From Bacteroidota bacterium (GTDB taxonomy: Bacteria > Bacteroidota > Ignavibacteria > Ignavibacteriales > Ignavibacteriaceae), in contig JADFLR010000008.1 in the NCBI GenBank assembly GCA_022564295.1, forward strand, positions 1 to 64,000: DNA of 64,000 bases, written 5' to 3'. The position numbers and the translations under genes were made by a program. Position 1 is the stretch's first letter. Each line of letters opens with the position of its first letter. Under the pieces are notes generated by a model. That model saw only the letters and a list, made by a program, of their open reading frames with translations, ran no database searches and was not told the origin of the DNA. This document shows positions 1 through 64,000 of this stretch, piece by piece.

Positions 1-4
1 GGCA

Positions 5-55
5 CGTACTAAGGCCCCATGCAGGTTCTAGAAACTAGCATGGGGCCTTAGTACG
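5..55. repeat. Perfect 18-bp inverted repeat (hairpin) at the window edge
   Basis: Bases 5-22 (CGTACTAAGGCCCCATGC) are the exact reverse complement of bases 38-55, around a 15-base loop that itself contains the palindrome TTCTAGAA (26-33). There is no following T-run on either strand, so it is not a typical Rho-independent terminator. It lies 3' of the minus-strand lipoprotein gene, so it could still end that transcript. It could also be a mobile-element end or a fold-back artefact at an assembly edge. Confidence 0.85.
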
Positions 56-108
56 ACAGTTAGGTTATTTACCCATCCCATAAAACCTTGCTAACCCTCT
101 CCACCGCC

Positions 109-1677
109 TTAAGGCGTTACTTCACAGCTGGCGAACTGGCCCGCCGGCTCCCCTACCGTGCCGGAGCAGCTGAACGATATACCGTCAACGGTGCCGGCCA
201 CGTTGTATTCGCCGAAGGAGGTGATAATCCAGCTCAGCGTGAGCGCTCCGAGGACATCGGTGGTACCCGACATTAAGGCCCCACCCGTGGGTGTTGCCGC
301 CAGGCTGAGCGTAGCGACCACCGGCTTCCCAGCGGCGGCCGTTATCGTAACGTCTACTTCTGAAAAAGAACCTGGCGCGGTGTGCCTGACAGACATGTCA
401 ATCAGGATCGGGGTCCCTTCTGTGGTAGTCGTGGGCATCGGTGTCGGAGTAGGCGTAGGCGTCTGAGTAGGCGCCGGCGTAGGGGTCGGATCAGCGACAG
501 TCGTATCGTCGGAAGTGTCCTCACTCGGAGCGGGTCCGATGGTTCCAAAGAAGTTTATACCGACCGAACCAAGTAGTCTCTCCCACGTCCGATAGCCATG
601 GACCACACGTTCGTCAAAGGCGCCGCTAGCACCCTGAGTGAAGAGGTAGGCAACAATATCTGTCAACTGCTCTCGAAGCTCGTTTGCTACGTCAATGTTC
701 TCCTCATTGAGTATGTCTAACACAATCTGCTGTGTGATAGCGTCGCCCCATTCGACAAGAGCCGTGGTCTCGCCAAGATCGTTACGTCCTAGCCTGGGTG
801 CCAGCCGCTCATCGTAAGCCCCGCTAAGCCACTTTTTGTGTACCTCAAATGTTAGTTCAAGCCTCTCCTGCAATAGCGTGAAGCCGGCAAAAGGGTCCGG
901 CTCGTTGGCAAAGAGGAAATCGAAATCCTCGGTCATGAATTCAGCATACAAATTCAGGTTGCGCGCTCCGTTATAGGCGTTCCCGCCAAGCCGCGGGAGG
1001 TCCGGGCTTCCCGGGAATCTCGCGAGGCCTTCTAGCTCCAACGCGAAACCGCAATCCACCGCTTCCTTGTAGAACGCTGCCCTCTCTTTGCTGAAAGTAA
1101 TGCCTTCTGCCTTGGCCTCAAGGCGCGCCACTTTGGCCTTGCCTCTTTCCACGAACTCCTTAGCCGTTTCGTCGGCCCTGGGCTTACTTACTACAAGGTC
1201 GCTAAAGTGGGTTATCTCTCCCGTGGCTACAATGATCCCTCTCGTATCGTCAAACTCTGTGTCAAAGCCCGCTAGCTCTTCTACTCCTTGAGTGCTTACG
1301 AGAAAGACTCGAAGCTGTGCGTCGTTCTCAGACCGAACCGTTATGGTAATCGTTACTGGTTCACTAAACTCGACTCCTTCTGGTTCGAGCCTCACTACAG
1401 AGAGAACAAAATCATCACCCAGGGCACGTTCAACGTTCTCTGATAGCTCAAAAACGTTTAACACCTGGGAACGAATAGCGCTGGCCTCGATTCCTTCCGG
1501 GAGCGCGGAATCCGGCACATCAAGAGATAGAGAACCCAGAATTCCCACGAGTTCCGACTCGCTCGAAGGTGGCACAGGGGTGGCGGTATCGGCTGGATCG
1601 TCTGAGCCGCAAGATGCGAGAACCAGCGCTAGGACAATCCCGGCCAGGATCGGATACATGATTCGTTTACTAAGCAT
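109..1677 (-). CDS. Secreted lipoprotein with Thr-Pro linker, function unknown
   Basis: The 522-residue product begins with a short basic N-terminus, a hydrophobic stretch and a lipobox (LASC, Cys about residue 23), so it should be a lipoprotein on the outer face of the membrane. Residues about 30-165 are rich in beta-strand-like segments and contain the pattern SEPVTITITV...THFSDLVV, as seen in many extracytoplasmic beta-sandwich modules. The middle (about 165-385) looks helical and holds several Cys, Trp and acidic residues. It is followed by a (TP)n spacer near 395-420 and a C-terminal Ig-like beta domain with two Cys. TP-rich linkers of this kind are common in Chloroflexota secreted proteins. 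Codon use is GC-rich, unlike everything after about 2,420. The first ATG is used; a second Met at residue 7 would still give a signal peptide. No enzymatic motif was recognised. Confidence 0.85.
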   Translation of the reverse strand: MLSKRIMYPILAGIVLALVLASCGSDDPADTATPVPPSSESELVGILGSLSLDVPDSALPEGIEASAIRSQVLNVFELSENVERALGDDFVLSVVRLEPEGVEFSEPVTITITVRSENDAQLRVFLVSTQGVEELAGFDTEFDDTRGIIVATGEITHFSDLVVSKPRADETAKEFVERGKAKVARLEAKAEGITFSKERAAFYKEAVDCGFALELEGLARFPGSPDLPRLGGNAYNGARNLNLYAEFMTEDFDFLFANEPDPFAGFTLLQERLELTFEVHKKWLSGAYDERLAPRLGRNDLGETTALVEWGDAITQQIVLDILNEENIDVANELREQLTDIVAYLFTQGASGAFDERVVHGYRTWERLLGSVGINFFGTIGPAPSEDTSDDTTVADPTPTPAPTQTPTPTPTPMPTTTTEGTPILIDMSVRHTAPGSFSEVDVTITAAAGKPVVATLSLAATPTGGALMSGTTDVLGALTLSWIITSFGEYNVAGTVDGISFSCSGTVGEPAGQFASCEVTP

Positions 1678-1787
1678 TTAGCGTATCTCTCTAATTTAGC
1701 TCCCGACAACGAGCCGGCGAGTCACGGAACGTTTTCGGAGCATTTTATCACATTTACTCTGTCCTGCGCCTGTGGCCCCAGGCCCGG

Positions 1788-1862
1788 GCCAGCGTAACTC
1801 AGGGGTAGAGCAGCGGTTTTATAAACCGCAGGTCAAAGGTTTGAATCCCTTCGCCGGCTCCA
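1788..1862 (+). tRNA. Degenerate tRNA with encoded CCA; anticodon UAU, probably derived from tRNA-Thr(UGU)
   Basis: A cloverleaf can be drawn: acceptor GCCAGCG/CGCCGGC, D arm ACTC-AGGGGTA-GAGC, anticodon stem GCGGT/ACCGC around loop TTTATAA, T arm AAAGG/CCCTT, then T and CCA. As written the anticodon is TAT (Ile, AUA). However, three stems each hold one A.C mismatch (positions 4, 10 and in the T stem), and the T loop reads TTTGAAT instead of TTCGAAT. Each defect is repaired by a single transition. The repaired sequence with TGT as anticodon resembles bacterial tRNA-Thr(UGU), which often begins GCCGGCGTAGCTC. It may therefore be a decaying tRNA-Thr copy. It lies in the GC-rich left segment. 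Confidence 0.6.
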
Positions 1863-1880
1863 TTTGTTAGCTGCGAAAGC

Positions 1881-1920
1881 GGCCCTTGGCGGTAGGGCGA
1901 GGCCAAGGGCCATTCGTTTT
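1881..1920 (+). terminator. Hairpin terminator candidate downstream of the tRNA
   Basis: A perfect 10-bp stem (GGCCCTTGGC at 1881-1890 with GCCAAGGGCC at 1902-1911) closes an 11-base loop and is followed by ATTCGTTTT. Its position 18 bases after the tRNA CCA end fits a Rho-independent terminator of the tRNA transcript, although the T-run is short and begins late. Confidence 0.6.
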
Positions 1921-2083
1921 GCAAACACCAGGCCTCAGTTACGGCTTTTCAGGCGCCCTCCTCATTTCACAGCTAAGAGGTCACTTGCTAACAACGAGCG
2001 TTCCTGGTAAACTTGGCCCACTCCTACCACCCTCCCCAACACCCCCTTCGGCCGGGAAAGTTATCAGCCATAAGGAGGTTCAG

Positions 2084-2416
2084 ATGGGCGCTCAACCCCT
2101 TCGCATCAAGGAACCCTTTGGGACCTGTGTCGTGAGTGGAGAGGAGGTTACGGTAACACCCCCTCATGGCCTTTTTTCCTCACGCCAATACTCATTCGAC
2201 CGGTCTCGCCAGCTAGCAACGATTACCGACCGTCGCCTTGCGGTATTCTCCTCGAAGAAGAGCGTAGAGTTCCCGCACATCTCCTTCGGAATATCACAGC
2301 GAGTTGGCGCGGCCTACTGCATAGACATGTTCTGTCAGATGCCTAACCAGGCACTTCGTGTTTATGAGCTGACTGGCTACACTGACAGCCCCAATAGGCT
2401 TGTGGAAATGAAGGCT
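2084..2416 (+). CDS. Unknown protein, 3' end lost at the assembly junction
   Basis: ATG at 2084 is preceded by a strong ribosome binding site (AAGGAGG at 2072-2078), which decides this start over upstream in-frame codons. About 110 residues are visible: a short, strand-rich soluble protein with the segments VVSGEEVTVTPPHG, RQLATITDRRLAVFSSKK and ISFGISQRVGAAYCIDMFC. No signal peptide or transmembrane segment is seen. The reading frame stays open by chance to 2530, but from about 2416 the DNA codes for a CopB ATPase on the other strand, so the true C-terminus is missing. Family not recognised. Confidence 0.55.
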
Positions 2417-2420
2417 GCGA
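2360..2420. other. Probable chimeric junction between two genomes
   Basis: Base composition changes abruptly from GC-rich (left) to AT-rich (right). Two coding regions on opposite strands both break here: the plus-strand gene starting at 2084 and the minus-strand CopB ATPase. The ATPase matches its family as far as LGLAVPLVIA (codon at 2416-2418) and then continues with non-homologous residues to a stop at 2377. The exact point cannot be fixed by eye. Confidence 0.75.
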
Positions 2421-3429
2421 TAACCAATGGAACTGCCAGACCAAGCGCATGCGGACAGGTGATTACCATTACAGTAACCATTCGTTCAAGAGCAAAAGCA
2501 AAATCCTTGTTACCGATAGCAAGCCAGTAAATTAAAGTAAATGTTCCGCCAAGGATAGCAATTATTGTAAGCCAGAATGCTGCACGGTTTGCCAGATCCT
2601 GAGTTTTAGATTTACTGTCTTGTGCTTCCTTTACGAGCTCAATTACCTGTGAAAGGAAAGAATCCTTCCCGGTTTTCTCAACTATAACTTCAAGCGAACC
2701 TTCACCGTTAACTGCTCCACCCATAACTTTTTCTCCAGCATTTTTCATTACCGGTTTTGATTCACCGGTAAGCATTGCTTCGTTAACTGAAGATTCCCCT
2801 TCAACTACAACTCCGTCTGCTGGAATTTTTTCTCCCGGCTTAACTAATATTCTATCGTTTGTTTTAAGCTCCTCAAGAGGAACATCAACAATATTTCCGT
2901 CTTCCATAATTTTATGTGCATCAGAAGGCATCAGTTTTGCAAGTTCCTCCAGAGCTTTTGATGCACCCATCACCGATTTCATTTCTATCCAGTGCCCCAG
3001 AAGCATAATATCTATTAAGGTAACAAGCTCCCAGAAAAAGCTCTTGCCACCTAGACCAAACACAACCGCACTACTGTAGAAATACGCCACAGATATAGCA
3101 ATTGCAATAAGTGTCATCATACCGGGCTGTAATTTTTTCAGTTCATCGAAAAGACCCTTTAAAAATGGATAGCCGCCGTAAAAGTATACAACAGTGGAAA
3201 GGGCAAAAAGGACGAACTGCGATCCTGCAAAACTTAATGAATCATCCAATCCCAAGAATTTCTGTATCATCGGTGAAAGGAGTAATATAGGAATGGTCAG
3301 AGCAAGAGATATCCAGAATCTTCGCTTGTAATCTTCGATCATATGTGAATGATCGTGATGTTCGTGACCGCCTTTATGCTGATGACCGTGATTTTTATGT
3401 TCATTCCCGGCTTGATGATTATGCTCCAT
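2416..3429 (-). CDS. copB: CopB-type copper-transporting P-type ATPase, N-terminal two thirds of membrane part only
   Basis: P1B-type ATPases pump heavy-metal ions across the inner membrane. This fragment has a His-rich N-terminus (repeated HxH, about residues 1-30), paired transmembrane helices, the actuator-domain TGES motif (MLTGESKPV) and the intramembrane metal-binding CPH motif (ITCPHALGLAVPLV). CPH is typical of the CopB/P1B-3 group. The phosphorylation motif DKTG, nucleotide-binding domain and last helices are absent because sequence homology ends at 2416, and a few unrelated codons then run to a stop at 2377. The start is ATG 3429 with GGAAGGA seven bases upstream; a TTG 15 bases further up is less likely. 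It is the last gene of the metal-resistance island and is almost certainly cut by an assembly join rather than a real short protein. Confidence 0.85.
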
Positions 3430-3448
3430 TATTGATCCTTCCAATTAA

Positions 3449-3652
3449 TCAGATTAAATCTTGATTCATTTTATCAAATTTTTTAGGTGCCCTCCACTTA
3501 TTGTCTTGTGGTTTCTTTAAAATTGTGAATTCTTTAGAGGTTTTATTATTTACATTTACACAATTATATGATATCAAACCGAAAAAAATTGGAATGGGTG
3601 ATAGAATCATTATTACAAACATTGGACGATTTGTTTTTTTTGCTTTAATCAT
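3449..3652 (-). CDS. Small single-span membrane protein, unknown
   Basis: A 67-residue protein with a basic N-terminus (IKAKKTNRP), one clear hydrophobic helix (MFVIMILSPIPIFFGLISYN) and a polar Lys-rich tail ending KKFDKMNQDLI. It stops 20 bases before the copB start and runs in the same direction, so cotranscription is likely. ATG 3652 is preferred to a TTG three codons upstream. An overlapping plus-strand frame exists, but its protein is less convincing and has no partner genes. No family was recognised; small membrane proteins beside copper ATPases are common, but that is only context. Confidence 0.45.
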   Translation of the reverse strand: MIKAKKTNRPMFVIMILSPIPIFFGLISYNCVNVNNKTSKEFTILKKPQDNKWRAPKKFDKMNQDLI

Positions 3653-3741
3653 TTTTTTCAATTTCTTATTTGGATCTATTAATTATTAATTCAGTTTTAT
3701 ATTAGTATACTTCAACTTTTACTTATAATTGGAGCTACATT

Positions 3742-4803
3742 CTAATTTATAATAGTCACATTTATTACTTTAAGACCTATATTTCCGTTACCTTTAAAAA
3801 GGAGTCCTACCTCACCAGCATCTGATTCATCACCATGCCCATGAAGCAATAATTCATTATCAATATATCCTCTAAAATGATCTCCGTCACTGATGTTTTT
3901 TATTAAAACCCAGTTCTTAATATCAAGTTCACTTTCTTCAATTATATATTCCTTCTCATTTATTACTTTACCAAGAGCAATAGCTCGTTCTCCAATTTTC
4001 ATAAAATCAAAATTATTTTCATTGTTGAAGTGATGTACTAAATATACAGAACCTTTAAAAGAATCGAGATTTAAACTTACTTCAATTTGAAGATTTTTCA
4101 TTTTGTTTTTTGAAAGGAATAATATGGGTTCATTTACGTTAAACTCTATAAAGGTTTCCCCAGTATGTACTGTTGGATTAGCTGACTGGAAAGACCCCTT
4201 TACCCATTGAAAATTATCTTTGAGGGCTTCAACAACTCCCCCGGATGCAAGTAATCGCCAGGAACCAATGTCGTTTTTAACAAACGTTGAGTCCGAAATC
4301 TGATTTTCTGAATGATTCGATGGGTCTTTAATTATCTCTGTTTGCACTAAGTTACCTGTACCCAAACCATAACCAAAGACAAGCTTAGCGCCATGATCTG
4401 CAGTTTGATATACAAAATAAAGTCCGACTAAGCCAATAGAGATCAATGGTAATACAAAAAGTAGTTTCGCATTTTTAAATCCGAAATGAACCAAGATTCT
4501 TACAAGTGTAAAAATTCCCCAAAACCAAACAGTAATATTTGCCCAATCTGCATGATCCGTTAAATGAGTAATAACCTGGGGTAGTAAGGTTAATGAATCG
4601 GCTGCGTCTTTGCCAGTGAAGAATGCAATCAGCGCGAATATTGTTCCAAATATGTATAAGGTAATTGCGCTGTTCCGTAACCAGCTATACTTTTTAAAAA
4701 CTAAACCAGCTAAATCGAATAAGACTGCAATAATTAGTAGTACTATTGGAAAGTGAATTATAATTGGATGAATATTAGGTGCCCATTCTGGTACGAATTG
4801 CAT
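3742..4803 (-). CDS. DUF2231-type membrane protein with C-terminal beta-sandwich-like domain
   Basis: Residues 1 to about 155 form four to five transmembrane helices with the DUF2231 signature: an N-terminal HPIIIHFPIVLL segment, then FTGKDAADSL and HADWAN. The His residues in HPxxxHFP and in HLTDHADW are the family's conserved polar sites in the membrane. Residues about 175-350 are soluble and strand-rich with a pattern like laminin-G/concanavalin folds (KDDIGSWRLLASGGVVEAL to GLKVINVTIIN), predicted to face the periplasm. Start ATG 4803 has AAAAGGAGT just upstream. It lies in the metal island between a Met/His-rich exported protein and copB, but a terminator (4857-4895) separates it from the cus genes. 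Function unknown; a link to metal handling is inferred from position only. Confidence 0.7.
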   Translation of the reverse strand: MQFVPEWAPNIHPIIIHFPIVLLIIAVLFDLAGLVFKKYSWLRNSAITLYIFGTIFALIAFFTGKDAADSLTLLPQVITHLTDHADWANITVWFWGIFTLVRILVHFGFKNAKLLFVLPLISIGLVGLYFVYQTADHGAKLVFGYGLGTGNLVQTEIIKDPSNHSENQISDSTFVKNDIGSWRLLASGGVVEALKDNFQWVKGSFQSANPTVHTGETFIEFNVNEPILFLSKNKMKNLQIEVSLNLDSFKGSVYLVHHFNNENNFDFMKIGERAIALGKVINEKEYIIEESELDIKNWVLIKNISDGDHFRGYIDNELLLHGHGDESDAGEVGLLFKGNGNIGLKVINVTIIN

Positions 4804-4856
4804 AATGACTCCTTTTCTATTTAATATTTATAAATTCCTTTATTCGTTAAATTGTT

Positions 4857-4895
4857 AGAAAAACCGAATTGAACAGTAATTGATATTCGGTTTTA
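4857..4895 (-). terminator. Rho-independent terminator of the cus operon
   Basis: AAAACCGAAT (4860-4869) pairs perfectly with ATTCGGTTTT (4885-4894). Read on the minus strand the hairpin ends in a T-run (GGTTTTTC), as expected for a terminator just after the stop of the gene at 4925-5377. Confidence 0.75.
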
Positions 4896-4924
4896 CTCCA
4901 CCTTTGGTTTATCATATAATTACA

Positions 4925-5377
4925 TTATTTTACTTCAAAGTCATTCTCTTCGAGGTTGGTTTTTGCTTCTTCAATAGTTACTTCTTTCAGTTTCATCTCA
5001 CATAAAGGACAGGTTCCTGGTTCATCCGAAATCACATTCCAATCCATGATGTCCTGGTAAACTTTCCCATCACCGTTTTTATCTATTGCCTCAAGGTCAA
5101 TAACGCCTTCGCGTACAATTGAGTTTTTATCTTTCATCATACCTTTAGAATCATTCTTTATCATCTTGTTTTTATCCATATTCATATGATCTTTTGACAT
5201 ATCCATTTTGGTAGAGTCCATTTCGGTTGAATCCATTTCGTTACTGCTGCTCATACTGTTTTTATCACCACTGTGTTTGTGATCTTTTAAATCGTGATCC
5301 TGAGCAAAAGATAAACCTGTTGCTATCAGCATAGCAACGAAGAAAGCTAAAACGAGTTTTGAAGTTTTGTTTAACAT
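4925..5377 (-). CDS. Exported Met/His/Asp-rich protein with EF-hand-like loop and CPxCxM metal-binding motif
   Basis: A 150-residue protein with a signal peptide (hydrophobic segment ending FAQDHD), then a low-complexity region dense in Met, His, Asp and Lys (HDLKDHKHSGDK, repeated MDST), as in periplasmic copper/silver binding proteins. The last about 65 residues contain DKNGDGKVYQD, which resembles a calcium-binding EF-hand/dockerin loop, directly followed by DWNVISDEPGTCPLCEMKL, close to the heavy-metal binding domain (HMBD) motif of CusB proteins. Nearly the same module ends CusB (9060-10703). The gene closes the cus operon, 34 bases after the PII-like gene, and has AAGGAAA before its ATG. 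Likely a periplasmic metal buffer or chaperone; the role is inferred from composition and context. Confidence 0.75.
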   Translation of the reverse strand: MLNKTSKLVLAFFVAMLIATGLSFAQDHDLKDHKHSGDKNSMSSSNEMDSTEMDSTKMDMSKDHMNMDKNKMIKNDSKGMMKDKNSIVREGVIDLEAIDKNGDGKVYQDIMDWNVISDEPGTCPLCEMKLKEVTIEEAKTNLEENDFEVK

Positions 5378-5411
5378 TTTTCTGTTTCCTTATATAGTTA
5401 TTAAGTATTAA

Positions 5412-5753
5412 TTAAAGATTATTGAAATCATTTTCAGCGCCGGTTTTAATTCTAACTGCCTTATTAATAGGAGAGACAAATACCCATCCGTCACCGCTAC
5501 GCCCGGTTTCCCCGTAGGTACTTATTACATTGACCAGTTGATCAACATTAGAATCATTACAGACCAATTCAATTTTTACAACTTGGCTATACTTTTGTAC
5601 ATATTCATTTGAGTAACTGAATGCTTCTTTATCCACCAATTCGGCGATGGCATTTGCATCGATCAAAGTCATTCCATTTATATCGGCTTCTTCTAATAAG
5701 GCTGTAACAGTATCAGCTTTTTCTTTTCTTATATATGCAATTATTTTTTTCAT
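5412..5753 (-). CDS. PII-like signalling protein of the metal-efflux-associated group
   Basis: The 113-residue product has the PII (GlnB) fold signature: start MKKIIAYIRKEKADTVTALLEE, a variable T-loop-like middle (SYSNEYVQKYSQVVKIELV) and the C-terminal signature GRSGDGWVFVSPINKAVRIKTGAE, which matches the GDGKIFV..V..AIRIRTGE region of GlnB. The usual uridylylated Tyr T-loop context is not present. PII-superfamily members beside CusA/CzcA efflux pumps are known as a separate group (often called PII-NG). The gene begins two bases after the cusA stop, so translational coupling is likely. PII trimers bind nucleotides and contact membrane transporters. Here the natural partner is CusA, but that contact is inference. 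Confidence 0.85.
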   Translation of the reverse strand: MKKIIAYIRKEKADTVTALLEEADINGMTLIDANAIAELVDKEAFSYSNEYVQKYSQVVKIELVCNDSNVDQLVNVISTYGETGRSGDGWVFVSPINKAVRIKTGAENDFNNL

Positions 5754-5754
5754 A

Positions 5755-8700
5755 TTATTTCTCCGTACGATTTTCAGTTATCAGGTTCAGTTTCTTCAGT
5801 TCTCTTTTTTTCCATAAATAAAACACTGCCGGGAAGATTGTCAGTTCCATAATAAAGCTTGTAAAAATACCTCCTATCATAGGGGCTGCAATCCTTTTCA
5901 TTACATCACCACCGGTACCATACCCGATTACAATTGGAAGCAAACCAAAAAAGGTAACAGTAACTGTCATCATTTTAGGTCTGATTCTTTTAACCGCACC
6001 TTCAAATATTGAATCCTTAAGATTTGCTAATGTTTTGAGCATTCCCTTTTTTTTCCAGTTTTCATAAGCAATATCTAAGTAAAGAAGCATAACCACGCCA
6101 GTTTCGGCACTAATACCGAGCAACGCTATTATTCCAACCCAAACTGCAACACTGGTATTATAATCGGCTAAATAAAGGTACCAGATTGATCCGACCATAG
6201 AAAATGGAAGTGCGAGAAGAATTATTCCGGTTTTTACAAACGATTTTGTATTGAAATAAAGTAGTAGTATTACTAAAAGTAACGTTATTGGTATGACGAG
6301 GGCTAATTTTTTAGCCGCTCTTTCCATATACTCATATTGTCCACTCCATATCAGTGAATAACCCTCAGGTATTTCCACTTGCTCGCCAATAATTTTCTGA
6401 GCATTTGCTACATACGTACCGACGTCTATATTTTCTAAATCTATATAAACCCATGCATTCGGTCTTGCATTTTCAGATTTAATAACCGGAGGACCCTTTG
6501 TAATTGTAATCTCACCAAGTTCTTCCAGGGGTATATTACCACCGCCGTGTAGAGGAACTAATACTCTTCTCAGTGATTCAATATTTTCTCTGTAATCTCT
6601 CTGATATCTGAGATTTACAGGATACCTTTCCAAACCTTCAACCGTTTTGGTAATATTCACGCCACCGATTGCAGACATAAATACATCCTGAACATCACCA
6701 ATTGTAAGACCGTATCTTGCTATAGAATTCCGGTCAATTTTGAAATCTACATAATTACCCCCCACTGTACGTTCTGCGAAAGCAGAGCGTGTACCTGGAA
6801 TAGTTCGTGCAATCTTCTCAATTTGTTTTCCAATTTGTTGAAGAACTTCGAGATCCGGACCACCGATTTTTATACCCACAGGTGTTTTTATTCCTGTTGA
6901 AAGCATATCAATCCTTGTTTTTATGGGCATTGTCCATGCATTTGTTAAACCGGGTATTTGAATTGCAGCGTCCATTTCTGCAATTAATTTTTCCGGAGTC
7001 ATCCCTTCGCGCCATTCTTCCTCTGGTTTAAGCTGTATAGTTGTTTCAATCATAGAGAGTGGAGCAGGATCGGTTGGTGTTTCAGCTCTGCCAATCTTAC
7101 CCATTACTGATTCAACTTCCGGAAAAGTTTTGATAATTTTATCAGTTTGCTGAAGTAATTCCCTTGCTTTAGTAATTGAAATACCCGGAAGAGTAGTGGG
7201 CATATAAAGCAGATCACCTTCGTATAGATCAGGCATAAACTCTGAACCAAGTTTTGAGAACGGGATATAAGTAATTAATACAATAACAACTGCAACAACT
7301 ATTACCCACCATCTTCTCTTTATAACAAAATCGACTATAGGATGGTATATACTCATTAGAAATTTTGTAAACGGGTTATCTTCTTCTTTCCTCATCTTTC
7401 CGCGAACAAAATAGCCCATTAACACAGGCACAATTGTAATAGATAAAATAGCGCCTGCTGCCATTGCGTATGTTTTTGTATACGCCAGAGGTTTAAATAA
7501 TCGTCCTTCTTGTTGTTCCAAAGCAAATACAGGAAGAAATGAAACAACCACAACTAATAGTGAGAAAAATATTGCCGGACCTACTTCTTTAGAAGATTCC
7601 AAAATAACAGCCCAGTGAGGTTTTTGTTTTCCTTCCGGTTGCAATTGATTATGAAGAATATGTGAGTGTGAGTTTTCAACCATAATTATTGCTGCATCCA
7701 CCAGCACTCCAATGGCTATAGCTATGCCGCCAAGAGACATAATGTTAGCATTTATTCCCTGTATATGCATTACAAGCATTGCAGCTAATACAGCAGTGGG
7801 CAGAGTAAATATAACAACTAAAGAACTCCTGAAATGAAGCAAGAAACCGATAATCACAAGAGCAACAATAATTCCTTCCTCTAACAACTTATCACCAAGA
7901 TAATCAACTGCTCGTTCTATCAAAGCTGACCTGTCGTATGCAGTAACAATCTCTACATCATCTGGTAAAGAAGATTTTAATTCTTCCAATCGTTTCTTAA
8001 CACGTTCAATAACAGCCAGCGCATTTTCGCCAAATCGTTGAATAATAATTCCACCGACGACTTCTCCCTCACCGTTCCACTCTGCAATACCGCGTCTAAG
8101 TTCAGGTCCTATATCGATATTGGCTACATCTTTAAGATAGATTGGGGTTCCCGTACTCTTGTTCGTACCTATGGTTATGATTTTCAAATCGTTTACACTT
8201 TTTATGTATCCTAATCCTCGAACCATAAATTCAGTTTCCCCCATTTCCATTAATCTACCGCCAACATCATTGTTACTTCTCTTTATAGCCATCTTTACCT
8301 TGCTAAGTGGTATATCGTAAGAGGCAAGTTTAATAGGATCGACATTTACCTGGTATTGTTTTACAAAACCACCAATACTGGCTACTTCAGAAACTCCGGG
8401 GATAGCAGAAAGCTCGTAGCGTAAAAACCAATCCTGAATAGAACGTAATTCCTGAAGGCTTCGCTTATCAGATTTTAATATGTATTGATAGACCCACCCC
8501 AAACCGGTTGCATCCGGTCCTAACTGGGGAGAAACTCCTTCCGGGAATTCACTCTGCATCGAACTCAGGTATTCAAGTACCCTGCTTCGAGCCCAGTAAA
8601 TATCTGTGCCGTCATCAAATATTATGTATACCATTGAAAATCCGAAGAAGGAATAACCACGCACATCATTGGCAAAAGGTACCGAGAGCATTTTAGTCGT

Positions 8701-8934
8701 TAAGGGGTAGGTAACCTGGTCTTCAACAATTTGCGGACCCTGACCCGGATACTCTGTATAAATAATTACCTGTACATCGCTCAAATCAGGTATAGCATCA
8801 ATAGAGGTGTTGTTTATTGCCCAGATACCTGCGAGTATCAGAGCAACTGTAAGAATAATAACTAAAATTTTATTATTTATTGACCACTCGATTGTTTTTG
8901 CAATTAAGCCGTCTTTTTGAGTACTTGATATCAT
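5755..8934 (-). CDS. cusA: CusA/CzcA-family heavy-metal efflux RND transporter
   Basis: At 1,059 residues it has the full length of heavy-metal RND pumps. The N-terminal cytoplasmic segment and first helix lead into DAIPDLSDVQV, a family hallmark. Helix 4 carries AIGVLVDAAIIMVEN, including the proton-relay Asp. Later GISAETGVVM and RIRPKMMTVTVTFFG carry the Glu and Lys matching those used by CusA for proton transfer. These motifs are closer to the monovalent-metal (Cu/Ag) type than to CzcA. It acts in the inner membrane as the proton-driven engine of the CusCBA complex, exporting metal through CusC. Upstream cusB is separated by a 95-bp palindromic repeat (8962-9056), downstream is the PII-like gene. 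Start ATG 8934. Metal specificity was not tested beyond motifs. Confidence 0.93.
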   Translation of the reverse strand: MISSTQKDGLIAKTIEWSINNKILVIILTVALILAGIWAINNTSIDAIPDLSDVQVIIYTEYPGQGPQIVEDQVTYPLTTKMLSVPFANDVRGYSFFGFSMVYIIFDDGTDIYWARSRVLEYLSSMQSEFPEGVSPQLGPDATGLGWVYQYILKSDKRSLQELRSIQDWFLRYELSAIPGVSEVASIGGFVKQYQVNVDPIKLASYDIPLSKVKMAIKRSNNDVGGRLMEMGETEFMVRGLGYIKSVNDLKIITIGTNKSTGTPIYLKDVANIDIGPELRRGIAEWNGEGEVVGGIIIQRFGENALAVIERVKKRLEELKSSLPDDVEIVTAYDRSALIERAVDYLGDKLLEEGIIVALVIIGFLLHFRSSLVVIFTLPTAVLAAMLVMHIQGINANIMSLGGIAIAIGVLVDAAIIMVENSHSHILHNQLQPEGKQKPHWAVILESSKEVGPAIFFSLLVVVVSFLPVFALEQQEGRLFKPLAYTKTYAMAAGAILSITIVPVLMGYFVRGKMRKEEDNPFTKFLMSIYHPIVDFVIKRRWWVIVVAVVIVLITYIPFSKLGSEFMPDLYEGDLLYMPTTLPGISITKARELLQQTDKIIKTFPEVESVMGKIGRAETPTDPAPLSMIETTIQLKPEEEWREGMTPEKLIAEMDAAIQIPGLTNAWTMPIKTRIDMLSTGIKTPVGIKIGGPDLEVLQQIGKQIEKIARTIPGTRSAFAERTVGGNYVDFKIDRNSIARYGLTIGDVQDVFMSAIGGVNITKTVEGLERYPVNLRYQRDYRENIESLRRVLVPLHGGGNIPLEELGEITITKGPPVIKSENARPNAWVYIDLENIDVGTYVANAQKIIGEQVEIPEGYSLIWSGQYEYMERAAKKLALVIPITLLLVILLLYFNTKSFVKTGIILLALPFSMVGSIWYLYLADYNTSVAVWVGIIALLGISAETGVVMLLYLDIAYENWKKKGMLKTLANLKDSIFEGAVKRIRPKMMTVTVTFFGLLPIVIGYGTGGDVMKRIAAPMIGGIFTSFIMELTIFPAVFYLWKKRELKKLNLITENRTEK

Positions 8935-8961
8935 TAATTTTCTCCAAAACTTTTTTTAATA

Positions 8962-9056
8962 GTCATTGCGAATCCCGATTCATCGGGATGAAGCAATCTC
9001 ATTAATTTTGGTAGATTGCTTCGTCATAGGGCTACTGCTGTGCTCCTCGCAATGAC
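8962..9056. repeat. Palindromic intergenic repeat (GTCATTGCGA...GAAGCAATCT type)
   Basis: The element begins GTCATTGCGA and ends TCGCAATGAC. Inside are a second inverted pair (GAAGCAATCT / AGATTGCTTC) and a small palindrome (CCCGATTCATCGGG). This is a widespread bacterial intergenic repeat of MITE type. It fills almost the whole cusB-cusA gap, so it is transcribed within the operon and will fold into a long hairpin that could affect mRNA stability or the CusB:CusA ratio. Confidence 0.85.
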
Positions 9057-9059
9057 CAG

Positions 9060-10703
9060 TTAATTTTTATATTCAAAACCATGTTCATTAAGATTAGCTT
9101 TTACTTCATCAATAGTAAATTCACGAAGTTTCATTCCACATATAGGACAGCTACCCGGCTCGTCGGATATCACATTCCAATCCATTATATCCTGATATAG
9201 TTTTCCATCTTTATTTTCATCAATGGACTCCAAATCGATAGTACCTATTCTAATGAGTGGACTTTTTAATTCCTCAGTTTCTTTGTTATAATCACCGGTC
9301 GATTCATCCATTTTCAGATCGGACATATCGTCATTGGATTCTTCTGAGCTTGTAAATTTGGTTAAAGCTGCTCTAAGATTACTTTCGGAATCAATTAGGA
9401 ATTGAGCCGAAGTAACAATTTTATTCCCATCAGTTAAACCATCCAATACCTGGTAATAACCATCTGCGTAGTTTCCAAGTTTAACATCAACCGGTCTAAA
9501 CTTACCCTCGCCAAGCGCGAGAATAATAATATTATTCTGTCCGCTTCTTATGATCGCGTCTTCAGGTACTACCGGGTAGTTTCCAAGGTCTTCGCCTTTT
9601 ATTTTTATTGTGGCAAACATCGAGGGCTTCAATTCGTTATTGTAATTAGGCATATCAATTCTAACTTTTACAGTTCTTGTTTTAGAGTCTAGAGTTGGAT
9701 AGATAAATGAAACCTTGCCTTTAAATATTTTTCCGGGCAAAAAATTAAATCTTATATCTGCAGCCGAGCCGACTTTTATTTTAGAAAGTTCATATTCATA
9801 AACATCAGCCATAAGCCATAAATTTCGTAAATCGGCTATTCTTAAAAGAGGAGAACCGGAATTAATTTTTTCTCCTTCTGTAACTTGTTTGTGAATTACT
9901 GTTCCATCAAATGGTGCATAAAGTGTAACATATTTATTTATCTCTTTTGTTTTTCTTAGTCGCTCAATTTCAAGGCTGCTAATATCAAGTAGTTCTAATT
10001 TTCTAATACTATTATTTGTAAGTTCTTTACCGCTGGCGGCAATGTTTTCATCAGAGCTGTTCATTACAGAAGCAGCATAGGATAGAGCAGTGATATATTC
10101 CTGTTGCGCTGCCACAAGTTCAGGTGAGTATATGTCGATTAACTTCTCACCTTTTTTAACTTCCTGTCCTGTATAGTTAACATAAAGTTTTTCCACCCAG
10201 CCACCGACTTTAGTTGTAATTACAAATTCATTTCTTTCATCTATTTCTAATATTCCGTTTGTAATTACCTGTGCATTCAGTTTTCTAACTTTTATAGCTA
10301 CTGTTTTTAAATTCATATTTTGTTGTGTTGTACCATCTATTGTTACAACACCGGTTTCCGAACCTTCATCTTCGTATATGGGCACTAAGTCCATTCCCAT
10401 CCTGGATTTCCCAGGTTTATCGTAAACTTCATTTGGGTTCATAGGTGCTCGCCAGTAAAGTATTTTTCTTTCGCCGGAAGTTCGCTGATTATTACCTCTA
10501 ATTGGTGTGAGGTTCATTCCACAAATCGGGCAGTTGCCCGGTTCATCCAATATTAATTCGGGATGCATACCGCATGTATAAAGCTGTCCGTCAGCAGTTA
10601 CAAGCATATGATCATCACTGTTGGGACTAAACACTAAAATGTAAAGTAAAGCTGCTGTCAGTGCTAATGCAAGTACTCCGATAATTATATTTTTATTTCT
10701 CAC
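9060..10703 (-). CDS. cusB: CusB-type periplasmic adaptor with extra metal-binding domains at both ends
   Basis: This membrane-fusion protein links CusA to CusC. An N-terminal anchor helix is followed by a heavy-metal binding domain (YTCGMHPELI...PGNCPICGMNL, about 42-68) and the CusB Met-rich segment (YWRAPMNPNEVYDKPGK...MGMDLVPIY, about 84-110). The core has lipoyl/barrel-sandwich parts (GWVEKLYVNYTGQEVKKGE and YAPFDGTVIHKQVTEGEKI), a helical hairpin between them and a beta-barrel. The last about 65 residues add DENKDGKLYQD plus DEPGSCPICGMKL, a near copy of the C-terminus of the neighbour at 4925-5377, which is not usual for CusB. The start is GTG 10703 with CGGAG upstream. It lies between cusC (22-base gap) and cusA in one operon. 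Confidence 0.92.
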   Translation of the reverse strand: MRNKNIIIGVLALALTAALLYILVFSPNSDDHMLVTADGQLYTCGMHPELILDEPGNCPICGMNLTPIRGNNQRTSGERKILYWRAPMNPNEVYDKPGKSRMGMDLVPIYEDEGSETGVVTIDGTTQQNMNLKTVAIKVRKLNAQVITNGILEIDERNEFVITTKVGGWVEKLYVNYTGQEVKKGEKLIDIYSPELVAAQQEYITALSYAASVMNSSDENIAASGKELTNNSIRKLELLDISSLEIERLRKTKEINKYVTLYAPFDGTVIHKQVTEGEKINSGSPLLRIADLRNLWLMADVYEYELSKIKVGSAADIRFNFLPGKIFKGKVSFIYPTLDSKTRTVKVRIDMPNYNNELKPSMFATIKIKGEDLGNYPVVPEDAIIRSGQNNIIILALGEGKFRPVDVKLGNYADGYYQVLDGLTDGNKIVTSAQFLIDSESNLRAALTKFTSSEESNDDMSDLKMDESTGDYNKETEELKSPLIRIGTIDLESIDENKDGKLYQDIMDWNVISDEPGSCPICGMKLREFTIDEVKANLNEHGFEYKN

Positions 10704-10724
10704 TGTTCATATCTCCGATCTTAT

Positions 10725-11990
10725 TTATTGTAAACTTGTACCAACTAAAAATTCCAGATCAGCTATTAGCTTTAAGTAATCTGTTTTTAGCTTATATAAA
10801 TTTGTTTCTATTTTGAATAATAGATCCTGTGCATCAATTACATTTATAAAGTCAACTTCGTTTACCTGGTAACCGGCTAAAGTTGAATTTAGATTTTGCG
10901 CTGCCTGGGGCAGCAAACCTTCTTCAAATAATTTAATTCTTTCTTCCAGTGATTCCAGGTCGGCTATGGCAGATCCGAATCTTCCATCGAGGAACTGTAA
11001 TGCGGAAGAATATTGTTCAGAATGGAATTCCTGAAGTGAAATGGCTTCCTGTTCTTTAGCAGTATATTTGCCACCGTAGTTAAGCGGCAGCGAAATTCCC
11101 AGGGCTATGGTAAACAAATCTGTCCCGCCCATAGTTGAATTAACTAAATTCTGTCTGAAAGAATAGTTAACGCCTAAACTTATATCCGGGTAAAATTCTC
11201 TTTCGGCAACCTTTAATTTAAGACCTGCGCGGTCTTCGGATAACCGAATACCTTTTAATAATGGACGATTGCTTCTTGCGAGTGCATTGAGTTCCTGGGC
11301 ATTCAGGTTGACTGTTTTTATTTCACCAATTAATTCAGTTTTAATATCGGTTTTGGCATCGCGCAGAAGAAATGCATTAAGTTCCGATAGAGTTGATTTT
11401 TCTTTGCTTACTATCTCTGCAATCTTTTCATCAATTCTTGTCAGTTCTAATTGTACTTTAACCAGGTTCTGCTGGCTGGCAGTGGAAACCGAATACTTTA
11501 CACTAACTACATCAGCAATGTCTCTCAACAATTTTTTACTTTCTTCTGCATAAAAAATTGCTCTGCGAAAGTAATTAAGATTATAATATTGCTTCGTTAC
11601 CATTTGCCTTATTCCATTTTCCGTATCATTTATTTCCTGATCGATAATCAAAGTATCGATTGCTGTGGCTTCTTCAATTGCAGATAGTTTTCCGGGGAAG
11701 GGGAACATTTGACTTAAACCGATAGCTTTTTGAGTCATCGGATCTTGATCAAAGGAAAAAGAATTAGTGGGAATATTCCGTAATCCCAGTATTAAAACCG
11801 GATCTGGAAGATTTGAGTTCTGATCAATTCTGCTATATGCAGCATTACGTTTTGCCTCAAGCATTTTTATTTTAGGGCTTAGCAAAATTGCTTGCTCAAT
11901 CATTTGATCTAGATCATCTACCTGGGCATAATTATTAAATGCAAACAGCATTAATAGAAATACCCAAATTGAATTTTTAATTGAATACAT
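10725..11990 (-). CDS. cusC: CusC/TolC-family outer-membrane efflux protein
   Basis: The 421-residue protein has a signal peptide (hydrophobic stretch ending NNYAQ), then two homologous helical halves typical of the outer-membrane efflux protein family. Examples are LDQMIEQAILLSPKIKMLEAKRNAAYSRI-like and ALARSNRPLLKGIRLSEDRAGLKLKVAEREFYPDISLGVNYSF-like stretches, split by a beta hairpin. It forms the trimeric channel through the outer membrane for the CusBA pump. It is the first RND-pump gene; a structured inverted-repeat element (11998-12106) lies directly upstream of its start and after the Cys-rich gene. Shorter than E. coli TolC/CusC but normal for Bacteroidota-type metal-pump OMPs. Confidence 0.9.
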   Translation of the reverse strand: MYSIKNSIWVFLLMLFAFNNYAQVDDLDQMIEQAILLSPKIKMLEAKRNAAYSRIDQNSNLPDPVLILGLRNIPTNSFSFDQDPMTQKAIGLSQMFPFPGKLSAIEEATAIDTLIIDQEINDTENGIRQMVTKQYYNLNYFRRAIFYAEESKKLLRDIADVVSVKYSVSTASQQNLVKVQLELTRIDEKIAEIVSKEKSTLSELNAFLLRDAKTDIKTELIGEIKTVNLNAQELNALARSNRPLLKGIRLSEDRAGLKLKVAEREFYPDISLGVNYSFRQNLVNSTMGGTDLFTIALGISLPLNYGGKYTAKEQEAISLQEFHSEQYSSALQFLDGRFGSAIADLESLEERIKLFEEGLLPQAAQNLNSTLAGYQVNEVDFINVIDAQDLLFKIETNLYKLKTDYLKLIADLEFLVGTSLQ

Positions 11991-11997
11991 ATCTGAA

Positions 11998-12106
11998 CCC
12001 TTATCATTGAATTTCGTTTATTAATAATAACAGTTATCCAGGTAAACTGAACGTAATGACGCAGCTTACCGGCGGAGATTACTCTCCAGGTAAAATTCAA
12101 TAAGGG
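11998..12106 (-). ncRNA. Structured inverted-repeat leader element before cusC
   Basis: On the minus strand the element starts CCCTTATTGAATTT and ends with its complement AAATTCAATGATAAGGG (a 3-base bulge). Inside, smaller helices can form: GGAGA-GTAA-TCTCC, nested in TTACC...GGTAA, and alternatively GTAAT...ATTAC. It is more GC-rich than its surroundings and occupies the full gap between the Cys-rich gene stop and the cusC start, so it would sit in the mRNA leader of cusC. It matches no riboswitch that I recognise. It may be a regulatory RNA or a small mobile repeat. Confidence 0.45.
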
Positions 12107-12108
12107 TA

Positions 12109-12534
12109 TTAAATCAGAAGGTTTGAGTTTTGTAAATATATATCGTTATCGATATGAGGAGGCGATGTATTGTGTAAATTGTGTTTGAAATGATCTAACG
12201 GATTAGAATCCAAATGAATGTTGGTTTTAATTAAAATTACAGTAATGTATGTATTTTTATTCGTCTCGATGTTAACAAATAAAAATTGGTCGGAAACTTT
12301 GTTTTCAACCATTTCAATTATACAGCAAACAGGCATATAACCGGAAAGAGTTACTTTTGCCTCATCTTTTTCACAGCAGCCGGAAGACACTTTAGTTGGT
12401 GCCATATCTTCCATTCCGCACGCTTCAGTATTAACCACATTCAAGGTTTTGCAGAAGTGCCATGTAAATGTAAGACCTGTTGTCGAAACAAGAAGAATTA
12501 AAATTAATCCATATGTGTAAAGTTTTTTGTTCAT
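12109..12534 (-). CDS. HYC_CC_PP-type exported Cys-rich protein
   Basis: The 141-residue protein has a signal peptide with the frequent Bacteroidota start (LILLVSTTGLTF), then HFC (about 26-28), CGMEDM, CC (about 53), PVCC (about 68) and a SPP near the C-terminus. This order matches the HYC_CC_PP family of small exported proteins, common beside copper efflux genes. Conserved Cys/His/Met suggest copper binding in the periplasm, which is inference. It is the first gene of the cus operon. A promoter-like pair lies at 12541-12571 so close to the ATG that the transcript may be leaderless. A decayed copy of its 5' half lies at 15252-15412. Confidence 0.75.
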   Translation of the reverse strand: MNKKLYTYGLILILLVSTTGLTFTWHFCKTLNVVNTEACGMEDMAPTKVSSGCCEKDEAKVTLSGYMPVCCIIEMVENKVSDQFLFVNIETNKNTYITVILIKTNIHLDSNPLDHFKHNLHNTSPPHIDNDIYLQNSNLLI

Positions 12535-12540
12535 CGATTA

Positions 12541-12571
12541 CAAAACTAATAATTAAAATGAATAAGCACAA
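12541..12571 (-). promoter_or_regulatory. Bacteroidota-type promoter for the cus operon
   Basis: On the minus strand TTG (12571-12569), exactly 20 bases, then TAGTTTTG (12548-12541) matches the -33/-7 pattern TTTG-N19-21-TAnnTTTG. Transcription would begin at or a base or two from the ATG at 12534, giving a leaderless message. The same 20-base spacing is found before tgt. Confidence 0.5.
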
Positions 12572-12819
12572 TACTAATAATAATATAGCATATATTTGTG
12601 ATGAAATGCGAATTCATCAATTAAGCTTTACAATTGTGATGCCAAAAAATTATTGAAAAAAACTAAAAATCACTCACATAGAATTGAAATGTTACCACAT
12701 TTAAAATCAGTATTCTAAGAACTAAGAAAAATTGCTTCGATCTTTCTCACTTGAAAGAGTTATTCAGCAATTAGTAATTAATAATCTAACTTACGTTAAT
12801 AATTCTACATTTCTGAATT

Positions 12820-15078
12820 TTACTTTAATAAAATCATCTTTTTGCTTTGCATATTGTTTCCAAATTGCAGGGTGTAAATGTAAATACCGCTTGGGAAATT
12901 GTTGGCATTAAACTCAACATTATAAAAACCAGCAGTTTGCTCTTTATTTACTAAAAGAGCAATTTCACTTCCAAGAATATCATAAATTTTTAGAGTAACG
13001 TATTCACTTGAAGGAATTGAATAACTAATTGTTGTTGAAGGATTAAAAGGATTTGGATAATTTTGGTTCAATACAAATTCATTCGGTAATGTTTCTATTT
13101 CATCATTAACTGAGGTAGTAATTTCATTGTGAAGAATCATCATACCATAATCGAGAGCACTTACTAAGATCACACCGTGATTAACATCAATGGCTCTAAC
13201 AGAGAACGTTGGATCATAAGTACTGATTTCTTGAGGAATAAGAGGATCCAATATATCAAATATTTTTACACCACCGTAGGAATATGATAAGTATACGAAA
13301 TCGCCTTCAATTTCAATATTTTCTGCAAAGGCGGAAGTTTTTGAAACTCTAACAGGATGAGTTGGATCCGAAACATCCAAAACAACCATATATCCGATTC
13401 TGTCCGCAACATATAAATAATTATCCTTTAAAGCTAAATCAGTTGGGTTAAAAGTATCCTCCCACATAGTGTAACCCTCATCATATTCTCCAATTTGTAT
13501 TGGATTGAAAGGATCTGATATATTAAAAATCCAGATATGACCTTGACCTCCCCAATGGCTCGAGATCCAATCCCCTACATAAGCATAATTTCCCTGAACC
13601 AAAATTGATACAGGTGTATGACTAATTCCAGCAAAACTTACCTCATAGATATCTAAAGGATTTGAAATATCGAGAATATGTATACCAGCAGCGCCATAAA
13701 GAACATAAGCAAAATCTCCGCTAACATCTATTTTAGAAAAAGAATCACCTGTTTCGTAACTACCAACTTCAACCGGATTTGTTAAATCGGAAATATCAAC
13801 AATCCGTAATCCTCCATTACCATCTGCCAAATAAGCAAGGTTATCTTTTAATGATAAATCTTTTGGTTTACCAGGACTATTATAATAGCCAATTTGAGTT
13901 GGATTAGAAATATCCTGAATATTTACTACACTGATTCCACCATAAAGTGTTAACACGAACGCATAATTGTTACGAACTACAACATCCACCGATATACCAG
14001 GTGTTTCAAAAAACCCGACTGGCTCTGGTAAAGCAGGATTAGTCACATCAATAATTCGCAGCCCACTTCCTTCCTCTGAAGTTGAAACGTTTGAGTTAAC
14101 TCCTTCACTAATAATTAACGTATAATTAGCGTAAGATATATGTGCTACATCACCGGGCGATTCATAAAATCCAATTTCTGTAAGATTAACAGGATCTGAA
14201 ATATCGAATATTCTAATTTGACCATCTCTCCAATTATTACCATCCACGTACTCACCGTTAGTTACAAACGCGTAGTTACCAGAAACTGTAATATCCTCAG
14301 CACCACCGCTAAATATTGTATTGCTAACTAAAGACGGAGAGGTTGGTATTACCACGTCAAATATTTTCAAACCTTCTCCAGAATTACGTTTGGAAGCTAC
14401 ATAAAGAAGATTATTAGACAAGTATGTGTTCCCAAATCGAGCATCTACTGTACTTACCAATGAGGGATTATTCAAATCTGAAATGTCTATGATAAGAATT
14501 TCAACAAAATTTTTATTAATATAAATATAATCGCCAACAAGTGAGATGAAATTAGATTCACCTGGAGAATCGTAAAAACCTAATGGCTGAGGATTGAAAG
14601 GATCCGTAACATCTAATGTTCTCATCCCTCCTATCCACTGACCTCCATCGAATCCACCTTCTGCTACGTAAAGAGTTTGATTATCAATAACTAATGTATT
14701 AACGGAACCAGGTAAAAGCAACTCACTAACCTGAATAGGATTGCCGAGATTACTTACATCTATAACTTTCAAGCCACTATCTCCTTCAGCCAAATAAATA
14801 TAATTGCCTGATTTAGCAACATCACTGATAACACCATTTGTAGCAACCTGACCTAACAATACCGGATTTGATGGATCAGATATATCCAAAGTTTGTAGTA
14901 TTCCTCCGTTAGCAGTGAAAACAATATTATTTTCAACTGTAAATGCATTCGGTGAACCCGCTGCCCAGCGACCTACCAACTCGGTCCCGCCTCCAATTTG
15001 GCTGTGAAGTTGATTTACAACCATTAAGATAAAACTTATGGAATATAGTAAGCCTTTCACAGTTTTAGATTCAACCAT
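12820..15078 (-). CDS. Secreted LVIVD-repeat beta-propeller protein with T9SS sorting domain
   Basis: The 752-residue product has a signal peptide (SISFILMVVNQLHSQ), then about fourteen repeats of roughly 45-50 residues with the pattern GNYAYVxxGxxGLxIxDISDPxNPxxxG, the LVIVD repeat that builds beta-propellers. It ends with the type IX secretion sorting domain (LNQNYPNPFNPSTTISY...LKIYDILGSE...SGIYIYTLQFG...KKMILLK). The protein should be exported to the cell surface or medium. LVIVD proteins are often adhesins or scaffolds with no known enzyme activity. It points the same way as the cus operon but has 285 bases before the next gene. It is framed by the intact Cys-rich gene and that gene's decayed copy, suggesting that it arrived or stayed through a local duplication. 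Confidence 0.88.
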   Translation of the reverse strand: MVESKTVKGLLYSISFILMVVNQLHSQIGGGTELVGRWAAGSPNAFTVENNIVFTANGGILQTLDISDPSNPVLLGQVATNGVISDVAKSGNYIYLAEGDSGLKVIDVSNLGNPIQVSELLLPGSVNTLVIDNQTLYVAEGGFDGGQWIGGMRTLDVTDPFNPQPLGFYDSPGESNFISLVGDYIYINKNFVEILIIDISDLNNPSLVSTVDARFGNTYLSNNLLYVASKRNSGEGLKIFDVVIPTSPSLVSNTIFSGGAEDITVSGNYAFVTNGEYVDGNNWRDGQIRIFDISDPVNLTEIGFYESPGDVAHISYANYTLIISEGVNSNVSTSEEGSGLRIIDVTNPALPEPVGFFETPGISVDVVVRNNYAFVLTLYGGISVVNIQDISNPTQIGYYNSPGKPKDLSLKDNLAYLADGNGGLRIVDISDLTNPVEVGSYETGDSFSKIDVSGDFAYVLYGAAGIHILDISNPLDIYEVSFAGISHTPVSILVQGNYAYVGDWISSHWGGQGHIWIFNISDPFNPIQIGEYDEGYTMWEDTFNPTDLALKDNYLYVADRIGYMVVLDVSDPTHPVRVSKTSAFAENIEIEGDFVYLSYSYGGVKIFDILDPLIPQEISTYDPTFSVRAIDVNHGVILVSALDYGMMILHNEITTSVNDEIETLPNEFVLNQNYPNPFNPSTTISYSIPSSEYVTLKIYDILGSEIALLVNKEQTAGFYNVEFNANNFPSGIYIYTLQFGNNMQSKKMILLK

Positions 15079-15251
15079 TTAATTAATACAGATCGTTCGT
15101 TATAAGGACGATGGAAGAATAATAAAAAGATGATTGAGCAGAGGTTATTTTCCAATCGTCAATTTTTAATATATGAAAAACATCATATCAAGTCAATTCA
15201 ATAGTGCAGTTAATCTGAGGATAGCAGTTTTGTCGCTCAGATTCAATTACC

Positions 15252-15412
15252 TTTTCACACCAGCCGGAAGACTCTTTATTTGGTGTCATATCTTTCATTG
15301 CACGCTTTAGTATAAATTACATTCAAGAATTTGCAGAAGATCCATAAATGTAAGACCTGTTGTCGAAACAGGAAGAATTAACATTAATCCATACTTGTGT
15401 AAAATAGTTGGC
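15252..15412 (-). pseudogene. Decayed partial copy of the HYC_CC_PP gene
   Basis: This stretch aligns base by base with about 12,372-12,528 in the same orientation. Shared runs include CAGCCGGAAGAC, TGTAAGACCTGTTGTCG and AATTAATCCATA, with scattered substitutions and small indels that break the frame (for example where GCCATGTAAATG became TCCATAAATG). It covers only the N-terminal half. With the intact gene it forms a direct repeat around the LVIVD gene. Confidence 0.8.
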
Positions 15413-15486
15413 TGATATTTCTGACAAATTCCTTAAATTTAAAAACTTAATTTTTTTCTACTCTTACAAATCAGGAAAAATAGAGC

Positions 15487-16419
15487 ATGAGTATTTTAGT
15501 TGATAAAAAAACACGGCTCGTTGTTCAAGGCATTACCGGCAGCGAGGGTTCTTTTCATACAATACAGATGGTTGAATACGGAACAAAAGTGGTTGCAGGG
15601 GTAACACCCGGAAAAGGCGGTACTAAGTTCGAAGGCATTCCAATTTATAACACTGTGGAAGAAACTGTAATAAATCAAAAAGCGAACACATCAATCATTT
15701 TTGTGCCTCCTGCTTTTGCTGCCGATGCAATATTGGAAGCTTCAAATGCAGGAATTAAAGTAATCATATGTGTGACAGAAGGAATTCCAACTTCTGACAT
15801 GATTAAAGTTTATAACTCAATAAAAAATAAAGAAGTTGTTTTAGTTGGTCCTAACTGCCCTGGAGCTATTTCACCCGGAAAAGCTAAAGTTGGAATTATG
15901 CCCGGCTTCATACACAAAAAAGGAACCATTGGAATTGTATCGCGAAGTGGAACTTTAACATACGAAGCTGTTAAACAAATAGTTGATGTTGGTTTGGGAC
16001 AATCAACTGCAGTGGGAATCGGCGGCGACCCGATAATAGGATCAAAGTTTACGGATATAATAAAAATGTTTAGCGAAGACCCCGATACCGAAGGTGTAGT
16101 AATGATAGGTGAAATTGGTGGAACTGCCGAGGAAGAGGCAGCGGCATTCATCAAAAAGAATGTTAGTAAACCTGTTGTTGGTTTTATTGCAGGACGAACT
16201 GCACCACCGGGAAGAAGAATGGGACACGCTGGTGCTATCATCGCCGGTGGGAAAGGTACAGCCGTCGAAAAGATGGCAGTTATGAAAAAAGCTGGAATCA
16301 AGGTTGTTGAAAGTCCTGCTGATATTGGTATAACTATGCTTAAATCATTGGAAAAAGTACAGAAGAAATCAGGAATAAAAACAGCTTCAAAAAAGAAAGT
16401 AACAACAAAGAAAAAATAA
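15487..16419 (+). CDS. sucD: Succinyl-CoA synthetase (ligase) alpha subunit
   Basis: This subunit binds CoA and carries the phospho-His used when succinyl-CoA is converted to succinate with NTP formation in the TCA cycle. Seen: N-terminal CoA-binding Rossmann part ([24 protein letters not shown]), the [16 protein letters not shown] loop, [19 protein letters not shown] and the active-site [10 protein letters not shown] (His about 246). At 310 residues it is slightly longer than the usual about 290 because of a Lys/Thr-rich tail. The beta subunit sucC is not in the window, so the genes are split. The gene is the first on the plus strand after the metal island and has no clear ribosome binding site. 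Confidence 0.95.
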
Positions 16420-16453
16420 TTTATATAATTAACTTTTAGAGAAAACTTTAAAG

Positions 16454-16619
16454 GAGGTTGCCTCAAAAGTTCTTGGTGAACCTTTGTGTCTTAGAGTCTT
16501 CGTGGCAAAATCTTTAGATCTGTTTAATTACCAAAAAATTTAATGCCGCAAAGTCACAAAATCACAAAGTCACAAAGGCACGAAGCAACTCTAAGTCTAG
16601 CTACTTTTAAGACAGCCTC
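16454..16619. repeat. MITE-like element A between sucD and ndk
   Basis: GAGGTTGCCTCAAAAGT at 16454-16470 is matched at 16603-16619 by the inverted GAGGCTGTCTTAAAAGT (14 of 17). The interior contains an inverted pair of the common TTTGTGTCTT...TCGTGGC / GCCGCAAAGTCAC...AAAGGCACGAAG type, including tandem TCACAAAA/GTCACAAA units. The ends are related to those of the elements at 17125 and 37523. Confidence 0.7.
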
Positions 16620-16670
16620 TTCTATTTAATCAAAATAACTACAATCATAAAAAATATTTCGGAGAATAAA

Positions 16671-17102
16671 TTGGGTAATAAAACTTTGGCAATAATTAAA
16701 CCTGATGCAGTTGGTAACGGATATACAGGAGCTATAATTGATAAAATAATTAAAGCCGGATTTAAAATAAAAGCAATGAAGATGACGCATCTAACTAAAT
16801 CATCAGCGGAAGGGTTTTACGCTGTTCATACAGAGAGACCATTTTTTGGTGAGTTGGTTGAGTTTATGATTTCGACCCCTTGCATTCCGATTGCTTTGGA
16901 AAAAGAAAATGCAGTTGAAGATTACAGAAAATTAATTGGTGCTACCGATCCGGCAAATGCTGCTGAAGGAACGATAAGAAAATTGTTTGCAAAGGATATT
17001 CAGTTTAATGCTGTGCATGGTTCTGATTCGGATGAGAATGCTCTAAAGGAAATTGCTCATTTCTTTTCAACTGATGAACTGTTAAATAATTATTCTGAAT
17101 AA
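16671..17102 (+). CDS. ndk: Nucleoside diphosphate kinase
   Basis: It transfers the gamma phosphate from ATP to NDPs through a phospho-His intermediate in the cytoplasm. Seen: [17 protein letters not shown] at the start, [29 protein letters not shown] and the active-site [12 protein letters not shown] (His about 115). Length 143 is standard. The start is TTG at 16671 with CGGAGAA upstream; no ATG fits. Both flanks are occupied by MITE-like repeats (16454-16619 and 17125-17232), so it is probably transcribed alone. Confidence 0.96.
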
Positions 17103-17124
17103 TATTGAATATTACTAAAGATCA

Positions 17125-17232
17125 GAAGCTGTCTCATAAATGTCATTCCGGACTTGATCCGGAATCTAAAACGGCAAAAAGAGATCCTGGAATAAATTCA
17201 GCATGACGTATTCAAGCTTTTGAGATATCCTC
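17125..17232. repeat. MITE-like element B between ndk and namZ
   Basis: Outer ends GAAGCTGTCTCATAAAT (17125-17141) and inverted GAGGATATCTCAAAAGC (17216-17232) are related to each other (11 of 17) and to element A. The interior is the widespread GTCATTCCGGACTTGATCCGGAATCT ... GCATGAC type palindrome (17142-17207; shown here as separate parts: GTCATTCCGGACTTG and AGCATGAC). Confidence 0.65.
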
Positions 17233-17248
17233 TTTTCTTTTTAGATAA

Positions 17249-18493
17249 ATGAATTTTTTTAACTACATATTTATTATCCTTATTTTATTTACGAATCTAA
17301 GCTGCCAGCCCTCTGATAGTAACAATCACGTTTTTTTTGGCGATGAACTTCTTCTAAATGAAAATCTTGAGCTGATTAATGGCAAACTAGTTGGAGTTGT
17401 TACAAATCATTCAGCAGTTCTACCGAACAATGTTCATCTCGTTGATACTTTACTTTCATTAGGAATTAATATCACAGCACTCTTCTCGCCGGAACATGGA
17501 ATTAGAGGAGAAATTAGTGATGGAAGTAAAATATCATCTTCAACTGATGATAAAACAGGAATCCCGATTTTTTCATTGTACGGTAATACAAAAAAGCCAA
17601 CAAAGGAAATGCTGAATAATATTGATATCATTTTATTTGATATTCAGGATATCGGAACGCGGTTTTATACGTACATTTCCACTCTTTATTATATACTCCA
17701 ATCTGCTGCCGAAAATAATCTTTCCGTTATTGTGCTCGATCGTCCCAACCCTATTACTGGCTTACGTGTTAGCGGACCATTGCTAGATCCTAATTATAAA
17801 TCATTTATTGGAATTGCGCCAATCCCGGTTTTGCATGGTATGACTATTGGTGAGCTTGCAGAATTATTTGTTAAAGAAAATTTAATTAACACAAGCAGTA
17901 AGCCCGAACTAATTGTTATAAAAATGAAAGGTTGGAAGCGAAATTATTTTTGGGATGATTTAGAAAGAGAATGGATTCCACCATCACCAAATATTCCGAA
18001 TTTCGAAACAGCGCTGATCTATCCCGGAACATGCTTTATAGAAGGAACAAATGTTTCCGAGGGGAGGGGAAAGGATGATCCTTTTTTAACAATCGGTGCA
18101 CCGTTTATTAATTCTGAGGAATTGATAAACAATCTAAAATCATTTCAAATTGCAGGGATTGATTTTTCACCATCATCTTTCACCCCTGTTGATATTATAG
18201 GCAAAGCTGCTCATCCCAAATACGAAGGAATAAAATGTTACGGAGTAAAATTTAAGCTGAAAGATAAGGAAAAATTTAATGCTGTAGAGTTTGGAGTATA
18301 TTTAATTTATTCTTTGCTTATGTTGTATCCCAATAATTTCAAATTTAATGATAACTATTTCGATAAACTGGCAGGAACAGACAAGTTACGAAAAGATTTA
18401 CTTGCCAGTAAAAATCCTTCTGCAATTATAAACAGCTGGGAAATCGAATTGGAAAAGTTCAAATCAATAAGAAAAGAATATTTACTATACTGA
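17249..18493 (+). CDS. namZ: NamZ-type exo-beta-N-acetylmuramidase (DUF1343) lipoprotein
   Basis: The family (former DUF1343, GH171) removes N-acetylmuramic acid from non-reducing ends of peptidoglycan fragments for cell-wall recycling. Seen: a lipoprotein signal (ILFTNLSCQ, Cys about 20), then VGVVTNHSAV, ALFSPEHGIRGE, SLYGNTKKPT, LFDIQDIGTRFYTYIST, VLDRPNPITG and EGTNVSEGRGKDDPF in the family order. Length 414 is usual. The start ATG lies 16 bases after MITE-like element B, so its promoter may be inside the repeat. No other recycling genes are adjacent. Confidence 0.9.
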   Translation: MNFFNYIFIILILFTNLSCQPSDSNNHVFFGDELLLNENLELINGKLVGVVTNHSAVLPNNVHLVDTLLSLGINITALFSPEHGIRGEISDGSKISSSTDDKTGIPIFSLYGNTKKPTKEMLNNIDIILFDIQDIGTRFYTYISTLYYILQSAAENNLSVIVLDRPNPITGLRVSGPLLDPNYKSFIGIAPIPVLHGMTIGELAELFVKENLINTSSKPELIVIKMKGWKRNYFWDDLEREWIPPSPNIPNFETALIYPGTCFIEGTNVSEGRGKDDPFLTIGAPFINSEELINNLKSFQIAGIDFSPSSFTPVDIIGKAAHPKYEGIKCYGVKFKLKDKEKFNAVEFGVYLIYSLLMLYPNNFKFNDNYFDKLAGTDKLRKDLLASKNPSAIINSWEIELEKFKSIRKEYLLY

Positions 18494-18528
18494 GGATAAA
18501 ATGCTAAAATGCACTTCGCTTAATTTTT

Positions 18529-19842
18529 TTATATTTCCTTAACAAGAACTCTTATTCCATCAACGGCTAAGACTTTTATCTTCCTACCCTTTTCAACGTA
18601 TTCTGATTCCGTCATTACATCCACACGTTTGCCTTTTATTTCTGCGGTGCCTGCCGGTCGTAAAGTTGTAAGTGCAATTCCTTCAGCACCGATTAAATTT
18701 TTTGCAATAGAACGAGATGAAAAGCCACCACCTGATTTTTCAGATACCGAAAGGACAAACCTTTGAAAGACCGTAGTGTTAGGAAGATATTTTGCAAGAA
18801 CAAAAATAAGAACAAGCGCTACAACAAGAGATAATGATAGTTGAATAATTGCCCTCGAAACCAATTCGAAATCCAAAAACGGATCGCCCCCTACAAGCGA
18901 GAAAAAGAGGGAAGCAAAAACCAGAATTATTCCGCTTATTCCGGCAATTCCAAATCCAGGGATAACAAATATCTCAAGTAAAATGAGAGCAACACCTATG
19001 ATGAACATCAAAATTTCAATAACGGAAGCCAGCTGTAAAATGTAAGATGTTCCAAAGAATAGTGTAAGTGCAATCAATCCGGCTGTACCAGGAACACCCC
19101 AGCCGGGAGATTTTATTTCAGCAAGCAATCCAAAAAATCCAATCATTATTAATATGGAAGTGATAATAGGATTATTTAAAAATCTTACTACCGCTTCTGC
19201 CCAGTTTTGATTAATCTCAATTTTATTTGCAGCTTTTAAATTAAATGCTGACAACAATTCATCTATATCATTTACTAATGTATCGGCGATACCATAATTG
19301 TATGCCTCTTCGGAAGTAAGAGTGATCAATTGTGTGGAATCAACCAACCCTTCTATGACAACTCTTTCATCAACCATTCCTTCGGCAATATCTTTTCTTC
19401 TCCCGTTCCTTTCTGCAGTAGCACGCATTTCGGAACGCATATAAGATTGATATTTTTCGCTTTGCTTTTTCCCCGCTTGATCAACAACAGTAGTAGCACC
19501 GATTGAACTTCCCTCTACCATAGCTATTTTTTTACACGATAAAGCTATTAGAGATCCGGCAGAGATTGCACGATTATTAATAAATGCTATTGTCAATATG
19601 TCGGTCGAAAGAATCGCATCTTTTATTTGAGTCGCTGCATCTACCCTTCCACCGAATGTATTAATCTTAAAAACTATTGCGTCGGCGTTTTCTTTTTCTG
19701 CCTCTGAAACAACCCTTCTGATATACGGTGCGAGTCCCAGATCAATTTCATCTTCGATAAAAGCTACAAAAACCTTTTTTTGCGGTAATAAAATTGCAGA
19801 TGTGGTAAGAATGATAAAAATTATTTTATAAAAGAAATTCAT
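18529..19842 (-). CDS. nfeD: NfeD-family membrane-bound serine protease (ClpP class)
   Basis: The 437-residue protein has a signal/anchor segment, then a ClpP-like domain with the nucleophile in NNRAISAGSLIAL (Ser about 97) and the basic dyad region near KQSEKYQSYMRS (Lys about 138-145). Four to five membrane helices follow, and a C-terminal OB-fold NfeD domain (IGAEGIALTTLRPAGTAEIKGKRVDV). Family members associate with SPFH/stomatin proteins and cleave hydrophobic membrane peptides; no SPFH gene is in the window. It converges with namZ with a 35-base gap. A TATTTTTG box at 19908-19901 is a possible -7 element, but no good -33 was seen. Confidence 0.9.
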   Translation of the reverse strand: MNFFYKIIFIILTTSAILLPQKKVFVAFIEDEIDLGLAPYIRRVVSEAEKENADAIVFKINTFGGRVDAATQIKDAILSTDILTIAFINNRAISAGSLIALSCKKIAMVEGSSIGATTVVDQAGKKQSEKYQSYMRSEMRATAERNGRRKDIAEGMVDERVVIEGLVDSTQLITLTSEEAYNYGIADTLVNDIDELLSAFNLKAANKIEINQNWAEAVVRFLNNPIITSILIMIGFFGLLAEIKSPGWGVPGTAGLIALTLFFGTSYILQLASVIEILMFIIGVALILLEIFVIPGFGIAGISGIILVFASLFFSLVGGDPFLDFELVSRAIIQLSLSLVVALVLIFVLAKYLPNTTVFQRFVLSVSEKSGGGFSSRSIAKNLIGAEGIALTTLRPAGTAEIKGKRVDVMTESEYVEKGRKIKVLAVDGIRVLVKEI

Positions 19843-19946
19843 ATTACACTCGATTTTATTTATTTATTCATGTGTTGATGAGAATGCCTGAATTCATTTA
19901 CAAAAATAGGTTTATCTGTTATAAATTAAAACCATTTCTTTTTACG

Positions 19947-20263
19947 TGGCTAAAGCCAAATAAATTCTCTGCTGCTTCATTATTACGTTCACTAAAGTGA
20001 ACGGGAAGTGATGAATTGTTTGAGTTTTTTATTAGATGATAATTTTATTTCACTACTATCAATTGCCGTCAGCTATAACTGACGGATTGAAAGACAGCAC
20101 CAAACTAAAACGGCTTTAGCCGCATTAAATGTTTGATAGGGAATTAGCCATAACTCGAACGAATGGATCACAAAATAAAAATGACTCTAACCAAAATGTT
20201 ATAGTTATTTTAGTTAGAGCCAATGGCTTTCATCTATTAAAAAAGCGCAGTCTAAAGTCTGCG
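19947..20263. repeat. Cluster of short palindromes in a 440-base gene-free gap
   Basis: The gap between yajC and nfeD (19843-20283) has no gene. It contains TGGCTAAAGCCA (19947-19958), CGTTCACTAAAGTGAACG (19986-20003), CCGTCAG-CTATAA-CTGACGG (20066-20085), CGGCTTTAGCCG (20111-20122), CTCTAAC...GTTAGAG (20185-20219) and CGCAGTCTAAAGTCTGCG (20246-20263). Most share a CTAAAG/CTTTAG core, which suggests one repeat family with changing stems. Confidence 0.7.
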
Positions 20264-20283
20264 GCTATAATCGTTAAATAATC

Positions 20284-20595
20284 TTACTCACCTTTTTTAG
20301 AAATAACGGCACCGATTGCCGATCTATCAACTTTAATTTTAAGATTATCGCTTACCTGCAGAAGACAGGTTTTTTCATCAAGACCAGAAATAATTCCGTG
20401 TATTCCACCGCTTGTAACCACTTTGTCTCCTTTTTCGAGATTTGAAAGAAGTTTTGCTCTGTCCTTTGATTTCTTTTGCTGCGGTCTTATTATCATAAAA
20501 TAAAAGATTAAAAATATAGCACCGAACATTATAATAGTGCTAACCATACTTCCGCCTCCGTCGCCCTGGGGAGCCATTGCAATTAATAGATCCAT
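20284..20595 (-). CDS. yajC: Preprotein translocase accessory subunit YajC
   Basis: This small membrane protein associates with SecDF-YidC. It has one N-terminal transmembrane helix (VSTIIMFGAIFLIFYFMIIRPQ) followed by the family hallmark RPQQKKSKDRAKLLSNLEKGDKV-type stretch and VVTSGGIHGIISGLDE. Length 103 is standard. It lies 18 bases after tgt, the common tgt-yajC arrangement. secD/secF are not present here. Confidence 0.95.
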   Translation of the reverse strand: MDLLIAMAPQGDGGGSMVSTIIMFGAIFLIFYFMIIRPQQKKSKDRAKLLSNLEKGDKVVTSGGIHGIISGLDEKTCLLQVSDNLKIKVDRSAIGAVISKKGE

Positions 20596-20613
20596 GTTTT
20601 CTCCGTTATTAAA

Positions 20614-21774
<1,161 letters not shown>

Positions 21775-21784
21775 TTAAAGCTTA

Positions 21785-21816
21785 CAAATTTAAGGGAAAA
21801 AGGATAAAGTGGCAAA
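21785..21816 (-). promoter_or_regulatory. Bacteroidota-type promoter for tgt-yajC
   Basis: On the minus strand TTTG (21816-21813), exactly 20 bases, then TAAATTTG (21792-21785) is a full match to the -33/-7 consensus TTTG-N19-21-TAnnTTTG. The predicted start site leaves a leader of about 30 bases before the TTG start of tgt. Confidence 0.75.
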
Positions 21817-21837
21817 GACAGGAAATTTACATAATCT

Positions 21838-21857
21838 CACCCGACTGAAGTCGGGTG
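21838..21857. repeat. 20-bp palindrome CACCCGACT-GA-AGTCGGGTG
   Basis: Perfect 9-bp arms around GA, in the space between the DCC protein gene and the tgt promoter. It resembles the CTAAAG-core palindromes at 19947-20263 in size and symmetry and may act as a bidirectional RNA hairpin, although no T-run follows. Confidence 0.7.
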
Positions 21858-21913
21858 TTAATCAGACAGTAATATCATTAATACTAAACTCCAGTTAGGT
21901 TAAGTTGAAAATA

Positions 21914-22315
21914 TTAATTAAGAAACTTATCTCTCTCTTCTTCGGTAGGAATCCTGCAAATATCTCTTCTCCCAAAAAACTTATACCTGTTCTTTGCAAT
22001 CAAATCATAAAAGAAGTCTCTTATTGGTCTTGGTAAAATGATTAGAGGATAGAGCAGCTTAACAAAACTCTTCAAATTTTTACTGATCTTTAATGCTGCG
22101 GTAGATTTTGTGAAATGCTTATCGTTAACAATTAAAACAAAAGTATCAAAGTCGGAAACGTTTAATTTAAATTCCTGTAAAAGTTTTTGTCCGGATTCAG
22201 ACTGCATTGCGGCAAATTTATAAATATCATTTTTATCTCTATTCATTATAAAGTTCACCCAAAAATTGCAGAAATTACAAACTCCATCAAATAAAATAAT
22301 ATGATGATATTGCAT
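21914..22315 (-). CDS. DCC-family thiol-disulfide oxidoreductase-like protein
   Basis: The 133-residue protein begins YHHIILFDGVCNFCNFWVNF, the DxxCxxC signature of the DUF393/DCC family, which has a thioredoxin-like fold. Also seen are FAAMQSESGQKLL, TFVLIVNDKHFTKSTAALKI and a C-terminal LYPLIILPRPIRDFFYDLIAKNRYK-type segment (residues about 85-115) usual for the family. Physiological substrate unknown. It lies seven bases after the transporter gene at 22323-23549 and shares its strand, so it is probably cotranscribed. Confidence 0.88.
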   Translation of the reverse strand: MQYHHIILFDGVCNFCNFWVNFIMNRDKNDIYKFAAMQSESGQKLLQEFKLNVSDFDTFVLIVNDKHFTKSTAALKISKNLKSFVKLLYPLIILPRPIRDFFYDLIAKNRYKFFGRRDICRIPTEEERDKFLN

Positions 22316-22322
22316 AGGAGTA

Positions 22323-23549
22323 CTAATCTGTATTTTTGATTAGTTTCACGAGCTCAATTTTCTGTGATGCTGCGCGGGCAATCAGGATAGTGTAGTTATT
22401 AATTTCAACCGTTTCTCCCTGTGCAGGAATTCTTCCCAATTTTGAAATTATGTAACCGGCGATAGTTTCATAATCGCCTTCTTCAATATTCAGTTCATAT
22501 TTTTCATTAATATGATCGAGTTCAACTTTTCCGCTTATGATATAAGAATGCGGCGTAATTTTTCTACAGATATCTTCATCTACATCAAACTCATCTTGAA
22601 TTTCTCCAAAAAGTTCTTCAAGAATATCTTCCATTGTAACGATTCCTGCAGTTCCTCCGAACTCATCAATAACCACAGCAATGGATATCTTTTTATCGAG
22701 GAATTCGTTCATAACATCGAAACTTTTTTTTGTCTCGGGCATAAAACTCACTTCGCGAATAATGCTCTTCAAAGTTTGCGGTGAATTGAAAATATCCTTC
22801 GCCAGAATGATCCCTTTAATATTATCCAGATTATCTTTATAAACCGGTAATTTGGAAAACCCCGAATCAATAAAAATTGTAAGTGCTTCGTTTATGGTCT
22901 GATTTATTTCCACACCAACAATATCTGTTCGCGGTGTCATTGTTTCATAAGCCCTTTGCTCACCAAGTTCAATCACTTTTTCAATTATATCACTTTCCTT
23001 TTTATCAACCACCCCAGCTAATTGGCTTTCCTTTACAAGCTCCTTCATTTCTTCTTTATCAAAAAGATAACTCATTGCGTCAGCTTCAATAGATATGGAT
23101 TGAGTTAACTTTTCAGATGCTGTTGATGCAGCCTTTACAAATGGGAAAATTATAAAATAAAAAATTCTTAATGGCAAAGCAGTTAGAAGTAATGTTTTAT
23201 CAGCAATTTCACTTGCAAAGTATTTGGGTAACAGCTCACCGAATAAAAGCAGCAGGAACGAAGAAATTAATAAAATACTCAGCTCGCCTAAACCAAATAT
23301 TGCCGATAGAAAAACTGCACTCAAAGAAGACAGTGCAACGTTTACCACATTGTTACCGATTAGAACTGTAGAAAAAAATGTTTGTGGATGAGATTTAAAA
23401 TAATGCGCACTTAAAGCTGCAGGATTTTTCTTCCGGGCTTTAATCTCTATTTTTAATTTACTCGAAACAATATAAGCCATCTCGGTTCCCGAAAAGAATC
23501 CACTGAGAATAAGTAAAAGAATAAGCAATATTAATTCTTCAACAATCAT
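22323..23549 (-). CDS. CNNM/CorC (HlyC/CorC) family protein with CBS domains
   Basis: The 408-residue protein has an N-terminal DUF21 (CNNM) transmembrane domain with three to four helices (SGFFSGTEMAYIVSSKLKIE start), then MTPRTDIVGVEIN, two CBS motifs (SGFSKLPVYKDNLDNIKGIILAKD and IAVVIDEFGGTAGIVTMEDILEELFGEIQDEFD-type, residues about 215-325) and a C-terminal CorC_HlyC domain (GDYETIAGYIISKLGRIPAQGE). The family is linked to magnesium/cobalt export and was once called hemolysin C. Its start overlaps the stop of the upstream lipoprotein gene by one base, and the DCC gene follows. Confidence 0.92.
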   Translation of the reverse strand: MIVEELILLILLLILSGFFSGTEMAYIVSSKLKIEIKARKKNPAALSAHYFKSHPQTFFSTVLIGNNVVNVALSSLSAVFLSAIFGLGELSILLISSFLLLLFGELLPKYFASEIADKTLLLTALPLRIFYFIIFPFVKAASTASEKLTQSISIEADAMSYLFDKEEMKELVKESQLAGVVDKKESDIIEKVIELGEQRAYETMTPRTDIVGVEINQTINEALTIFIDSGFSKLPVYKDNLDNIKGIILAKDIFNSPQTLKSIIREVSFMPETKKSFDVMNEFLDKKISIAVVIDEFGGTAGIVTMEDILEELFGEIQDEFDVDEDICRKITPHSYIISGKVELDHINEKYELNIEEGDYETIAGYIISKLGRIPAQGETVEINNYTILIARAASQKIELVKLIKNTD

Positions 23550-24028
23550 CAGTATGCCTCTTCCACTTTAACACTATCAACAGAATAAGAGTAACTGCCT
23601 TTATCATAGACAAAATGTAAAGTTATATTTATGATTTTATTTTTATCTAATCTTTTATCTATTTTTAATCCTTCTTCCATCCCAAATGCAAATACTTTAT
23701 CCATCCCTGTATTCAGATTAAAATTATCTCCTTCCATTTTATGTATGAAATATGGTTTGAAGGAATAAATAACGTCCTCTGATGAATAAACAGTTATGTT
23801 ATCTAAACTAATATTATTAATCCCTTCATCACTTAAATTTTGCATGGTTACTTCTCCAGTCAAATGAAACTTGCCCGGCGATACTCCAGGCATAAGATTT
23901 AACCACGAATCAATTTCGCTCTTAACAACTTCTAATGATACTTTAACATTCGCTTTTTCCGAAGAAGCACAGCAAGTGATGAGAAGTATTACAAGCAGAA
24001 TTATTGAACTGCTTAAAGATTTGATCAT
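23549..24028 (-). CDS. Small lipoprotein, LEA-like beta domain possible
   Basis: The 159-residue product has a lipoprotein signal peptide (LLVILLITCCASSEK). The mature part is strand-rich (GKFHLTGEVTMQNLSDEGINNISL, DKVFAFGMEEGLKID, ITLHFVYDKGSYSYSVDSVKV), resembling a single beta-sandwich. No family was firmly recognised. It sits between ubiA-like and CNNM genes with overlaps of a few bases, so it belongs to that operon. Confidence 0.7.
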   Translation of the reverse strand: MIKSLSSSIILLVILLITCCASSEKANVKVSLEVVKSEIDSWLNLMPGVSPGKFHLTGEVTMQNLSDEGINNISLDNITVYSSEDVIYSFKPYFIHKMEGDNFNLNTGMDKVFAFGMEEGLKIDKRLDKNKIINITLHFVYDKGSYSYSVDSVKVEEAY

Positions 24029-24033
24029 AACTT

Positions 24034-24912
24034 TCAGATAATTTTATAAATAATTAACACCGTGGTAATTGTATAAATAATAACGGTTAAAATTATTTGG
24101 AGATCAGTAAAAACAATCTTAGTTGTATTGTCTCCTTTATTGCTGATATATTCCAAGTACATGAACCTGAAAATGCCATAGACAACAAACGGAGTTGTGT
24201 AAATTAAATTTTCTGTTTCAAAAGCCGAGACTGTCCTTTCTGATACCGTGTAAAGCGCATAACAAATAATTACACCTGCTGCTGCAACGGTTGCCATCTG
24301 ATCTGCAAAATTAAGTGAGTACTGTGAAAGAACTTTACGACTTGGTGCATTTTCACTTTCCGCAACCAATATCAACTCCGAATGTCTTTTCATTACCCCA
24401 AGGAATAACGAAATGAACATTGTTGTGAGAATTAACCAACTGGAAATTGGAACAGAGATTACAACTGCCCCTGCTAAAACTCTAATAGAAAAACCTGCCG
24501 CAATGCTGAATACATCTAGTATTACAATATGTTTAAACCAAAATGAATAAATTATGTTTAAAATAATAAACGCAGTTACAAAATAAAAAAACTCTTTATT
24601 AAACTGAGGAAGAAGAATACCAATAACTGCAGTTAGAACAGCTGCAACAATTAAAGCGCTTCGCTTTGATATCACTCCGGAAGGTAATGGTCTGTTCTTT
24701 TTTGTTGGATGCGCTTTGTCTGCCTCAATATCGATTAAATCGTTTATAACATAAATTAAGCTCGATGAGAGACAAAAAACAACAAATGCTAAAAGCGTAG
24801 TAGCAAAGTAATCTTCATCAAATAAGTGCTGAGAAAAAAGCAGCGGAACAAAAACAAAAAAGTTTTTAATCCATTGCGGAACTCTTAAAAGTTTTAAATA
24901 ATTAAGAATCAT
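24034..24912 (-). CDS. UbiA-family decaprenyl-phosphate phosphoribosyltransferase-like enzyme
   Basis: The 292-residue protein has eight to nine transmembrane helices. Its first motif is LRVPQWIKNFFVFVPLLFS and the Asp-rich motif NDLIDIEADKAHPTKKNRPLPSG-type lies at about 57-78, with a second acidic site near VILDVFSIAAGFSIRVLAGA. This combination is typical of the DPPR-synthase branch, which moves phosphoribose from PRPP to polyprenyl phosphate for cell-surface arabinose or related sugars, rather than quinone prenylation. Its ATG overlaps the mutase stop (TAATG). The second enzyme of the pathway (DprE1/2) is not in the window. Confidence 0.85.
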   Translation of the reverse strand: MILNYLKLLRVPQWIKNFFVFVPLLFSQHLFDEDYFATTLLAFVVFCLSSSLIYVINDLIDIEADKAHPTKKNRPLPSGVISKRSALIVAAVLTAVIGILLPQFNKEFFYFVTAFIILNIIYSFWFKHIVILDVFSIAAGFSIRVLAGAVVISVPISSWLILTTMFISLFLGVMKRHSELILVAESENAPSRKVLSQYSLNFADQMATVAAAGVIICYALYTVSERTVSAFETENLIYTTPFVVYGIFRFMYLEYISNKGDNTTKIVFTDLQIILTVIIYTITTVLIIYKII

Positions 24913-26567
24913 TAAAACACAGCAACTTCTTCATATGTTCCGAAAACTTCTTTTAACTCAGCAACCATTTCACCGAGTGAAACATAGTTATGTGCAGCTT
25001 TAATAAATACCGGCATTAAGTTTTTATCACCCATTGCAGCATCTTTAATTTCGGCAATACTTTCATCAACTGCCTGCTGATCCCTGCTTTGTCGAATATC
25101 AGCTAATCTTTGTTTCTGCTCAATCTCTACTTCAGGTGGAATTGTTAACAAAGGAATTTCAATCTGTTCATCGTCTTCAACAAATTCATTTACACCAACA
25201 ATAAATTTTTCCTTTTTCTCAACTTCCCGTTGGTAACGGTAAGCTGCATCTGCAATTTCTTTTTGGAAATAACCTGCTTCAATTGCAGGAATAACCCCGC
25301 CGTAAACATCAATCTGTTTGAAAATTTCGTTTGCTTCTTTTTCCATCTGGTCTGTCAGTGATTCCACAAAATAACTTCCGCCTAAAGGATCAACTGTGTT
25401 TATCACACCTGTTTCATAAGCAATTATTTGTTGAGTTCTTAAAGCAATTTTTGCAGCTTTCTCACTTGGTAAGGCAAGAGTTTCATCCATTGAGTTTGTA
25501 TGAAGTGATTGGGTACCGCCCAACACGCCAGCTAATGCCTGGAAAGCTGTTCGTACAATATTATTTTCCGGCTGCTGTGCCGTTAAAGTACAACCGGCAG
25601 TTTGTGTGTGAAACCGCAGCCACCACGAGCGGGGATTTTTTGCTCCGTATTTTTCTTTCATTCGTTTCGCATAAATTTTTCTTGCTGCACGATATTTTGC
25701 TATCTCTTCAAAAAAATCTAAATGTGAATTAAAGAAAAATGAAATTCTTGGTGCAAACAAATCAATATCCATTCCGCGTTCAATGCAGGCTTCAATGTAT
25801 GCAAATCCATCGGCGAGAGTAAATGCCAGTTCCTGCACAGATGTTGAGCCAGCTTCTCTTATATGATAACCGCTTACAGAAACCGGATTCCACTGAGGAA
25901 CTTCATTCGTACAGTATTCAATCATATCTATTATTATCCGCATCGAAGGGTTTGGCGGATAAATATATTCCTTTTGTGCAATGTATTCTTTAAGAATATC
26001 GTTCTGTAAAGTGCCTCTTAGTTTTTTAAGATCAACGCCCTGTTCTTCTGCAACAGCAAGATAAAATGCAAAGATCATTGCAGCGGGTGAATTGATAGTC
26101 ATTGAAGTAGAAACTTTATCCAAAGGTATTTTATCGAAAAGTATTTCCATGTCTTTAAGTGAAGAGACTGCGACTCCGCAAATACCAACTTCTCCTTCAC
26201 CTTCAGGAGCATCAGCATCCCATCCCATTAAAGTCGGAAGATCAAACGCAACTGATAAACCGGTTTGCCCGTGATCGAGCAAATAGTGGAACCTCTCATT
26301 TGTATCCTTAGGAGTCCCAAATCCAGCAAACTGTCTCATCGTCCACAGTTTACCACGGTAAGCATTAACATGAATTCCTCTTGTATATGGATATTCACCG
26401 GGAAGACCTATTTCACTTAAATAATCTATGCTTTCAATATCATCGGGTGCATATAAACCTTTAATATTTCTTCCGCTAATAGTAGTAAATTTCATCCCGG
26501 TAGTATTAGCAGCCTTAAATTTTACCTCATAGTTACTTTTACGTTTTTTATATTCGTTGTCAATCAT
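24912..26567 (-). CDS. Methylmalonyl-CoA mutase, catalytic chain (stand-alone)
   Basis: The TIM-barrel substrate domain of B12-dependent acyl-CoA mutases is recognised by [29 protein letters not shown]-type sequence (residues about 56-85), [24 protein letters not shown]-like [40 protein letters not shown] and [13 protein letters not shown]. The cobalamin-binding domain (DxHxxG) is absent, so the B12 subunit must be encoded elsewhere, as in the split mutases. The start at ATG 26567 ([10 protein letters not shown]) is preferred to an upstream ATG at 26645, which would overlap the mutL end. It lies 46 bases after mutL and overlaps the UbiA gene. Confidence 0.92.
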
Positions 26568-26613
26568 ATTAAACCTATTGATTATTAATTTCTGATAAAC
26601 ATTTAAAAATAAT

Positions 26614-28464
26614 TTACGTTCTTCCAAACCTTCTGTCAAATTCAATTAAAGATATTTTCACAACAATCGGTCTTCCGTGAGGGCAGGCATAAGGCATTGA
26701 TGTGGCGAAAAGCTGATCAATCAGTAAACGCATTTCTGTATCACTTAATTTGTCCCCGGCTTTTATTGCTGTTCTGCAAGAATATGATTTTGCCAGATTA
26801 TCTTTTTGTTCAAGTTTATTTTCACGTTCATTCACGGTATATTCTTCGATAATTTCCAACAAAACTTTCTCTTCCGAACCATTTTTAACATCATCAGGCA
26901 CACCCTCAATTACAATTTTATTTTTGCTCATAAGTTTAATTTCAAAACCGAGTTTATTTAAATATGGGTATAATTCCTGTATCAATTCATATCTTCCCGG
27001 ATCGAGCTGAACGGTGCGGGGAAAAAGAAGCTGCTGTGAAAACGGAATGTCAGCTTCAAATCGGTTAAGTGCTTTTTCGTAAAGAATTCTTTCATGTGCA
27101 ACATGCTGATCAATTATCATTAATCCTGTTTTTATTTGCGAAAGAATATACTTGTTGTGAAGTTGAAAAATAAATGATGCTTCTTCTTTTTCAGTTCGTG
27201 TTTCCTTCGGTAATGTATGCATCACTTCCTGCATTTCCTTTTTATCAAAAGGATGAGTTACAGGTTCATCGGGAGATCTGGTAATCACATCATCGGTTAT
27301 TGAACTAAAAATTCTGTCAATCTCTTCATCAGTAAATCTTGTTGTGTTTGTTTTGAAATTTCGCCGTGAAGGTCTGTCGCTAAAATCGTTTTCTTTTGTT
27401 GGATGATAACGGTCAACAATCAGTTTCTCTTCTTCAAGCACTTCTTCCGAAAACACCATAGAAGGAACGAGATCGTGTGTACCGAGACTTTTTTTAACAA
27501 CAGCTAAAGTAAAATTGTAAATACTTTTTTCATCATCAAACTTAGCTTCCAGTTTTGAAGGGTGAACATTTACATCAGTTTTTTCCGGATCGATTTTTAG
27601 AAAGAGAATGAAAAACGGATAATCACCCTTCTCAAGCAGATTTTCATAAGCTGTAAACACTGCATGATTTATCTGTCTGCTTATTATATATCTATCGTTT
27701 AAAAATAAATACTGTTCGCCCTTGCTTTTTTTTAATAAACTTGGTTTACCTATGAACCCGGTTATACTTAGATAATCCGTTTGTTCATCGACAGGGATTA
27801 GAGCATCGAGCATATTATCAGCAAAAACCTGTTTTATTCTGTTTCCCAACGAACCGCCTTGAAAATCAAAAATGAGATCATCGTTGTTATAAAATTTGAA
27901 AGTAATTTGCGGATGGCTTAAAGCGGTTTTGTTGAATGTATCAATTATATGTTTTAATTCGGTAGCATCTGATTTTAAAAATTTTCTTCTCGCAGGCGTA
28001 TTGAAAAAAAGATTTTTTACCGAAAGGCATGTTCCTTTAGAAAATGAACCCTTTTCTTTTATAAGATTTCCCTGTTCATCGGTATTTAACAGCGTGCCCA
28101 ATTCATCATCCTTAGTTTCAGTTTTTATCTCGATTTGTGCAACTGCCATCATAGAACTGAGAGCTTCGCCCCTGAAACCAAGTGTTTTTATTACTTCAAG
28201 GTCTTCGTAAGCTTTTATTTTACTTGTAGCATGTTTCTGCACGCAAAGAAGAACATCCTGCTCGCTCATTCCTACGCCGTCATCACAAACCTGTATTAAG
28301 TTCTTGCCGGCTTTTTTTACAATCACTTCAATATTTTTTGCATCCGCATCAATTGCGTTTTCTAACAATTCTTTCACAACTGAATCTGGACGCTGAATAA
28401 CTTCGCCGGCAGCAATTTTGCTGGCGATGTTTTCAGGTAATATTTGAATTTTGTTTTCGCTCAA
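26614..28464 (-). CDS. mutL: DNA mismatch repair protein MutL with endonuclease motif
   Basis: It is a GHKL ATPase that links MutS recognition to strand removal. The N-terminal ATPase motifs are [25 protein letters not shown]-type (residues about 13-38), [23 protein letters not shown] and [13 protein letters not shown]. The C-terminal domain has [12 protein letters not shown], close to the DQHA(X)2E(X)4E nickase motif, together with SCRTAIK and CPHGRP. This MutL should therefore nick DNA itself, unlike E. coli MutL. Length 616 is normal. Its start overlaps the folA stop (ATGA type), giving a thyA-folA-mutL operon. Confidence 0.96.
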
Positions 28465-28943
28465 CTCTTCCTCTTATAAGTTATAATCTCAAATTGTTCT
28501 CTATCATCCTTTGAGTCAATATACCATTCATTCATACCAAATTCAGGGAATTTAACTTCACCTTCTGCTTCAAATTTCATATGTGAGATAATCATTTCAT
28601 CTGCAATTGAAATTGATTGATTGTAAATTTCTCCACCGCCTGTAATAAATATCTTTTCTTTATTTAATAATTTACAATACTCGATTGCTTCATTTAAAGA
28701 ATGTAAGATTATTACATCATCAAAATCATAATTTAAATTAGCGTTACGGGTAACAACTATGTTTTCTCTTCCCTTTAATGGTTTTCCAAGTGATTCGAAA
28801 CTTTTTCTACCCATAATAATCGGCGAACCCATTGTTGCTTTTTTGAAATGCTGAAAGTCTTCTTTAATATGCCAGGGCATTTCTCCGTTTGCTCTTCCAA
28901 TAACTCCGTTGGTAGCAACGGCAACAATTATAATTATCCTCAA
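28461..28943 (-). CDS. folA: Dihydrofolate reductase
   Basis: It reduces dihydrofolate with NADPH. Seen: VAVATNGVIGRANGEMPWHI, with the catalytic acidic residue in the later KEDFQHFKK, GSPIIMGRKSFESLGKPLKGR and ITGGGEIYNQS. Length 160 is standard. It overlaps thyA upstream by four bases and mutL downstream. The coupling with thyA is the classic arrangement, since thymidylate synthase makes its substrate. Confidence 0.96.
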   Translation of the reverse strand: MRIIIIVAVATNGVIGRANGEMPWHIKEDFQHFKKATMGSPIIMGRKSFESLGKPLKGRENIVVTRNANLNYDFDDVIILHSLNEAIEYCKLLNKEKIFITGGGEIYNQSISIADEMIISHMKFEAEGEVKFPEFGMNEWYIDSKDDREQFEIITYKRKS

Positions 28944-29779
28944 ACAGCAACCTCAAACTTAATTTTATCGTGATGCTGATAATTAAGAAGCTCGAAATCA
29001 TCAAACGTCAGTTCGTTTAAAGGTTTTTTCGCAATTTTTAGTTGTGGAAGAGGAAGAGGTTCGCGCTTTAATTGTTCTTTCAATCCATTAAGATGATCGT
29101 AACTTTCGATCTCACTTCCCTCAGCGGCAACGTAGATGTGTGCATCAATTATTGTATGCGCAAACTCACCTAACTCTAATCCCACCTGCTGTGCGATTAC
29201 CAAAGTTAAAAGAGAATATGCTGCAAGATTAAACGGAATCCCCAAAGCAATATCTCCCGAGCGCTGTGTTAAATGGCAGTTTAGTTTGCCATCGTTTACA
29301 TTAAATACAAACGTGTAATGGCAGGGAGGCAGCTTACTTGTAGTTGCATTCCCCGGTTCCCATGCAGTTACAACTAATCTTCTGCTGTTTGGATTCCTAT
29401 TTATTTCATCAATAACATATTGTATCTGATCAACTTCTCTTACTTCCCATTCACCTTTTTTATTTTTTTGTGCACTTGGAAAGTGACGCCAGTAGTAACC
29501 GTAAGCAGTTTCAAGATTTCCATCTTCGTCAGCCCAGGCATCCCAAATTTTAGTGTGTTTTCTAAGATTCCTTATATGGTTTTCACCAGAAAGATACCAA
29601 AGGACTTCGTGCAGTAAAGAATTCCAATGCATCTTTTTTGTTGTAAGCAGCGGAAAGCCTTCATTAAGATCAACTTTGTAAAAAGCTCCGAAGTAAGAAA
29701 TTGTATCCACGCCGGTACGCGAAGGCTTTCGTGTGCCATTATCCATTACTAATTTTACGAGATCTAAATACTGTCTCAT
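28940..29779 (-). CDS. thyA: Thymidylate synthase (ThyA type)
   Basis: It methylates dUMP using methylene-tetrahydrofolate. Seen: DNGTRKPSRTGVDTISYFG (phosphate-binding Arg), EVLWYLSGENHIRNLR, WDAWADEDGN, AYGYYWRHFP, active-site Cys in LPPCHYTFVF, QRSGDIALGIPFNLAAY and AHIYVAAEG. Length 279 is normal. First gene of the thyA-folA-mutL operon, with about 100 bases of non-coding DNA upstream. Confidence 0.97.
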   Translation of the reverse strand: MRQYLDLVKLVMDNGTRKPSRTGVDTISYFGAFYKVDLNEGFPLLTTKKMHWNSLLHEVLWYLSGENHIRNLRKHTKIWDAWADEDGNLETAYGYYWRHFPSAQKNKKGEWEVREVDQIQYVIDEINRNPNSRRLVVTAWEPGNATTSKLPPCHYTFVFNVNDGKLNCHLTQRSGDIALGIPFNLAAYSLLTLVIAQQVGLELGEFAHTIIDAHIYVAAEGSEIESYDHLNGLKEQLKREPLPLPQLKIAKKPLNELTFDDFELLNYQHHDKIKFEVAV

Positions 29780-29884
29780 CCTTTTCCCACAGATAATTGA
29801 ATTCTAATAAAGAAATGATTTAATATGAAATTTACTAAATTTTCATCAAGCCGTAAAATGCATTAATCCAGCTTACTAGTAAAA

Positions 29885-30082
29885 TTATTCCTGTTTTTTA
29901 GTTTCCCTATTTTTGATAGAAATATTATTTGTATATGCTTTTGCAATCTCAAATGTTCTTTCAGTACTTTCGGAATCTACCACAATTATTTCATCAGCCC
30001 ATTTTATATCTTCCAGGCAATCTCTGATGTTTTCTTCCTCATTTCCTGTGATAAGAATTACAGAAATCTTATTTTGCAGCAA
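29885..30082 (-). pseudogene. Truncated family 2 glycosyltransferase (N-terminal 65 residues)
   Basis: The fragment reads ISVILITGNEEENIRDCLED...WADEIIVVDSESTERTFEIA, the nucleotide-sugar binding start of WaaE/KdtX-like GT2 enzymes (usual VIITKNEEHNI...WADEIIVVDSGSTD). It stops after 65 residues in a Lys/Glu-rich tail, far short of the about 250 expected, and no continuation was found in other frames of the 105-base gap downstream. It is divergent from the GT39-like gene at 30114. Confidence 0.7.
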
Positions 30083-30113
30083 ATAAATACTTCCTTTACT
30101 AATAATATTTTTA

Positions 30114-31433
30114 ATGTTTATTAAACTGATTAATTATTTAACCAATAATTTAAAGAATGTAATAATATTATATGTCACAATTCAATTACTGTTGGTATTA
30201 TTACTTCAAGTTGAATATCGCAGTGATTCAGCGCATTATTTTAAGTTAGCTCAAGACTGTCTTCATGCAAATTCATTCTATCCTGCATCGCAACATTTAT
30301 TTAGCTATTATATTTTCGCACCTTTGTTTGTAAATATTCTTGTAATATTACTTCAAATTTCCAACTCAACTATTATCATAAGCATATTTAATTTACTATT
30401 AAATTCACTTCAACTTTTTCTTATATATAAATTATCTGTAAATATATTCAATAGGAATGTAGGTGCAATAACAGTTTTATTGTACATCTTCTATTTAAAT
30501 AATTTGGGATTTCTTGTTTCAAATCTTACAGAGTTATTATACGGGGTATTAGTTTTAATAGCTTTTATTTTTTATATAAGAAAAGGAAACCTGAATTATT
30601 TTATCAGCGGATTGTTTTTAGGTGCTTCAATTTCTGTTAAACCGGTTGGATTTACTCTACTCCTCGCATTTATTTTGTTTTTTATATATAACAAAATAAA
30701 GTTAAATAAATCATATCCTATCATTTGGATTATCAGTGGTGTTATAACTTTCATTTCGGTATTCGGTTTGTTTAATCACTTACACTTTGGAAGATTCATT
30801 TTTACATCATCTACCGGTCCTATAAATATTCTTATGGGTGCTAATGATAATGCAACCGGCGGGTATAAAGATGAAGTATTTAAACCCGGTAATGCTGGTT
30901 ATTTAGCAAACGGTGATTCAATGACTTACCTGGAGAAAAATGATTTCTATACAGAAAAATCTTTGGCCTGGATAGCTTCTCATCCGTTAAGATGGTTAGG
31001 GCTTATGCCAATGAAATTAATTCACACATTTATTTGGGATGATATTGCTGTTTCATATTTACTCGATACAGGTGAATGGGACTTCGCTAAGATTGTTAAA
31101 TATCTATGGAATGATAAAAGCATTAAAAATATTTTACCAAATACCTCAATAACTAAAAAAATATTATTTTATTCGATAGAGGGATTACACCTGATATATT
31201 ATTACATCTTAATGGCTTTAATCATTATTGGAATTATCATTTACAAAAAGAATATAATTAAGAGCGAAATTGCACCAATAATAATTTTATATGTAATACT
31301 TGGAATTGTTATGATTCTCATTACAGTGGGAAACGTCAGATACAAGTATCCTTATATCATTATCTTGCTGCCTTTTGCTGCGAACTATATATATCAATTA
31401 ACAGAGAGAGTTAAGAAGAAAGATATTGACTGA
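30114..31433 (+). CDS. GT39-like polytopic membrane glycosyltransferase
   Basis: The 439-residue protein has about ten transmembrane helices. The first external loop contains EYRSDSAHYFKLAQDCL, matching the acidic catalytic loop (often a D-x-x-Y/H pattern) of the GT-C/PMT_2 superfamily that transfers sugars from polyprenyl phosphates. Later NLTELLYGVLVLIA and SVKPVGFTLLLA match the family layout. The large loop FNHLHFGRF to HPLRWLG lies outside the membrane. It overlaps the next gene by eight bases. Acceptor and sugar unknown. Confidence 0.78.
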   Translation: MFIKLINYLTNNLKNVIILYVTIQLLLVLLLQVEYRSDSAHYFKLAQDCLHANSFYPASQHLFSYYIFAPLFVNILVILLQISNSTIIISIFNLLLNSLQLFLIYKLSVNIFNRNVGAITVLLYIFYLNNLGFLVSNLTELLYGVLVLIAFIFYIRKGNLNYFISGLFLGASISVKPVGFTLLLAFILFFIYNKIKLNKSYPIIWIISGVITFISVFGLFNHLHFGRFIFTSSTGPINILMGANDNATGGYKDEVFKPGNAGYLANGDSMTYLEKNDFYTEKSLAWIASHPLRWLGLMPMKLIHTFIWDDIAVSYLLDTGEWDFAKIVKYLWNDKSIKNILPNTSITKKILFYSIEGLHLIYYYILMALIIIGIIIYKKNIIKSEIAPIIILYVILGIVMILITVGNVRYKYPYIIILLPFAANYIYQLTERVKKKDID

Positions 31434-32898
31434 CAAAATTGCAAAATATAGAAGCGAACTTTTTCTTACTTTAATTATAATTATTGGTATTATCCTTCGA
31501 TTGTATTTTCAAATTGGTCACATTTTTTCCGATGATGCTTATTATTCCTATTTAAGTTATACTTTGTTAGGGGGAGAATTTGCTAAGGATTATCTCGGTT
31601 ATCCTATCTTTCCGTTACGGATAACTTTTCTTTCAATCACTGCTTTATCATTTAATGTTTTTGGGATTAATGAATTTGCAACGATTATAATCCCTTTTTT
31701 ACTATCAATCGCAAATTTGATTTTAACTTATAATCTCGCAAAACTTTTAACGGGGGATGTAAATATTTCTCTTCTTTCTGCACTGTTAATGGCTTTCTTC
31801 CCGACTGATATAGTATTCGCAACAATTGGCTTTGTGGATTTACCAAATGTATTTTTTATAAACCTCGGTATTTATTTCCTTTACAAATCTTATAAGTTTA
31901 ACAAAAACCTTTTAGCAATTCTCGGAGGTATTTTATTCTTTCTTTCAATGCAGATTAAAGAAAACATTTACTACATAGCCATTCTGCTTATTATCTTATT
32001 GGTTTACATAATTGTAAAAAAGAAGCACTTAAACACTCAGATAGTGATAGCATTACTTTTCATTTTACTAAACGTGGTTGTTGAAGGAATTGTTTACCTG
32101 ATTCTTCATAAAGATTTTTTATACCGCTTTACAGTTTTGCATCAAAATTATAATTACAGTTATTATGATTTCTTCCCACACACAGCACAAAAAATTAGTG
32201 ATGTGAAAAATTATTGGCTCAATCTTTTCGATCAGATTTTTATTGTTAACAGTAAAGCAATTTTTCTAAGAAGATTTTATCTGTTTCTGCCAATTGTCGC
32301 AACAATAAAAAGTATGATTAACATTAGAAAAAAAGGGGACCTTTTACTTACATTTTGGTTTTTGGGGACATTGATATTACTCATTGCTTTTACAACTTCA
32401 TTTACAGATTATAAACCGTTAGACCTAAAAAGAAGCTGGTATATCTATCCGCTCCTTATGCCAATGATAATTATTACAGCTTCATTCATAAATGAAATGA
32501 AAAGGCATCTTCGTTATATTTTAGTTTCTGCATATCTTATTGGCGGAGTAATTATGTGCACGCATTATGAAGTTTATTTTGATAAAGAAAATAAAACGGA
32601 ACTGAAATTATTTATTGCAAAGAATAAGCAGCGTAAAATATTTACAGATCATTTTACAAAATACAGTGTGGATTTAATTCGCAGTTATTTTGATTTAACC
32701 AAATCCGAAAGAATACTTGAAAGTGATTTTAATTGGAAGGAACTTAAAAAAGGTGATTGGGTTCTTTATAATCAAAAGCATATTGATGAATTAAAACTGC
32801 AAAAATATAATTTTCCTGATTTTTCAATTTTGAAAACGAACTTATTCAGCAAAGTAAAAAACTACGGTGATTTTATTTTTTACGAGAAGGTGGAATAA
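31426..32898 (+). CDS. GT39-like polytopic membrane glycosyltransferase
   Basis: The 490-residue protein has ten or more helices and the first-loop signature IGHIFSDDAYYSYLSYTLLGGEF, the DD-Y pattern of ArnT/PMT_2-type transferases. It continues with NEFATIIIPFLLSI, ALLMAFFPTDIVFATIGFVD and AFTTSFTDYKPLDLKRSWYIYP, a family-like region. The start is TTG 31426 inside the end of the previous gene. Probably works together with it on a lipid-linked sugar or a cell-envelope acceptor. Confidence 0.82.
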   Translation: MTDKIAKYRSELFLTLIIIIGIILRLYFQIGHIFSDDAYYSYLSYTLLGGEFAKDYLGYPIFPLRITFLSITALSFNVFGINEFATIIIPFLLSIANLILTYNLAKLLTGDVNISLLSALLMAFFPTDIVFATIGFVDLPNVFFINLGIYFLYKSYKFNKNLLAILGGILFFLSMQIKENIYYIAILLIILLVYIIVKKKHLNTQIVIALLFILLNVVVEGIVYLILHKDFLYRFTVLHQNYNYSYYDFFPHTAQKISDVKNYWLNLFDQIFIVNSKAIFLRRFYLFLPIVATIKSMINIRKKGDLLLTFWFLGTLILLIAFTTSFTDYKPLDLKRSWYIYPLLMPMIIITASFINEMKRHLRYILVSAYLIGGVIMCTHYEVYFDKENKTELKLFIAKNKQRKIFTDHFTKYSVDLIRSYFDLTKSERILESDFNWKELKKGDWVLYNQKHIDELKLQKYNFPDFSILKTNLFSKVKNYGDFIFYEKVE

Positions 32899-32972
32899 AA
32901 ATATCGTATAAACAAAAGTAATAATTTGTAAATTTAAGTTTCACATATAACTCAAATGAAACTATAGGATAA

Positions 32973-33932
32973 ATGGAAATTATAGAATACTCAGAAAAGT
33001 GGAAGGATAAATGGGATAATTTTGTTCTGGAATCGAACAACGGAACAATATTCCAAATGCAAAAATTTTTTGATTATCATCCTGAAGGCAAATATACTTT
33101 TAACCATCTTATATTTTTTGACAAAGGAAATATTGTTGCTCTTCTTCCGGGTTCAAGGATTGGCAGTTTGTATGAATCACCAATCGGTTCAAGTTATGGT
33201 TCAATAGTTACTAAAGATGTTAAGTTTGCTTATGCGATGGAAATAGTTTCTGCTTTATTAGAGTATGGCAAAAAAATTGGAATAAAAGAATTCCTTTTAA
33301 CATCAGCACCAAGAGTTTATGAAAAACATCCAAACGAAAATCTTGATTTTGCTATGCTGTGGCAGGGCTTTAATTACGATCTTCACTATATTTCCAGCGC
33401 AATAAAACTATTTCCCGATAGAGATATTATTTCACGATTTCAACCTACAATAAGGCGTAACATCAGAAAAGCATTAAAGAATCCCGATATCCGTATTGAG
33501 TTGAACAATCGTTATGATGAATTTCATCCCATATTAGTTGACAACAAAGCACGCCACGATATTACACCTACTCACACTTTGGAAGATCTATTGAAATTGA
33601 AAAAACTTTTTCCGGAAAACATTTTACTTTTTATGGTTTATTATAAAGATGAACCGATTGCCGGTTCCAATGTTTTTGTCTGCAACAAACAGGTTGCACT
33701 TTGCTTTTATAATATGCTTAAATATGAATATGAAAATTTAAAACCAATTCACCATGTTATGTACGAAGTTGTTAAATGGTCAACAGAACATGGTTATCAG
33801 TATGTAGATATTGGTGTATCACAGGATACGAACGCGGATAACCCGATGACACCTAGTATGAGTCTTATAGATTTTAAAGAAAAGTTTGATGCTAAGTCTG
33901 TAATGCGAAACACATTAAAGAAAACTCTATAA
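32973..33932 (+). CDS. FemAB/BioF2-like acyltransferase (GNAT fold)
   Basis: The 319-residue soluble protein shows the double-GNAT pattern of FemAB-related enzymes: ESNNGTIFQMQKFFDYHPEG near the start (as in W..FV..H..G..FH), ESPIGSSYGSIV, RRNIRKALKN, ITPTHTLEDLLKLKK, PIAGSNVFV and a C-terminal YVDIGVSQDTNAD then LIDFKEKFDA. Members transfer aminoacyl or acyl groups to peptidoglycan or to surface sugars. It is between GT39-like and GT4 genes, which favours a surface-glycan acceptor. Confidence 0.75.
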   Translation: MEIIEYSEKWKDKWDNFVLESNNGTIFQMQKFFDYHPEGKYTFNHLIFFDKGNIVALLPGSRIGSLYESPIGSSYGSIVTKDVKFAYAMEIVSALLEYGKKIGIKEFLLTSAPRVYEKHPNENLDFAMLWQGFNYDLHYISSAIKLFPDRDIISRFQPTIRRNIRKALKNPDIRIELNNRYDEFHPILVDNKARHDITPTHTLEDLLKLKKLFPENILLFMVYYKDEPIAGSNVFVCNKQVALCFYNMLKYEYENLKPIHHVMYEVVKWSTEHGYQYVDIGVSQDTNADNPMTPSMSLIDFKEKFDAKSVMRNTLKKTL

Positions 33933-33946
33933 AAAACGTTTTAGAT

Positions 33947-35062
33947 ATGTCATCAAACAAAAAAGTTTTAATCACCTTTCTTGGCAATATAGATTATGAT
34001 ACTCGCTGTTATAATTTTTACCACACTCTTAAAGTAAATGGTTTTGATGTTAGCTTTACGGGTTTTGATTGGCTTACAAAAAATTTTAAGCCCGTTAAGG
34101 GGGATATCACAATTCACAAACTTAAAAAGGGATTTCTTTCACTTTCGTTTTATTTGAAATTTATCTGGCACATTAAACTTGCCTTGTTTTCATCACGCGC
34201 ATCAATATTTTTCGCAGAAGATATTTACACTTTACCATTTGTAGTTATTTTCGGTAAACTAAAAAGAGTGAAGATCTTTTATGATTCGAGAGAACTCTTT
34301 GGATACCTTGCTGGATTAAAGGAAAGAAAATTTGTGCAATCTTTTTGGAAGGCTGTTGAAAAACTTTTTATAAAACATGCAGATCACATTATAACAACAG
34401 GAAGTATGGATTCAGATGTGCTCAAGGAAATGTACGGTGTTAACAATACGGTTGTATTAAGAAATTTTCCACGCTATTATAAACCTGCACAGCAAACCGA
34501 TTTGAGAAATCAATTGGGAATAAACAAAGACAAAAAAATTCTGCTTTACCAGGGAGTGATATTAAAAGGAAGAGGTATTGAAAAAATATTTGATATACTG
34601 CCGGACATGTCAGAATTTGTTTTTGTTTTAATTGGCGGCGGAGAATTTGAAAATTATTATAAAAATTTGGCTGTAGAACGAAAGATAATTAACCAGGTCT
34701 TTTTTATAGGAAAATTTAATCAGGAGGATTTGCCAAAGTTAACACCATCAGTAGATGTAGGAATTGTACTTATTGAAAACATTAGCAGAAGTTATTACTA
34801 CGCATTGCCAAATAAGTTATTTGAATATATTATGGCTGAGGTACCGGTTGTAGTTAGTAACCTTCCACAAATGAAAGAAATTGTCCATAAATATAATGTA
34901 GGTTATGCTGTTGATCCAGATAATAAAGATGAGTTAATCGCTGCGCTTAAAAAATTAACATCAGATGAAGTGCTATATAAAAAATTCAAACAAAACTGCA
35001 AGATAGCTTCTAAAGAACTGAATTGGGAAAACGAGATTGGTAATCTTTTAGAACTACTTTAG
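33947..35062 (+). CDS. GT4-family glycosyltransferase
   Basis: The 371-residue protein has two Rossmann lobes. The N-terminal lobe holds FAEDIYTLPFVVIFGKLKRVKIFYDSRELF-like sequence (residues about 85-115). The C-terminal lobe holds KILLYQGVILKGRGIEKIF and the donor-binding region PNKLFEYIMAEVPVVVSNLPQ, matching GT4 enzymes (usual K..EYMA.G.PVV). Cytoplasmic transfer of an activated sugar to a lipid-linked glycan is expected. It begins 14 bases after the FemAB-like gene. Confidence 0.88.
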   Translation: MSSNKKVLITFLGNIDYDTRCYNFYHTLKVNGFDVSFTGFDWLTKNFKPVKGDITIHKLKKGFLSLSFYLKFIWHIKLALFSSRASIFFAEDIYTLPFVVIFGKLKRVKIFYDSRELFGYLAGLKERKFVQSFWKAVEKLFIKHADHIITTGSMDSDVLKEMYGVNNTVVLRNFPRYYKPAQQTDLRNQLGINKDKKILLYQGVILKGRGIEKIFDILPDMSEFVFVLIGGGEFENYYKNLAVERKIINQVFFIGKFNQEDLPKLTPSVDVGIVLIENISRSYYYALPNKLFEYIMAEVPVVVSNLPQMKEIVHKYNVGYAVDPDNKDELIAALKKLTSDEVLYKKFKQNCKIASKELNWENEIGNLLELL

Positions 35063-35243
35063 TAAAGAAAAACTTAATGAATTATTCTGAGGAAAGTGAC
35101 GATGGAGAATCTTTTTAGCAGAAAACGGGGTTCTTCTCTGCATCAGATTAATTAGAGTGAATCCTAAAAAACATACTCCTTAATATATCTATTTATCAAT
35201 CTCGTTATAATAATAGGAATTATAATGAGGAAAAATATTTTAA

Positions 35244-35274
35244 TTGCTTTAATCCCTCTAATTTAATACGTTTA
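35244..35274 (+). promoter_or_regulatory. Bacteroidota-type promoter candidate
   Basis: TTG at 35244-35246, exactly 20 bases, then TACGTTTA at 35267-35274 (seven of eight to TAnnTTTG). It would start transcription about 20 bases before the ATG at 35298. The preceding stretch (35063-35243) holds no recognisable gene. Confidence 0.45.
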
Positions 35275-35297
35275 AATGTATGTTCAAGAGGAAAATT

Positions 35298-36236
35298 ATG
35301 ATTTTAAATAAATATGTATTTACAAATCTTTTTCTAATCATCATATTCCACTTATGTGGGATTAATGTATGGGCACAGAACCAAACAATTTTAATATTTG
35401 ATCCCCACCAGGTTTCTACCAACTTTCAAAACTCGTTTCATCAACTTAGCTCCGATTCAATTTATATTACCGATTCTTTGGATGAAAACATTAATGGTTT
35501 TGATGCACTGTTTCTTTTTATTGGATATCCTTATGTACTTTCGGAAGAAGAAGGGAACAGGTTGATTGAATATATGAATCTAAACAAAGCAATTTATATA
35601 TTCGTACAGGATATTTACCAAGTTACGTACTGGAATTATGTAGGTGTTACTGGTTTTGTTTATTTCCCACTTCTTACTATAGTAGACCGCGTTATGGGAG
35701 TGGATACAACATTTACTGAGAATATTGTTATAGATACAAGCTTTGTAAGCGGTAGTATTCCTGGGCCTCAGGGAAATATTTCTCCAATATTAACTGGTAT
35801 TAGTGACAGCAGCATTTCGCTTACAACTACTTATATTCCTTTAGATGAATCTATACAAGTTATTATTGATTTTTTCAATCTAATTCATCATTCTGAATTT
35901 CTTGAAAGAGTATTAATCCATTTTGGATTGGAAGAACCAAATAGTATTCTAGATGAAAATGCTGATCAGCCAATTACGTTTTATTTACACCAAAATTATC
36001 CAAACCCGTTTAACCCAATTACCAGTATTCAGTATGCAGTAAGCAGCAGGCAATTTGTTAGCTTAAAGGTTTATGATGTATTAGGAAATGAAATTGCATC
36101 TCTCGTTGACGAAGAAAAACCAGTCGGAAGTTATGAGATTAAATTTGATGGGACAGGATTGACAAGTGGGATTTATTTTTATCAGCTAAAGGCTGGTTCA
36201 TATATTAAAACTAAGAAGATGGTTTTGATAAAGTGA
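35298..36236 (+). CDS. Secreted protein with T9SS sorting domain
   Basis: ATG 35298 is chosen because AAGAGG lies six bases upstream and a standard signal peptide follows (NLFLIIIFHLCGINVWAQ); an upstream ATG at 35280 would add six residues. The mature part (about residues 24-225) is a compact domain with FDPHQVSTNFQNSFHQL and NGFDALFLFIGYPYVLSEEEGNRLI, which looks like the flavodoxin-like fold of secreted type-A GATase-like domains. It ends with the T9SS domain (HQNYPNPFNPITSIQY...LKVYDVLGNE...SGIYFYQL...KKMVLIK). Surface location is expected; function unknown. It overlaps the next gene by four bases. Confidence 0.8.
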   Translation: MILNKYVFTNLFLIIIFHLCGINVWAQNQTILIFDPHQVSTNFQNSFHQLSSDSIYITDSLDENINGFDALFLFIGYPYVLSEEEGNRLIEYMNLNKAIYIFVQDIYQVTYWNYVGVTGFVYFPLLTIVDRVMGVDTTFTENIVIDTSFVSGSIPGPQGNISPILTGISDSSISLTTTYIPLDESIQVIIDFFNLIHHSEFLERVLIHFGLEEPNSILDENADQPITFYLHQNYPNPFNPITSIQYAVSSRQFVSLKVYDVLGNEIASLVDEEKPVGSYEIKFDGTGLTSGIYFYQLKAGSYIKTKKMVLIK

Positions 36237-37474
36237 AACACGTATTGCTTCTTATATTAATAATTACATTAACTTCTTACTCTCAATCAATATTACACGT
36301 TCCATCAGAGTATCCAACTATACAAGCAGGAATCAATGCCGCATCCAATCACGATACTGTGCTCGTTGCTCCTGGTGTATATTATGAGAATATAGATTTT
36401 AGTGGTAAAAATATTGTCTTAGGTTCGAACTTTTTATTTACGGACGATAGAACTTATATCTCCCAAACGATAATAGATGGCAATCAAAGTGGTAGCATAG
36501 TTTCAATAGCAAATGGAGAAGATTCAACTTGTGTTTTAATTGGATTTACTTTACAGCACGGGCGCAGAGGAATATTCTGCCAAAACTCTTCACCTATAAT
36601 TTCTAATTGTATAATTAAAGAAAACTCATTTTTTTCGCATTTTGATGGTGGAGTCGGAATTGAGTGTTTTAATTCGAGTCCAACAATCTTACGGTGTGCT
36701 ATCATTGAGAATAGTGAGATCAGTGGTATATTTGGAAGTGGTTGGGCAATCAATTTAAGCAGTACAACAGAAATAGCATCTCCCAAAATTATTAATACCA
36801 CCATAGCGTGGAACGAGGAAATAAGTGGCGGAGGAATAAGAAGTATAAACTCTACACCAATAATTATTAATTGTATCATCTGGAACAATGGTGGAGTATC
36901 ATTGTTATCTAATCAAGTACAACCAGTTGTTGTATATTCCGATGTGGAGGGTGGATGGGCAGGAGAAGGAAATATAGATTCTTACCCAATGTTCAGTGAT
37001 ACTTTGAACGGGGATTTCACTCTTTCTGAAAATTCACCTTGTATTGATGCAGGTACTGCTTTGTATATCTTAAATGGAGATACAATATTGAATTTTCCAA
37101 CAAACACTTATGATGGTTTAGCACCGGATATGGGATTTATTGAATCTCCCTATCCATTAGGGATTAATGAAGGACTAAATCAACCTAAGAAGTTTATATT
37201 ATCCCAAAACTACCCAAACCCATTCAACCCAACTACAAAAATAAAATTTACAATTCCTTCTGTTGGGACTTCCCGCTACAGCGGGACTGTATCAGTACAA
37301 CTTAAAGTTTATGATGTTTTAGGAAATGAAGTTGCAACACTCGTTAATGAAAACAAACCTGCCGGTAGTTATGAGGTAGAGTTTGATGGAACAGATTTAA
37401 TTAGTGGAATTTACTTCTATAGAATCGAAGCGGGAAGTTTCATTAAAACAAAGAAGATGATTTTAATTAAATGA
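36233..37474 (+). CDS. Secreted right-handed beta-helix protein with T9SS sorting domain
   Basis: GTG 36233 overlaps the upstream stop (GTGA). After a signal peptide (HVLLLILIITLTSYSQS) comes the parallel beta-helix signature: VPSEYPTIQAGINAASNHDTVLVAPGVYYENIDF-type start, then repeated short strands (LIGFTLQHGRRGIFCQNSSPIISNCIIKENS-type, PTILRCAIIENS, PKIINTTIAWN). This layout is known from pectate-lyase-like and choice-of-anchor proteins. The T9SS domain (SQNYPNPFNPTTKIKF...YDVLGNE...SGIYFYRI...KKMILIK) is interrupted by an eight-residue in-frame palindrome insertion (37265-37288). No catalytic site was identified. Confidence 0.85.
   Translation: MKHVLLLILIITLTSYSQSILHVPSEYPTIQAGINAASNHDTVLVAPGVYYENIDFSGKNIVLGSNFLFTDDRTYISQTIIDGNQSGSIVSIANGEDSTCVLIGFTLQHGRRGIFCQNSSPIISNCIIKENSFFSHFDGGVGIECFNSSPTILRCAIIENSEISGIFGSGWAINLSSTTEIASPKIINTTIAWNEEISGGGIRSINSTPIIINCIIWNNGGVSLLSNQVQPVVVYSDVEGGWAGEGNIDSYPMFSDTLNGDFTLSENSPCIDAGTALYILNGDTILNFPTNTYDGLAPDMGFIESPYPLGINEGLNQPKKFILSQNYPNPFNPTTKIKFTIPSVGTSRYSGTVSVQLKVYDVLGNEVATLVNENKPAGSYEVEFDGTDLISGIYFYRIEAGSFIKTKKMILIK
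37265..37288. repeat. In-frame palindromic insertion inside a T9SS domain
   Basis: GGGACT-TCCCGCTACAGC-GGGACT. The core TCCCGCT-AC-AGCGGGA (37271-37286) is a perfect palindrome, and GGGACT is repeated at both sides. It encodes GTSRYSGT between SV and VSVQLKVYD. The equivalent domain of the neighbour at 35298-36236 lacks these eight residues, so this is an insertion that kept the frame. Confidence 0.75.
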
Positions 37475-37522
37475 TATTTATTCAATGAAATTCTGTCATT
37501 ACAAATGAATAAAGGTAGAATT

Positions 37523-37625
37523 GAGATGTCTTAAAATAAGAGTTACTGATAAGTCATCTTTGCCAGCCAATCGCAAACCGGAATGATACAAAGATGACAA
37601 AGAAACAATAATTTTAGGACATCCC
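37523..37625. repeat. MITE-like element C downstream of tatA
   Basis: GAGATGTCTTAAAAT (37523-37537) faces inverted GGGATGTCCTAAAAT (37611-37625), 13 of 15 matching. Inside, GTCATCTTTG (37553-37562) pairs with CAAAGATGAC (37589-37598). The outer ends resemble those of elements A and B near ndk. It separates convergent genes (secreted beta-helix gene and tatA) and may serve as a terminator. Confidence 0.65.
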
Positions 37626-37650
37626 ACTTAATATTTTTTTAGGAAGCAGA

Positions 37651-37851
37651 TTAACTTTTATTATCTGTTTTTGTGTCTTCTTTTTTATCAGCATCCTTTA
37701 TTTCGTTTTCTACTTCTTTCAATCCTTTTTTGAATTCGCTCATTCCTTTACCCAAACCTTTTGCAAGTTCCGGTATTTTCTTTGCCCCGAAAAGGATTAA
37801 GACAACAAGCAAGATCAAGATTATTTCCCCGGCGCCTAAATTACCAAACAT
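37651..37851 (-). CDS. tatA: TatA/E-family twin-arginine translocase subunit
   Basis: This pore-forming subunit exports folded proteins. The 66 residues have an N-terminal helix ([30 protein letters not shown]-type, residues about 4-33), the FGxKKxPELxxxLG hallmark, an amphipathic helix and a charged tail. It is the last gene of the purC-like-psd-pssA-purS-purQ-tatA run, 11 bases after purQ. Confidence 0.94.
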
Positions 37852-37862
37852 TGTGTCACCTT

Positions 37863-38564
37863 TTAATTATAAATATTGTTTACAAGTGCATTAAAAATTA
37901 AACTTCCATCCGTCTTTGCAAGAATGCGATTGCAGCTTCTTTCCGGGTGCGGCATCATACCTAATACATTACCGTTTTTATTAATTATACCGGCTATATT
38001 TTTTAGTGAACCATTCGGATTAAATTCATTCGATACATTTCCACTTTTAGAAGAATATCTGAGAATGATTTGATTATTATCTTCCAATTCTTTCAGTGTA
38101 TTCTCATCTGCGAAAAAATTTCCATCGCCATGTGCAATAGGTAAATTCAAAACAATTTTGTCTTTAATCCCTTTTGTAAAGTTACTTTCGTAATTCTCAA
38201 CCGAAAGATAAACATCTTTACAAATAAATTTTAGCGATATATTTTGTAACAAAGCGCCCGGTAATAACCCTGCTTCTAATAAAATCTGAAAACCGTTACA
38301 GATACCTAGAACATAACCACCTTTATTTGCAAAATCAATAACAGAATTCATAATTGGTGAGAACCTTGCAATAGCTCCTGTTCTCAAATAATCTCCGTAT
38401 GAAAATCCTCCCGGTAAAATTATAACATCACTTTCTTTCAAATCAGTATCTTTATGCCATAAAAAATTCACATCGAATTCAAGCACTTTGTGCAGTGCGT
38501 AAAACGCATCGTGATCGCAATTGGAACCGGGGAAAACCACCACTCCAAATTTCGGTTTTCTCAT
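37863..38564 (-). CDS. purQ: Phosphoribosylformylglycinamidine synthase, glutaminase subunit
   Basis: It releases ammonia from glutamine for FGAM formation in purine synthesis with PurS and PurL. Seen: [17 protein letters not shown], oxyanion region [17 protein letters not shown], nucleophile in [21 protein letters not shown] (Cys about 87), and catalytic HPE in MPHPERS. The start is ATG 38564, overlapping the purS stop (ATGA); the nine codons upstream in frame lie inside purS. purL is not in the window. Confidence 0.95.
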
Positions 38565-38833
38565 TTCGCTTCTTTCTCCGAAGGAGTCCATTCGGACAGA
38601 GTAAATTCGTAATCTTCCATAATAGGATTGGCAAGAAGTTTATCGCAGTAATTGCTTACTTCTTTTTCGGCTTCGGTTTTATCTATTGTGTCCACATCAA
38701 ACTCAATGTATTTGCCGATTCTTGTATTTTTAATATTTGTTAATCCAAGATGTTTTGCACCAATTTCAACTGCTTTACCTTGCGGGTCAAGAATCGATGG
38801 TCTTCTTTTAATCAACACTTTTGCTCTAAACAA
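38561..38833 (-). CDS. purS: Phosphoribosylformylglycinamidine synthase subunit PurS
   Basis: This small subunit bridges PurL and PurQ. The 90-residue sequence matches: RAKVLIKRRPSILDPQGKAVE, HLGLTNIKNTRIGKYIEFDVD, then YCDKLLANPIMEDYEF. It starts at TTG with GGAGAA upstream and is slightly longer than the usual about 80 residues because of a charged tail ([11 protein letters not shown]). Translational coupling with purQ. Confidence 0.94.
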   Translation of the reverse strand: MFRAKVLIKRRPSILDPQGKAVEIGAKHLGLTNIKNTRIGKYIEFDVDTIDKTEAEKEVSNYCDKLLANPIMEDYEFTLSEWTPSEKEAK

Positions 38834-38870
38834 TCTATTAATTCTCCAATTAAAGTTTAAATGAAATTAG

Positions 38871-39584
38871 CTATGCAGCTCTTTTTCTAATTGAATTATA
38901 AATGTATCGAAAAATACCGATAAGAATCATCAAAATAAAAGAGTAAAACAATCCTTCGGTGTACATTAAAAACACAAGAATAACTGCCACTAGTAAAAAT
39001 ATAAAATGAAACGGTTTATCCTTTATTCCTTTTAATGAAAACTTTGGAATTGATTCATACCTGATATTGCTTACCATCAAATAAGATAAAATAACAACAA
39101 GCGGTATAACTGCATCGGAATAGGGTTTGGCAAAACCATCGTTGTAAAAAGCAAGTACAAATGAGGTGATTGTTAATGCAGCAGTAGGAATTGGAAGACC
39201 GAGAAAAAACGATTTTTCAAAACCAACTAACTGAACGTTAAACCTTGCTAGTCTGAATCCACCTGCAATTAAAAGAAGCGAACTTAGAATAATTCCAACA
39301 TTATCAAACTGGTTTAAATATGTTGAGTAGATAAGAAAAGAGGGAGCAGCACCGAAGCTCACAATATCGGATAAAGAATCAAGTTCAACTCCGAGTTCGG
39401 AACTTGAATTTGTTAATCGTGCAACCAATCCATCCAACGCGTCGAAGATTGCAGCTACAATAATTAACCACGCTGCGTAATTATAATTACCGTTACTTGC
39501 TGTAATTATTGAAAGGAAACCGCAAAACATATTTGTTGCGGTAAAAAGGTTTGGTATAACTGACCGGGTTATTCGCAGGCGCAT
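38871..39584 (-). CDS. pssA: CDP-diacylglycerol-serine O-phosphatidyltransferase
   Basis: It makes phosphatidylserine in the membrane. The CDP-alcohol phosphotransferase motif is present: DALDGLVARL...SELGVELDSLSDIVSFGAAPS (pattern DG-AR-G-D-D, residues about 47-80). About seven helices follow the N-terminal PNLFTATNMFCGFLSI. Length 237 is typical of the type II enzyme. It starts one base after psd, forming the usual psd-pssA pair for phosphatidylethanolamine synthesis. Confidence 0.95.
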   Translation of the reverse strand: MRLRITRSVIPNLFTATNMFCGFLSIITASNGNYNYAAWLIIVAAIFDALDGLVARLTNSSSELGVELDSLSDIVSFGAAPSFLIYSTYLNQFDNVGIILSSLLLIAGGFRLARFNVQLVGFEKSFFLGLPIPTAALTITSFVLAFYNDGFAKPYSDAVIPLVVILSYLMVSNIRYESIPKFSLKGIKDKPFHFIFLLVAVILVFLMYTEGLFYSFILMILIGIFRYIYNSIRKRAA

Positions 39585-39585
39585 A

Positions 39586-40236
39586 TTATTCAGCTAACTC
39601 AAATAATATGGTTTCGCCTGCTGCAACCAATTCATCTTTATTTACTTTGGGTATCCAGTTTAACGGTGCAACTACATCAACGCGGCTGCCAAATTTTATC
39701 ATCCCAAACCGTTGGCCGATGTTTACCTTATCTCCGATCGCTAAGTTATTAATAATTCTTCGTGCAATAAATCCCGCAACCTGTGTGAACAGAATCTTCC
39801 CGTTTTTGTTTGTAATTCCCGTAATCGATCTTTCATTTAGTTCCGAAGCTTTGTCTTCAAAGGCAGCCACATATCTTCCTTCTATATATTCAAGATAGTC
39901 AACCGTGCCGCTTATCGGAATTCTGTTTACATGAACATTTAACGGCGACATAAAAATTGAAATTTGAGTTGCTTTACCACCTATAAATTCTTCGGCAATA
40001 ACTTCTTTTACGAACAGAACTTTTCCATCTGCGGGAGAAACAACAATACTATCTTTTACCGGCGGTTTTCTATCGGGGTCCCTGAAAAAGTAAAGAGTGA
40101 AAGAGATGAGAAAAATTGCTACAGCAAATAAACCATACTTTGCAATATTATTGTTAATAAAAATTCCAAGTACTAAAAGCAAAAATGAAATTATTGCCGT
40201 AATTCCAATTGTAGTGTAACCGTATTTTGTAAACAT
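39586..40236 (-). CDS. psd: Phosphatidylserine decarboxylase (short type)
   Basis: It converts phosphatidylserine to phosphatidylethanolamine. The 216-residue precursor has two N-terminal helices, FFRDPDRKPPVKDSIVVSPADGKV-type sequence (residues about 50-73), ISIFMSPLNVHVNRIPISG and the self-cleavage site near MIKFGSRVDVVAP, where the Ser of FGS becomes the pyruvoyl group (usual LGST/FGS). Pairs with pssA. Confidence 0.95.
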   Translation of the reverse strand: MFTKYGYTTIGITAIISFLLLVLGIFINNNIAKYGLFAVAIFLISFTLYFFRDPDRKPPVKDSIVVSPADGKVLFVKEVIAEEFIGGKATQISIFMSPLNVHVNRIPISGTVDYLEYIEGRYVAAFEDKASELNERSITGITNKNGKILFTQVAGFIARRIINNLAIGDKVNIGQRFGMIKFGSRVDVVAPLNWIPKVNKDELVAAGETILFELAE

Positions 40237-40239
40237 TTT

Positions 40240-40917
40240 TTATGAACTGGTAATATTGAAAAGAAAATCAGTGTATTTACGCATATTGCCCGAAGTTTTC
40301 AGTAAGTAAGGATTCGTCCATTTGTCAACATTTCCGTTTGGAAAAATTTTCAAACTTATAGGTGAAAAATCATCTATTAGATAGATTTTATTTTTACTTT
40401 TACCAAAACTGCAGGTTACTTCTGCAACTATTTCGCCCCTTCTGTCAAAAAATGCTTTTAGAACAGCATTCACTTTTGAACAGATTCTGTTTATTAATTT
40501 TAAGTCTTCGTAGGTACAAATATCAAAAGCTATTAAATGGCTTGCGGATACTAATGATCCTTTAGAGCTTCCGTAATGATATTCATAAATTGGTAATTCC
40601 AGATTAACGCCTTCCTTAATTGAGAATATTTTAGCAGTTCTTTTATCGGCAGTATTCAAAATTTTTATTGAAAAATGCAATTGCTCAAAATTTATATAAA
40701 CCAATGAACGTTCATTATGATTTTTTAAATAAGCACAAGGAATATGATATTCTTTCAGATAATCGTAAAAGAAGGAATTGATTGCGGCAAACTTTTTACC
40801 TAAATCTTTAACCTTTGCTTTTTTATTTTGTACAGGATAAAAATAATCCGGGTATTCAACCATCAAATAATTCTGATCATCAAAAGGAAGGTCAATCTTT
40901 ATGTTGTGATGTATCAT
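40240..40917 (-). CDS. Divergent PurC (SAICAR synthetase)-like protein
   Basis: The 225-residue protein follows the PurC layout: LMVEYPDYFYPVQNKKAKV at the place of the KAKxxY/F..D..A nucleotide loop, INSFFYDYLKEYHIPCAYLKN (as in ...F..L...GI.TH), an ELPIYEYHYGSSKGSLVSASHL (as in PI.E..YK...-GDP.I...H), VNAVLKAFFDRRGEIVAEVTCSFGKSKNK-type and LIDDFSPIS in place of the family's L.DE.SPD. Several usual catalytic residues are changed (D in SPD to I; no clear VVRN..AGS). It sits with purS and purQ but starts an operon with psd. It could be a working but diverged PurC or a repurposed relative. Confidence 0.65.
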   Translation of the reverse strand: MIHHNIKIDLPFDDQNYLMVEYPDYFYPVQNKKAKVKDLGKKFAAINSFFYDYLKEYHIPCAYLKNHNERSLVYINFEQLHFSIKILNTADKRTAKIFSIKEGVNLELPIYEYHYGSSKGSLVSASHLIAFDICTYEDLKLINRICSKVNAVLKAFFDRRGEIVAEVTCSFGKSKNKIYLIDDFSPISLKIFPNGNVDKWTNPYLLKTSGNMRKYTDFLFNITSS

Positions 40918-41006
40918 TTAATTTTAGTTAAAAAAACTTATAAAAGTTCAAAGAAATTAACTTAATAAGGTATGAAAATTCGGTATATAAAGTCAATCAA
41001 TTGTAT

Positions 41007-41014
41007 TATATTTG
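41007..41014 (+). promoter_or_regulatory. Possible -7 promoter box for ybaB-recR
   Basis: TATATTTG matches TAnnTTTG about 50 bases before the ybaB start, but no TTTG is found at the usual distance upstream, so support is weak. The same gap must also hold the divergent promoter of the purC-like operon. Confidence 0.3.
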
Positions 41015-41064
41015 GAGCTAATTTTAACAGAAAAAAGAATTATTTAATTTATGGAGGATAGCCG

Positions 41065-41391
41065 ATGAAAGGCGGAATGCAGGGAATGTTAAAACAAGTG
41101 CAGAAAATGCAGGCGGAAATGCAAAAGGTGCAAGGTGAACTCGGGAATTTAACAGTTAGCGAAGAAGCAGGCGGCGGAATGATTAAAGCAACTGCAAATG
41201 GTAACAGAGAAATAATATCTGTGGAAATTGACCCGCAAGTCATAGATAAAGATGATAAGGAAATTTTGGAAGATTTGGTTGTTGCTGCTGTAAATAAAGC
41301 GCTTGCTTCGGCTGGCAAATTGGCTGAAGAAGAAATGGCTAAAGTAACAAAAGGGATGATTCCGCCTGGAATGAACATCCCGGGATTATAA
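41065..41391 (+). CDS. ybaB: YbaB/EbfC nucleoid-associated protein
   Basis: This small dimeric DNA-binding protein has 108 residues: an N-terminal helix MLKQVQKMQAEMQKVQGEL, core GNLTVSEEAGGGMIKATANGNREI and C-terminal helix rich in Ala and Glu, matching the family. The start is ATG 41065 with ATGGAGGATA upstream. The recR gene follows after two bases, the common ybaB-recR pair. Confidence 0.95.
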   Translation: MKGGMQGMLKQVQKMQAEMQKVQGELGNLTVSEEAGGGMIKATANGNREIISVEIDPQVIDKDDKEILEDLVVAAVNKALASAGKLAEEEMAKVTKGMIPPGMNIPGL

Positions 41392-41393
41392 AA

Positions 41394-41990
41394 TTGCAGA
41401 TTGCAGAACCTTTAGCAGTAGCAATTGAGGAATTGAGTAAACTGCCAAGTATTGGGAAGAAAACTGCCCAAAGATTGGCGCTTTTCATTTTAAAAATGGA
41501 TGATGATCGGGTTGATAATCTTCTAAAATCGATTAAAGAACTTAAAACAAAACTCAAATCCTGTTCTCGTTGTAATAATCTATCTGAAGATGAACTTTGT
41601 GAAGTTTGTAAAAGCACTAAGAGGGATAAATCAATTATTTGTGTGGTTGAAGAAGCAAGTGATGTAATTGCAATAGAAAAAACTCACGAATTTAGCGGTC
41701 TGTATCACGTGCTTGGCGGAGTTCTTTCACCTCTAACAGGAATAACACCCGATTCATTAAAAATAAAAGAATTGCTGAAAAGATTTGAAAAAGAAAATAT
41801 AAAAGAAGTTATTCTTGCGCTAAATCCTGATACTGAAGGTGAAACAACATCTCTTTATCTTGCAAAATTAATAAAGCCGCTTAATATGAAAGTAACACGT
41901 ATTGCCAGGGGTTTGCCAGTTGGCGGAGATCTTGAATTTGCCGATGAAGCAACAATAGGCAGAGCAATGATAAATCGATTATCTATTTGA
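41394..41990 (+). CDS. recR: Recombination protein RecR
   Basis: It acts with RecF/RecO at gapped DNA. Seen: HhH region LSKLPSIGKKTAQRLALFIL, zinc finger CSRCNNLSEDELCEVC, Toprim domain ICVVEEASDVIAIEKT and YHVLGGVLSPLTGI, then LALNPDTEGETTSLYLAKL and ARGLPVGGDLEFADEATIGRA. Length 198 is normal. The start is TTG 41394, two bases after ybaB. The next gene begins two bases after its stop. Confidence 0.96.
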   Translation: MQIAEPLAVAIEELSKLPSIGKKTAQRLALFILKMDDDRVDNLLKSIKELKTKLKSCSRCNNLSEDELCEVCKSTKRDKSIICVVEEASDVIAIEKTHEFSGLYHVLGGVLSPLTGITPDSLKIKELLKRFEKENIKEVILALNPDTEGETTSLYLAKLIKPLNMKVTRIARGLPVGGDLEFADEATIGRAMINRLSI

Positions 41991-41992
41991 TT

Positions 41993-42724
41993 ATGGAATG
42001 GTATAAGAACTGGTTCAACTCTGAAGAATATCTTAAAGTTTACAGGCACCGCGACCAAAAGGAAGCAAACGAATTGGTACAACTTGTTATTGACAATATT
42101 GATGTTTCCAAAGTAAAGAATGTACTCGATATGGCTGCTGGTTCTGGAAGACACGCAGTAATTTTTGCTAAGGAAGGATTCAACGTTACAGCGGTTGATC
42201 TGAGTGAAAATTTAATATCAGTTGGCAAAAAAAATGCTGAAAATGAAAATGTAAAGATAGAGTATGTTCATTCCGATATAAGACATTTCAATCCTAATAT
42301 TAAATACCATTTAATTTTAAATCTTTTTACAAGCATCGGTTATTTTGAAAAAGATGAAGAAAATTATTTTATTCTGAACAAAGCATATAATTTGTTGGAG
42401 AATAGCGGTTACTTTGTTTTAGATTATTTCAACAAAAGATTTGTAGAAAACAATCTGGTGCCAAGCACAGTTGATGAGTTTGACGGCAGTGTTATCACAC
42501 AAAATCGCTTTATTGAGGGAGAAAGAATTATTAAAGAAATAACCATTGATAACAAAGGAAAAATTAATAAATATTTCGAATCTGTGAGGATGTTCAGTAA
42601 GGATGAGCTGATAAACATGATGCAAAAATTAGGATTCAGGACAATTAAAACCTTTGGCGATTTTAAGGGAAATTCATTTGAACTTGAATCTTCGCCAAGA
42701 ATTATTATAATTGCATGTAAATGA
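41993..42724 (+). CDS. Class I SAM-dependent methyltransferase
   Basis: The 243-residue protein has motif I VLDMAAGSGRHAVIFAKEG (GxGxG-like), motif II VTAVDLSENLI and motif IV region YHLILNLFTSIGYF, matching small methyltransferases of unknown substrate that often follow recR. ATG 41993 is used (an alternative TTG is two codons upstream, overlapping recR). Overlaps the next lipoprotein gene by four bases. Confidence 0.85.
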   Translation: MEWYKNWFNSEEYLKVYRHRDQKEANELVQLVIDNIDVSKVKNVLDMAAGSGRHAVIFAKEGFNVTAVDLSENLISVGKKNAENENVKIEYVHSDIRHFNPNIKYHLILNLFTSIGYFEKDEENYFILNKAYNLLENSGYFVLDYFNKRFVENNLVPSTVDEFDGSVITQNRFIEGERIIKEITIDNKGKINKYFESVRMFSKDELINMMQKLGFRTIKTFGDFKGNSFELESSPRIIIIACK

Positions 42725-43293
42725 AAAACTTGGTTTTTATAATGATGCTGTTATCAGCTGTTAGTTGCGATATTTTTGAAACAAGAGATGCTGAACCACC
42801 TGATCAATCAAGATCGAATTATCAACCCGCGACATCTCCTGAAACCTTAATTCAAAATCTTATAAATTCTCTTGCCGATAAAGATGTAGTGAATTATCAA
42901 AATACATTTGTAACAGGTTTATCAAACAGAGTTTTTACTTATGTTCCATCAAGCACTGCATTATCGCGTTTTCAAAATCTATGGCTAACCTGGAATACTG
43001 ATAGTGAGGTACAATATTTTAACAACATGAAAACTTCAGTACCTGATGAACTGCCCGTTTCACTTTCACTTTCTCTTTCACCTGAGTCATTTAGTATATT
43101 TGGCGACAGTTTAAAATATAATTCAGAATATTTCATCAGTATTCCTCAAAGAAACAGTGATCCTCTGATTTTTCAGGGTAGTTTAGAACTTAGTATGATA
43201 AATATAAGAACTGTTTGGCTGGTTTATTTTTGGAAAGATAATGCCATTAAAGATAATCCAAGTTGGAGTGATTTAAAAGGAAGTGTTTATTAA
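42721..43293 (+). CDS. Lipoprotein, NTF2-like fold possible
   Basis: The 190-residue product has a lipobox (LLSAVSCD, Cys about 16). The mature part has SPETLIQNLINSLADKDVVNYQNTF, LSRFQNLWLTWNTD and VSLSLSPESFSIFGD, then WLVYFWKDNAI, consistent with the NTF2/SnoaL-like pattern of many Ignavibacteria and Bacteroidota lipoproteins. It is followed by a related-looking lipoprotein overlapping by 11 bases. Function unknown. Confidence 0.75.
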   Translation: MKNLVFIMMLLSAVSCDIFETRDAEPPDQSRSNYQPATSPETLIQNLINSLADKDVVNYQNTFVTGLSNRVFTYVPSSTALSRFQNLWLTWNTDSEVQYFNNMKTSVPDELPVSLSLSLSPESFSIFGDSLKYNSEYFISIPQRNSDPLIFQGSLELSMINIRTVWLVYFWKDNAIKDNPSWSDLKGSVY

Positions 43294-43801
43294 AATAAAA
43301 CCTTACATACTTATAGTTTTTTCACTTTTAATTAATTTTGGGTGTACTAATCCGTTTGCGCCTGCATATGATGAGAATTATGATGATGATCGTCCCGGAA
43401 TTTCAGACCTGACAACAATTGAAGGTGTATTTCAAAATTTTCAATTTTCTTATAGCTTTAAAGATACTCTCATCTACGGTCAGCTAATCGCACCCGATTT
43501 TATATTTACTTACCGCGATTATGACCAGGGATTTGATGTATCCTGGGCGCGTGATGAAGATTTAAGAACAACCGATGGATTATTTAAAAACTCTGAAAGA
43601 TTAGATTTAATTTGGAACAACATTGTTCTCAGCACCGAAGACTCGCTGACTGCGAATATTATCCGTAGTTTCAATCTTAACATCACATTCAATCCTACTG
43701 ATGTTGTAAGAGTTGACGGCAGAGTAAATTTATCTTTAAGGAAAGATGCAGAAACAAAAAAATGGCAAATTACGAGATGGTTGGATGAATCTAATTTTTA
43801 A
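43283..43801 (+). CDS. Lipoprotein, similar type to the upstream one
   Basis: GTG 43283 lies inside the end of the previous gene. The 172-residue product has a signal (ILIVFSLLINFGCTNPF, lipobox FGC), then TTIEGVFQNFQFSYSFKDTLIYGQLIAPDF and a C-terminal VNLSLRKDAETKKWQITRWLDE ending, a typical end of NTF2-like lipoproteins. Both proteins may form one envelope-associated pair before ftsX. Function unknown. Confidence 0.75.
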   Translation: MFIKIKPYILIVFSLLINFGCTNPFAPAYDENYDDDRPGISDLTTIEGVFQNFQFSYSFKDTLIYGQLIAPDFIFTYRDYDQGFDVSWARDEDLRTTDGLFKNSERLDLIWNNIVLSTEDSLTANIIRSFNLNITFNPTDVVRVDGRVNLSLRKDAETKKWQITRWLDESNF

Positions 43802-43846
43802 AAGAACTTTACTGAAAAATGAGATTACATTTTTGAGATTTGTTTT

Positions 43847-44710
43847 ATGATTATTTTCTGGTTCAAAGAAGCATTTAAATCAATTAGCAGGGCAAAGTCT
43901 TCTTTTTTTCTCACTCTCATCTCATTAACTCTTGCAGTTATTTTAATTGAAGCATCAATTACAGCATTGAAACTTTCCGAAATATTTCAAAAAACAATAA
44001 AAAGTAATATTAATGTTAGTCTTTTTATTAAAGATCCGTTTAATGAGAATAATATTAAAGATTACAAATCAGAGTTAAGTCGTAAAAATTATATTAAATC
44101 GGTAAAATATGTTAGCAAAGATGAAGCAGCGAAATCATTTATTCGAGAAACCGGTGAAGATTTCAGAGAAATACTCGATTACAATCCACTGCCTGCTTCA
44201 TTTGTAGCCAAATTAAACACTGATGTTATCTCTAAGGATTCGCTTAATTCGGTAATAAATAATCTATCTTCCTTAAAATGGGTTGATGAAGTGGTTTTCA
44301 AAGATAGCTTTGTTTACCGGCTTTTGTCGTATCTCGAAGCAGGGAAAAATTATCTTTTCATTACAACTGCTATACTCATTTTAATTGCAGTTTACCTTGT
44401 TTACAGTACTATCAAACTAATAACCAACAACAGAATGAAAGAATTGGAAACAATGAAATTAGTAGGTGCAAAACTTTCTACAATTAAAATGCCCATCATA
44501 CTTAATGGATTGATAACAGGTTTACTTGCAAGTATTATATCAATTGCTGTTTATTATTTTATTTCAATACAGGTAGATCAATATTATTTAGTTAATAAGT
44601 TTATAACTGCAAATAAATATTTTTATGTAGCTACTCTTCTGATAATAGGTCCTGTTTTAAGTTTTTTAGTTACAGTTTACTCATTAAGAAAAATAACATT
44701 AAAGATTTGA
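43847..44710 (+). CDS. ftsX: FtsX-like permease (cell division protein)
   Basis: The 287-residue protein has four transmembrane helices with a large periplasmic loop after the first (KTIKSNINVSLFIKDPFNENNI...YVSKDEAAKSFI...YNPLPASFVAKL), and the membrane-proximal motif NRMKELETMKLVGAKLSTIK, all as in FtsX. With FtsE it controls peptidoglycan hydrolases at division. ftsE is not adjacent. The gene lies before the polysaccharide locus with an 84-base gap. Confidence 0.92.
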   Translation: MIIFWFKEAFKSISRAKSSFFLTLISLTLAVILIEASITALKLSEIFQKTIKSNINVSLFIKDPFNENNIKDYKSELSRKNYIKSVKYVSKDEAAKSFIRETGEDFREILDYNPLPASFVAKLNTDVISKDSLNSVINNLSSLKWVDEVVFKDSFVYRLLSYLEAGKNYLFITTAILILIAVYLVYSTIKLITNNRMKELETMKLVGAKLSTIKMPIILNGLITGLLASIISIAVYYFISIQVDQYYLVNKFITANKYFYVATLLIIGPVLSFLVTVYSLRKITLKI

Positions 44711-44794
44711 TGTAGGGGTATTATTTATTAATTTTAATAAATTGATTTTAACAAAAATACTATCATAATAATCTATCCCAGCCATAAAATATTA

Positions 44795-46402
44795 TTGAAA
44801 ATTAACGTTTTTAAATTAACACACATAACTTTTTGCACTTTGATAATTGCTGCAGGTTCTCTTGTTGCTCAGGATTTACCCAGCTATTCCGAAAGAGCTT
44901 TTCAACACCAATTAGATTCGCTGCGTGCAACAACTAGTATTTATTCCACCGGAGCGAGCGAGGGTAGTATTGATCCGCATGAATACTATGTTGGACCAGG
45001 CGACAAATTGTTCATATCTATTAGTGGAGTGAGAGAATTTGTTTACAACTTAAGTATTAATCAAGAAGGTTGGATATACATAGCTCAGGTCGGCAGTGTT
45101 GATTTAAATAACCTTACTATGGCACAAGCAAGAACAAAACTTGAGAATTCAATTAACCGATATTATAAAGATGTAAACATTTTTATTTCGTTAGTCGATT
45201 TCAGGCAAATCAGGGTATCATTACTTGGCGATGTTGTTAAACCTTCAAACTTTGTTTTAACAGCAAACTCAAGATTAATGGATTTGTTCTCAATATCTGC
45301 CGGTTTAAATAAAACAGCTAATATCAGAAATATTAAAATAATTTCGAAAGAGGATTCCGTAAAGTTTTATGACCTGCTATCTTTCCTGCGCTTCGGAAAT
45401 TTTGATAGCAACCCTTTGCTTCGTGAGGGTGATGTCATTTTAGTAGATCGTGCAGACGAAACAGTAACAATAACAGGATTGGTTAAGTATCCCGGAATTT
45501 ATGAGCATATTGAAAATGAATCAGTTTATGATTTAATACAATTAGCAGGAGGTTTTTTAAGTAAAGCAAAGAAGGATACTATTGAGGTTGTCAGGTTTTA
45601 TGATTATGGCACTCGCCAGAAAAGTATTTTCTACACTCTCGAATACATAACAAATAATGATTTATTAATTAAGAACAAAGATCATGTAATAATAAGAGAA
45701 ATCCCCGAATATTACATAGAATATTTTGTAAGAATAGATGGCTTTGTAAAGTACCCCGGTTTCTATAAAATCATTAAAGATAAAACAACATTAAAAGATA
45801 TAATCGAACAAGCGGGCGGTTTTTTAGAAGAAGTATCGTTAACGGAGGCAATACTAACACGCAACATTGAGAAGGAAAACGAAGATCCTGAATTCGAAAG
45901 ACTAAAACTGATGAACCCTGCCGATATGTCTGAGGATGAATATGATTATTTTAAAGCCAGGTCAAGGGAAAGAAACGGAAGGGTTATAGTAGATTTTGAT
46001 AAATTATTTAATCAAAATGATCAGAATGAAAATGTAATTCTAAAGAAGGGTGACGTAATAACGATACCGGAGAAAAAAAATTATATTACTATGTTGGGTC
46101 AACTCGTGAATCCAGGTAATATTATTTTCAATCCTGCGTTTACAGTTGAAGATTATATAACTTTAGCAGGCGGATTCGGCTGGCACGCACAGGAAGGTGA
46201 AGTAAGAGTAGTAAAAGCAAAAACCGGTGAATGGATATATGCGGATCAAATAGAAAAACTTAACCCCGGTGATGCAATTTGGGTACCCGAAGAACCACCT
46301 GCCTCAGATTTTTGGGAGGTGTTTAACACCACATTACAAGTATTAGCGCAGGTAGCTGCAATTGTTGCCGCAACTGCTGCAATTATTATTGCTACGAGGT
46401 AA
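44795..46402 (+). CDS. SLBB-domain polysaccharide export protein (Wza-like)
   Basis: The 535-residue protein has a signal peptide (ITFCTLIIAAGSLVAQ), the polysaccharide export domain (EYYVGPGDKLFISISG, then INQEGWIYIAQVGSVDLNNLTMAQA) and four SLBB repeats (VSLLGDVVKPSNFVL, VTITGLVKYPGIYE, VRIDGFVKYPGFYK, ITMLGQLVNPGNIIF), ending in a hydrophobic Ala/Ile-rich C-terminal helix (VAAIVAATAAIIIATR). It should be the outer-membrane exit of the surface glycan and interacts with the Wzz-like neighbour. The start is TTG 44795. First gene of the polysaccharide locus. Confidence 0.92.
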   Translation: MKINVFKLTHITFCTLIIAAGSLVAQDLPSYSERAFQHQLDSLRATTSIYSTGASEGSIDPHEYYVGPGDKLFISISGVREFVYNLSINQEGWIYIAQVGSVDLNNLTMAQARTKLENSINRYYKDVNIFISLVDFRQIRVSLLGDVVKPSNFVLTANSRLMDLFSISAGLNKTANIRNIKIISKEDSVKFYDLLSFLRFGNFDSNPLLREGDVILVDRADETVTITGLVKYPGIYEHIENESVYDLIQLAGGFLSKAKKDTIEVVRFYDYGTRQKSIFYTLEYITNNDLLIKNKDHVIIREIPEYYIEYFVRIDGFVKYPGFYKIIKDKTTLKDIIEQAGGFLEEVSLTEAILTRNIEKENEDPEFERLKLMNPADMSEDEYDYFKARSRERNGRVIVDFDKLFNQNDQNENVILKKGDVITIPEKKNYITMLGQLVNPGNIIFNPAFTVEDYITLAGGFGWHAQEGEVRVVKAKTGEWIYADQIEKLNPGDAIWVPEEPPASDFWEVFNTTLQVLAQVAAIVAATAAIIIATR

Positions 46403-46405
46403 GCA

Positions 46406-47554
46406 GTGAATTTTCATGATTTATTAAACATAATCCTACGAAATATTAGTTTCCTTCTTAAAACGACTATAATTTCTACAATATTTTTATTTGTTATTCT
46501 TTTTTTTATTTACCCGTTAACTTATAAATCAGAAATTAGTGTTTTGCCCCCTGAGCAGGGAAATCAATCGAGTGCTCTTTCCAGTTTATTAGGTGATAAT
46601 GTTATGTCCGGCTTTTTTTACACATCATCTAAATCATTTAACTCCGAATTGTTTGTGCAAATTCTTAAAAGTCGTACAGCTGCTCTATACGTAGTTAGGA
46701 AATTAAATTTAATAGATTATTATGGTATAGAAACCGAGATAGTAGCAGCAAACTATCTTAGCAACCAACTAAACATTAAGCTCACCAAAGAAGGAATTAT
46801 TAAATTAGATGTTGAAGTATCGTCAAATCTATTTCCACTACTATTTTCCGATAAGGATTCACTAAAAAGATTTGCGGCAATACTTTCCAACACTTATATC
46901 GAAGCTTTGGATTCTATCAATAAGGCAAAACTTTCATCTAAAGCTAAACGTGCCCGGATATATATTGAAACACAACTGATTAAAACCAAATCAGTTCTCG
47001 ATTCCGTCGAATTACAGCTAATGAAATTTCAGAATGAGAACAAAACTATTTCGCTTCCGGAACAAATATCTGCGGCTATTGATGCAGCAGCAAAATTAAA
47101 AACGGAGATAATTCAAACAGAAATTGAACTTGGATTTTTGCGAACAAATTTACGTGAAGATAATCAAACACTAATTGCACTGCGGAACAAACTTGCAGAG
47201 TTAAGAGAGCAATACAATAAAATGCAATTTGGTAGTAAGGATTATTTGCTAGCTTTTAGCGATGTTCCTGAACTAGGAAAGGAAATATCAGGTCTGTTGC
47301 GTGATGTAAAAATTCAGAATGAAGTTTATTTGTTACTTCAGAATCAGTACTATAAAGAAAAAATACAAGAAAATCGGGACATCCCAACCGTAGAAATATT
47401 AGATGAAGCAATTCCGCCTTTACGTAAATCATCACCAAAGGTAATTTTCTCAACAGTTGTAGGCAGTATTTTTATTTTTCTGATTTTCAGTTTGTTCGTT
47501 GTGGTTAAAGAGAAAAAAGTAATCCTTCTTCAAAAAGAAGTTAAAGGGGGTTAA
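46406..47554 (+). CDS. Wzz/GNVR-type chain-length determinant, no kinase domain
   Basis: The 382-residue protein has two transmembrane helices (about 13-38 and 350-370) bracketing a periplasmic coiled-coil-rich region ([33 protein letters not shown]-type). Motif [17 protein letters not shown] before the second helix is typical of the GNVR/Wzz family. There is no C-terminal BY-kinase, and no kinase gene is nearby, so regulation differs from Wzc systems. GTG start; adjoins the SLBB gene by three bases. Confidence 0.88.
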
Positions 47555-47555
47555 T

Positions 47556-48500
47556 TTGTATTCACCAACTGCAGTTGTAACCGGGGGAGCAGGTTTCCTG
47601 GGTTCGCATCTTTGTGATAAACTTTTAATAGAAAATTTTAAAGTTATTTGTGTTGATAATCTTTCAACCGGTTCTACTGATAATATTAGTCATCTTTCGG
47701 GAAACGATAATTTTTCATTTATAAAGCACGATGTTACCAATTATATATTCATTCCCGGAAAAGTAGATTATATATTGCACTTCGCTTCTCCAGCCAGCCC
47801 TATAGATTATTTGAAACTTCCGATACAAACATTAAAAGTTGGATCTCTCGGAACACATAAAGCACTTGGTCTGGCTAAAGAAAAGAAAGCAACATTCTTA
47901 TTAGCATCTACATCCGAGGTTTATGGTGATCCTACCATTCATCCACAAAGTGAAGATTATTGGGGGAATGTAAATCCAATTGGACCGCGTGGAGTCTACG
48001 ATGAAGCAAAAAGATTTGCCGAAGCTCTTACTATGGCTTATCATAGGTATCACGGAGTAGATACAAGAATAGTGAGAATATTTAATACTTATGGTCCAAG
48101 GATGCGACCTGATGATGGCAGAGCTTTACCAACATTTATCGGTCAGGCAATAAAAGGAGAAGACGTAACAGTTTTTGGTGATGGATCGCAAACCCGAAGT
48201 TTTTGTTATGTATCAGATTTAATTGATGGTATATATAAATTGTTAATGAGTAAAGAAACCGATCCTGTAAATATTGGAAATCCGGATGAGATAACCGTTA
48301 AAGAATTTGCGAGTGAAGTGATTCGGGTAACAGAATCTAAAAGTAAGATAGTTTTTGAGAAGCTACCAATAGATGACCCCAAAGTGCGCCAGCCTAGCGT
48401 TGAAAAAGCAAAAAAAGTACTTGGTTGGGTACCGAAGGTTGAACGAAAATCTGGTCTTGAGAAGACAATTAAATATTTTAACGAAGTGTTATGCAAATAA
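47556..48500 (+). CDS. uxs: UDP-glucuronate decarboxylase (UDP-xylose synthase)
   Basis: It makes UDP-xylose from UDP-glucuronate for the glycan. Seen: NAD site [41 protein letters not shown] (SPASP is diagnostic of UXS), [15 protein letters not shown], catalytic [13 protein letters not shown] (YxxxK) and [19 protein letters not shown]. Length 314 is normal. TTG start one base after the Wzz gene stop. Confidence 0.93.
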
Positions 48501-48576
48501 CTATTCATAATACTCTTTCAAAAACACTTTTTTTGAAACAAGTGCATATTATTCATAATTCATCATAACTATTTAA

Positions 48577-49461
48577 ATGTGCCCAATTTGTAAATCAGAA
48601 AAATATAATAGTGTCGGTATCCCTAAACTAGATGAGAAATCGAAAAAAATAATAAATAAAGAGTATCAGGTAGTTCAATGTATTGAGTGTAAGTTCTATT
48701 ACGTCTATCCGGAAATAGAGTTAAGTTCAGTAGAATGGAAATTATTATATGATGAGAACTACTTTACTGAACAAACAGATTGGTATAAACGGATACGTGC
48801 AAAGCATAGAAAGCAAAGAATTGAGAAACTAAATACACTTTGTGAGAACGATGTGAAAAATTTTCTCGATATTGGTTGTGGAGAAGGTTATATGTTATTG
48901 GAAGCTGTTAGCAATGGTTGGATTGCTTATGGAGTGGATATAACAGATAATAGGATTTCCGAATCAAATAATTCCAAAATTTCATTCGTTAATAGTGATT
49001 TGCTTTCAGCTAAATTTCCTGACGATTTTTTTGATTGCATTTATATGGATTCTATTCTTGAACACGTTCTTAATACAAAAGAACATATACATGAGATCAA
49101 GAGAATACTAAAGAAAGGTGGAGTTGCATATATAGGTGTTCCAAATGAGGATTCGCTTCAAAATGATATAAAGAAGTTTCTGAATATAATTACCGGTCAT
49201 AAAAAATATTCTCCGAAAATTAAACCGTTTTTATCTCCTTATCACGTAAGCGGATTTAATAAGTATTCACTGAGTTCTTTAATAAAAAAATCAGATCTAA
49301 AAATTGAATTGCTGAGAAATTTTTCTACTAAATCTGTATTTAGAATGACTACATTTGCATCCAAAGATTTTCTTCCAGCCATCTTTTTAACAATGATTAA
49401 TTTAATTGCATTATTAATAAGGCGTGAATACTATCTTGAAACGTACGTAAAGAAAAAATGA
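48577..49461 (+). CDS. Class I methyltransferase with N-terminal zinc ribbon
   Basis: The 294-residue protein has CPICKSEKYNSV...YQVVQCIECKFYYVYPE (CxxC...CxxC) at the start, then motif I FLDIGCGEGYMLLEAVSNGW, IAYGVDITDN and DCIYMDSILEHVLNTKEHI. This layout occurs in sugar methyltransferases of surface glycans. The mid-protein helices (FLPAIFLTMINLIALLI) may contact the membrane. Substrate is likely a cytoplasmic nucleotide sugar or lipid-linked glycan. Confidence 0.85.
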   Translation: MCPICKSEKYNSVGIPKLDEKSKKIINKEYQVVQCIECKFYYVYPEIELSSVEWKLLYDENYFTEQTDWYKRIRAKHRKQRIEKLNTLCENDVKNFLDIGCGEGYMLLEAVSNGWIAYGVDITDNRISESNNSKISFVNSDLLSAKFPDDFFDCIYMDSILEHVLNTKEHIHEIKRILKKGGVAYIGVPNEDSLQNDIKKFLNIITGHKKYSPKIKPFLSPYHVSGFNKYSLSSLIKKSDLKIELLRNFSTKSVFRMTTFASKDFLPAIFLTMINLIALLIRREYYLETYVKKK

Positions 49462-49491
49462 AATTGTACAACTACCTGCAATTAATAATTT

Positions 49492-51033
49492 ATGGTTGAT
49501 AGGTTCACTTCTACAGCGTCTGGTGCATTTATTTTAATAATGGTTATAAATGTACTCAGCAGGGGTTTAGGATTTTTGCGAGAGGTCCTTTTTGCGAATT
49601 TCTTTGGGTTGGGTATTGATTTTGATATTTATTTAGTGGGGGCCGTCTTTCCAATTATGTTGAATACAGTGATTCTTTATTTGGGGTTGAATTATTTTAT
49701 TCCAACATTTAATAGAATAAAAGCTACTGGGAATTCTTCACCAGAAAGTTTTTTTAAACTCGCCCTTTTTATTTTTACTGTTTCAGGTATTTTACTATCA
49801 GTACTCATATTCATTTTTTCTGAAGTTATAGTACAACACTATTTAAACACTAGTGATCCTCTTGTACTAGAAAAGGCATTAAGTATATTTAGAATTCTAC
49901 TTATTACAGTTCCACTAACAAGTGCAATATCCATTATAACAGCATTTGAACAGGCAAAATATCAATTTAAACATCCTGCACTTTCGAGGATGTTCTTAAA
50001 TGTTACTATGATTCCGATTTTACTATTGTTTACAGATCAATTTGGAATTTATACAATACCCATTGGATTTGTACTTGGAACGTTTTTTCAGTTATTGTAT
50101 TTGATATTTAAAAGTAAAATACGTGATGTTACATTTAACTTTTTTATTTCTAATATTGGGGATATAGGAAAGTATTTCGATCTGACGATTTTTAGTGTAC
50201 TGCTCATCGAAATAATTGGACAAATTTACGTTATAGCAGATAGATATTTTTTTGGAAGCGTAAATGAAGGAGGAATTTCTGCACTAAACTATGGATTCAA
50301 CATTTTTTTACTTCCCATTTCAATAATTACTATCGCACTCGCAACTGTCATTTTCCCAAAAGTTTCTGAAAATATTTCCAGAGGAGAATATGCAGCTTTA
50401 AGTGTTAAAATTTCCAGCGCAGTGCGAGCAAATCTACTAATTCTTGTACCAGTTTCCTTGTTATTTTTTCTATTTGGTGATACGATAATTAATATTTTGT
50501 TTGAAAGGGGAAAGTTTACTTCTGGCGATACAGAGATCACTTTTTCTGTTTTAAAGATATACTCATTTAGCCTCATATTTTATTCAATTTACTCTATCTT
50601 TAATAAAATTATTTATGGAGCGAAATTGATAAATTCTTTATTAATCATTACGTTGGGCGGTATTTTGATAAAAGTAATTTTGAATATTATACTGGTAACT
50701 GAATATCAGCAGAATGGGTTAGCATTATCTACATCAATCAGTTTCACATTTTTCTTCATCTCTAGTTTAGTATTAATACAGAAGAAATTGCAAGTCAGCA
50801 TTAGTTTAATTTTATTAAGCGAATTACTATTTCATTTGTTGAATGGTTTCGTTACATATTTACTGGTAAGTATTATTTTTAGTGAAGTTCAATCAAGTTT
50901 AGCACTTAACTTATTGGAGTTATCTGTATTTATGATAATATATTATTTAAACATTAACATTATTGGTCATAACGCTATTGATCTACTACGTGGGATATAT
51001 CAGAATTTTAAATCAGTAAAAAAAATCTCTTAA
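49492..51033 (+). CDS. MurJ/Wzx-like lipid flippase (MVF family)
   Basis: The 513-residue protein has about 14 helices and the MVF/MviN start (INVLSRGLGFLREVLFANFFG), then SALNYGFNIFLLPISIITIALATVIFPKVSENISRGEY-type sequence (residues about 263-300) and NILFERGKFTSGDTEIT, close to MurJ. Its place among glycosyltransferases suggests that it flips the lipid-linked repeat unit (Wzx role). Its last about 150 codons have a decayed copy at 51981-52437. Confidence 0.88.
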   Translation: MVDRFTSTASGAFILIMVINVLSRGLGFLREVLFANFFGLGIDFDIYLVGAVFPIMLNTVILYLGLNYFIPTFNRIKATGNSSPESFFKLALFIFTVSGILLSVLIFIFSEVIVQHYLNTSDPLVLEKALSIFRILLITVPLTSAISIITAFEQAKYQFKHPALSRMFLNVTMIPILLLFTDQFGIYTIPIGFVLGTFFQLLYLIFKSKIRDVTFNFFISNIGDIGKYFDLTIFSVLLIEIIGQIYVIADRYFFGSVNEGGISALNYGFNIFLLPISIITIALATVIFPKVSENISRGEYAALSVKISSAVRANLLILVPVSLLFFLFGDTIINILFERGKFTSGDTEITFSVLKIYSFSLIFYSIYSIFNKIIYGAKLINSLLIITLGGILIKVILNIILVTEYQQNGLALSTSISFTFFFISSLVLIQKKLQVSISLILLSELLFHLLNGFVTYLLVSIIFSEVQSSLALNLLELSVFMIIYYLNINIIGHNAIDLLRGIYQNFKSVKKIS

Positions 51034-51253
51034 CTTTCTGTATAGTTATTCCAGTAAGCTCAGTAAACGGCATATTGTGTTACTAGTTAGTTGAAATAAT
51101 ATTTATCAATTTTATAATAATTAAGAATTTCGACGCACGCATTAAATTTATTATGTTATATATTATTCTTTTATTTAACCTAAAATTTGTGAAGCACGGA
51201 TCAATGCAATTGAAAGTCAACTTTATACAGATTTTGAAAAATGTCAGAACAAT

Positions 51254-51979
51254 ATGAGTGATTTTAGACAATTGCTTTATGAAAAATATTTCTCATCATT
51301 TAAATCACATCTGTCCACTTTTGATGATAAAGTAATTCGCAATCAACACACCATGTATAAGTTGCAATACTTACCGTTACTTAAAAGTTATAATAAGTCC
51401 GCCTCAATACTTGAGCTAGGTTGTGGTCCGGGTATTCTTCTTGATTTTTTACGGGATAAGGGATTTGGAAATACTCTTGGCATCGACTTGTCTGCGGAAC
51501 AGGTTGAGAATGCTTCCGAAAAAAAATTAAATGTGGAACTAGCTAATGTTTTAGATTATATAAAATCTACCGAAAAGACTTTCGATATTATTTTTGCTAT
51601 AGATTTGATAGAGCATTTCCATAAAGATGAGCTTATTCCTTTGTTTGAAGGAATTTACAACAATTTAAGAATTGGTGGAGCATTTGTTTTTCACACACCA
51701 AATGGATTAGGTATAAATGCAAACAGAATAATCTATGGTGATCTAACGCACTCAACTATTTTCACACCAAATTCTGCAATGCAAATTTTAAAACTTGTTG
51801 GATTTAATGAAATCAAATTTTTTGAAACCGAACCATACGCAAAAGATGTAAATGGAACTTTACGGTTATTACTTTGGAAGATAGTGAAGTTATTTTTTAA
51901 TGTCATTAGATTAATTGAAACCGGCGGGACTGAAAAAATTCTAACACAAAATTTTATTGGGTATGCTAAAAAAGGATGA
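51254..51979 (+). CDS. Class I SAM-dependent methyltransferase
   Basis: The 241-residue protein has motif I ILELGCGPGILLDFLRDKGF, motif II GIDLSAEQVENA, motif IV IIFAIDLIEHFHKDELIPL and FHTPNGLG, as in glycan methyltransferases of the methyltransferase-23 type. It lies between the intact flippase and a decayed flippase fragment, both in the same direction. A 220-base gene-free stretch precedes it (51034-51253). Confidence 0.87.
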   Translation: MSDFRQLLYEKYFSSFKSHLSTFDDKVIRNQHTMYKLQYLPLLKSYNKSASILELGCGPGILLDFLRDKGFGNTLGIDLSAEQVENASEKKLNVELANVLDYIKSTEKTFDIIFAIDLIEHFHKDELIPLFEGIYNNLRIGGAFVFHTPNGLGINANRIIYGDLTHSTIFTPNSAMQILKLVGFNEIKFFETEPYAKDVNGTLRLLLWKIVKLFFNVIRLIETGGTEKILTQNFIGYAKKG

Positions 51980-51980
51980 G

Positions 51981-52437
51981 TTTTAATTCATTTACTCTAT
52001 CTTTAATAAAATTATTTATGGAGCAAAATTGCTAAATTCCTTCTTAATCATTACGTTGGACGGTATTTTGATAAAAGTAATTTTGATTATTATTCTGGTA
52101 CCTGAATATCAACATATTGGTTTAGCATTATCTGCTTCAATCAGTTTTACATTTTTCTTAATCACTAGTTTGGTATTAATATAGAAGAAATTGCCGGTCA
52201 GCTTTAGTTTAACTTTATTCGGCGAATTACTATTTCATTTGTTGAATGGTTTTGTTTCATATTTACTGGTATGCATTATTTTAAGTGAAGTATAATCAAC
52301 TGTAGCACTTAACTTATTGAAGATATTTGTATCTATAATAATCTATTAATTAAACATTAACATTATTGCTCATAACGCTATTGATATACTGTGTGGGATA
52401 TATCAGAATATTAGATCAGAAAATAAAATCTCTTAAA
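51981..52437 (+). pseudogene. Decayed copy of the flippase C-terminal third
   Basis: Bases 51981-52437 align with 50580-51033 all the way to the stop codon, with mostly scattered substitutions. Several codons became stops: CAG to TAG (in ATATAGAAGAAA, about 52181), CAA to TAA (in GTATAATCA, about 52292) and a later TAA (about 52350). The copy begins directly after the methyltransferase stop, and no 5' part was found. Confidence 0.9.
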
Positions 52438-52454
52438 TTATTCAATATATAATT

Positions 52455-53645
52455 TTGAACAATTCTTTATGGTTAGTCTCAAACATTCTAAATATATTAG
52501 GAACAAGATGGACTGATAAAATAAACGAAAACAAAATAATGAGATCCCTTGTAAATGGATTCTTTTATTTAATTTTATCTTCCATCCGTAAAGCGATTTC
52601 ACAGAGAGAGAGTAGTTCAGATAATGTAGTAGTAGTTTCTTTACATCGATTAGGCGATAGTGTCTTTACAATTCCTGCTCTAAGGCAAATTAAAAATGCA
52701 TATCCTAAGCAAATAATTATACTCTGTTTTAAAGAAACAAAACCAATTTACAATTTAATATTTGATGAATCCGAATTGTTGGTTGTAGAACGAAAACAAT
52801 TCAAATTGAATGGACGTTATGCAACAAAAAAAATTAGAAGTTTAGTGTCAGAATTGGATCCCAAAATAATTCTTGATTTGAACGGGGATATGGCATCCGC
52901 TTCATTGCTATATTTATTAGGAGTGAAAGAAATTTATGGTCTTTGCAGACCTCAATTTCGGGCTATTTACAAGAAGTGTATAACAGTTCGTAAAGTTCCA
53001 CATATTATCGATATCTATTTAGATGCTATAAGGACAATAATTCAGCTTGAGAATCGGAATAATATATATGAATTTCCAACTAAAATAAATAAACAAGGAA
53101 AAATATTGATCCATCCTTCTGCAGGTTGGAGCGCTAAGGAATGGGGGTTAACTAAGTTTCTAGAGTTAGGCGAAAAATTAAGTAAATCATTTAGTATCGG
53201 AATGATTTTTCAGAATAGTTTATTAACTTCTGATGTTAGAAACGAGATTAAAAAAACTAATATAACACTATTTGAAACAGAGAACATTGAAGAACTAATA
53301 GAAACTACAAATAATTGTTTTTTATTTATTAGTAATGATTCCGGTCCTCTTTACATAGCAGGATTACGAGGGGTCCCTACATTTACTATTTATGGACCGA
53401 CTAACCCTCTTTTTCATTTACCCTTCGGGCAATACCATGATTATATTCAAAGCGATTTAAAATGTATACCCAAATCAAACGAAAAACTATGCTTCGCCAA
53501 TGGTGGCAGAAAAGGTTGTCCGGCGTTCGAATGTATGAATCAATTATCAGTTGACACTGTACATTTAAGAATAAGTAAATTTATTGAAAAGTTGTTAACG
53601 GAAAATATCAAAACTACAAATCTCACTGATAATGATAATTCTTAA
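52455..53645 (+). CDS. GT9-family glycosyltransferase (heptosyltransferase-like)
   Basis: The 396-residue protein shows VVVVSLHRLGDSVFTIPALRQIKNAYPKQ-type sequence (residues about 55-85) with the GD(x)3TxPA motif, ILIHPSAGWSAKEW and FISNDSGPLYIAGLRGVPTFTIYGPTNP-type donor site (about 315-342). A Cys-rich C-terminal segment (CIPKSNEKLCFANGGRKGCPAFEC) is common in GT9. TTG start, 18 bases after the flippase remnant; internal Met about residue 29 is an alternative. Overlaps the next gene by 14 bases. Confidence 0.88.
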   Translation: MNNSLWLVSNILNILGTRWTDKINENKIMRSLVNGFFYLILSSIRKAISQRESSSDNVVVVSLHRLGDSVFTIPALRQIKNAYPKQIIILCFKETKPIYNLIFDESELLVVERKQFKLNGRYATKKIRSLVSELDPKIILDLNGDMASASLLYLLGVKEIYGLCRPQFRAIYKKCITVRKVPHIIDIYLDAIRTIIQLENRNNIYEFPTKINKQGKILIHPSAGWSAKEWGLTKFLELGEKLSKSFSIGMIFQNSLLTSDVRNEIKKTNITLFETENIEELIETTNNCFLFISNDSGPLYIAGLRGVPTFTIYGPTNPLFHLPFGQYHDYIQSDLKCIPKSNEKLCFANGGRKGCPAFECMNQLSVDTVHLRISKFIEKLLTENIKTTNLTDNDNS

Positions 53646-55086
53646 GTTACTCGACAGTAAATATGAATCTCAACTATTTATAAGCAATTATAAGACTATC
53701 ATTTTATATTCATTCTTATTAGCAGGAGTGGCAACGCTTTTAACTAATTATGAATGGATTGGTATTGTTTTAATAACTTACATCATTCTACTCAAAGTTT
53801 ATGGAGAAAAGTTCTTCCTGATTAGCTTGATTATAGCAATATTCACTCTTGTTGGTGAGGTAAATCCAACATTAAGATTAGCCGTACAAATAGTAGCTTT
53901 CTCTGGCTTGGGTTACCTATTTATTGAAAAATATGGGTTTGATTTTTCGGCTTACCCTAAAATTCCTTCATCAATAATTAAATTTTTTACTCTCTTCTAC
54001 ATAGCTGCAATAATTTCTATTCTACTTTCTAATCATCAAATGATTGGAATTGAGTTTATGCTAAGATTCACTGCATTTTTATTGCTTGTATATCTTTTCT
54101 ATAGTCTTATAGATTCAAATGAGAAGGTAATGCTCTATGTATTTTCCTTAATAGTTGCAGCCGTAATTGTTACTTTTGGAAGTTTCTATACTATAATGGA
54201 TACAATCCTTAATAATCCTAGTATTTTTATGATTTTCCAATCTAGGCTGGGAGGATTTTTAAGCAATGTTAATGCTATAGCTGCATTTCTATTTATATCA
54301 ACTTGCTTAATAACTGTGTTCCTTTTTACTGAGATTAAGAACTACAAAAAAGCAATCATAATTTTCATTATAACGCTTCTATTGTTAGGCATATTAATTT
54401 CCAACTCCAGAGGTGCAATTCTTGCAACAGTAACAAGTTTCAGTATCATCTTTTTCTGTTTAAATAGAAAATTACTTTGGGGAATGATTTTTATGATCTT
54501 TTTCTTCGTTGCACTGATAATATTAATTGAACCATTCCGAGATTTTTTCTCAGATTTAATTAGAATAGATTCAGGGTTAAGTAGAAGAAACCATTTGTGG
54601 AATTTATCCTTCAATATGCTCAAAGATAATTTTTGGTTTGGTGTTGGTCCAGGTGGATGGGGAAAAGAAATGTTTAATTACTTCCCTGTAATGTTAAGTA
54701 GCTGGGAAGGTGAATTATTTATTGAGCTTTACTCGCAAACTTTGGGCAAGAACAATTCACATAACTTTTATTTAGCCATGTTTACAGATCTAGGCGTACT
54801 TGGATTTATTTCTTCTATAATGTTACCGATTATTTATTTGAATATTGGTTATAAAACAATTCGTTTGGCAAAGTCTTATCAGAAAGAAGTTTATCTATTG
54901 GTAATTGGAATAACTGCTGCTGGTGCGGGAATGTTTGTTAGAGGAATATTCGAAGGGATTAGCATTATAACATATGGATGGTTATCAGTAGATCTCCCAT
55001 TTTGGATGATATTTGGAATACTCAGTTTTTATTACTTAAAACTTTCAAACGATGGAACCAGATCGACTAAAACCACTGATACTTAA
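53632..55086 (+). CDS. O-antigen ligase/polymerase family protein (Wzy/WaaL type)
   Basis: The 484-residue protein has about 11-12 helices. The Wzy_C motif region is RIDSGLSRRNHLWNLSFNMLKDNFWFGVGPGGWG-type (residues about 315-345) and KNNSHNFYLAMFTDLGVLGFI (His/Asn-rich HN-x-L pattern) follows, both hallmarks of the family. It should polymerise or ligate lipid-linked glycan on the outer side of the inner membrane. It completes a Wzx/Wzy set with the flippase and Wzz-like genes. Confidence 0.88.
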   Translation: MIILKLLDSKYESQLFISNYKTIILYSFLLAGVATLLTNYEWIGIVLITYIILLKVYGEKFFLISLIIAIFTLVGEVNPTLRLAVQIVAFSGLGYLFIEKYGFDFSAYPKIPSSIIKFFTLFYIAAIISILLSNHQMIGIEFMLRFTAFLLLVYLFYSLIDSNEKVMLYVFSLIVAAVIVTFGSFYTIMDTILNNPSIFMIFQSRLGGFLSNVNAIAAFLFISTCLITVFLFTEIKNYKKAIIIFIITLLLLGILISNSRGAILATVTSFSIIFFCLNRKLLWGMIFMIFFFVALIILIEPFRDFFSDLIRIDSGLSRRNHLWNLSFNMLKDNFWFGVGPGGWGKEMFNYFPVMLSSWEGELFIELYSQTLGKNNSHNFYLAMFTDLGVLGFISSIMLPIIYLNIGYKTIRLAKSYQKEVYLLVIGITAAGAGMFVRGIFEGISIITYGWLSVDLPFWMIFGILSFYYLKLSNDGTRSTKTTDT

Positions 55087-55135
55087 ATAAATTAATTAAA
55101 ATTTAAAAGGATCAACATTAATTCCTGCAACCGCA

Positions 55136-56050
55136 TTAATAAGATTCTAGTATTCCCGATGCTTTTTTGATAGCTCGATTTTCAGGCAGCAAATATTTTA
55201 ACAATCTTAGTAACAATCGTATAATCTCTTTAAAGGGTACAATTAGTGGGTGAAGAACAAATACGCGTTGAACTGGGATCGCTTCAAATCCAACTCTGAC
55301 TTTATAAGAATGTAATCCCTCTTTCCCCGTATTTTCCTGAACAGAACTTAATCCATAACATACAATTGAAAACCCGTTTACTTTTAAGAAATAATTATTA
55401 ACGAAATCTACCAGACCGTTATTTGGACAGATTTTTTTTTGATCATCAGTAGAAAAACTTCCCTGAATAACAACAAAATCTTCCAGTACAATTAAACTCA
55501 TAAACGCAATTATTTCCTTATCAAGCCAGGCAGCAACTGCTCTATGTGCCGGGTTTTTTCTAAAACGGGTAAATCGACTTCTGAAACTTTTTTCACTACA
55601 ATCAGAAAGTCCAACACGTTTGCGTGTATCGGCAAATGCCTTCAGACCGCAATCTAGTATTTCATTCCAATGTGCAAATCCAAACTGAAGATTTCTTTGA
55701 GCGATTCGGATATCTCTTCTAGCATTCTTTGATAAATGTTGCAGACCGTAATCATTATCTATGCAATTATAAAGTGTAGAGTTCGCATAATTATTCTCTG
55801 GCAAAAGGGTATAGTTAAGTAACAAACATTTAAGTTCTCTAAAAACTCGACGGATTTCTTCCTTAGTTGGTTTACTTGTATTAAACTCGGGAAAACGAAT
55901 AGCAGATAATCCTTCAAATTTTATCCAAAGGTAATCGTTATCTCCTTCAACTGCATCTATACCTGATTCTCGCACATTACTGGAATATTCTTTCATACTG
56001 ATTTGCAGTGTTGATTCGGGGACATCTATATTTTGGGATGTATGGTTCAT
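55136..56050 (-). CDS. GNAT/FemAB-like acyltransferase, opposite strand
   Basis: The 304-residue protein shows NARRDIRIAQRNLQFGFAH, AVAAWLDKEIIAFMSLIVLEDFVVIQGSFSTDDQK-type sequence (residues about 170-205) and CPNNGLVDFVNNYFL, resembling BioF2/GNAT-like proteins in glycan loci. It is the only gene in this part on the minus strand. Its upstream flank (56051-56284) is gene-free and no clear ribosome binding site precedes ATG 56050; Met 19 is an alternative start. C-terminal half has a hydrophobic, Arg/Leu-rich amphipathic stretch. Confidence 0.72.
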   Translation of the reverse strand: MNHTSQNIDVPESTLQISMKEYSSNVRESGIDAVEGDNDYLWIKFEGLSAIRFPEFNTSKPTKEEIRRVFRELKCLLLNYTLLPENNYANSTLYNCIDNDYGLQHLSKNARRDIRIAQRNLQFGFAHWNEILDCGLKAFADTRKRVGLSDCSEKSFRSRFTRFRKNPAHRAVAAWLDKEIIAFMSLIVLEDFVVIQGSFSTDDQKKICPNNGLVDFVNNYFLKVNGFSIVCYGLSSVQENTGKEGLHSYKVRVGFEAIPVQRVFVLHPLIVPFKEIIRLLLRLLKYLLPENRAIKKASGILESY

Positions 56051-56284
56051 CTGTGTTTATTTATTCGAGGAATTTATTGATGGAAAAATCGGGATTTCTT
56101 TTCTTAAATGAAAATGTGACAGACTATCGTAAATGTAGTACCAGGCAGTCGTTGTTAATAAATGTGTCCAAGTTTAATTTCGTCATCAGATAATAAGTAT
56201 AAATTGCTTTGGTAAATTGATTTTATTAAACTTTAGTTTAGAATTTTAGAATTATTCAAAAAATAAACAGATTCAATTTAGTAT
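56051..56284. other. Divergent intergenic stretch, no gene seen
   Basis: The 234-base AT-rich gap between the minus-strand GNAT gene and the GT4 gene carries no ORF with family resemblance, although a short plus-strand frame covers part of it. It must contain both promoters, but no TTTG-N20-TAnnTTTG pair was recognised. Confidence 0.5.
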
Positions 56285-57397
56285 ATGAAAATTCTCCTTC
56301 TTGCTGATCCATCAAATCCACACACAATTAAATGGGTAAATTCTCTTTCAGACAAAGAGGTTGATATTTTTTTGTTTGGATTGTCAAAATTTGATGATTC
56401 TTTTTATCCGGACTCAATTAAAATTGAATCTTTTAAAACACCATCAATAATTAAATCAAAACTTAGCGGAAACGTATTTAAAATTATCTACATTTCTGCT
56501 TTTCTAAAAATCAAACAAATAATTGACAAATTTAAACCTGATATTATTCACGCACATTACGCAGGGAGCTATGGTTTACTGGGCGCATTAACAAAATTTC
56601 ACCCATATATTCTATCTGTCTGGGGAGTGGATATTAATATTTATCCTAAAGTTTCATTTATTCATAATTATCTGATAAAGTATTCGCTAAACAAAGCAGA
56701 TACTCTTTTAGCAACAAGTAAAATACTGAAAGAGGAAACCCAAAAATATACTAATCAAGAAATTGAAATAACTCCATTTGGAATCGATCTGCTTTTATTT
56801 AAGAAAAAAAGTGCGAAATCAATTTTTTCTTCAGAGGATATTGTAATTGGAACTGTAAAAAGACTTGAAGAAAAATATGGTATTGATGATTTAATTGAAG
56901 CATTTGGAATAGTTAGAGATGCACATCCAAATTTATCATTAAAGTTATTATTAGTTGGCGATGGATCAGTCCGGCAAAAATTAACGAGCTTAGTAAATCA
57001 ACTGGATTTAGGCTATGTAGTTACTTTTGCAGGAGAGGTACCATTTAGTAAGGTAGTTGATTATCACAATATTATGGACATTGAAGTTTTCCTTTCAAAA
57101 ACAGAAAGTTTTGGTGTTTCAGTTCTTGAAGCATCTGCAACAGAGACACCGGTTGTTGTTACAAATGTGGGAGGATTGCCCGAAGTTGTTGAAGATGGGG
57201 TTACAGGAATTGTTGTTCCGTTGGGAAATATGAATAAAACAGTTAAAGCAATCGAACGACTCATTTTGGATTATCGGCTTAGGATAAAGATGGGAAAAGC
57301 TGGACGGACAAGAGTTATTAATTTGTATAATTGGGAAGATAATGTTCAACAAATGATTAACATTTATGAAAGAGTAATTAAAAACAATGCAGATTAG
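56285..57397 (+). CDS. GT4-family glycosyltransferase
   Basis: The 370-residue enzyme has ILLLADPSNPHTIKWVNSLSDK at the start (acceptor lobe), IIHAHYAGSYGLLGAL, LSVWGVDINIYPK and the C-terminal donor lobe IVIGTVKRLEEKYGIDDLIEAF, LLLVGDGSVRQKL and ESFGVSVLEASATETPVVVTNVGGLPEVVEDG-type (residues about 280-310), with the EX7E Glu pair. Classical GT-B retaining enzyme of polysaccharide loci. It overlaps the following GNAT gene by 11 bases. Confidence 0.93.
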   Translation: MKILLLADPSNPHTIKWVNSLSDKEVDIFLFGLSKFDDSFYPDSIKIESFKTPSIIKSKLSGNVFKIIYISAFLKIKQIIDKFKPDIIHAHYAGSYGLLGALTKFHPYILSVWGVDINIYPKVSFIHNYLIKYSLNKADTLLATSKILKEETQKYTNQEIEITPFGIDLLLFKKKSAKSIFSSEDIVIGTVKRLEEKYGIDDLIEAFGIVRDAHPNLSLKLLLVGDGSVRQKLTSLVNQLDLGYVVTFAGEVPFSKVVDYHNIMDIEVFLSKTESFGVSVLEASATETPVVVTNVGGLPEVVEDGVTGIVVPLGNMNKTVKAIERLILDYRLRIKMGKAGRTRVINLYNWEDNVQQMINIYERVIKNNAD

Positions 57398-57956
57398 ACC
57401 CTTAATCAACAATGATATAGAAAGTATTTCACTACTTCATAAACGAGTTTTTGATAGCTCTTATTTTTCCATACACTTTAATATAAGCAGGCTCAATAAG
57501 TATTTCGAGAGCTTGTTGAGTGCGAATAAATACTGCTATGTTGCTGTTGAAGATAAGAAGATTTTAGGATATGTTATTGGAGGTTATCAAACCCAAAAAG
57601 CTGTAGATAATTTTATGAAAAGTAACATTTGGTACATCTTTAGTTGCATGCTAATAAATCCAAAGTTTATACTCAGTGCAATTGTTAAAATATTCAGCAG
57701 GATTTTTGCAAAAAAACAGCAATCTAAAGCTAAGTTAAGATTGTTTTTAATTGGTGTCGATCAGAATGCTAATAGAAAAGGAATAGGGGGTATTCTACTG
57801 AATAAATTTGAAGATGAACTTTTAGATAATGACATTCACACGTATGGATTATATGTTCGCTTTAATAACTCACATGCAATGAAATTTTATGAAAAAAAAG
57901 GATTCCAGCAGGAATTTGTACGGAATGATCTAATCTGTTACATTAAAAGTATTTAA
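57387..57956 (+). CDS. GNAT-family N-acetyltransferase
   Basis: The 189-residue protein has IRPLINNDIESISLLHKRVF, YVAVEDKKILGYVIGGYQ, the acetyl-CoA loop LFLIGVDQNANRKGIGGILL (Q/RxxGxG/A type) and NNSHAMKFYEKKGFQQEF, all standard GNAT motifs. A mid segment is hydrophobic (NIWYIFSCMLINPKFIL), unusual in GNATs and suggesting membrane contact. It likely acetylates a sugar amine or glycan unit; the start overlaps the GT4 end. Confidence 0.88.
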   Translation: MQIRPLINNDIESISLLHKRVFDSSYFSIHFNISRLNKYFESLLSANKYCYVAVEDKKILGYVIGGYQTQKAVDNFMKSNIWYIFSCMLINPKFILSAIVKIFSRIFAKKQQSKAKLRLFLIGVDQNANRKGIGGILLNKFEDELLDNDIHTYGLYVRFNNSHAMKFYEKKGFQQEFVRNDLICYIKSI

Positions 57957-58064
57957 ACATTTGATCCGTTTATTAAGGCAAAAAGTAGTTAAGTAATTTC
58001 TCAATTTATTTAACCCTGTTTTAATAGCATTAATTCAATTTAATAAAAATATAATGGTAGTTAT

Positions 58065-59012
58065 TTGGTAAGCATAATTTGCCCAACATATAATGAAGTA
58101 GACAACATTGAAAAAATCCTTAAGTTTTTCACAGATGCGCCGCCAGACGAAAAAGAATTACTTATTGTTGATGGAGGTTCCAATGATGGTACAAAGACTA
58201 TTGTTGAAGAATGGATATCGAAATATTCTAATATTCAAATGTTCGAAAATCCTAATAAATATGTACCGTTTGCTTTAAATATTGGTATTAAGAACTCAAG
58301 CGGTGATCCGATTATTCGTTTGGATGCGCATACTGAATATGCTCAGGACTATTTAGAACAGATAATTAAAACATTTAATGAAACCGGTGCAGATATTGTT
58401 GGTGGTCCTATGAATGCTGTAGGGAAAACCAACTTTCAAATTGCAGTTGCACAATCTACAAGTACTGTATTTGGAGTTGGTGACAGTAAAATTCATAAGG
58501 CAAAATATAAAGGTGAATCTGATCATGTTTATTTAGGTGCCTGGCGAAGAAGATTATTTGATGAGATAGGTTACTTTGATGAAAGATTAAAAAGAAATCA
58601 GGATGATGAATTTCATTATCGTGCACGAAGTTTGGGTAAAAGAATTTATTTAAATCCTGAAATAAAATCATTCTATTACCCACGGAGTTCTTTATCTAAA
58701 GTTATAAAGCAATATTTTCAGTATGGTTTATTCAAACCTGCTGTATTAAGAAAAATTAAATCGGAAATTAAGCTCCGGCATTTAATTCCATCACTATTCA
58801 GTATTTATATTTTAACGCTCTCTTTAGCATTTTTAAGCATATTTTATTTACTTCCGTTATTTGTATATATCTTTATGGATATTTATTTTTCAATACGTAC
58901 AAAAGGTAATATTAAAATTGTTAGTAATTCATTACTTGTTTACCCCGTAATGCATCTATCATATGGTTTTGGATTTTTAACCGGTCTATTTAAGGCAGGT
59001 GTGAGAAATTAA
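58065..59012 (+). CDS. GT2-family glycosyltransferase
   Basis: The 315-residue enzyme begins VSIICPTYNEVDNIEKILKFF with DGGSNDGTK, the DAHTEY (DxH variant of DxD) metal site, and the acceptor region FDERLKRNQDDEFHYRARSLG. Two helices at the C-terminus (LIPSLFSIYILTLSLAFLS, LFVYIFMDIYF) anchor it. Related to ExoA/succinoglycan-type transferases. The start is TTG 58065. A 108-base gap precedes it and 160 AT-rich bases follow before the DegT gene. Confidence 0.92.
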   Translation: MVSIICPTYNEVDNIEKILKFFTDAPPDEKELLIVDGGSNDGTKTIVEEWISKYSNIQMFENPNKYVPFALNIGIKNSSGDPIIRLDAHTEYAQDYLEQIIKTFNETGADIVGGPMNAVGKTNFQIAVAQSTSTVFGVGDSKIHKAKYKGESDHVYLGAWRRRLFDEIGYFDERLKRNQDDEFHYRARSLGKRIYLNPEIKSFYYPRSSLSKVIKQYFQYGLFKPAVLRKIKSEIKLRHLIPSLFSIYILTLSLAFLSIFYLLPLFVYIFMDIYFSIRTKGNIKIVSNSLLVYPVMHLSYGFGFLTGLFKAGVRN

Positions 59013-59171
59013 TTTAAGCAATTTCCTTTCTTTGAGGAGATAATATTTTTTTTAATGTATCATTATGGTATATTGGAATTTCCATACAATAAATTTATCT
59101 TTAAATCTTTATTAGAAAAAACTTGCAAATTAAAGCGTTAATTTGTAATATTTTGTTATATTATTTTGCAT

Positions 59172-60332
59172 ATGAAAAACGATTTCCTTTTATTTCATAA
59201 ACCGTTTATTTCTGAAGAAGAAGTAGACGAGATTGTCGATACTGTTCGATCGGGCTGGTTAAGCATGGGACCTAAAACGATCCGGTTCGAAAACAATTTT
59301 AATGAGTACATCGGAGTGAAAAAATCCGTTGCTGTTAGTTCGTGGACAGCAGCAGGTCATCTTTCTCTGGAAGCATTTGGAATTAATGAAGGGGATGAAG
59401 TAATTCTTCCCACAATGACCTTTCCAGCTACTGCTGAGATTGTTTGCTATTTCAAAGCTAAACCAGTAATTGTTGATGTTGATGAAGATACACTTAACAT
59501 ATCTCTTGAAGCAATTGAAAAAGCTATTACATCAAAAACCAAAGCAATCATTCCTGTGCATTATGCAGGGCAGCCGTGTGACCTAGATGAAATACATACT
59601 ATAGCAAAAAAACATAATCTTAAAGTTCTTGAAGATGCAGCTCATTCTTTACCTGCCATATATAAAGGTAAAAAAATCGGAACAATTTCTGATGTAACAT
59701 GTTTTAGTTTTTACGCTACCAAAACATTATCCACTGGCGAAGGTGGAATGATTTGCACGAATGACGAAGAAATTGCTGAACGTGTTAAAATTATGCGTTT
59801 ACACGGAATAAATCGGGATGCATGGAAACGTTATACAGAATCAGGTTCATGGTATTACGAAGTAGTAGCTCCGGGTTATAAATACAATTTCACAGATCTT
59901 CAAGCATCACTTGGTTTACCACAGCTTAAAAAGGTTGATTCAATGTGGAATTCTAGAAAAAGAATTGCTGCAAAATATACAGAAGCATTAAAAGATCTGG
60001 ATAGTATCCAATTGCACACAATCAAACCTGATAGAGATTCTTCGTGGCATCTCTTCCCAATCCGTCTTTATTTGGATAGATTAACAAAAAACAGAGCACA
60101 AATAATAAATGAATTACGAGAAAAGAATGTAGGTGTGGGAGTTCATTTTATGCCTGTTCACCAGCATCTTTATTACAATGAAACATTTAACCTTTCCGAT
60201 GCTGAATATCCTGTTGCGTCAGCAGCATTCCCTCGTCTAATGTCATTACCAATCTACCCTGGAATGACTGATGAAAATGTTGATAAAGTTATAAATGTAT
60301 TAGTAGATACATTAAATAAGTTTAAAAAATAA
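59172..60332 (+). CDS. DegT/DnrJ/EryC1-family PLP sugar aminotransferase
   Basis: It aminates a keto sugar nucleotide. Seen: EVDEIVDTVRSGWLSMGPKTIRFE, VSSWTAAGHLSLEAFG, EVILPTMTFPATAEIVCYF, IPVHYAGQPCDLDEI, VLEDAAHSLPAIYKGKKIG and the PLP Lys in CFSFYATKTLSTGEGGM (about 183). Length 386 is normal. ATG 59172 is chosen over a TTG two codons upstream. With the sugar transferase and GNAT nearby this suggests a (di)amino-deoxy sugar such as bacillosamine, but the dehydratase is not in the window. Confidence 0.94.
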   Translation: MKNDFLLFHKPFISEEEVDEIVDTVRSGWLSMGPKTIRFENNFNEYIGVKKSVAVSSWTAAGHLSLEAFGINEGDEVILPTMTFPATAEIVCYFKAKPVIVDVDEDTLNISLEAIEKAITSKTKAIIPVHYAGQPCDLDEIHTIAKKHNLKVLEDAAHSLPAIYKGKKIGTISDVTCFSFYATKTLSTGEGGMICTNDEEIAERVKIMRLHGINRDAWKRYTESGSWYYEVVAPGYKYNFTDLQASLGLPQLKKVDSMWNSRKRIAAKYTEALKDLDSIQLHTIKPDRDSSWHLFPIRLYLDRLTKNRAQIINELREKNVGVGVHFMPVHQHLYYNETFNLSDAEYPVASAAFPRLMSLPIYPGMTDENVDKVINVLVDTLNKFKK

Positions 60333-60345
60333 TTCATTTTCCAAA

Positions 60346-60921
60346 ATGGGAAAGCACGGCAGTTTTATTAAACGTTGTACAGATATTATCATCAGTAGTG
60401 TGCTGTTAATAATTTTACTGCCAGTAATGATTATTACGGCGATAGCTATTAAACTGAACTCTAAAGGTCCGGTTTTTTTTGTGCAAGATCGTACGGGATT
60501 AAACGGCAAACCATTTAAAATGGTAAAATTTAGGGGGATGGTTAACAATGCATTAGAAGTAGGGCCACAGATTACTCAAATAAATGATCCAAGAGTAACT
60601 GGAGTTGGCAGAATTCTTCGGAGAACCAGTATCGATGAGATTCCCCAATTTATAAATGTACTCAAAGGTGAAATGAGTTTAATTGGGCCGAGACCTGAAA
60701 TCATATCTATAACTGAAAAATTTAATACTGAACAAAAAGAAGTATTTAGTTTTAAACCTGGTATCACCGGTTATTCTCAAGTCAATGGCAGACAAATGTT
60801 ATCCCCGGGAGAGAGAGTAAATATGGAAGTCGATTATTATAAAAAAGCTAACTTCTGGAGTGATTTATTAATTGCTACCTCAACCTTTAAAGTGATTGTA
60901 AGTAATAAGGGGAATATTTGA
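60346..60921 (+). CDS. Initiating sugar-phosphate transferase (PglC/WcaJ type, short)
   Basis: The 191-residue enzyme has one N-terminal membrane segment (IIISSVLLIILLPVMIITAIAI) and the monotopic phosphoglycosyl transferase core KMVKFRGMVNNA, DPRVTGVGRILRRTSIDEIPQFINVLKGEMSLIGPRPE-type (residues about 83-118) and GITGYSQVNGR. It links the first sugar to undecaprenyl phosphate at the cytoplasmic face. Only 13 bases after the DegT gene, matching the PglE-PglC order of bacillosamine loci. Confidence 0.94.
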   Translation: MGKHGSFIKRCTDIIISSVLLIILLPVMIITAIAIKLNSKGPVFFVQDRTGLNGKPFKMVKFRGMVNNALEVGPQITQINDPRVTGVGRILRRTSIDEIPQFINVLKGEMSLIGPRPEIISITEKFNTEQKEVFSFKPGITGYSQVNGRQMLSPGERVNMEVDYYKKANFWSDLLIATSTFKVIVSNKGNI

Positions 60922-60948
60922 TTTACTTTTTAAATAATAAAAACAAAC

Positions 60949-61941
60949 TTGGATAAACTGAAGTTTAAACATCTTGCATTCTTAGTCCTCAGTTTAGTTG
61001 TTATAATTATTCCAAGATTTAATTGGGGAGAAGTAGGGCCATTAAAACCATTTGTAGGTATAAAACCATTTGATATTGAACAATATATTGACTATACGGA
61101 ATTTTTCAGAGGCGAAATAGATGATAACTCTCAATTAGAAGGACCATTTGTTTATAGACCTATGACTCCATTTTTAGCATCATTCCTTCCTTTTGACCCT
61201 TTAACATCAATCAACCTGGTTAACTTAATCGTTTTACTCCTTGCGCTAATTCCCCTGGTTAAAATGCTTCAGTTATTGCAATTAAAAAGTAATTATGTTT
61301 TTATGGGTGCGATTCTATTCGTTTATTCCTTTCCTCTCTTTTACTATGGTACATCTGGTTACATAGATTCTGTCCTAATAGGATTCATAATGACGGCAGT
61401 TTATCTGATGTTAAGTAACAAAATAATATTGTTTTTTGTTGTATTTGCCCTTGGTGTAGGAGTTAAGGAGACGATAGTTATACTTATTCCGGTTTTTGCA
61501 ATTTATTTATTTTTTCAAAGTAATTTCTCATTGAAGAAAAATATCTCACTTCTTCTTTTGCTAATTCTAGTTTATTCTATATGTACGATTTTATTGCGAA
61601 ATATTGCTCCCGAAAGTGAAACATACATCTGGCTACCCTCGTTAAAAGTTTTAACTGATAATTTAGTTAGACCGAAAACTTATTTAAGCATATTACTTGC
61701 ATTTGGAATACCAGGAATTGGAGCACTGTTATATATTTATGTTGCACTTGGTAAGAATTCATTGATATCTCGGCAACCTGCATTAGTCTCTGGATTGATT
61801 ATGTCGATGATAATTTCGTTTTTTTCACTTTTTGCAGCATACGCTGATGGGCGACATATATGGACATCTTATCCATTTACTATTCCTCTGGCAGTTGTTT
61901 ATATAAAACATTTTATGGAAAGGAATAAAGCAACTAATTGA
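60949..61941 (+). CDS. Polytopic membrane protein, GT-C-like, paralogue 1
   Basis: The 330-residue protein has eight to nine helices. The first extracytoplasmic loop holds FDIEQYIDYTEFFRGE (Asp/Glu-rich, as in the acidic loop of GT-C transferases) and VYRPMTPFLASFLPFDPLTSINLVNL. Further shared sites are GYIDSVLI, GVKETIVILIPV and YADGRHIWTSYPFTIPLAV. The last gives a conserved Arg-His in the final loop. The TTG start is 28 bases after the sugar transferase. It is closely related to the gene at 62236. Function not known; a lipid-linked sugar transferase is plausible. Confidence 0.65.
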   Translation: MDKLKFKHLAFLVLSLVVIIIPRFNWGEVGPLKPFVGIKPFDIEQYIDYTEFFRGEIDDNSQLEGPFVYRPMTPFLASFLPFDPLTSINLVNLIVLLLALIPLVKMLQLLQLKSNYVFMGAILFVYSFPLFYYGTSGYIDSVLIGFIMTAVYLMLSNKIILFFVVFALGVGVKETIVILIPVFAIYLFFQSNFSLKKNISLLLLLILVYSICTILLRNIAPESETYIWLPSLKVLTDNLVRPKTYLSILLAFGIPGIGALLYIYVALGKNSLISRQPALVSGLIMSMIISFFSLFAAYADGRHIWTSYPFTIPLAVVYIKHFMERNKATN

Positions 61942-62235
61942 TATGTGTTAAATATCTTTTAGATATTATTAAGATGATACCTAAATCTATACCAATACTA
62001 TTTTAGAGAAATGTCTATTTCAATTTCTGAAAATAATGATTACCTATTTGTCTCAATTGTTTCATTATAATATATTTAACACAATCGTATGATTATCACT
62101 CATTTTAGATCGAAATTCAATTTTAATTGATTAGTTATCTTAATCATTTACAGAGTAGATAGCATATCAAATTTCAAAAAATAAATATTTAATATTATCG
62201 GTAATCAAAGAGTGAAGAAGGATTCTTAATTCTAA
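61942..62235. other. AT-rich gap between tandem paralogues, no gene seen
   Basis: Nearly 300 bases without a convincing ORF, repeat or promoter consensus. It contains many stop codons in all frames; nothing resembling the flanking genes was found that would mark a decayed third copy. Confidence 0.5.
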
Positions 62236-63258
62236 GTGAAAAAATCGCAGACCATAATTATTCTTGTAAGCTTAATTATAATTTCTATACCGAGGTTCAA
62301 TTGGGACGAATTTTGTAATGTAAATGCCTTAATCGGGAGGGAAAAGAGTAAAAAGACACTTGATGTAAACCAGTATATTGCTTATACAGAATACTTCAGA
62401 GGAAAGTCTAATATGCAATCTCAACTTTTAGAACCGTTTACTTATCGTCCATTTGTACCTTTTCTGGCTTCTTTCCTACCATTTAAAGCAATAACATCAA
62501 TAAATCTGGTTAACTTGATTGCTTTACTACTCACGGTTTTTGTTCTTCAAAAATTATTAAAGGAATTTAATTTTAGTCGGAGATATATTTTTTATGGTGA
62601 AATTCTATTTGTCTACTCTTTCCCGGTTTTTTATTACAGTACGCTGGGTTATGTTGATCCTGTCTTGATATTGTTTCTTACAATGGCTTTATATTTACTT
62701 ATCAAGGGAAAATTTATCAGTTTTATTTTAGTATTTATTCTAGGTCTTACGGTTAAGGAAACAATGGTTATCCTAATTCCTGTTGCAGGTGTATATTTGT
62801 CATTGCAGGAAGATTTATCACTCTCCAGGAAAATTTTATTATTTTTAATTATTATTGTAATATATTTATTAGAAAGTATTGTGATAAGAAATTATGTTCC
62901 GGGGAAAGGTACTTATCTTTGGATTCCACAATCAGATAAACTTTTGTACAATCTAAAGAGGGTAGCAGGTTACATCACTACAATTATTGTATTTGGAGTT
63001 CCTGGAATAGGAGCAATTCTATTTTTAACATGTTCAGAGTGCAAGAAACATATTGGCAGAATCAAATATGTTTTGTTAACAGGAATGGTTTTTTCTATAT
63101 TAGTTTCGATCTTCGCGATATTTTCCGCTTATGCTGAGGGAAGATATATTTGGATAACATATCCTTTTACAATACCTCTTGCAGTTGCATATCTGAAATT
63201 TTTTATAGAAAGGAAAAAATCAGTTTCAGCTAACGTTCCAATTGATTTGCATCAATAA
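62236..63258 (+). CDS. Polytopic membrane protein, GT-C-like, paralogue 2
   Basis: The 340-residue protein matches paralogue 1 along its length: ISIPRFNWDEF (IIPRFNWGEV), DVNQYIAYTEYFRGK, TYRPFVPFLASFLPF, TSINLVNLIALLL, GYVDPVLIL, GLTVKETMVILIPVAG and YAEGRYIWITYPFTIPLAVAY. By eye about half the positions agree. The Asp/Glu loop and final Arg are kept, which argues for a conserved catalytic role. GTG 62236 start. Last gene of the glycan locus. Confidence 0.65.
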   Translation: MKKSQTIIILVSLIIISIPRFNWDEFCNVNALIGREKSKKTLDVNQYIAYTEYFRGKSNMQSQLLEPFTYRPFVPFLASFLPFKAITSINLVNLIALLLTVFVLQKLLKEFNFSRRYIFYGEILFVYSFPVFYYSTLGYVDPVLILFLTMALYLLIKGKFISFILVFILGLTVKETMVILIPVAGVYLSLQEDLSLSRKILLFLIIIVIYLLESIVIRNYVPGKGTYLWIPQSDKLLYNLKRVAGYITTIIVFGVPGIGAILFLTCSECKKHIGRIKYVLLTGMVFSILVSIFAIFSAYAEGRYIWITYPFTIPLAVAYLKFFIERKKSVSANVPIDLHQ

Positions 63259-63277
63259 TTTTGCTGAACGGATAAAC

Positions 63278-63304
63278 CACATTATTTTTTTTAAAAATAA
63301 TGTG
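63278..63304 (+). terminator. AT-rich hairpin after the glycan locus
   Basis: CACATTATTTTT (63278-63289) pairs exactly with AAAAATAATGTG (63293-63304) around three bases, 20 bases after the paralogue 2 stop. No T-run follows the hairpin on the plus strand, so it is a weak terminator or a processing site. Confidence 0.45.
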
Positions 63305-63338
63305 CAACAACGTTTGAATTGAGATATTTTTTTTCCCC

Positions 63339-63369
63339 TTGCCTCGCTTTTACCATTATGCTAAGTTTC
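63339..63369 (+). promoter_or_regulatory. Bacteroidota-type promoter candidate
   Basis: TTG at 63339-63341, exactly 20 bases, then TAAGTTTC at 63362-63369 (seven of eight to TAnnTTTG). It would leave a leader of about 20-25 bases before ATG 63399. Confidence 0.5.
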
Positions 63370-63398
63370 GAGCAAATTTTCAACCTATAAGGAATTTA

Positions 63399-64000
63399 AT
63401 GCAATCAATTTCCCGGTCTCTTTTTCAGATAATTATTGTATTACTAACCTTTACGTTTCTCTCTTCCGCACAAAATTTTAAAATTATTGAATCAACTCAG
63501 AATCATATAACGATTGAGTTTGATTTTTCAAATTTATACACGGTTTCTGATACTTTGGTTGATGGGAGAAAATATCAGATAATTAGAGGTGATGAGAACT
63601 ATTTTAGAAACCCCGGTGATCCATGGCTTCCTTTAGTTAACCTGAGCATTGGCATTCCTCACGATATAAATCCAACTATGCAGATTTTAAAAAATGACAG
63701 AGTATCTTATAGTAATAAGTTTATAATGCCATATCCTGAAACTGACCCTATTTTTGAAGAGCCGGATGTTGAAAAGATTAATAAAGAGATCTACTCAAAA
63801 AGCCAATTTTTCCCCATTGAAATTGTTCAATTAAATTCTTCGTATGATTTCAGATATGCAAAGATTTTACCAATTGCTGCTTCACCTTATCAATTTAATC
63901 CTGTTACAAGGGAGCTAGTATTTAATAAAAAATTTGTAGTGAAAATAAATTTTAATTTTAAGCGTGAAACGATAAGAATCGCTATTTCGGATGCTATGAC
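63399..64000 (+). CDS. Secreted protein start, candidate C25/PorU-type peptidase (runs off the window)
   Basis: ATG 63399 with ATAAGGAA upstream opens a frame that stays open to the end (200 codons). It has a signal peptide (IIIVLLTFTFLSSAQ). The mature part reads like the propeptide of gingipain-related (C25) peptidases: FRNPGDPWLPLVNLSIGIPHD, then PYPETDPIFEEPD and SPYQFNPVTRELVFNKKFVVKINF. In T9SS bacteria such genes include PorU, the sorting peptidase, and related cargo; the catalytic domain lies beyond the window. A T9SS role is plausible because three cargos are in this window. Confidence 0.65.
   Translation, partial: MQSISRSLFQIIIVLLTFTFLSSAQNFKIIESTQNHITIEFDFSNLYTVSDTLVDGRKYQIIRGDENYFRNPGDPWLPLVNLSIGIPHDINPTMQILKNDRVSYSNKFIMPYPETDPIFEEPDVEKINKEIYSKSQFFPIEIVQLNSSYDFRYAKILPIAASPYQFNPVTRELVFNKKFVVKINFNFKRETIRIAISDAM

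Follow-up and report, generated by a model that had tools for sequence, protein, structure and literature searches.

The window, the whole 64,000-nucleotide stretch analysed here (contig JADFLR010000008.1 of a Bacteroidota bacterium from the order Ignavibacteriales), contains a cus operon in which a CusB-type adaptor and a small Met/His-rich protein, hereafter the free protein, end in a common 66-residue C-terminal domain, 69% identical between the two and delimited in the alignment by about xxIRxG...GFxxK (Table 1). The sequence-only reading had noticed nearly identical ends of about 65 residues, and both open reading frames were found where it had placed them. BLASTP of the free protein against CusB gives E = 2e-31; when the 65-residue CusB tail is searched across the whole genome, the top match is the free copy (69% identity, E = 1.2e-27) and beyond it only two weak places are hit, a fragment of 39 codons on contig C44 and the CusB N-terminal HMBD (1.7e-5 and 1.8e-5).

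Table 1. Features of the cus operon in the window (positions of the 64,000-nucleotide stretch)
Feature	Position	Strand	Basis
Free module protein, 150 aa	4925..5377	-	HMBD 8.9e-08
Module within the free protein (loop D99/N101/D103; putative site M111, C126, M128)	4928..5125	-	alignment; AlphaFold
Met/His-rich stretch of the free protein	5126..5302	-	read from sequence
Likely signal peptide MLNKTSKLVLAFFVAMLIATGLSFA of the free protein	5303..5377	-	read from sequence
P-II-like protein gene, flanked by cusA and the gene of the free module protein	5412..5753	-	PF00543 5.3e-15
CusA RND pump	5755..8934	-	TIGR00914 1171.6 bits
CusB-type periplasmic adaptor of 547 aa; two HMBDs at the N-terminus, one module at the C-terminus	9060..10703	-	HlyD_D23 1.3e-75; HMBD three stretches
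C-terminal module of CusB (D495/N497/D499 EF-like loop, HMBD with putative site M507, C522, M524, end helix)	9063..9260	-	alignment, HMBD profile, model
Probable flexible tether between CusB core and module, residues 451-481	9261..9353	-	pLDDT < 50 over 431-481
CusB N-terminal HMBD 2, Met-only CusB/SilB form (YWRAPM..MGM)	10380..10454	-	PF19335 8.7e-08; matches CusB 3h94, SilB 5a4g
CusB N-terminal HMBD 1, canonical YTCGMHP..CPICGM	10503..10580	-	PF19335 2.4e-10; LpCopA HMBD 8ovl 4.2e-06
Outer-membrane factor (CusC/TolC-like)	10725..11990	-	named by translation and place; relatives have homologues at this place

The CusB core is homologous to that of E. coli CusB (30% identity over 386 columns, 2e-54, residues 75-457 only), and the model of the whole adaptor is of middling quality (mean pLDDT 65.4). 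According to PMC11213822, the CusB of Bizionia, also a member of the Bacteroidota, has Cys in place of M64 at the N-terminal site, i.e., Met-Cys-Met, and the CusA residues M573, M623, and M672 are three methionines known to bind copper; in the alignment with E. coli CusA all three are kept in the window (M578, M628, M677). Among the further E. coli CusA Met positions checked, 391, 410, 486, 501, and 1009 are kept and 271, 403, 738, and 755 are not Met.

The free module protein is probably secreted, as suggested by a hydrophobic stretch near the Met start that a simple rule finds in 60/62 free rows. The Met/His-rich stretches of these 62 rows, pooled, contain 16.7% Met, compared with 3.5% in the CusA/TolC proteins of the same loci, and 8.1% His, compared with 0.8%; ahead of the fused modules the enrichment is weaker (7.6% Met, 3.7% His). 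A 314-aa open reading frame of one locus (L050) that would join the P-II-like protein to the module is doubted as a fusion: a signal-peptide-like stretch lies inside it, which makes two separate starts within a single open frame the likelier explanation.

Family, fold, and candidate metal site of the module

The HMBD profile PF19335 (cut-off 23.6) matches the free protein with 32.4 bits (8.9e-08) and CusB with 94.2 bits (4.1e-27) over its three stretches, and corresponds to the C-terminal half of the module. CPxCxMKL, taken in the sequence-only reading for a soft-metal motif, does lie in a metal-type domain but is not a new motif, being part of this Pfam family. The AlphaFold model of the free-protein module is confident (pLDDT 95.1, pTM 0.81) and shows a short helix (11-14), a strand (21-24), and a helix at the C-terminal end. 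Its best solved match in Foldseek is the LpCopA HMBD (8ovl; 31 columns, rmsd 1.2, TMt 0.74), and VIA-align gives the same structure at Z 3.4 (35 aligned, rmsd 2.1), with two other rows at Z 2.1; since neither the Foldseek E of 0.4 nor this Z is strong, fold kinship with HMBD comes mainly from the sequence profile. By sequence, a single CusB tail reaches solved structures with a best E of 0.07, whereas the module profile places 8ovl second (E 0.016; profile 21-51 on chain 38-68), and residues 44-69 align without gaps in the comparison of the module with the LpCopA chain. The top profile row, the Aart zinc finger (3.4e-04), was not counted as a relative, having no stretch that passes on its own. 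Judged by profile, the module is a divergent HMBD variant that departs from the canonical YxCxMHP Cys/His motif.

In the LpCopA HMBD, PMC11970713 reports M44, C59, and M61 as Ag+ ligands, with C42, C56, and H45 not used, and its authors judge the domain to be regulatory rather than devoted to delivery. These ligands map by sequence match onto M27, C42, and M44 of the module, each present in 124/124 distinct modules. The canonical Cys position 25 is D in 112/124 and the canonical His position 28 is D in 108/124, both being D in the two window modules, and C39 is kept in 121/124; in this natural set of 124 HMBDs, only the three NMR-defined positions are thus fully fixed among six candidate ligand positions. 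The set derives from 127 rows kept of 214 hits (at least 75 bits, ungapped, complete); left out were one incomplete hit and 86 lower-scoring ones, which include N-terminal canonical HMBDs and divergent copies (L009 copy 1, L060 copy 1, L062 copy 1, L071, L072). Invariance alone does not point to a metal site, because the acids of the EF-like loop and N30, D34, and L58 are as invariant as M27, C42, and M44; the eight fully invariant columns include several that are not sulfur. With the ligand residues of a Cu(I)/Ag(I) site that is known from experiment, the module is best read as a metal-relay unit.

The N-terminal DxNxDG is likewise nearly invariant (D15 124/124, N17 123/124, D19 124/124, G20 120/124) and, as in EF-hand and DxDxDG calcium loops, fills loop positions 1, 3, 5, and 6. 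Unlike those loops, it has an acidic residue at position 12 in 0/124 modules and is followed in the model by the strand rather than by an exiting helix, which rejects a helix-loop-helix; moreover, EF-hand_5 scores 14.1 bits on the module, below the Pfam cut-off of 25.9, and finds 0 matches at E <= 0.001 in the module's own genome. A reading of this loop as a calcium site is therefore not supported as it stands.

Distribution and history of free and fused copies

Both forms of the module recur: where CusB has the tail and the locus extends 6 kb or more downstream, a free copy is also present in 36/42 loci, counts that are conditional on most loci having been selected for module hits. The pair is not obligatory, because the remaining 6/42 loci have no free copy nearby and in 8 loci a free copy lies next to a tail-less CusB; the CusB of L046, L047, and L055 carries tandem modules. 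Some loci are near-copies of one another (e.g., L046/L047 and L060/L119); L045, L079, and L084 duplicate L007, L005, and L009 and were dropped; also left out were the short loci (L001-L004 and L014-L043), as they overlap with other loci or their neighbourhoods were not fetched. In a distant genus, a supposed in-frame TGA in CusB was judged an ordinary end stop after 8 genomes were examined (7 flagged, G193 not): in all 8 the main tblastn match to CusB is free of stops, and in the read-through frame of L127, L129, and L132 the TGA stands at the very end of CusB.

Outside the order, the full module was found in 2 of the 171 CusB-bearing genomes sampled, with at most 15 or at most 5 candidates per genome scored, and a search of a plasmid collection returned two partial matches only, both in Salinibacter CusB. 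With the free form conserved, the module is thus, in this sample, not a standard domain of every CusB of the phylum lacking a free counterpart, the objection that the sequence-only reading had raised against itself. The CusF profile PF11604 matched 0/96 genomes of the order, the module's own included, with two controls positive, and BLASTP gave no alignment between the free protein and E. coli CusF.

In a tree of 124 rows the window's fused copy falls in a set of 25 rows, all of them fused (99/92), and its free copy in one of 12 rows, all of them free (100/81), which rules out a recent duplication as the origin of the window pair. The fused/free labels require 12 changes against 41.7 in shuffles, with 0/500 shuffles as low, and no fewer than 5 changes follow from the starred branches, many forks being unresolved with 66 columns. 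On this tree, most free copies and most fused copies stay in lineages of their own, and the module has seemingly switched between the two states more than once.

Proposed role and comparison with known systems

The reading that we favour, and hold to be rather probable, is that the module is an HMBD-derived periplasmic Cu(I)/Ag(I) metallochaperone that takes the place of CusF and is also found attached to the C-terminus of CusB. An HMBD of rubredoxin-knuckle fold would have acquired the DxNxDG half EF-hand as an N-terminal cap and a C-terminal helix, retaining a tri-sulfur Met-Cys-Met site (M27, C42, M44) and mostly dropping the canonical Cys/His (D25, D28). The free protein, secreted and equipped with a Met/His-rich sponge, would collect periplasmic Cu(I)/Ag(I); the CusB tail on its flexible tether would be a local metal acceptor or buffer beside CusA, from which the metal would move on, through ligand exchange, to the N-terminal HMBDs of CusB or the Met site of CusA.

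The module could instead be a sensor or switch, in which the metal-bound CusB tail alters CusB-CusA engagement and the free copy tunes the response by competing for the dock or the metal; this possible but clearly less likely scheme agrees with the low-confidence stretch preceding the tail in the model and with the operons without a free copy, while a conserved, probably secreted, Met/His-rich free form suits a carrier or sponge better. More doubtful is simple storage, both copies adding coin-metal capacity like SilE/PcoE-type proteins with no specific transfer: the Met/His-rich stretches, weaker ahead of fused modules, and the tandem modules fit it, but a 66-residue fold with invariant columns that include the non-sulfur N30, D34, and L58 implies more than capacity, and most copies keep separate free and fused lineages. 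Somewhat more speculative still is a two-metal device, in which Ca2+ or its absence would shape the Met-Cys-Met site, so that a free carrier takes up its load in the bulk periplasm and gives it off at the tail of CusB, the lineage having replaced CusF by another fold and re-invented the free-plus-fused layout. A docking unit in which structural zinc in a zinc-ribbon-like knuckle, or calcium in the loop, holds partners together is quite improbable: D15, N17, and D19 are about as invariant as the sulfur ligands, but the canonical Cys/His are mostly lost while the Ag+ ligands stay, and position 12 and the EF profile speak against calcium. Of the shared docking or metal-relay unit suggested at the outset, the relay thus persists as the best reading, given free and CusB-fused forms in many genomes and the residues of a known site, and a calcium site is not supported.

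If the metallochaperone reading holds, two folds unrelated to each other, the CusF barrel and the HMBD knuckle, would each serve both as a coin-metal carrier free in the periplasm and as a tail at the C-terminus of CusB; a likely periplasmic copper chaperone would be named for an order where CusF was not found (96 genomes), and one could test whether the tail of CusB accepts metal in general or is a peculiarity of proteobacteria.

Compared with the N-terminal HMBD of LpCopA, the module passes the same profile, has it as best fold match, and keeps the residues of its three Ag+ ligands with the same spacing; it has for the most part lost the YxCxMHP Cys and His, adds the cap and the end helix, and sits at the CusB C-terminus and in a small free protein. 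The N-terminal HMBDs of CusB and SilB (3h94, 5a4g) belong to the same family, also represented in the window CusB, but in E. coli CusB and SilB the sites are Met-only and N-terminal, in contrast to a C-terminal module with DxNxDG cap and end helix. SilE/PcoE-type proteins are Met/His-rich periplasmic proteins and resemble the free protein in its Met/His-rich stretch, which is probably disordered; the free protein differs in carrying a folded HMBD module, which SilE is not known to have.

A parallel in layout is CusF, described as a metal-binding beta-barrel whose domain occurs alone and on the SilB C-terminus (PMC4446572), with CusB-CusF fusions listed in 22 organisms (PMC3548706). Like CusF/SilF and the CusF-like domain of SilB, the module is a small periplasmic domain found alone and at the C-terminus of a CusB-type adaptor, its periplasmic place and coin-metal role being presumptive; unlike them, it is probably an HMBD knuckle, with no sequence or profile relation to the barrel. 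In the CusF-less sample of the order it is probably the local CusF substitute, and would do with an unrelated fold the job of E. coli CusF and of the CusF-like C-terminal domain of C. metallidurans SilB.

The cus gene cluster and the shared module

The last 66 residues of CusB are common to a free module protein encoded in the same operon, with 69% identity (BLASTP of the two proteins, E = 2e-31), confirming the sequence-only reading that CusB and this Met/His-rich protein end almost identically; the module shared by a free protein and a CusB tail is a real finding. Its C-terminal half corresponds to HMBD (PF19335), above cut-off in both proteins, and the module is a divergent relative of this known domain family. 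The CusB of the window contains three HMBDs, two N-terminal and one in the C-terminal module; since E. coli CusB can be aligned to residues 75-457 and no further, the canonical N-terminal HMBD, the tether, and the module are extra in comparison to the E. coli protein.

Genes of the cus cluster and flanking features in the window
Feature	Coordinates	Strand	Remark
TolC-like outer-membrane factor	10725-11990	-	named from translation
CusB	9060-10703	-	
CusA	5755-8934	-	
P-II-like protein	5412-5753	-	inside cus operon
Free module protein	4925-5377	-	
DUF2231 protein	3742-4803	-	
CopA	2377-3444	-	cut
Cys-containing protein, 141 residues	12109-12534		without Pfam match

Counterparts of the Cys-containing protein are located near the cus gene start in relatives, in the loci L007, L052, L061, L062, and L063. 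The G+C content is 52-59% to about 2.5 kb and then 27-46%, and CopA ends just past its CPH motif at this edge, which (window 1-2750 region) is probably due to a contig chimera or an insertion; the assembly comprises 4.07 Mb in 59 contigs. In the same genome, an orphan fragment of 39 codons of the C-terminal module (G000:C44:168553-168651, locus L003), which adjoins a Met-rich gene and genes that look YceI-like by eye, is perhaps a decayed free copy.

Probable metal site, loop, and predicted structure

Conservation was evaluated on 124 distinct modules, 62 fused and 62 free, in which eight columns (D15, D19, M27, N30, D34, C42, M44, and L58) are fully invariant. For the LpCopA HMBD, the structure determined in solution shows M44, C59, and M61 as the Ag+ ligands, and C42, C56, and H45 are without ligand-type shifts (PMC11970713). 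When the module is aligned to the LpCopA chain, the three ligands correspond to M27, C42, and M44, and C42, H45, and C56 to D25, D28, and C39, respectively. Position 25 is occupied by D in 112 modules, C in 11, and S in one, position 28 by D (108), C (8), H (5), or E (3), and position 39 by C (121) or D (3); the counterparts of the LpCopA coin-metal ligands, being invariant, are therefore fixed, whereas the other zinc-ribbon positions have drifted. The module likely binds Cu(I)/Ag(I). Of the E. coli CusA Met residues, the CusA of the operon retains M573, M623, and M672, the three reported to bind copper (PMC11213822). Among further positions compared, Met is retained at 391, 410, 486, 501, and 1009 and absent at 271, 403, 738, and 755, a pattern that points to a Cu(I)/Ag(I) substrate and an inner path that differs somewhat.

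The loop had been described as calcium-type, and D15, N17, D19, and G20 are indeed conserved like the sulfur ligands; the full EF-hand does not hold, as none of the 124 modules has an acidic residue at EF-loop position 12, a strand rather than a helix follows the loop in the predicted structure, and all Pfam EF-hand models score below cut-off. The loop is thus best called a half EF-hand cap, and calcium binding by the module is doubtful.

The 66-residue module was predicted with pLDDT 95.1 and pTM 0.81, and the best PDB match to the model is the LpCopA HMBD (8ovl; Foldseek E 0.4, rmsd 1.2, TMt 0.74, 31 columns; VIA Z 3.4, 35 residues); these matches, though statistically weak, agree with the HMBD profile. 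The full-length CusB model, from an 8-row alignment, has a mean pLDDT of 65.4 and a pTM of 0.40; the pLDDT is under 50 for residues 431-481 and about 70-82 in the module that follows. This suggests, without proving it, that the module lies on a tether behind the CusB core, since parts of the core (residues 381-421) are also under 50.

Free and fused copies among genomes

The frequencies of free and fused copies, which the sequence-only reading had left to be counted, were obtained from 79 CusB proteins in the fetched loci: 41 have both the tail and a nearby free copy, 21 the tail only, eight the free copy only, and nine neither. Where at least 6 kb lie downstream of a tailed CusB, a free copy is found in 36 of 42 cases; despite such downstream DNA, L008, L010, L011, L066, L109, and L123 have no nearby one. 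Two tandem modules occur in one CusB in L046, L047, and L055, and, from row names, in L095. A hydrophobic stretch near the Met start is present, by a simple rule, in 60 of 62 free rows, and the free copies look secreted. Scanning of ten free relatives gave a YHS match behind the module in five, two above cut-off; in L046, L054, L055, and L082 this YHS-type domain constitutes a second metal-binding domain in the small free protein.

A module match is present in 33 of 41 relatives at E <= 1e-3, some being weak HMBD matches only (as in genome G022), and in 99 of 146 genomes of the order at E <= 1e-10. In the phylum sample (best 15 candidates per genome), 59 of 395 genomes match at E <= 1e-6 and 33 at E <= 1e-20, 31 of the latter in the window's own order and two in a family (f11) of its class. 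CusB-like proteins occur in 207 of 395 genomes drawn in the same way (best five per genome). Counting from the tables of these two samples, the module is found in 31 of 36 order genomes with CusB, in none of the four order genomes lacking a CusB match, and in 2 of 171 CusB-bearing genomes outside the order; it is therefore not a standard domain of the CusB proteins of the phylum. Weaker partial matches reveal a DxNxDG-type loop with a canonical or near-canonical HMBD at the CusB N-terminus (L067-L070, L076, and L077), small free proteins adjacent to CusA are found in L071 and L072, and the N-terminal pairing is also on the Salinibacter plasmids NZ_CP030363 and NZ_CP030371; on these grounds the pairing of loop and HMBD has a broader range than the C-terminal module and probably predates it. 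A TGA inside CusB, considered for genus g91 (L125-L132), is an ordinary end stop, the main CusB match being stop-free in 8/8 inspected.

Proposed metal relay and known chaperones

A relay between the free protein and CusB, as the sequence-only reading had proposed, is the best reading, although unproven; the sensing role favoured for the LpCopA HMBD by its authors (PMC11970713) weighs against a simple carrier reading of the module.

The type of location, free and at the CusB tail, is known for metallochaperones. According to a review, HME adaptors can carry extra N- and C-terminal domains, and a metal-chaperoning role was shown for the C-terminal domain of SilB, such domains being also standalone as CusF (PMC4446572); a survey reports CusB-CusF fusions in 22 organisms (PMC3548706). 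CusF (PF11604) was found in 0/96 order genomes, with positive E. coli and Caulobacter controls, and the CusF search in Bizionia argentinensis was likewise negative (PMC11213822). A CusB tail bearing this HMBD or EF-hand module is undescribed in the titles and abstracts searched, which cover few subscription journals, and the module is unmentioned in passages of PMC7558416, PMC10434189, and PMC11213822; an HMBD-type module as a putative free and CusB-tail metallochaperone is a combination unreported in the literature searched. The P-II-like protein, whose counterpart adjoins CusA in many relatives, resembles the PII-NG group, reported in Geobacter beside a Czc pump (PMC7726332). In the CusB of B. 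argentinensis, Cys replaces M64, and its N-terminal site is Met-Cys-Met, the same pattern as in the module (PMC11213822).
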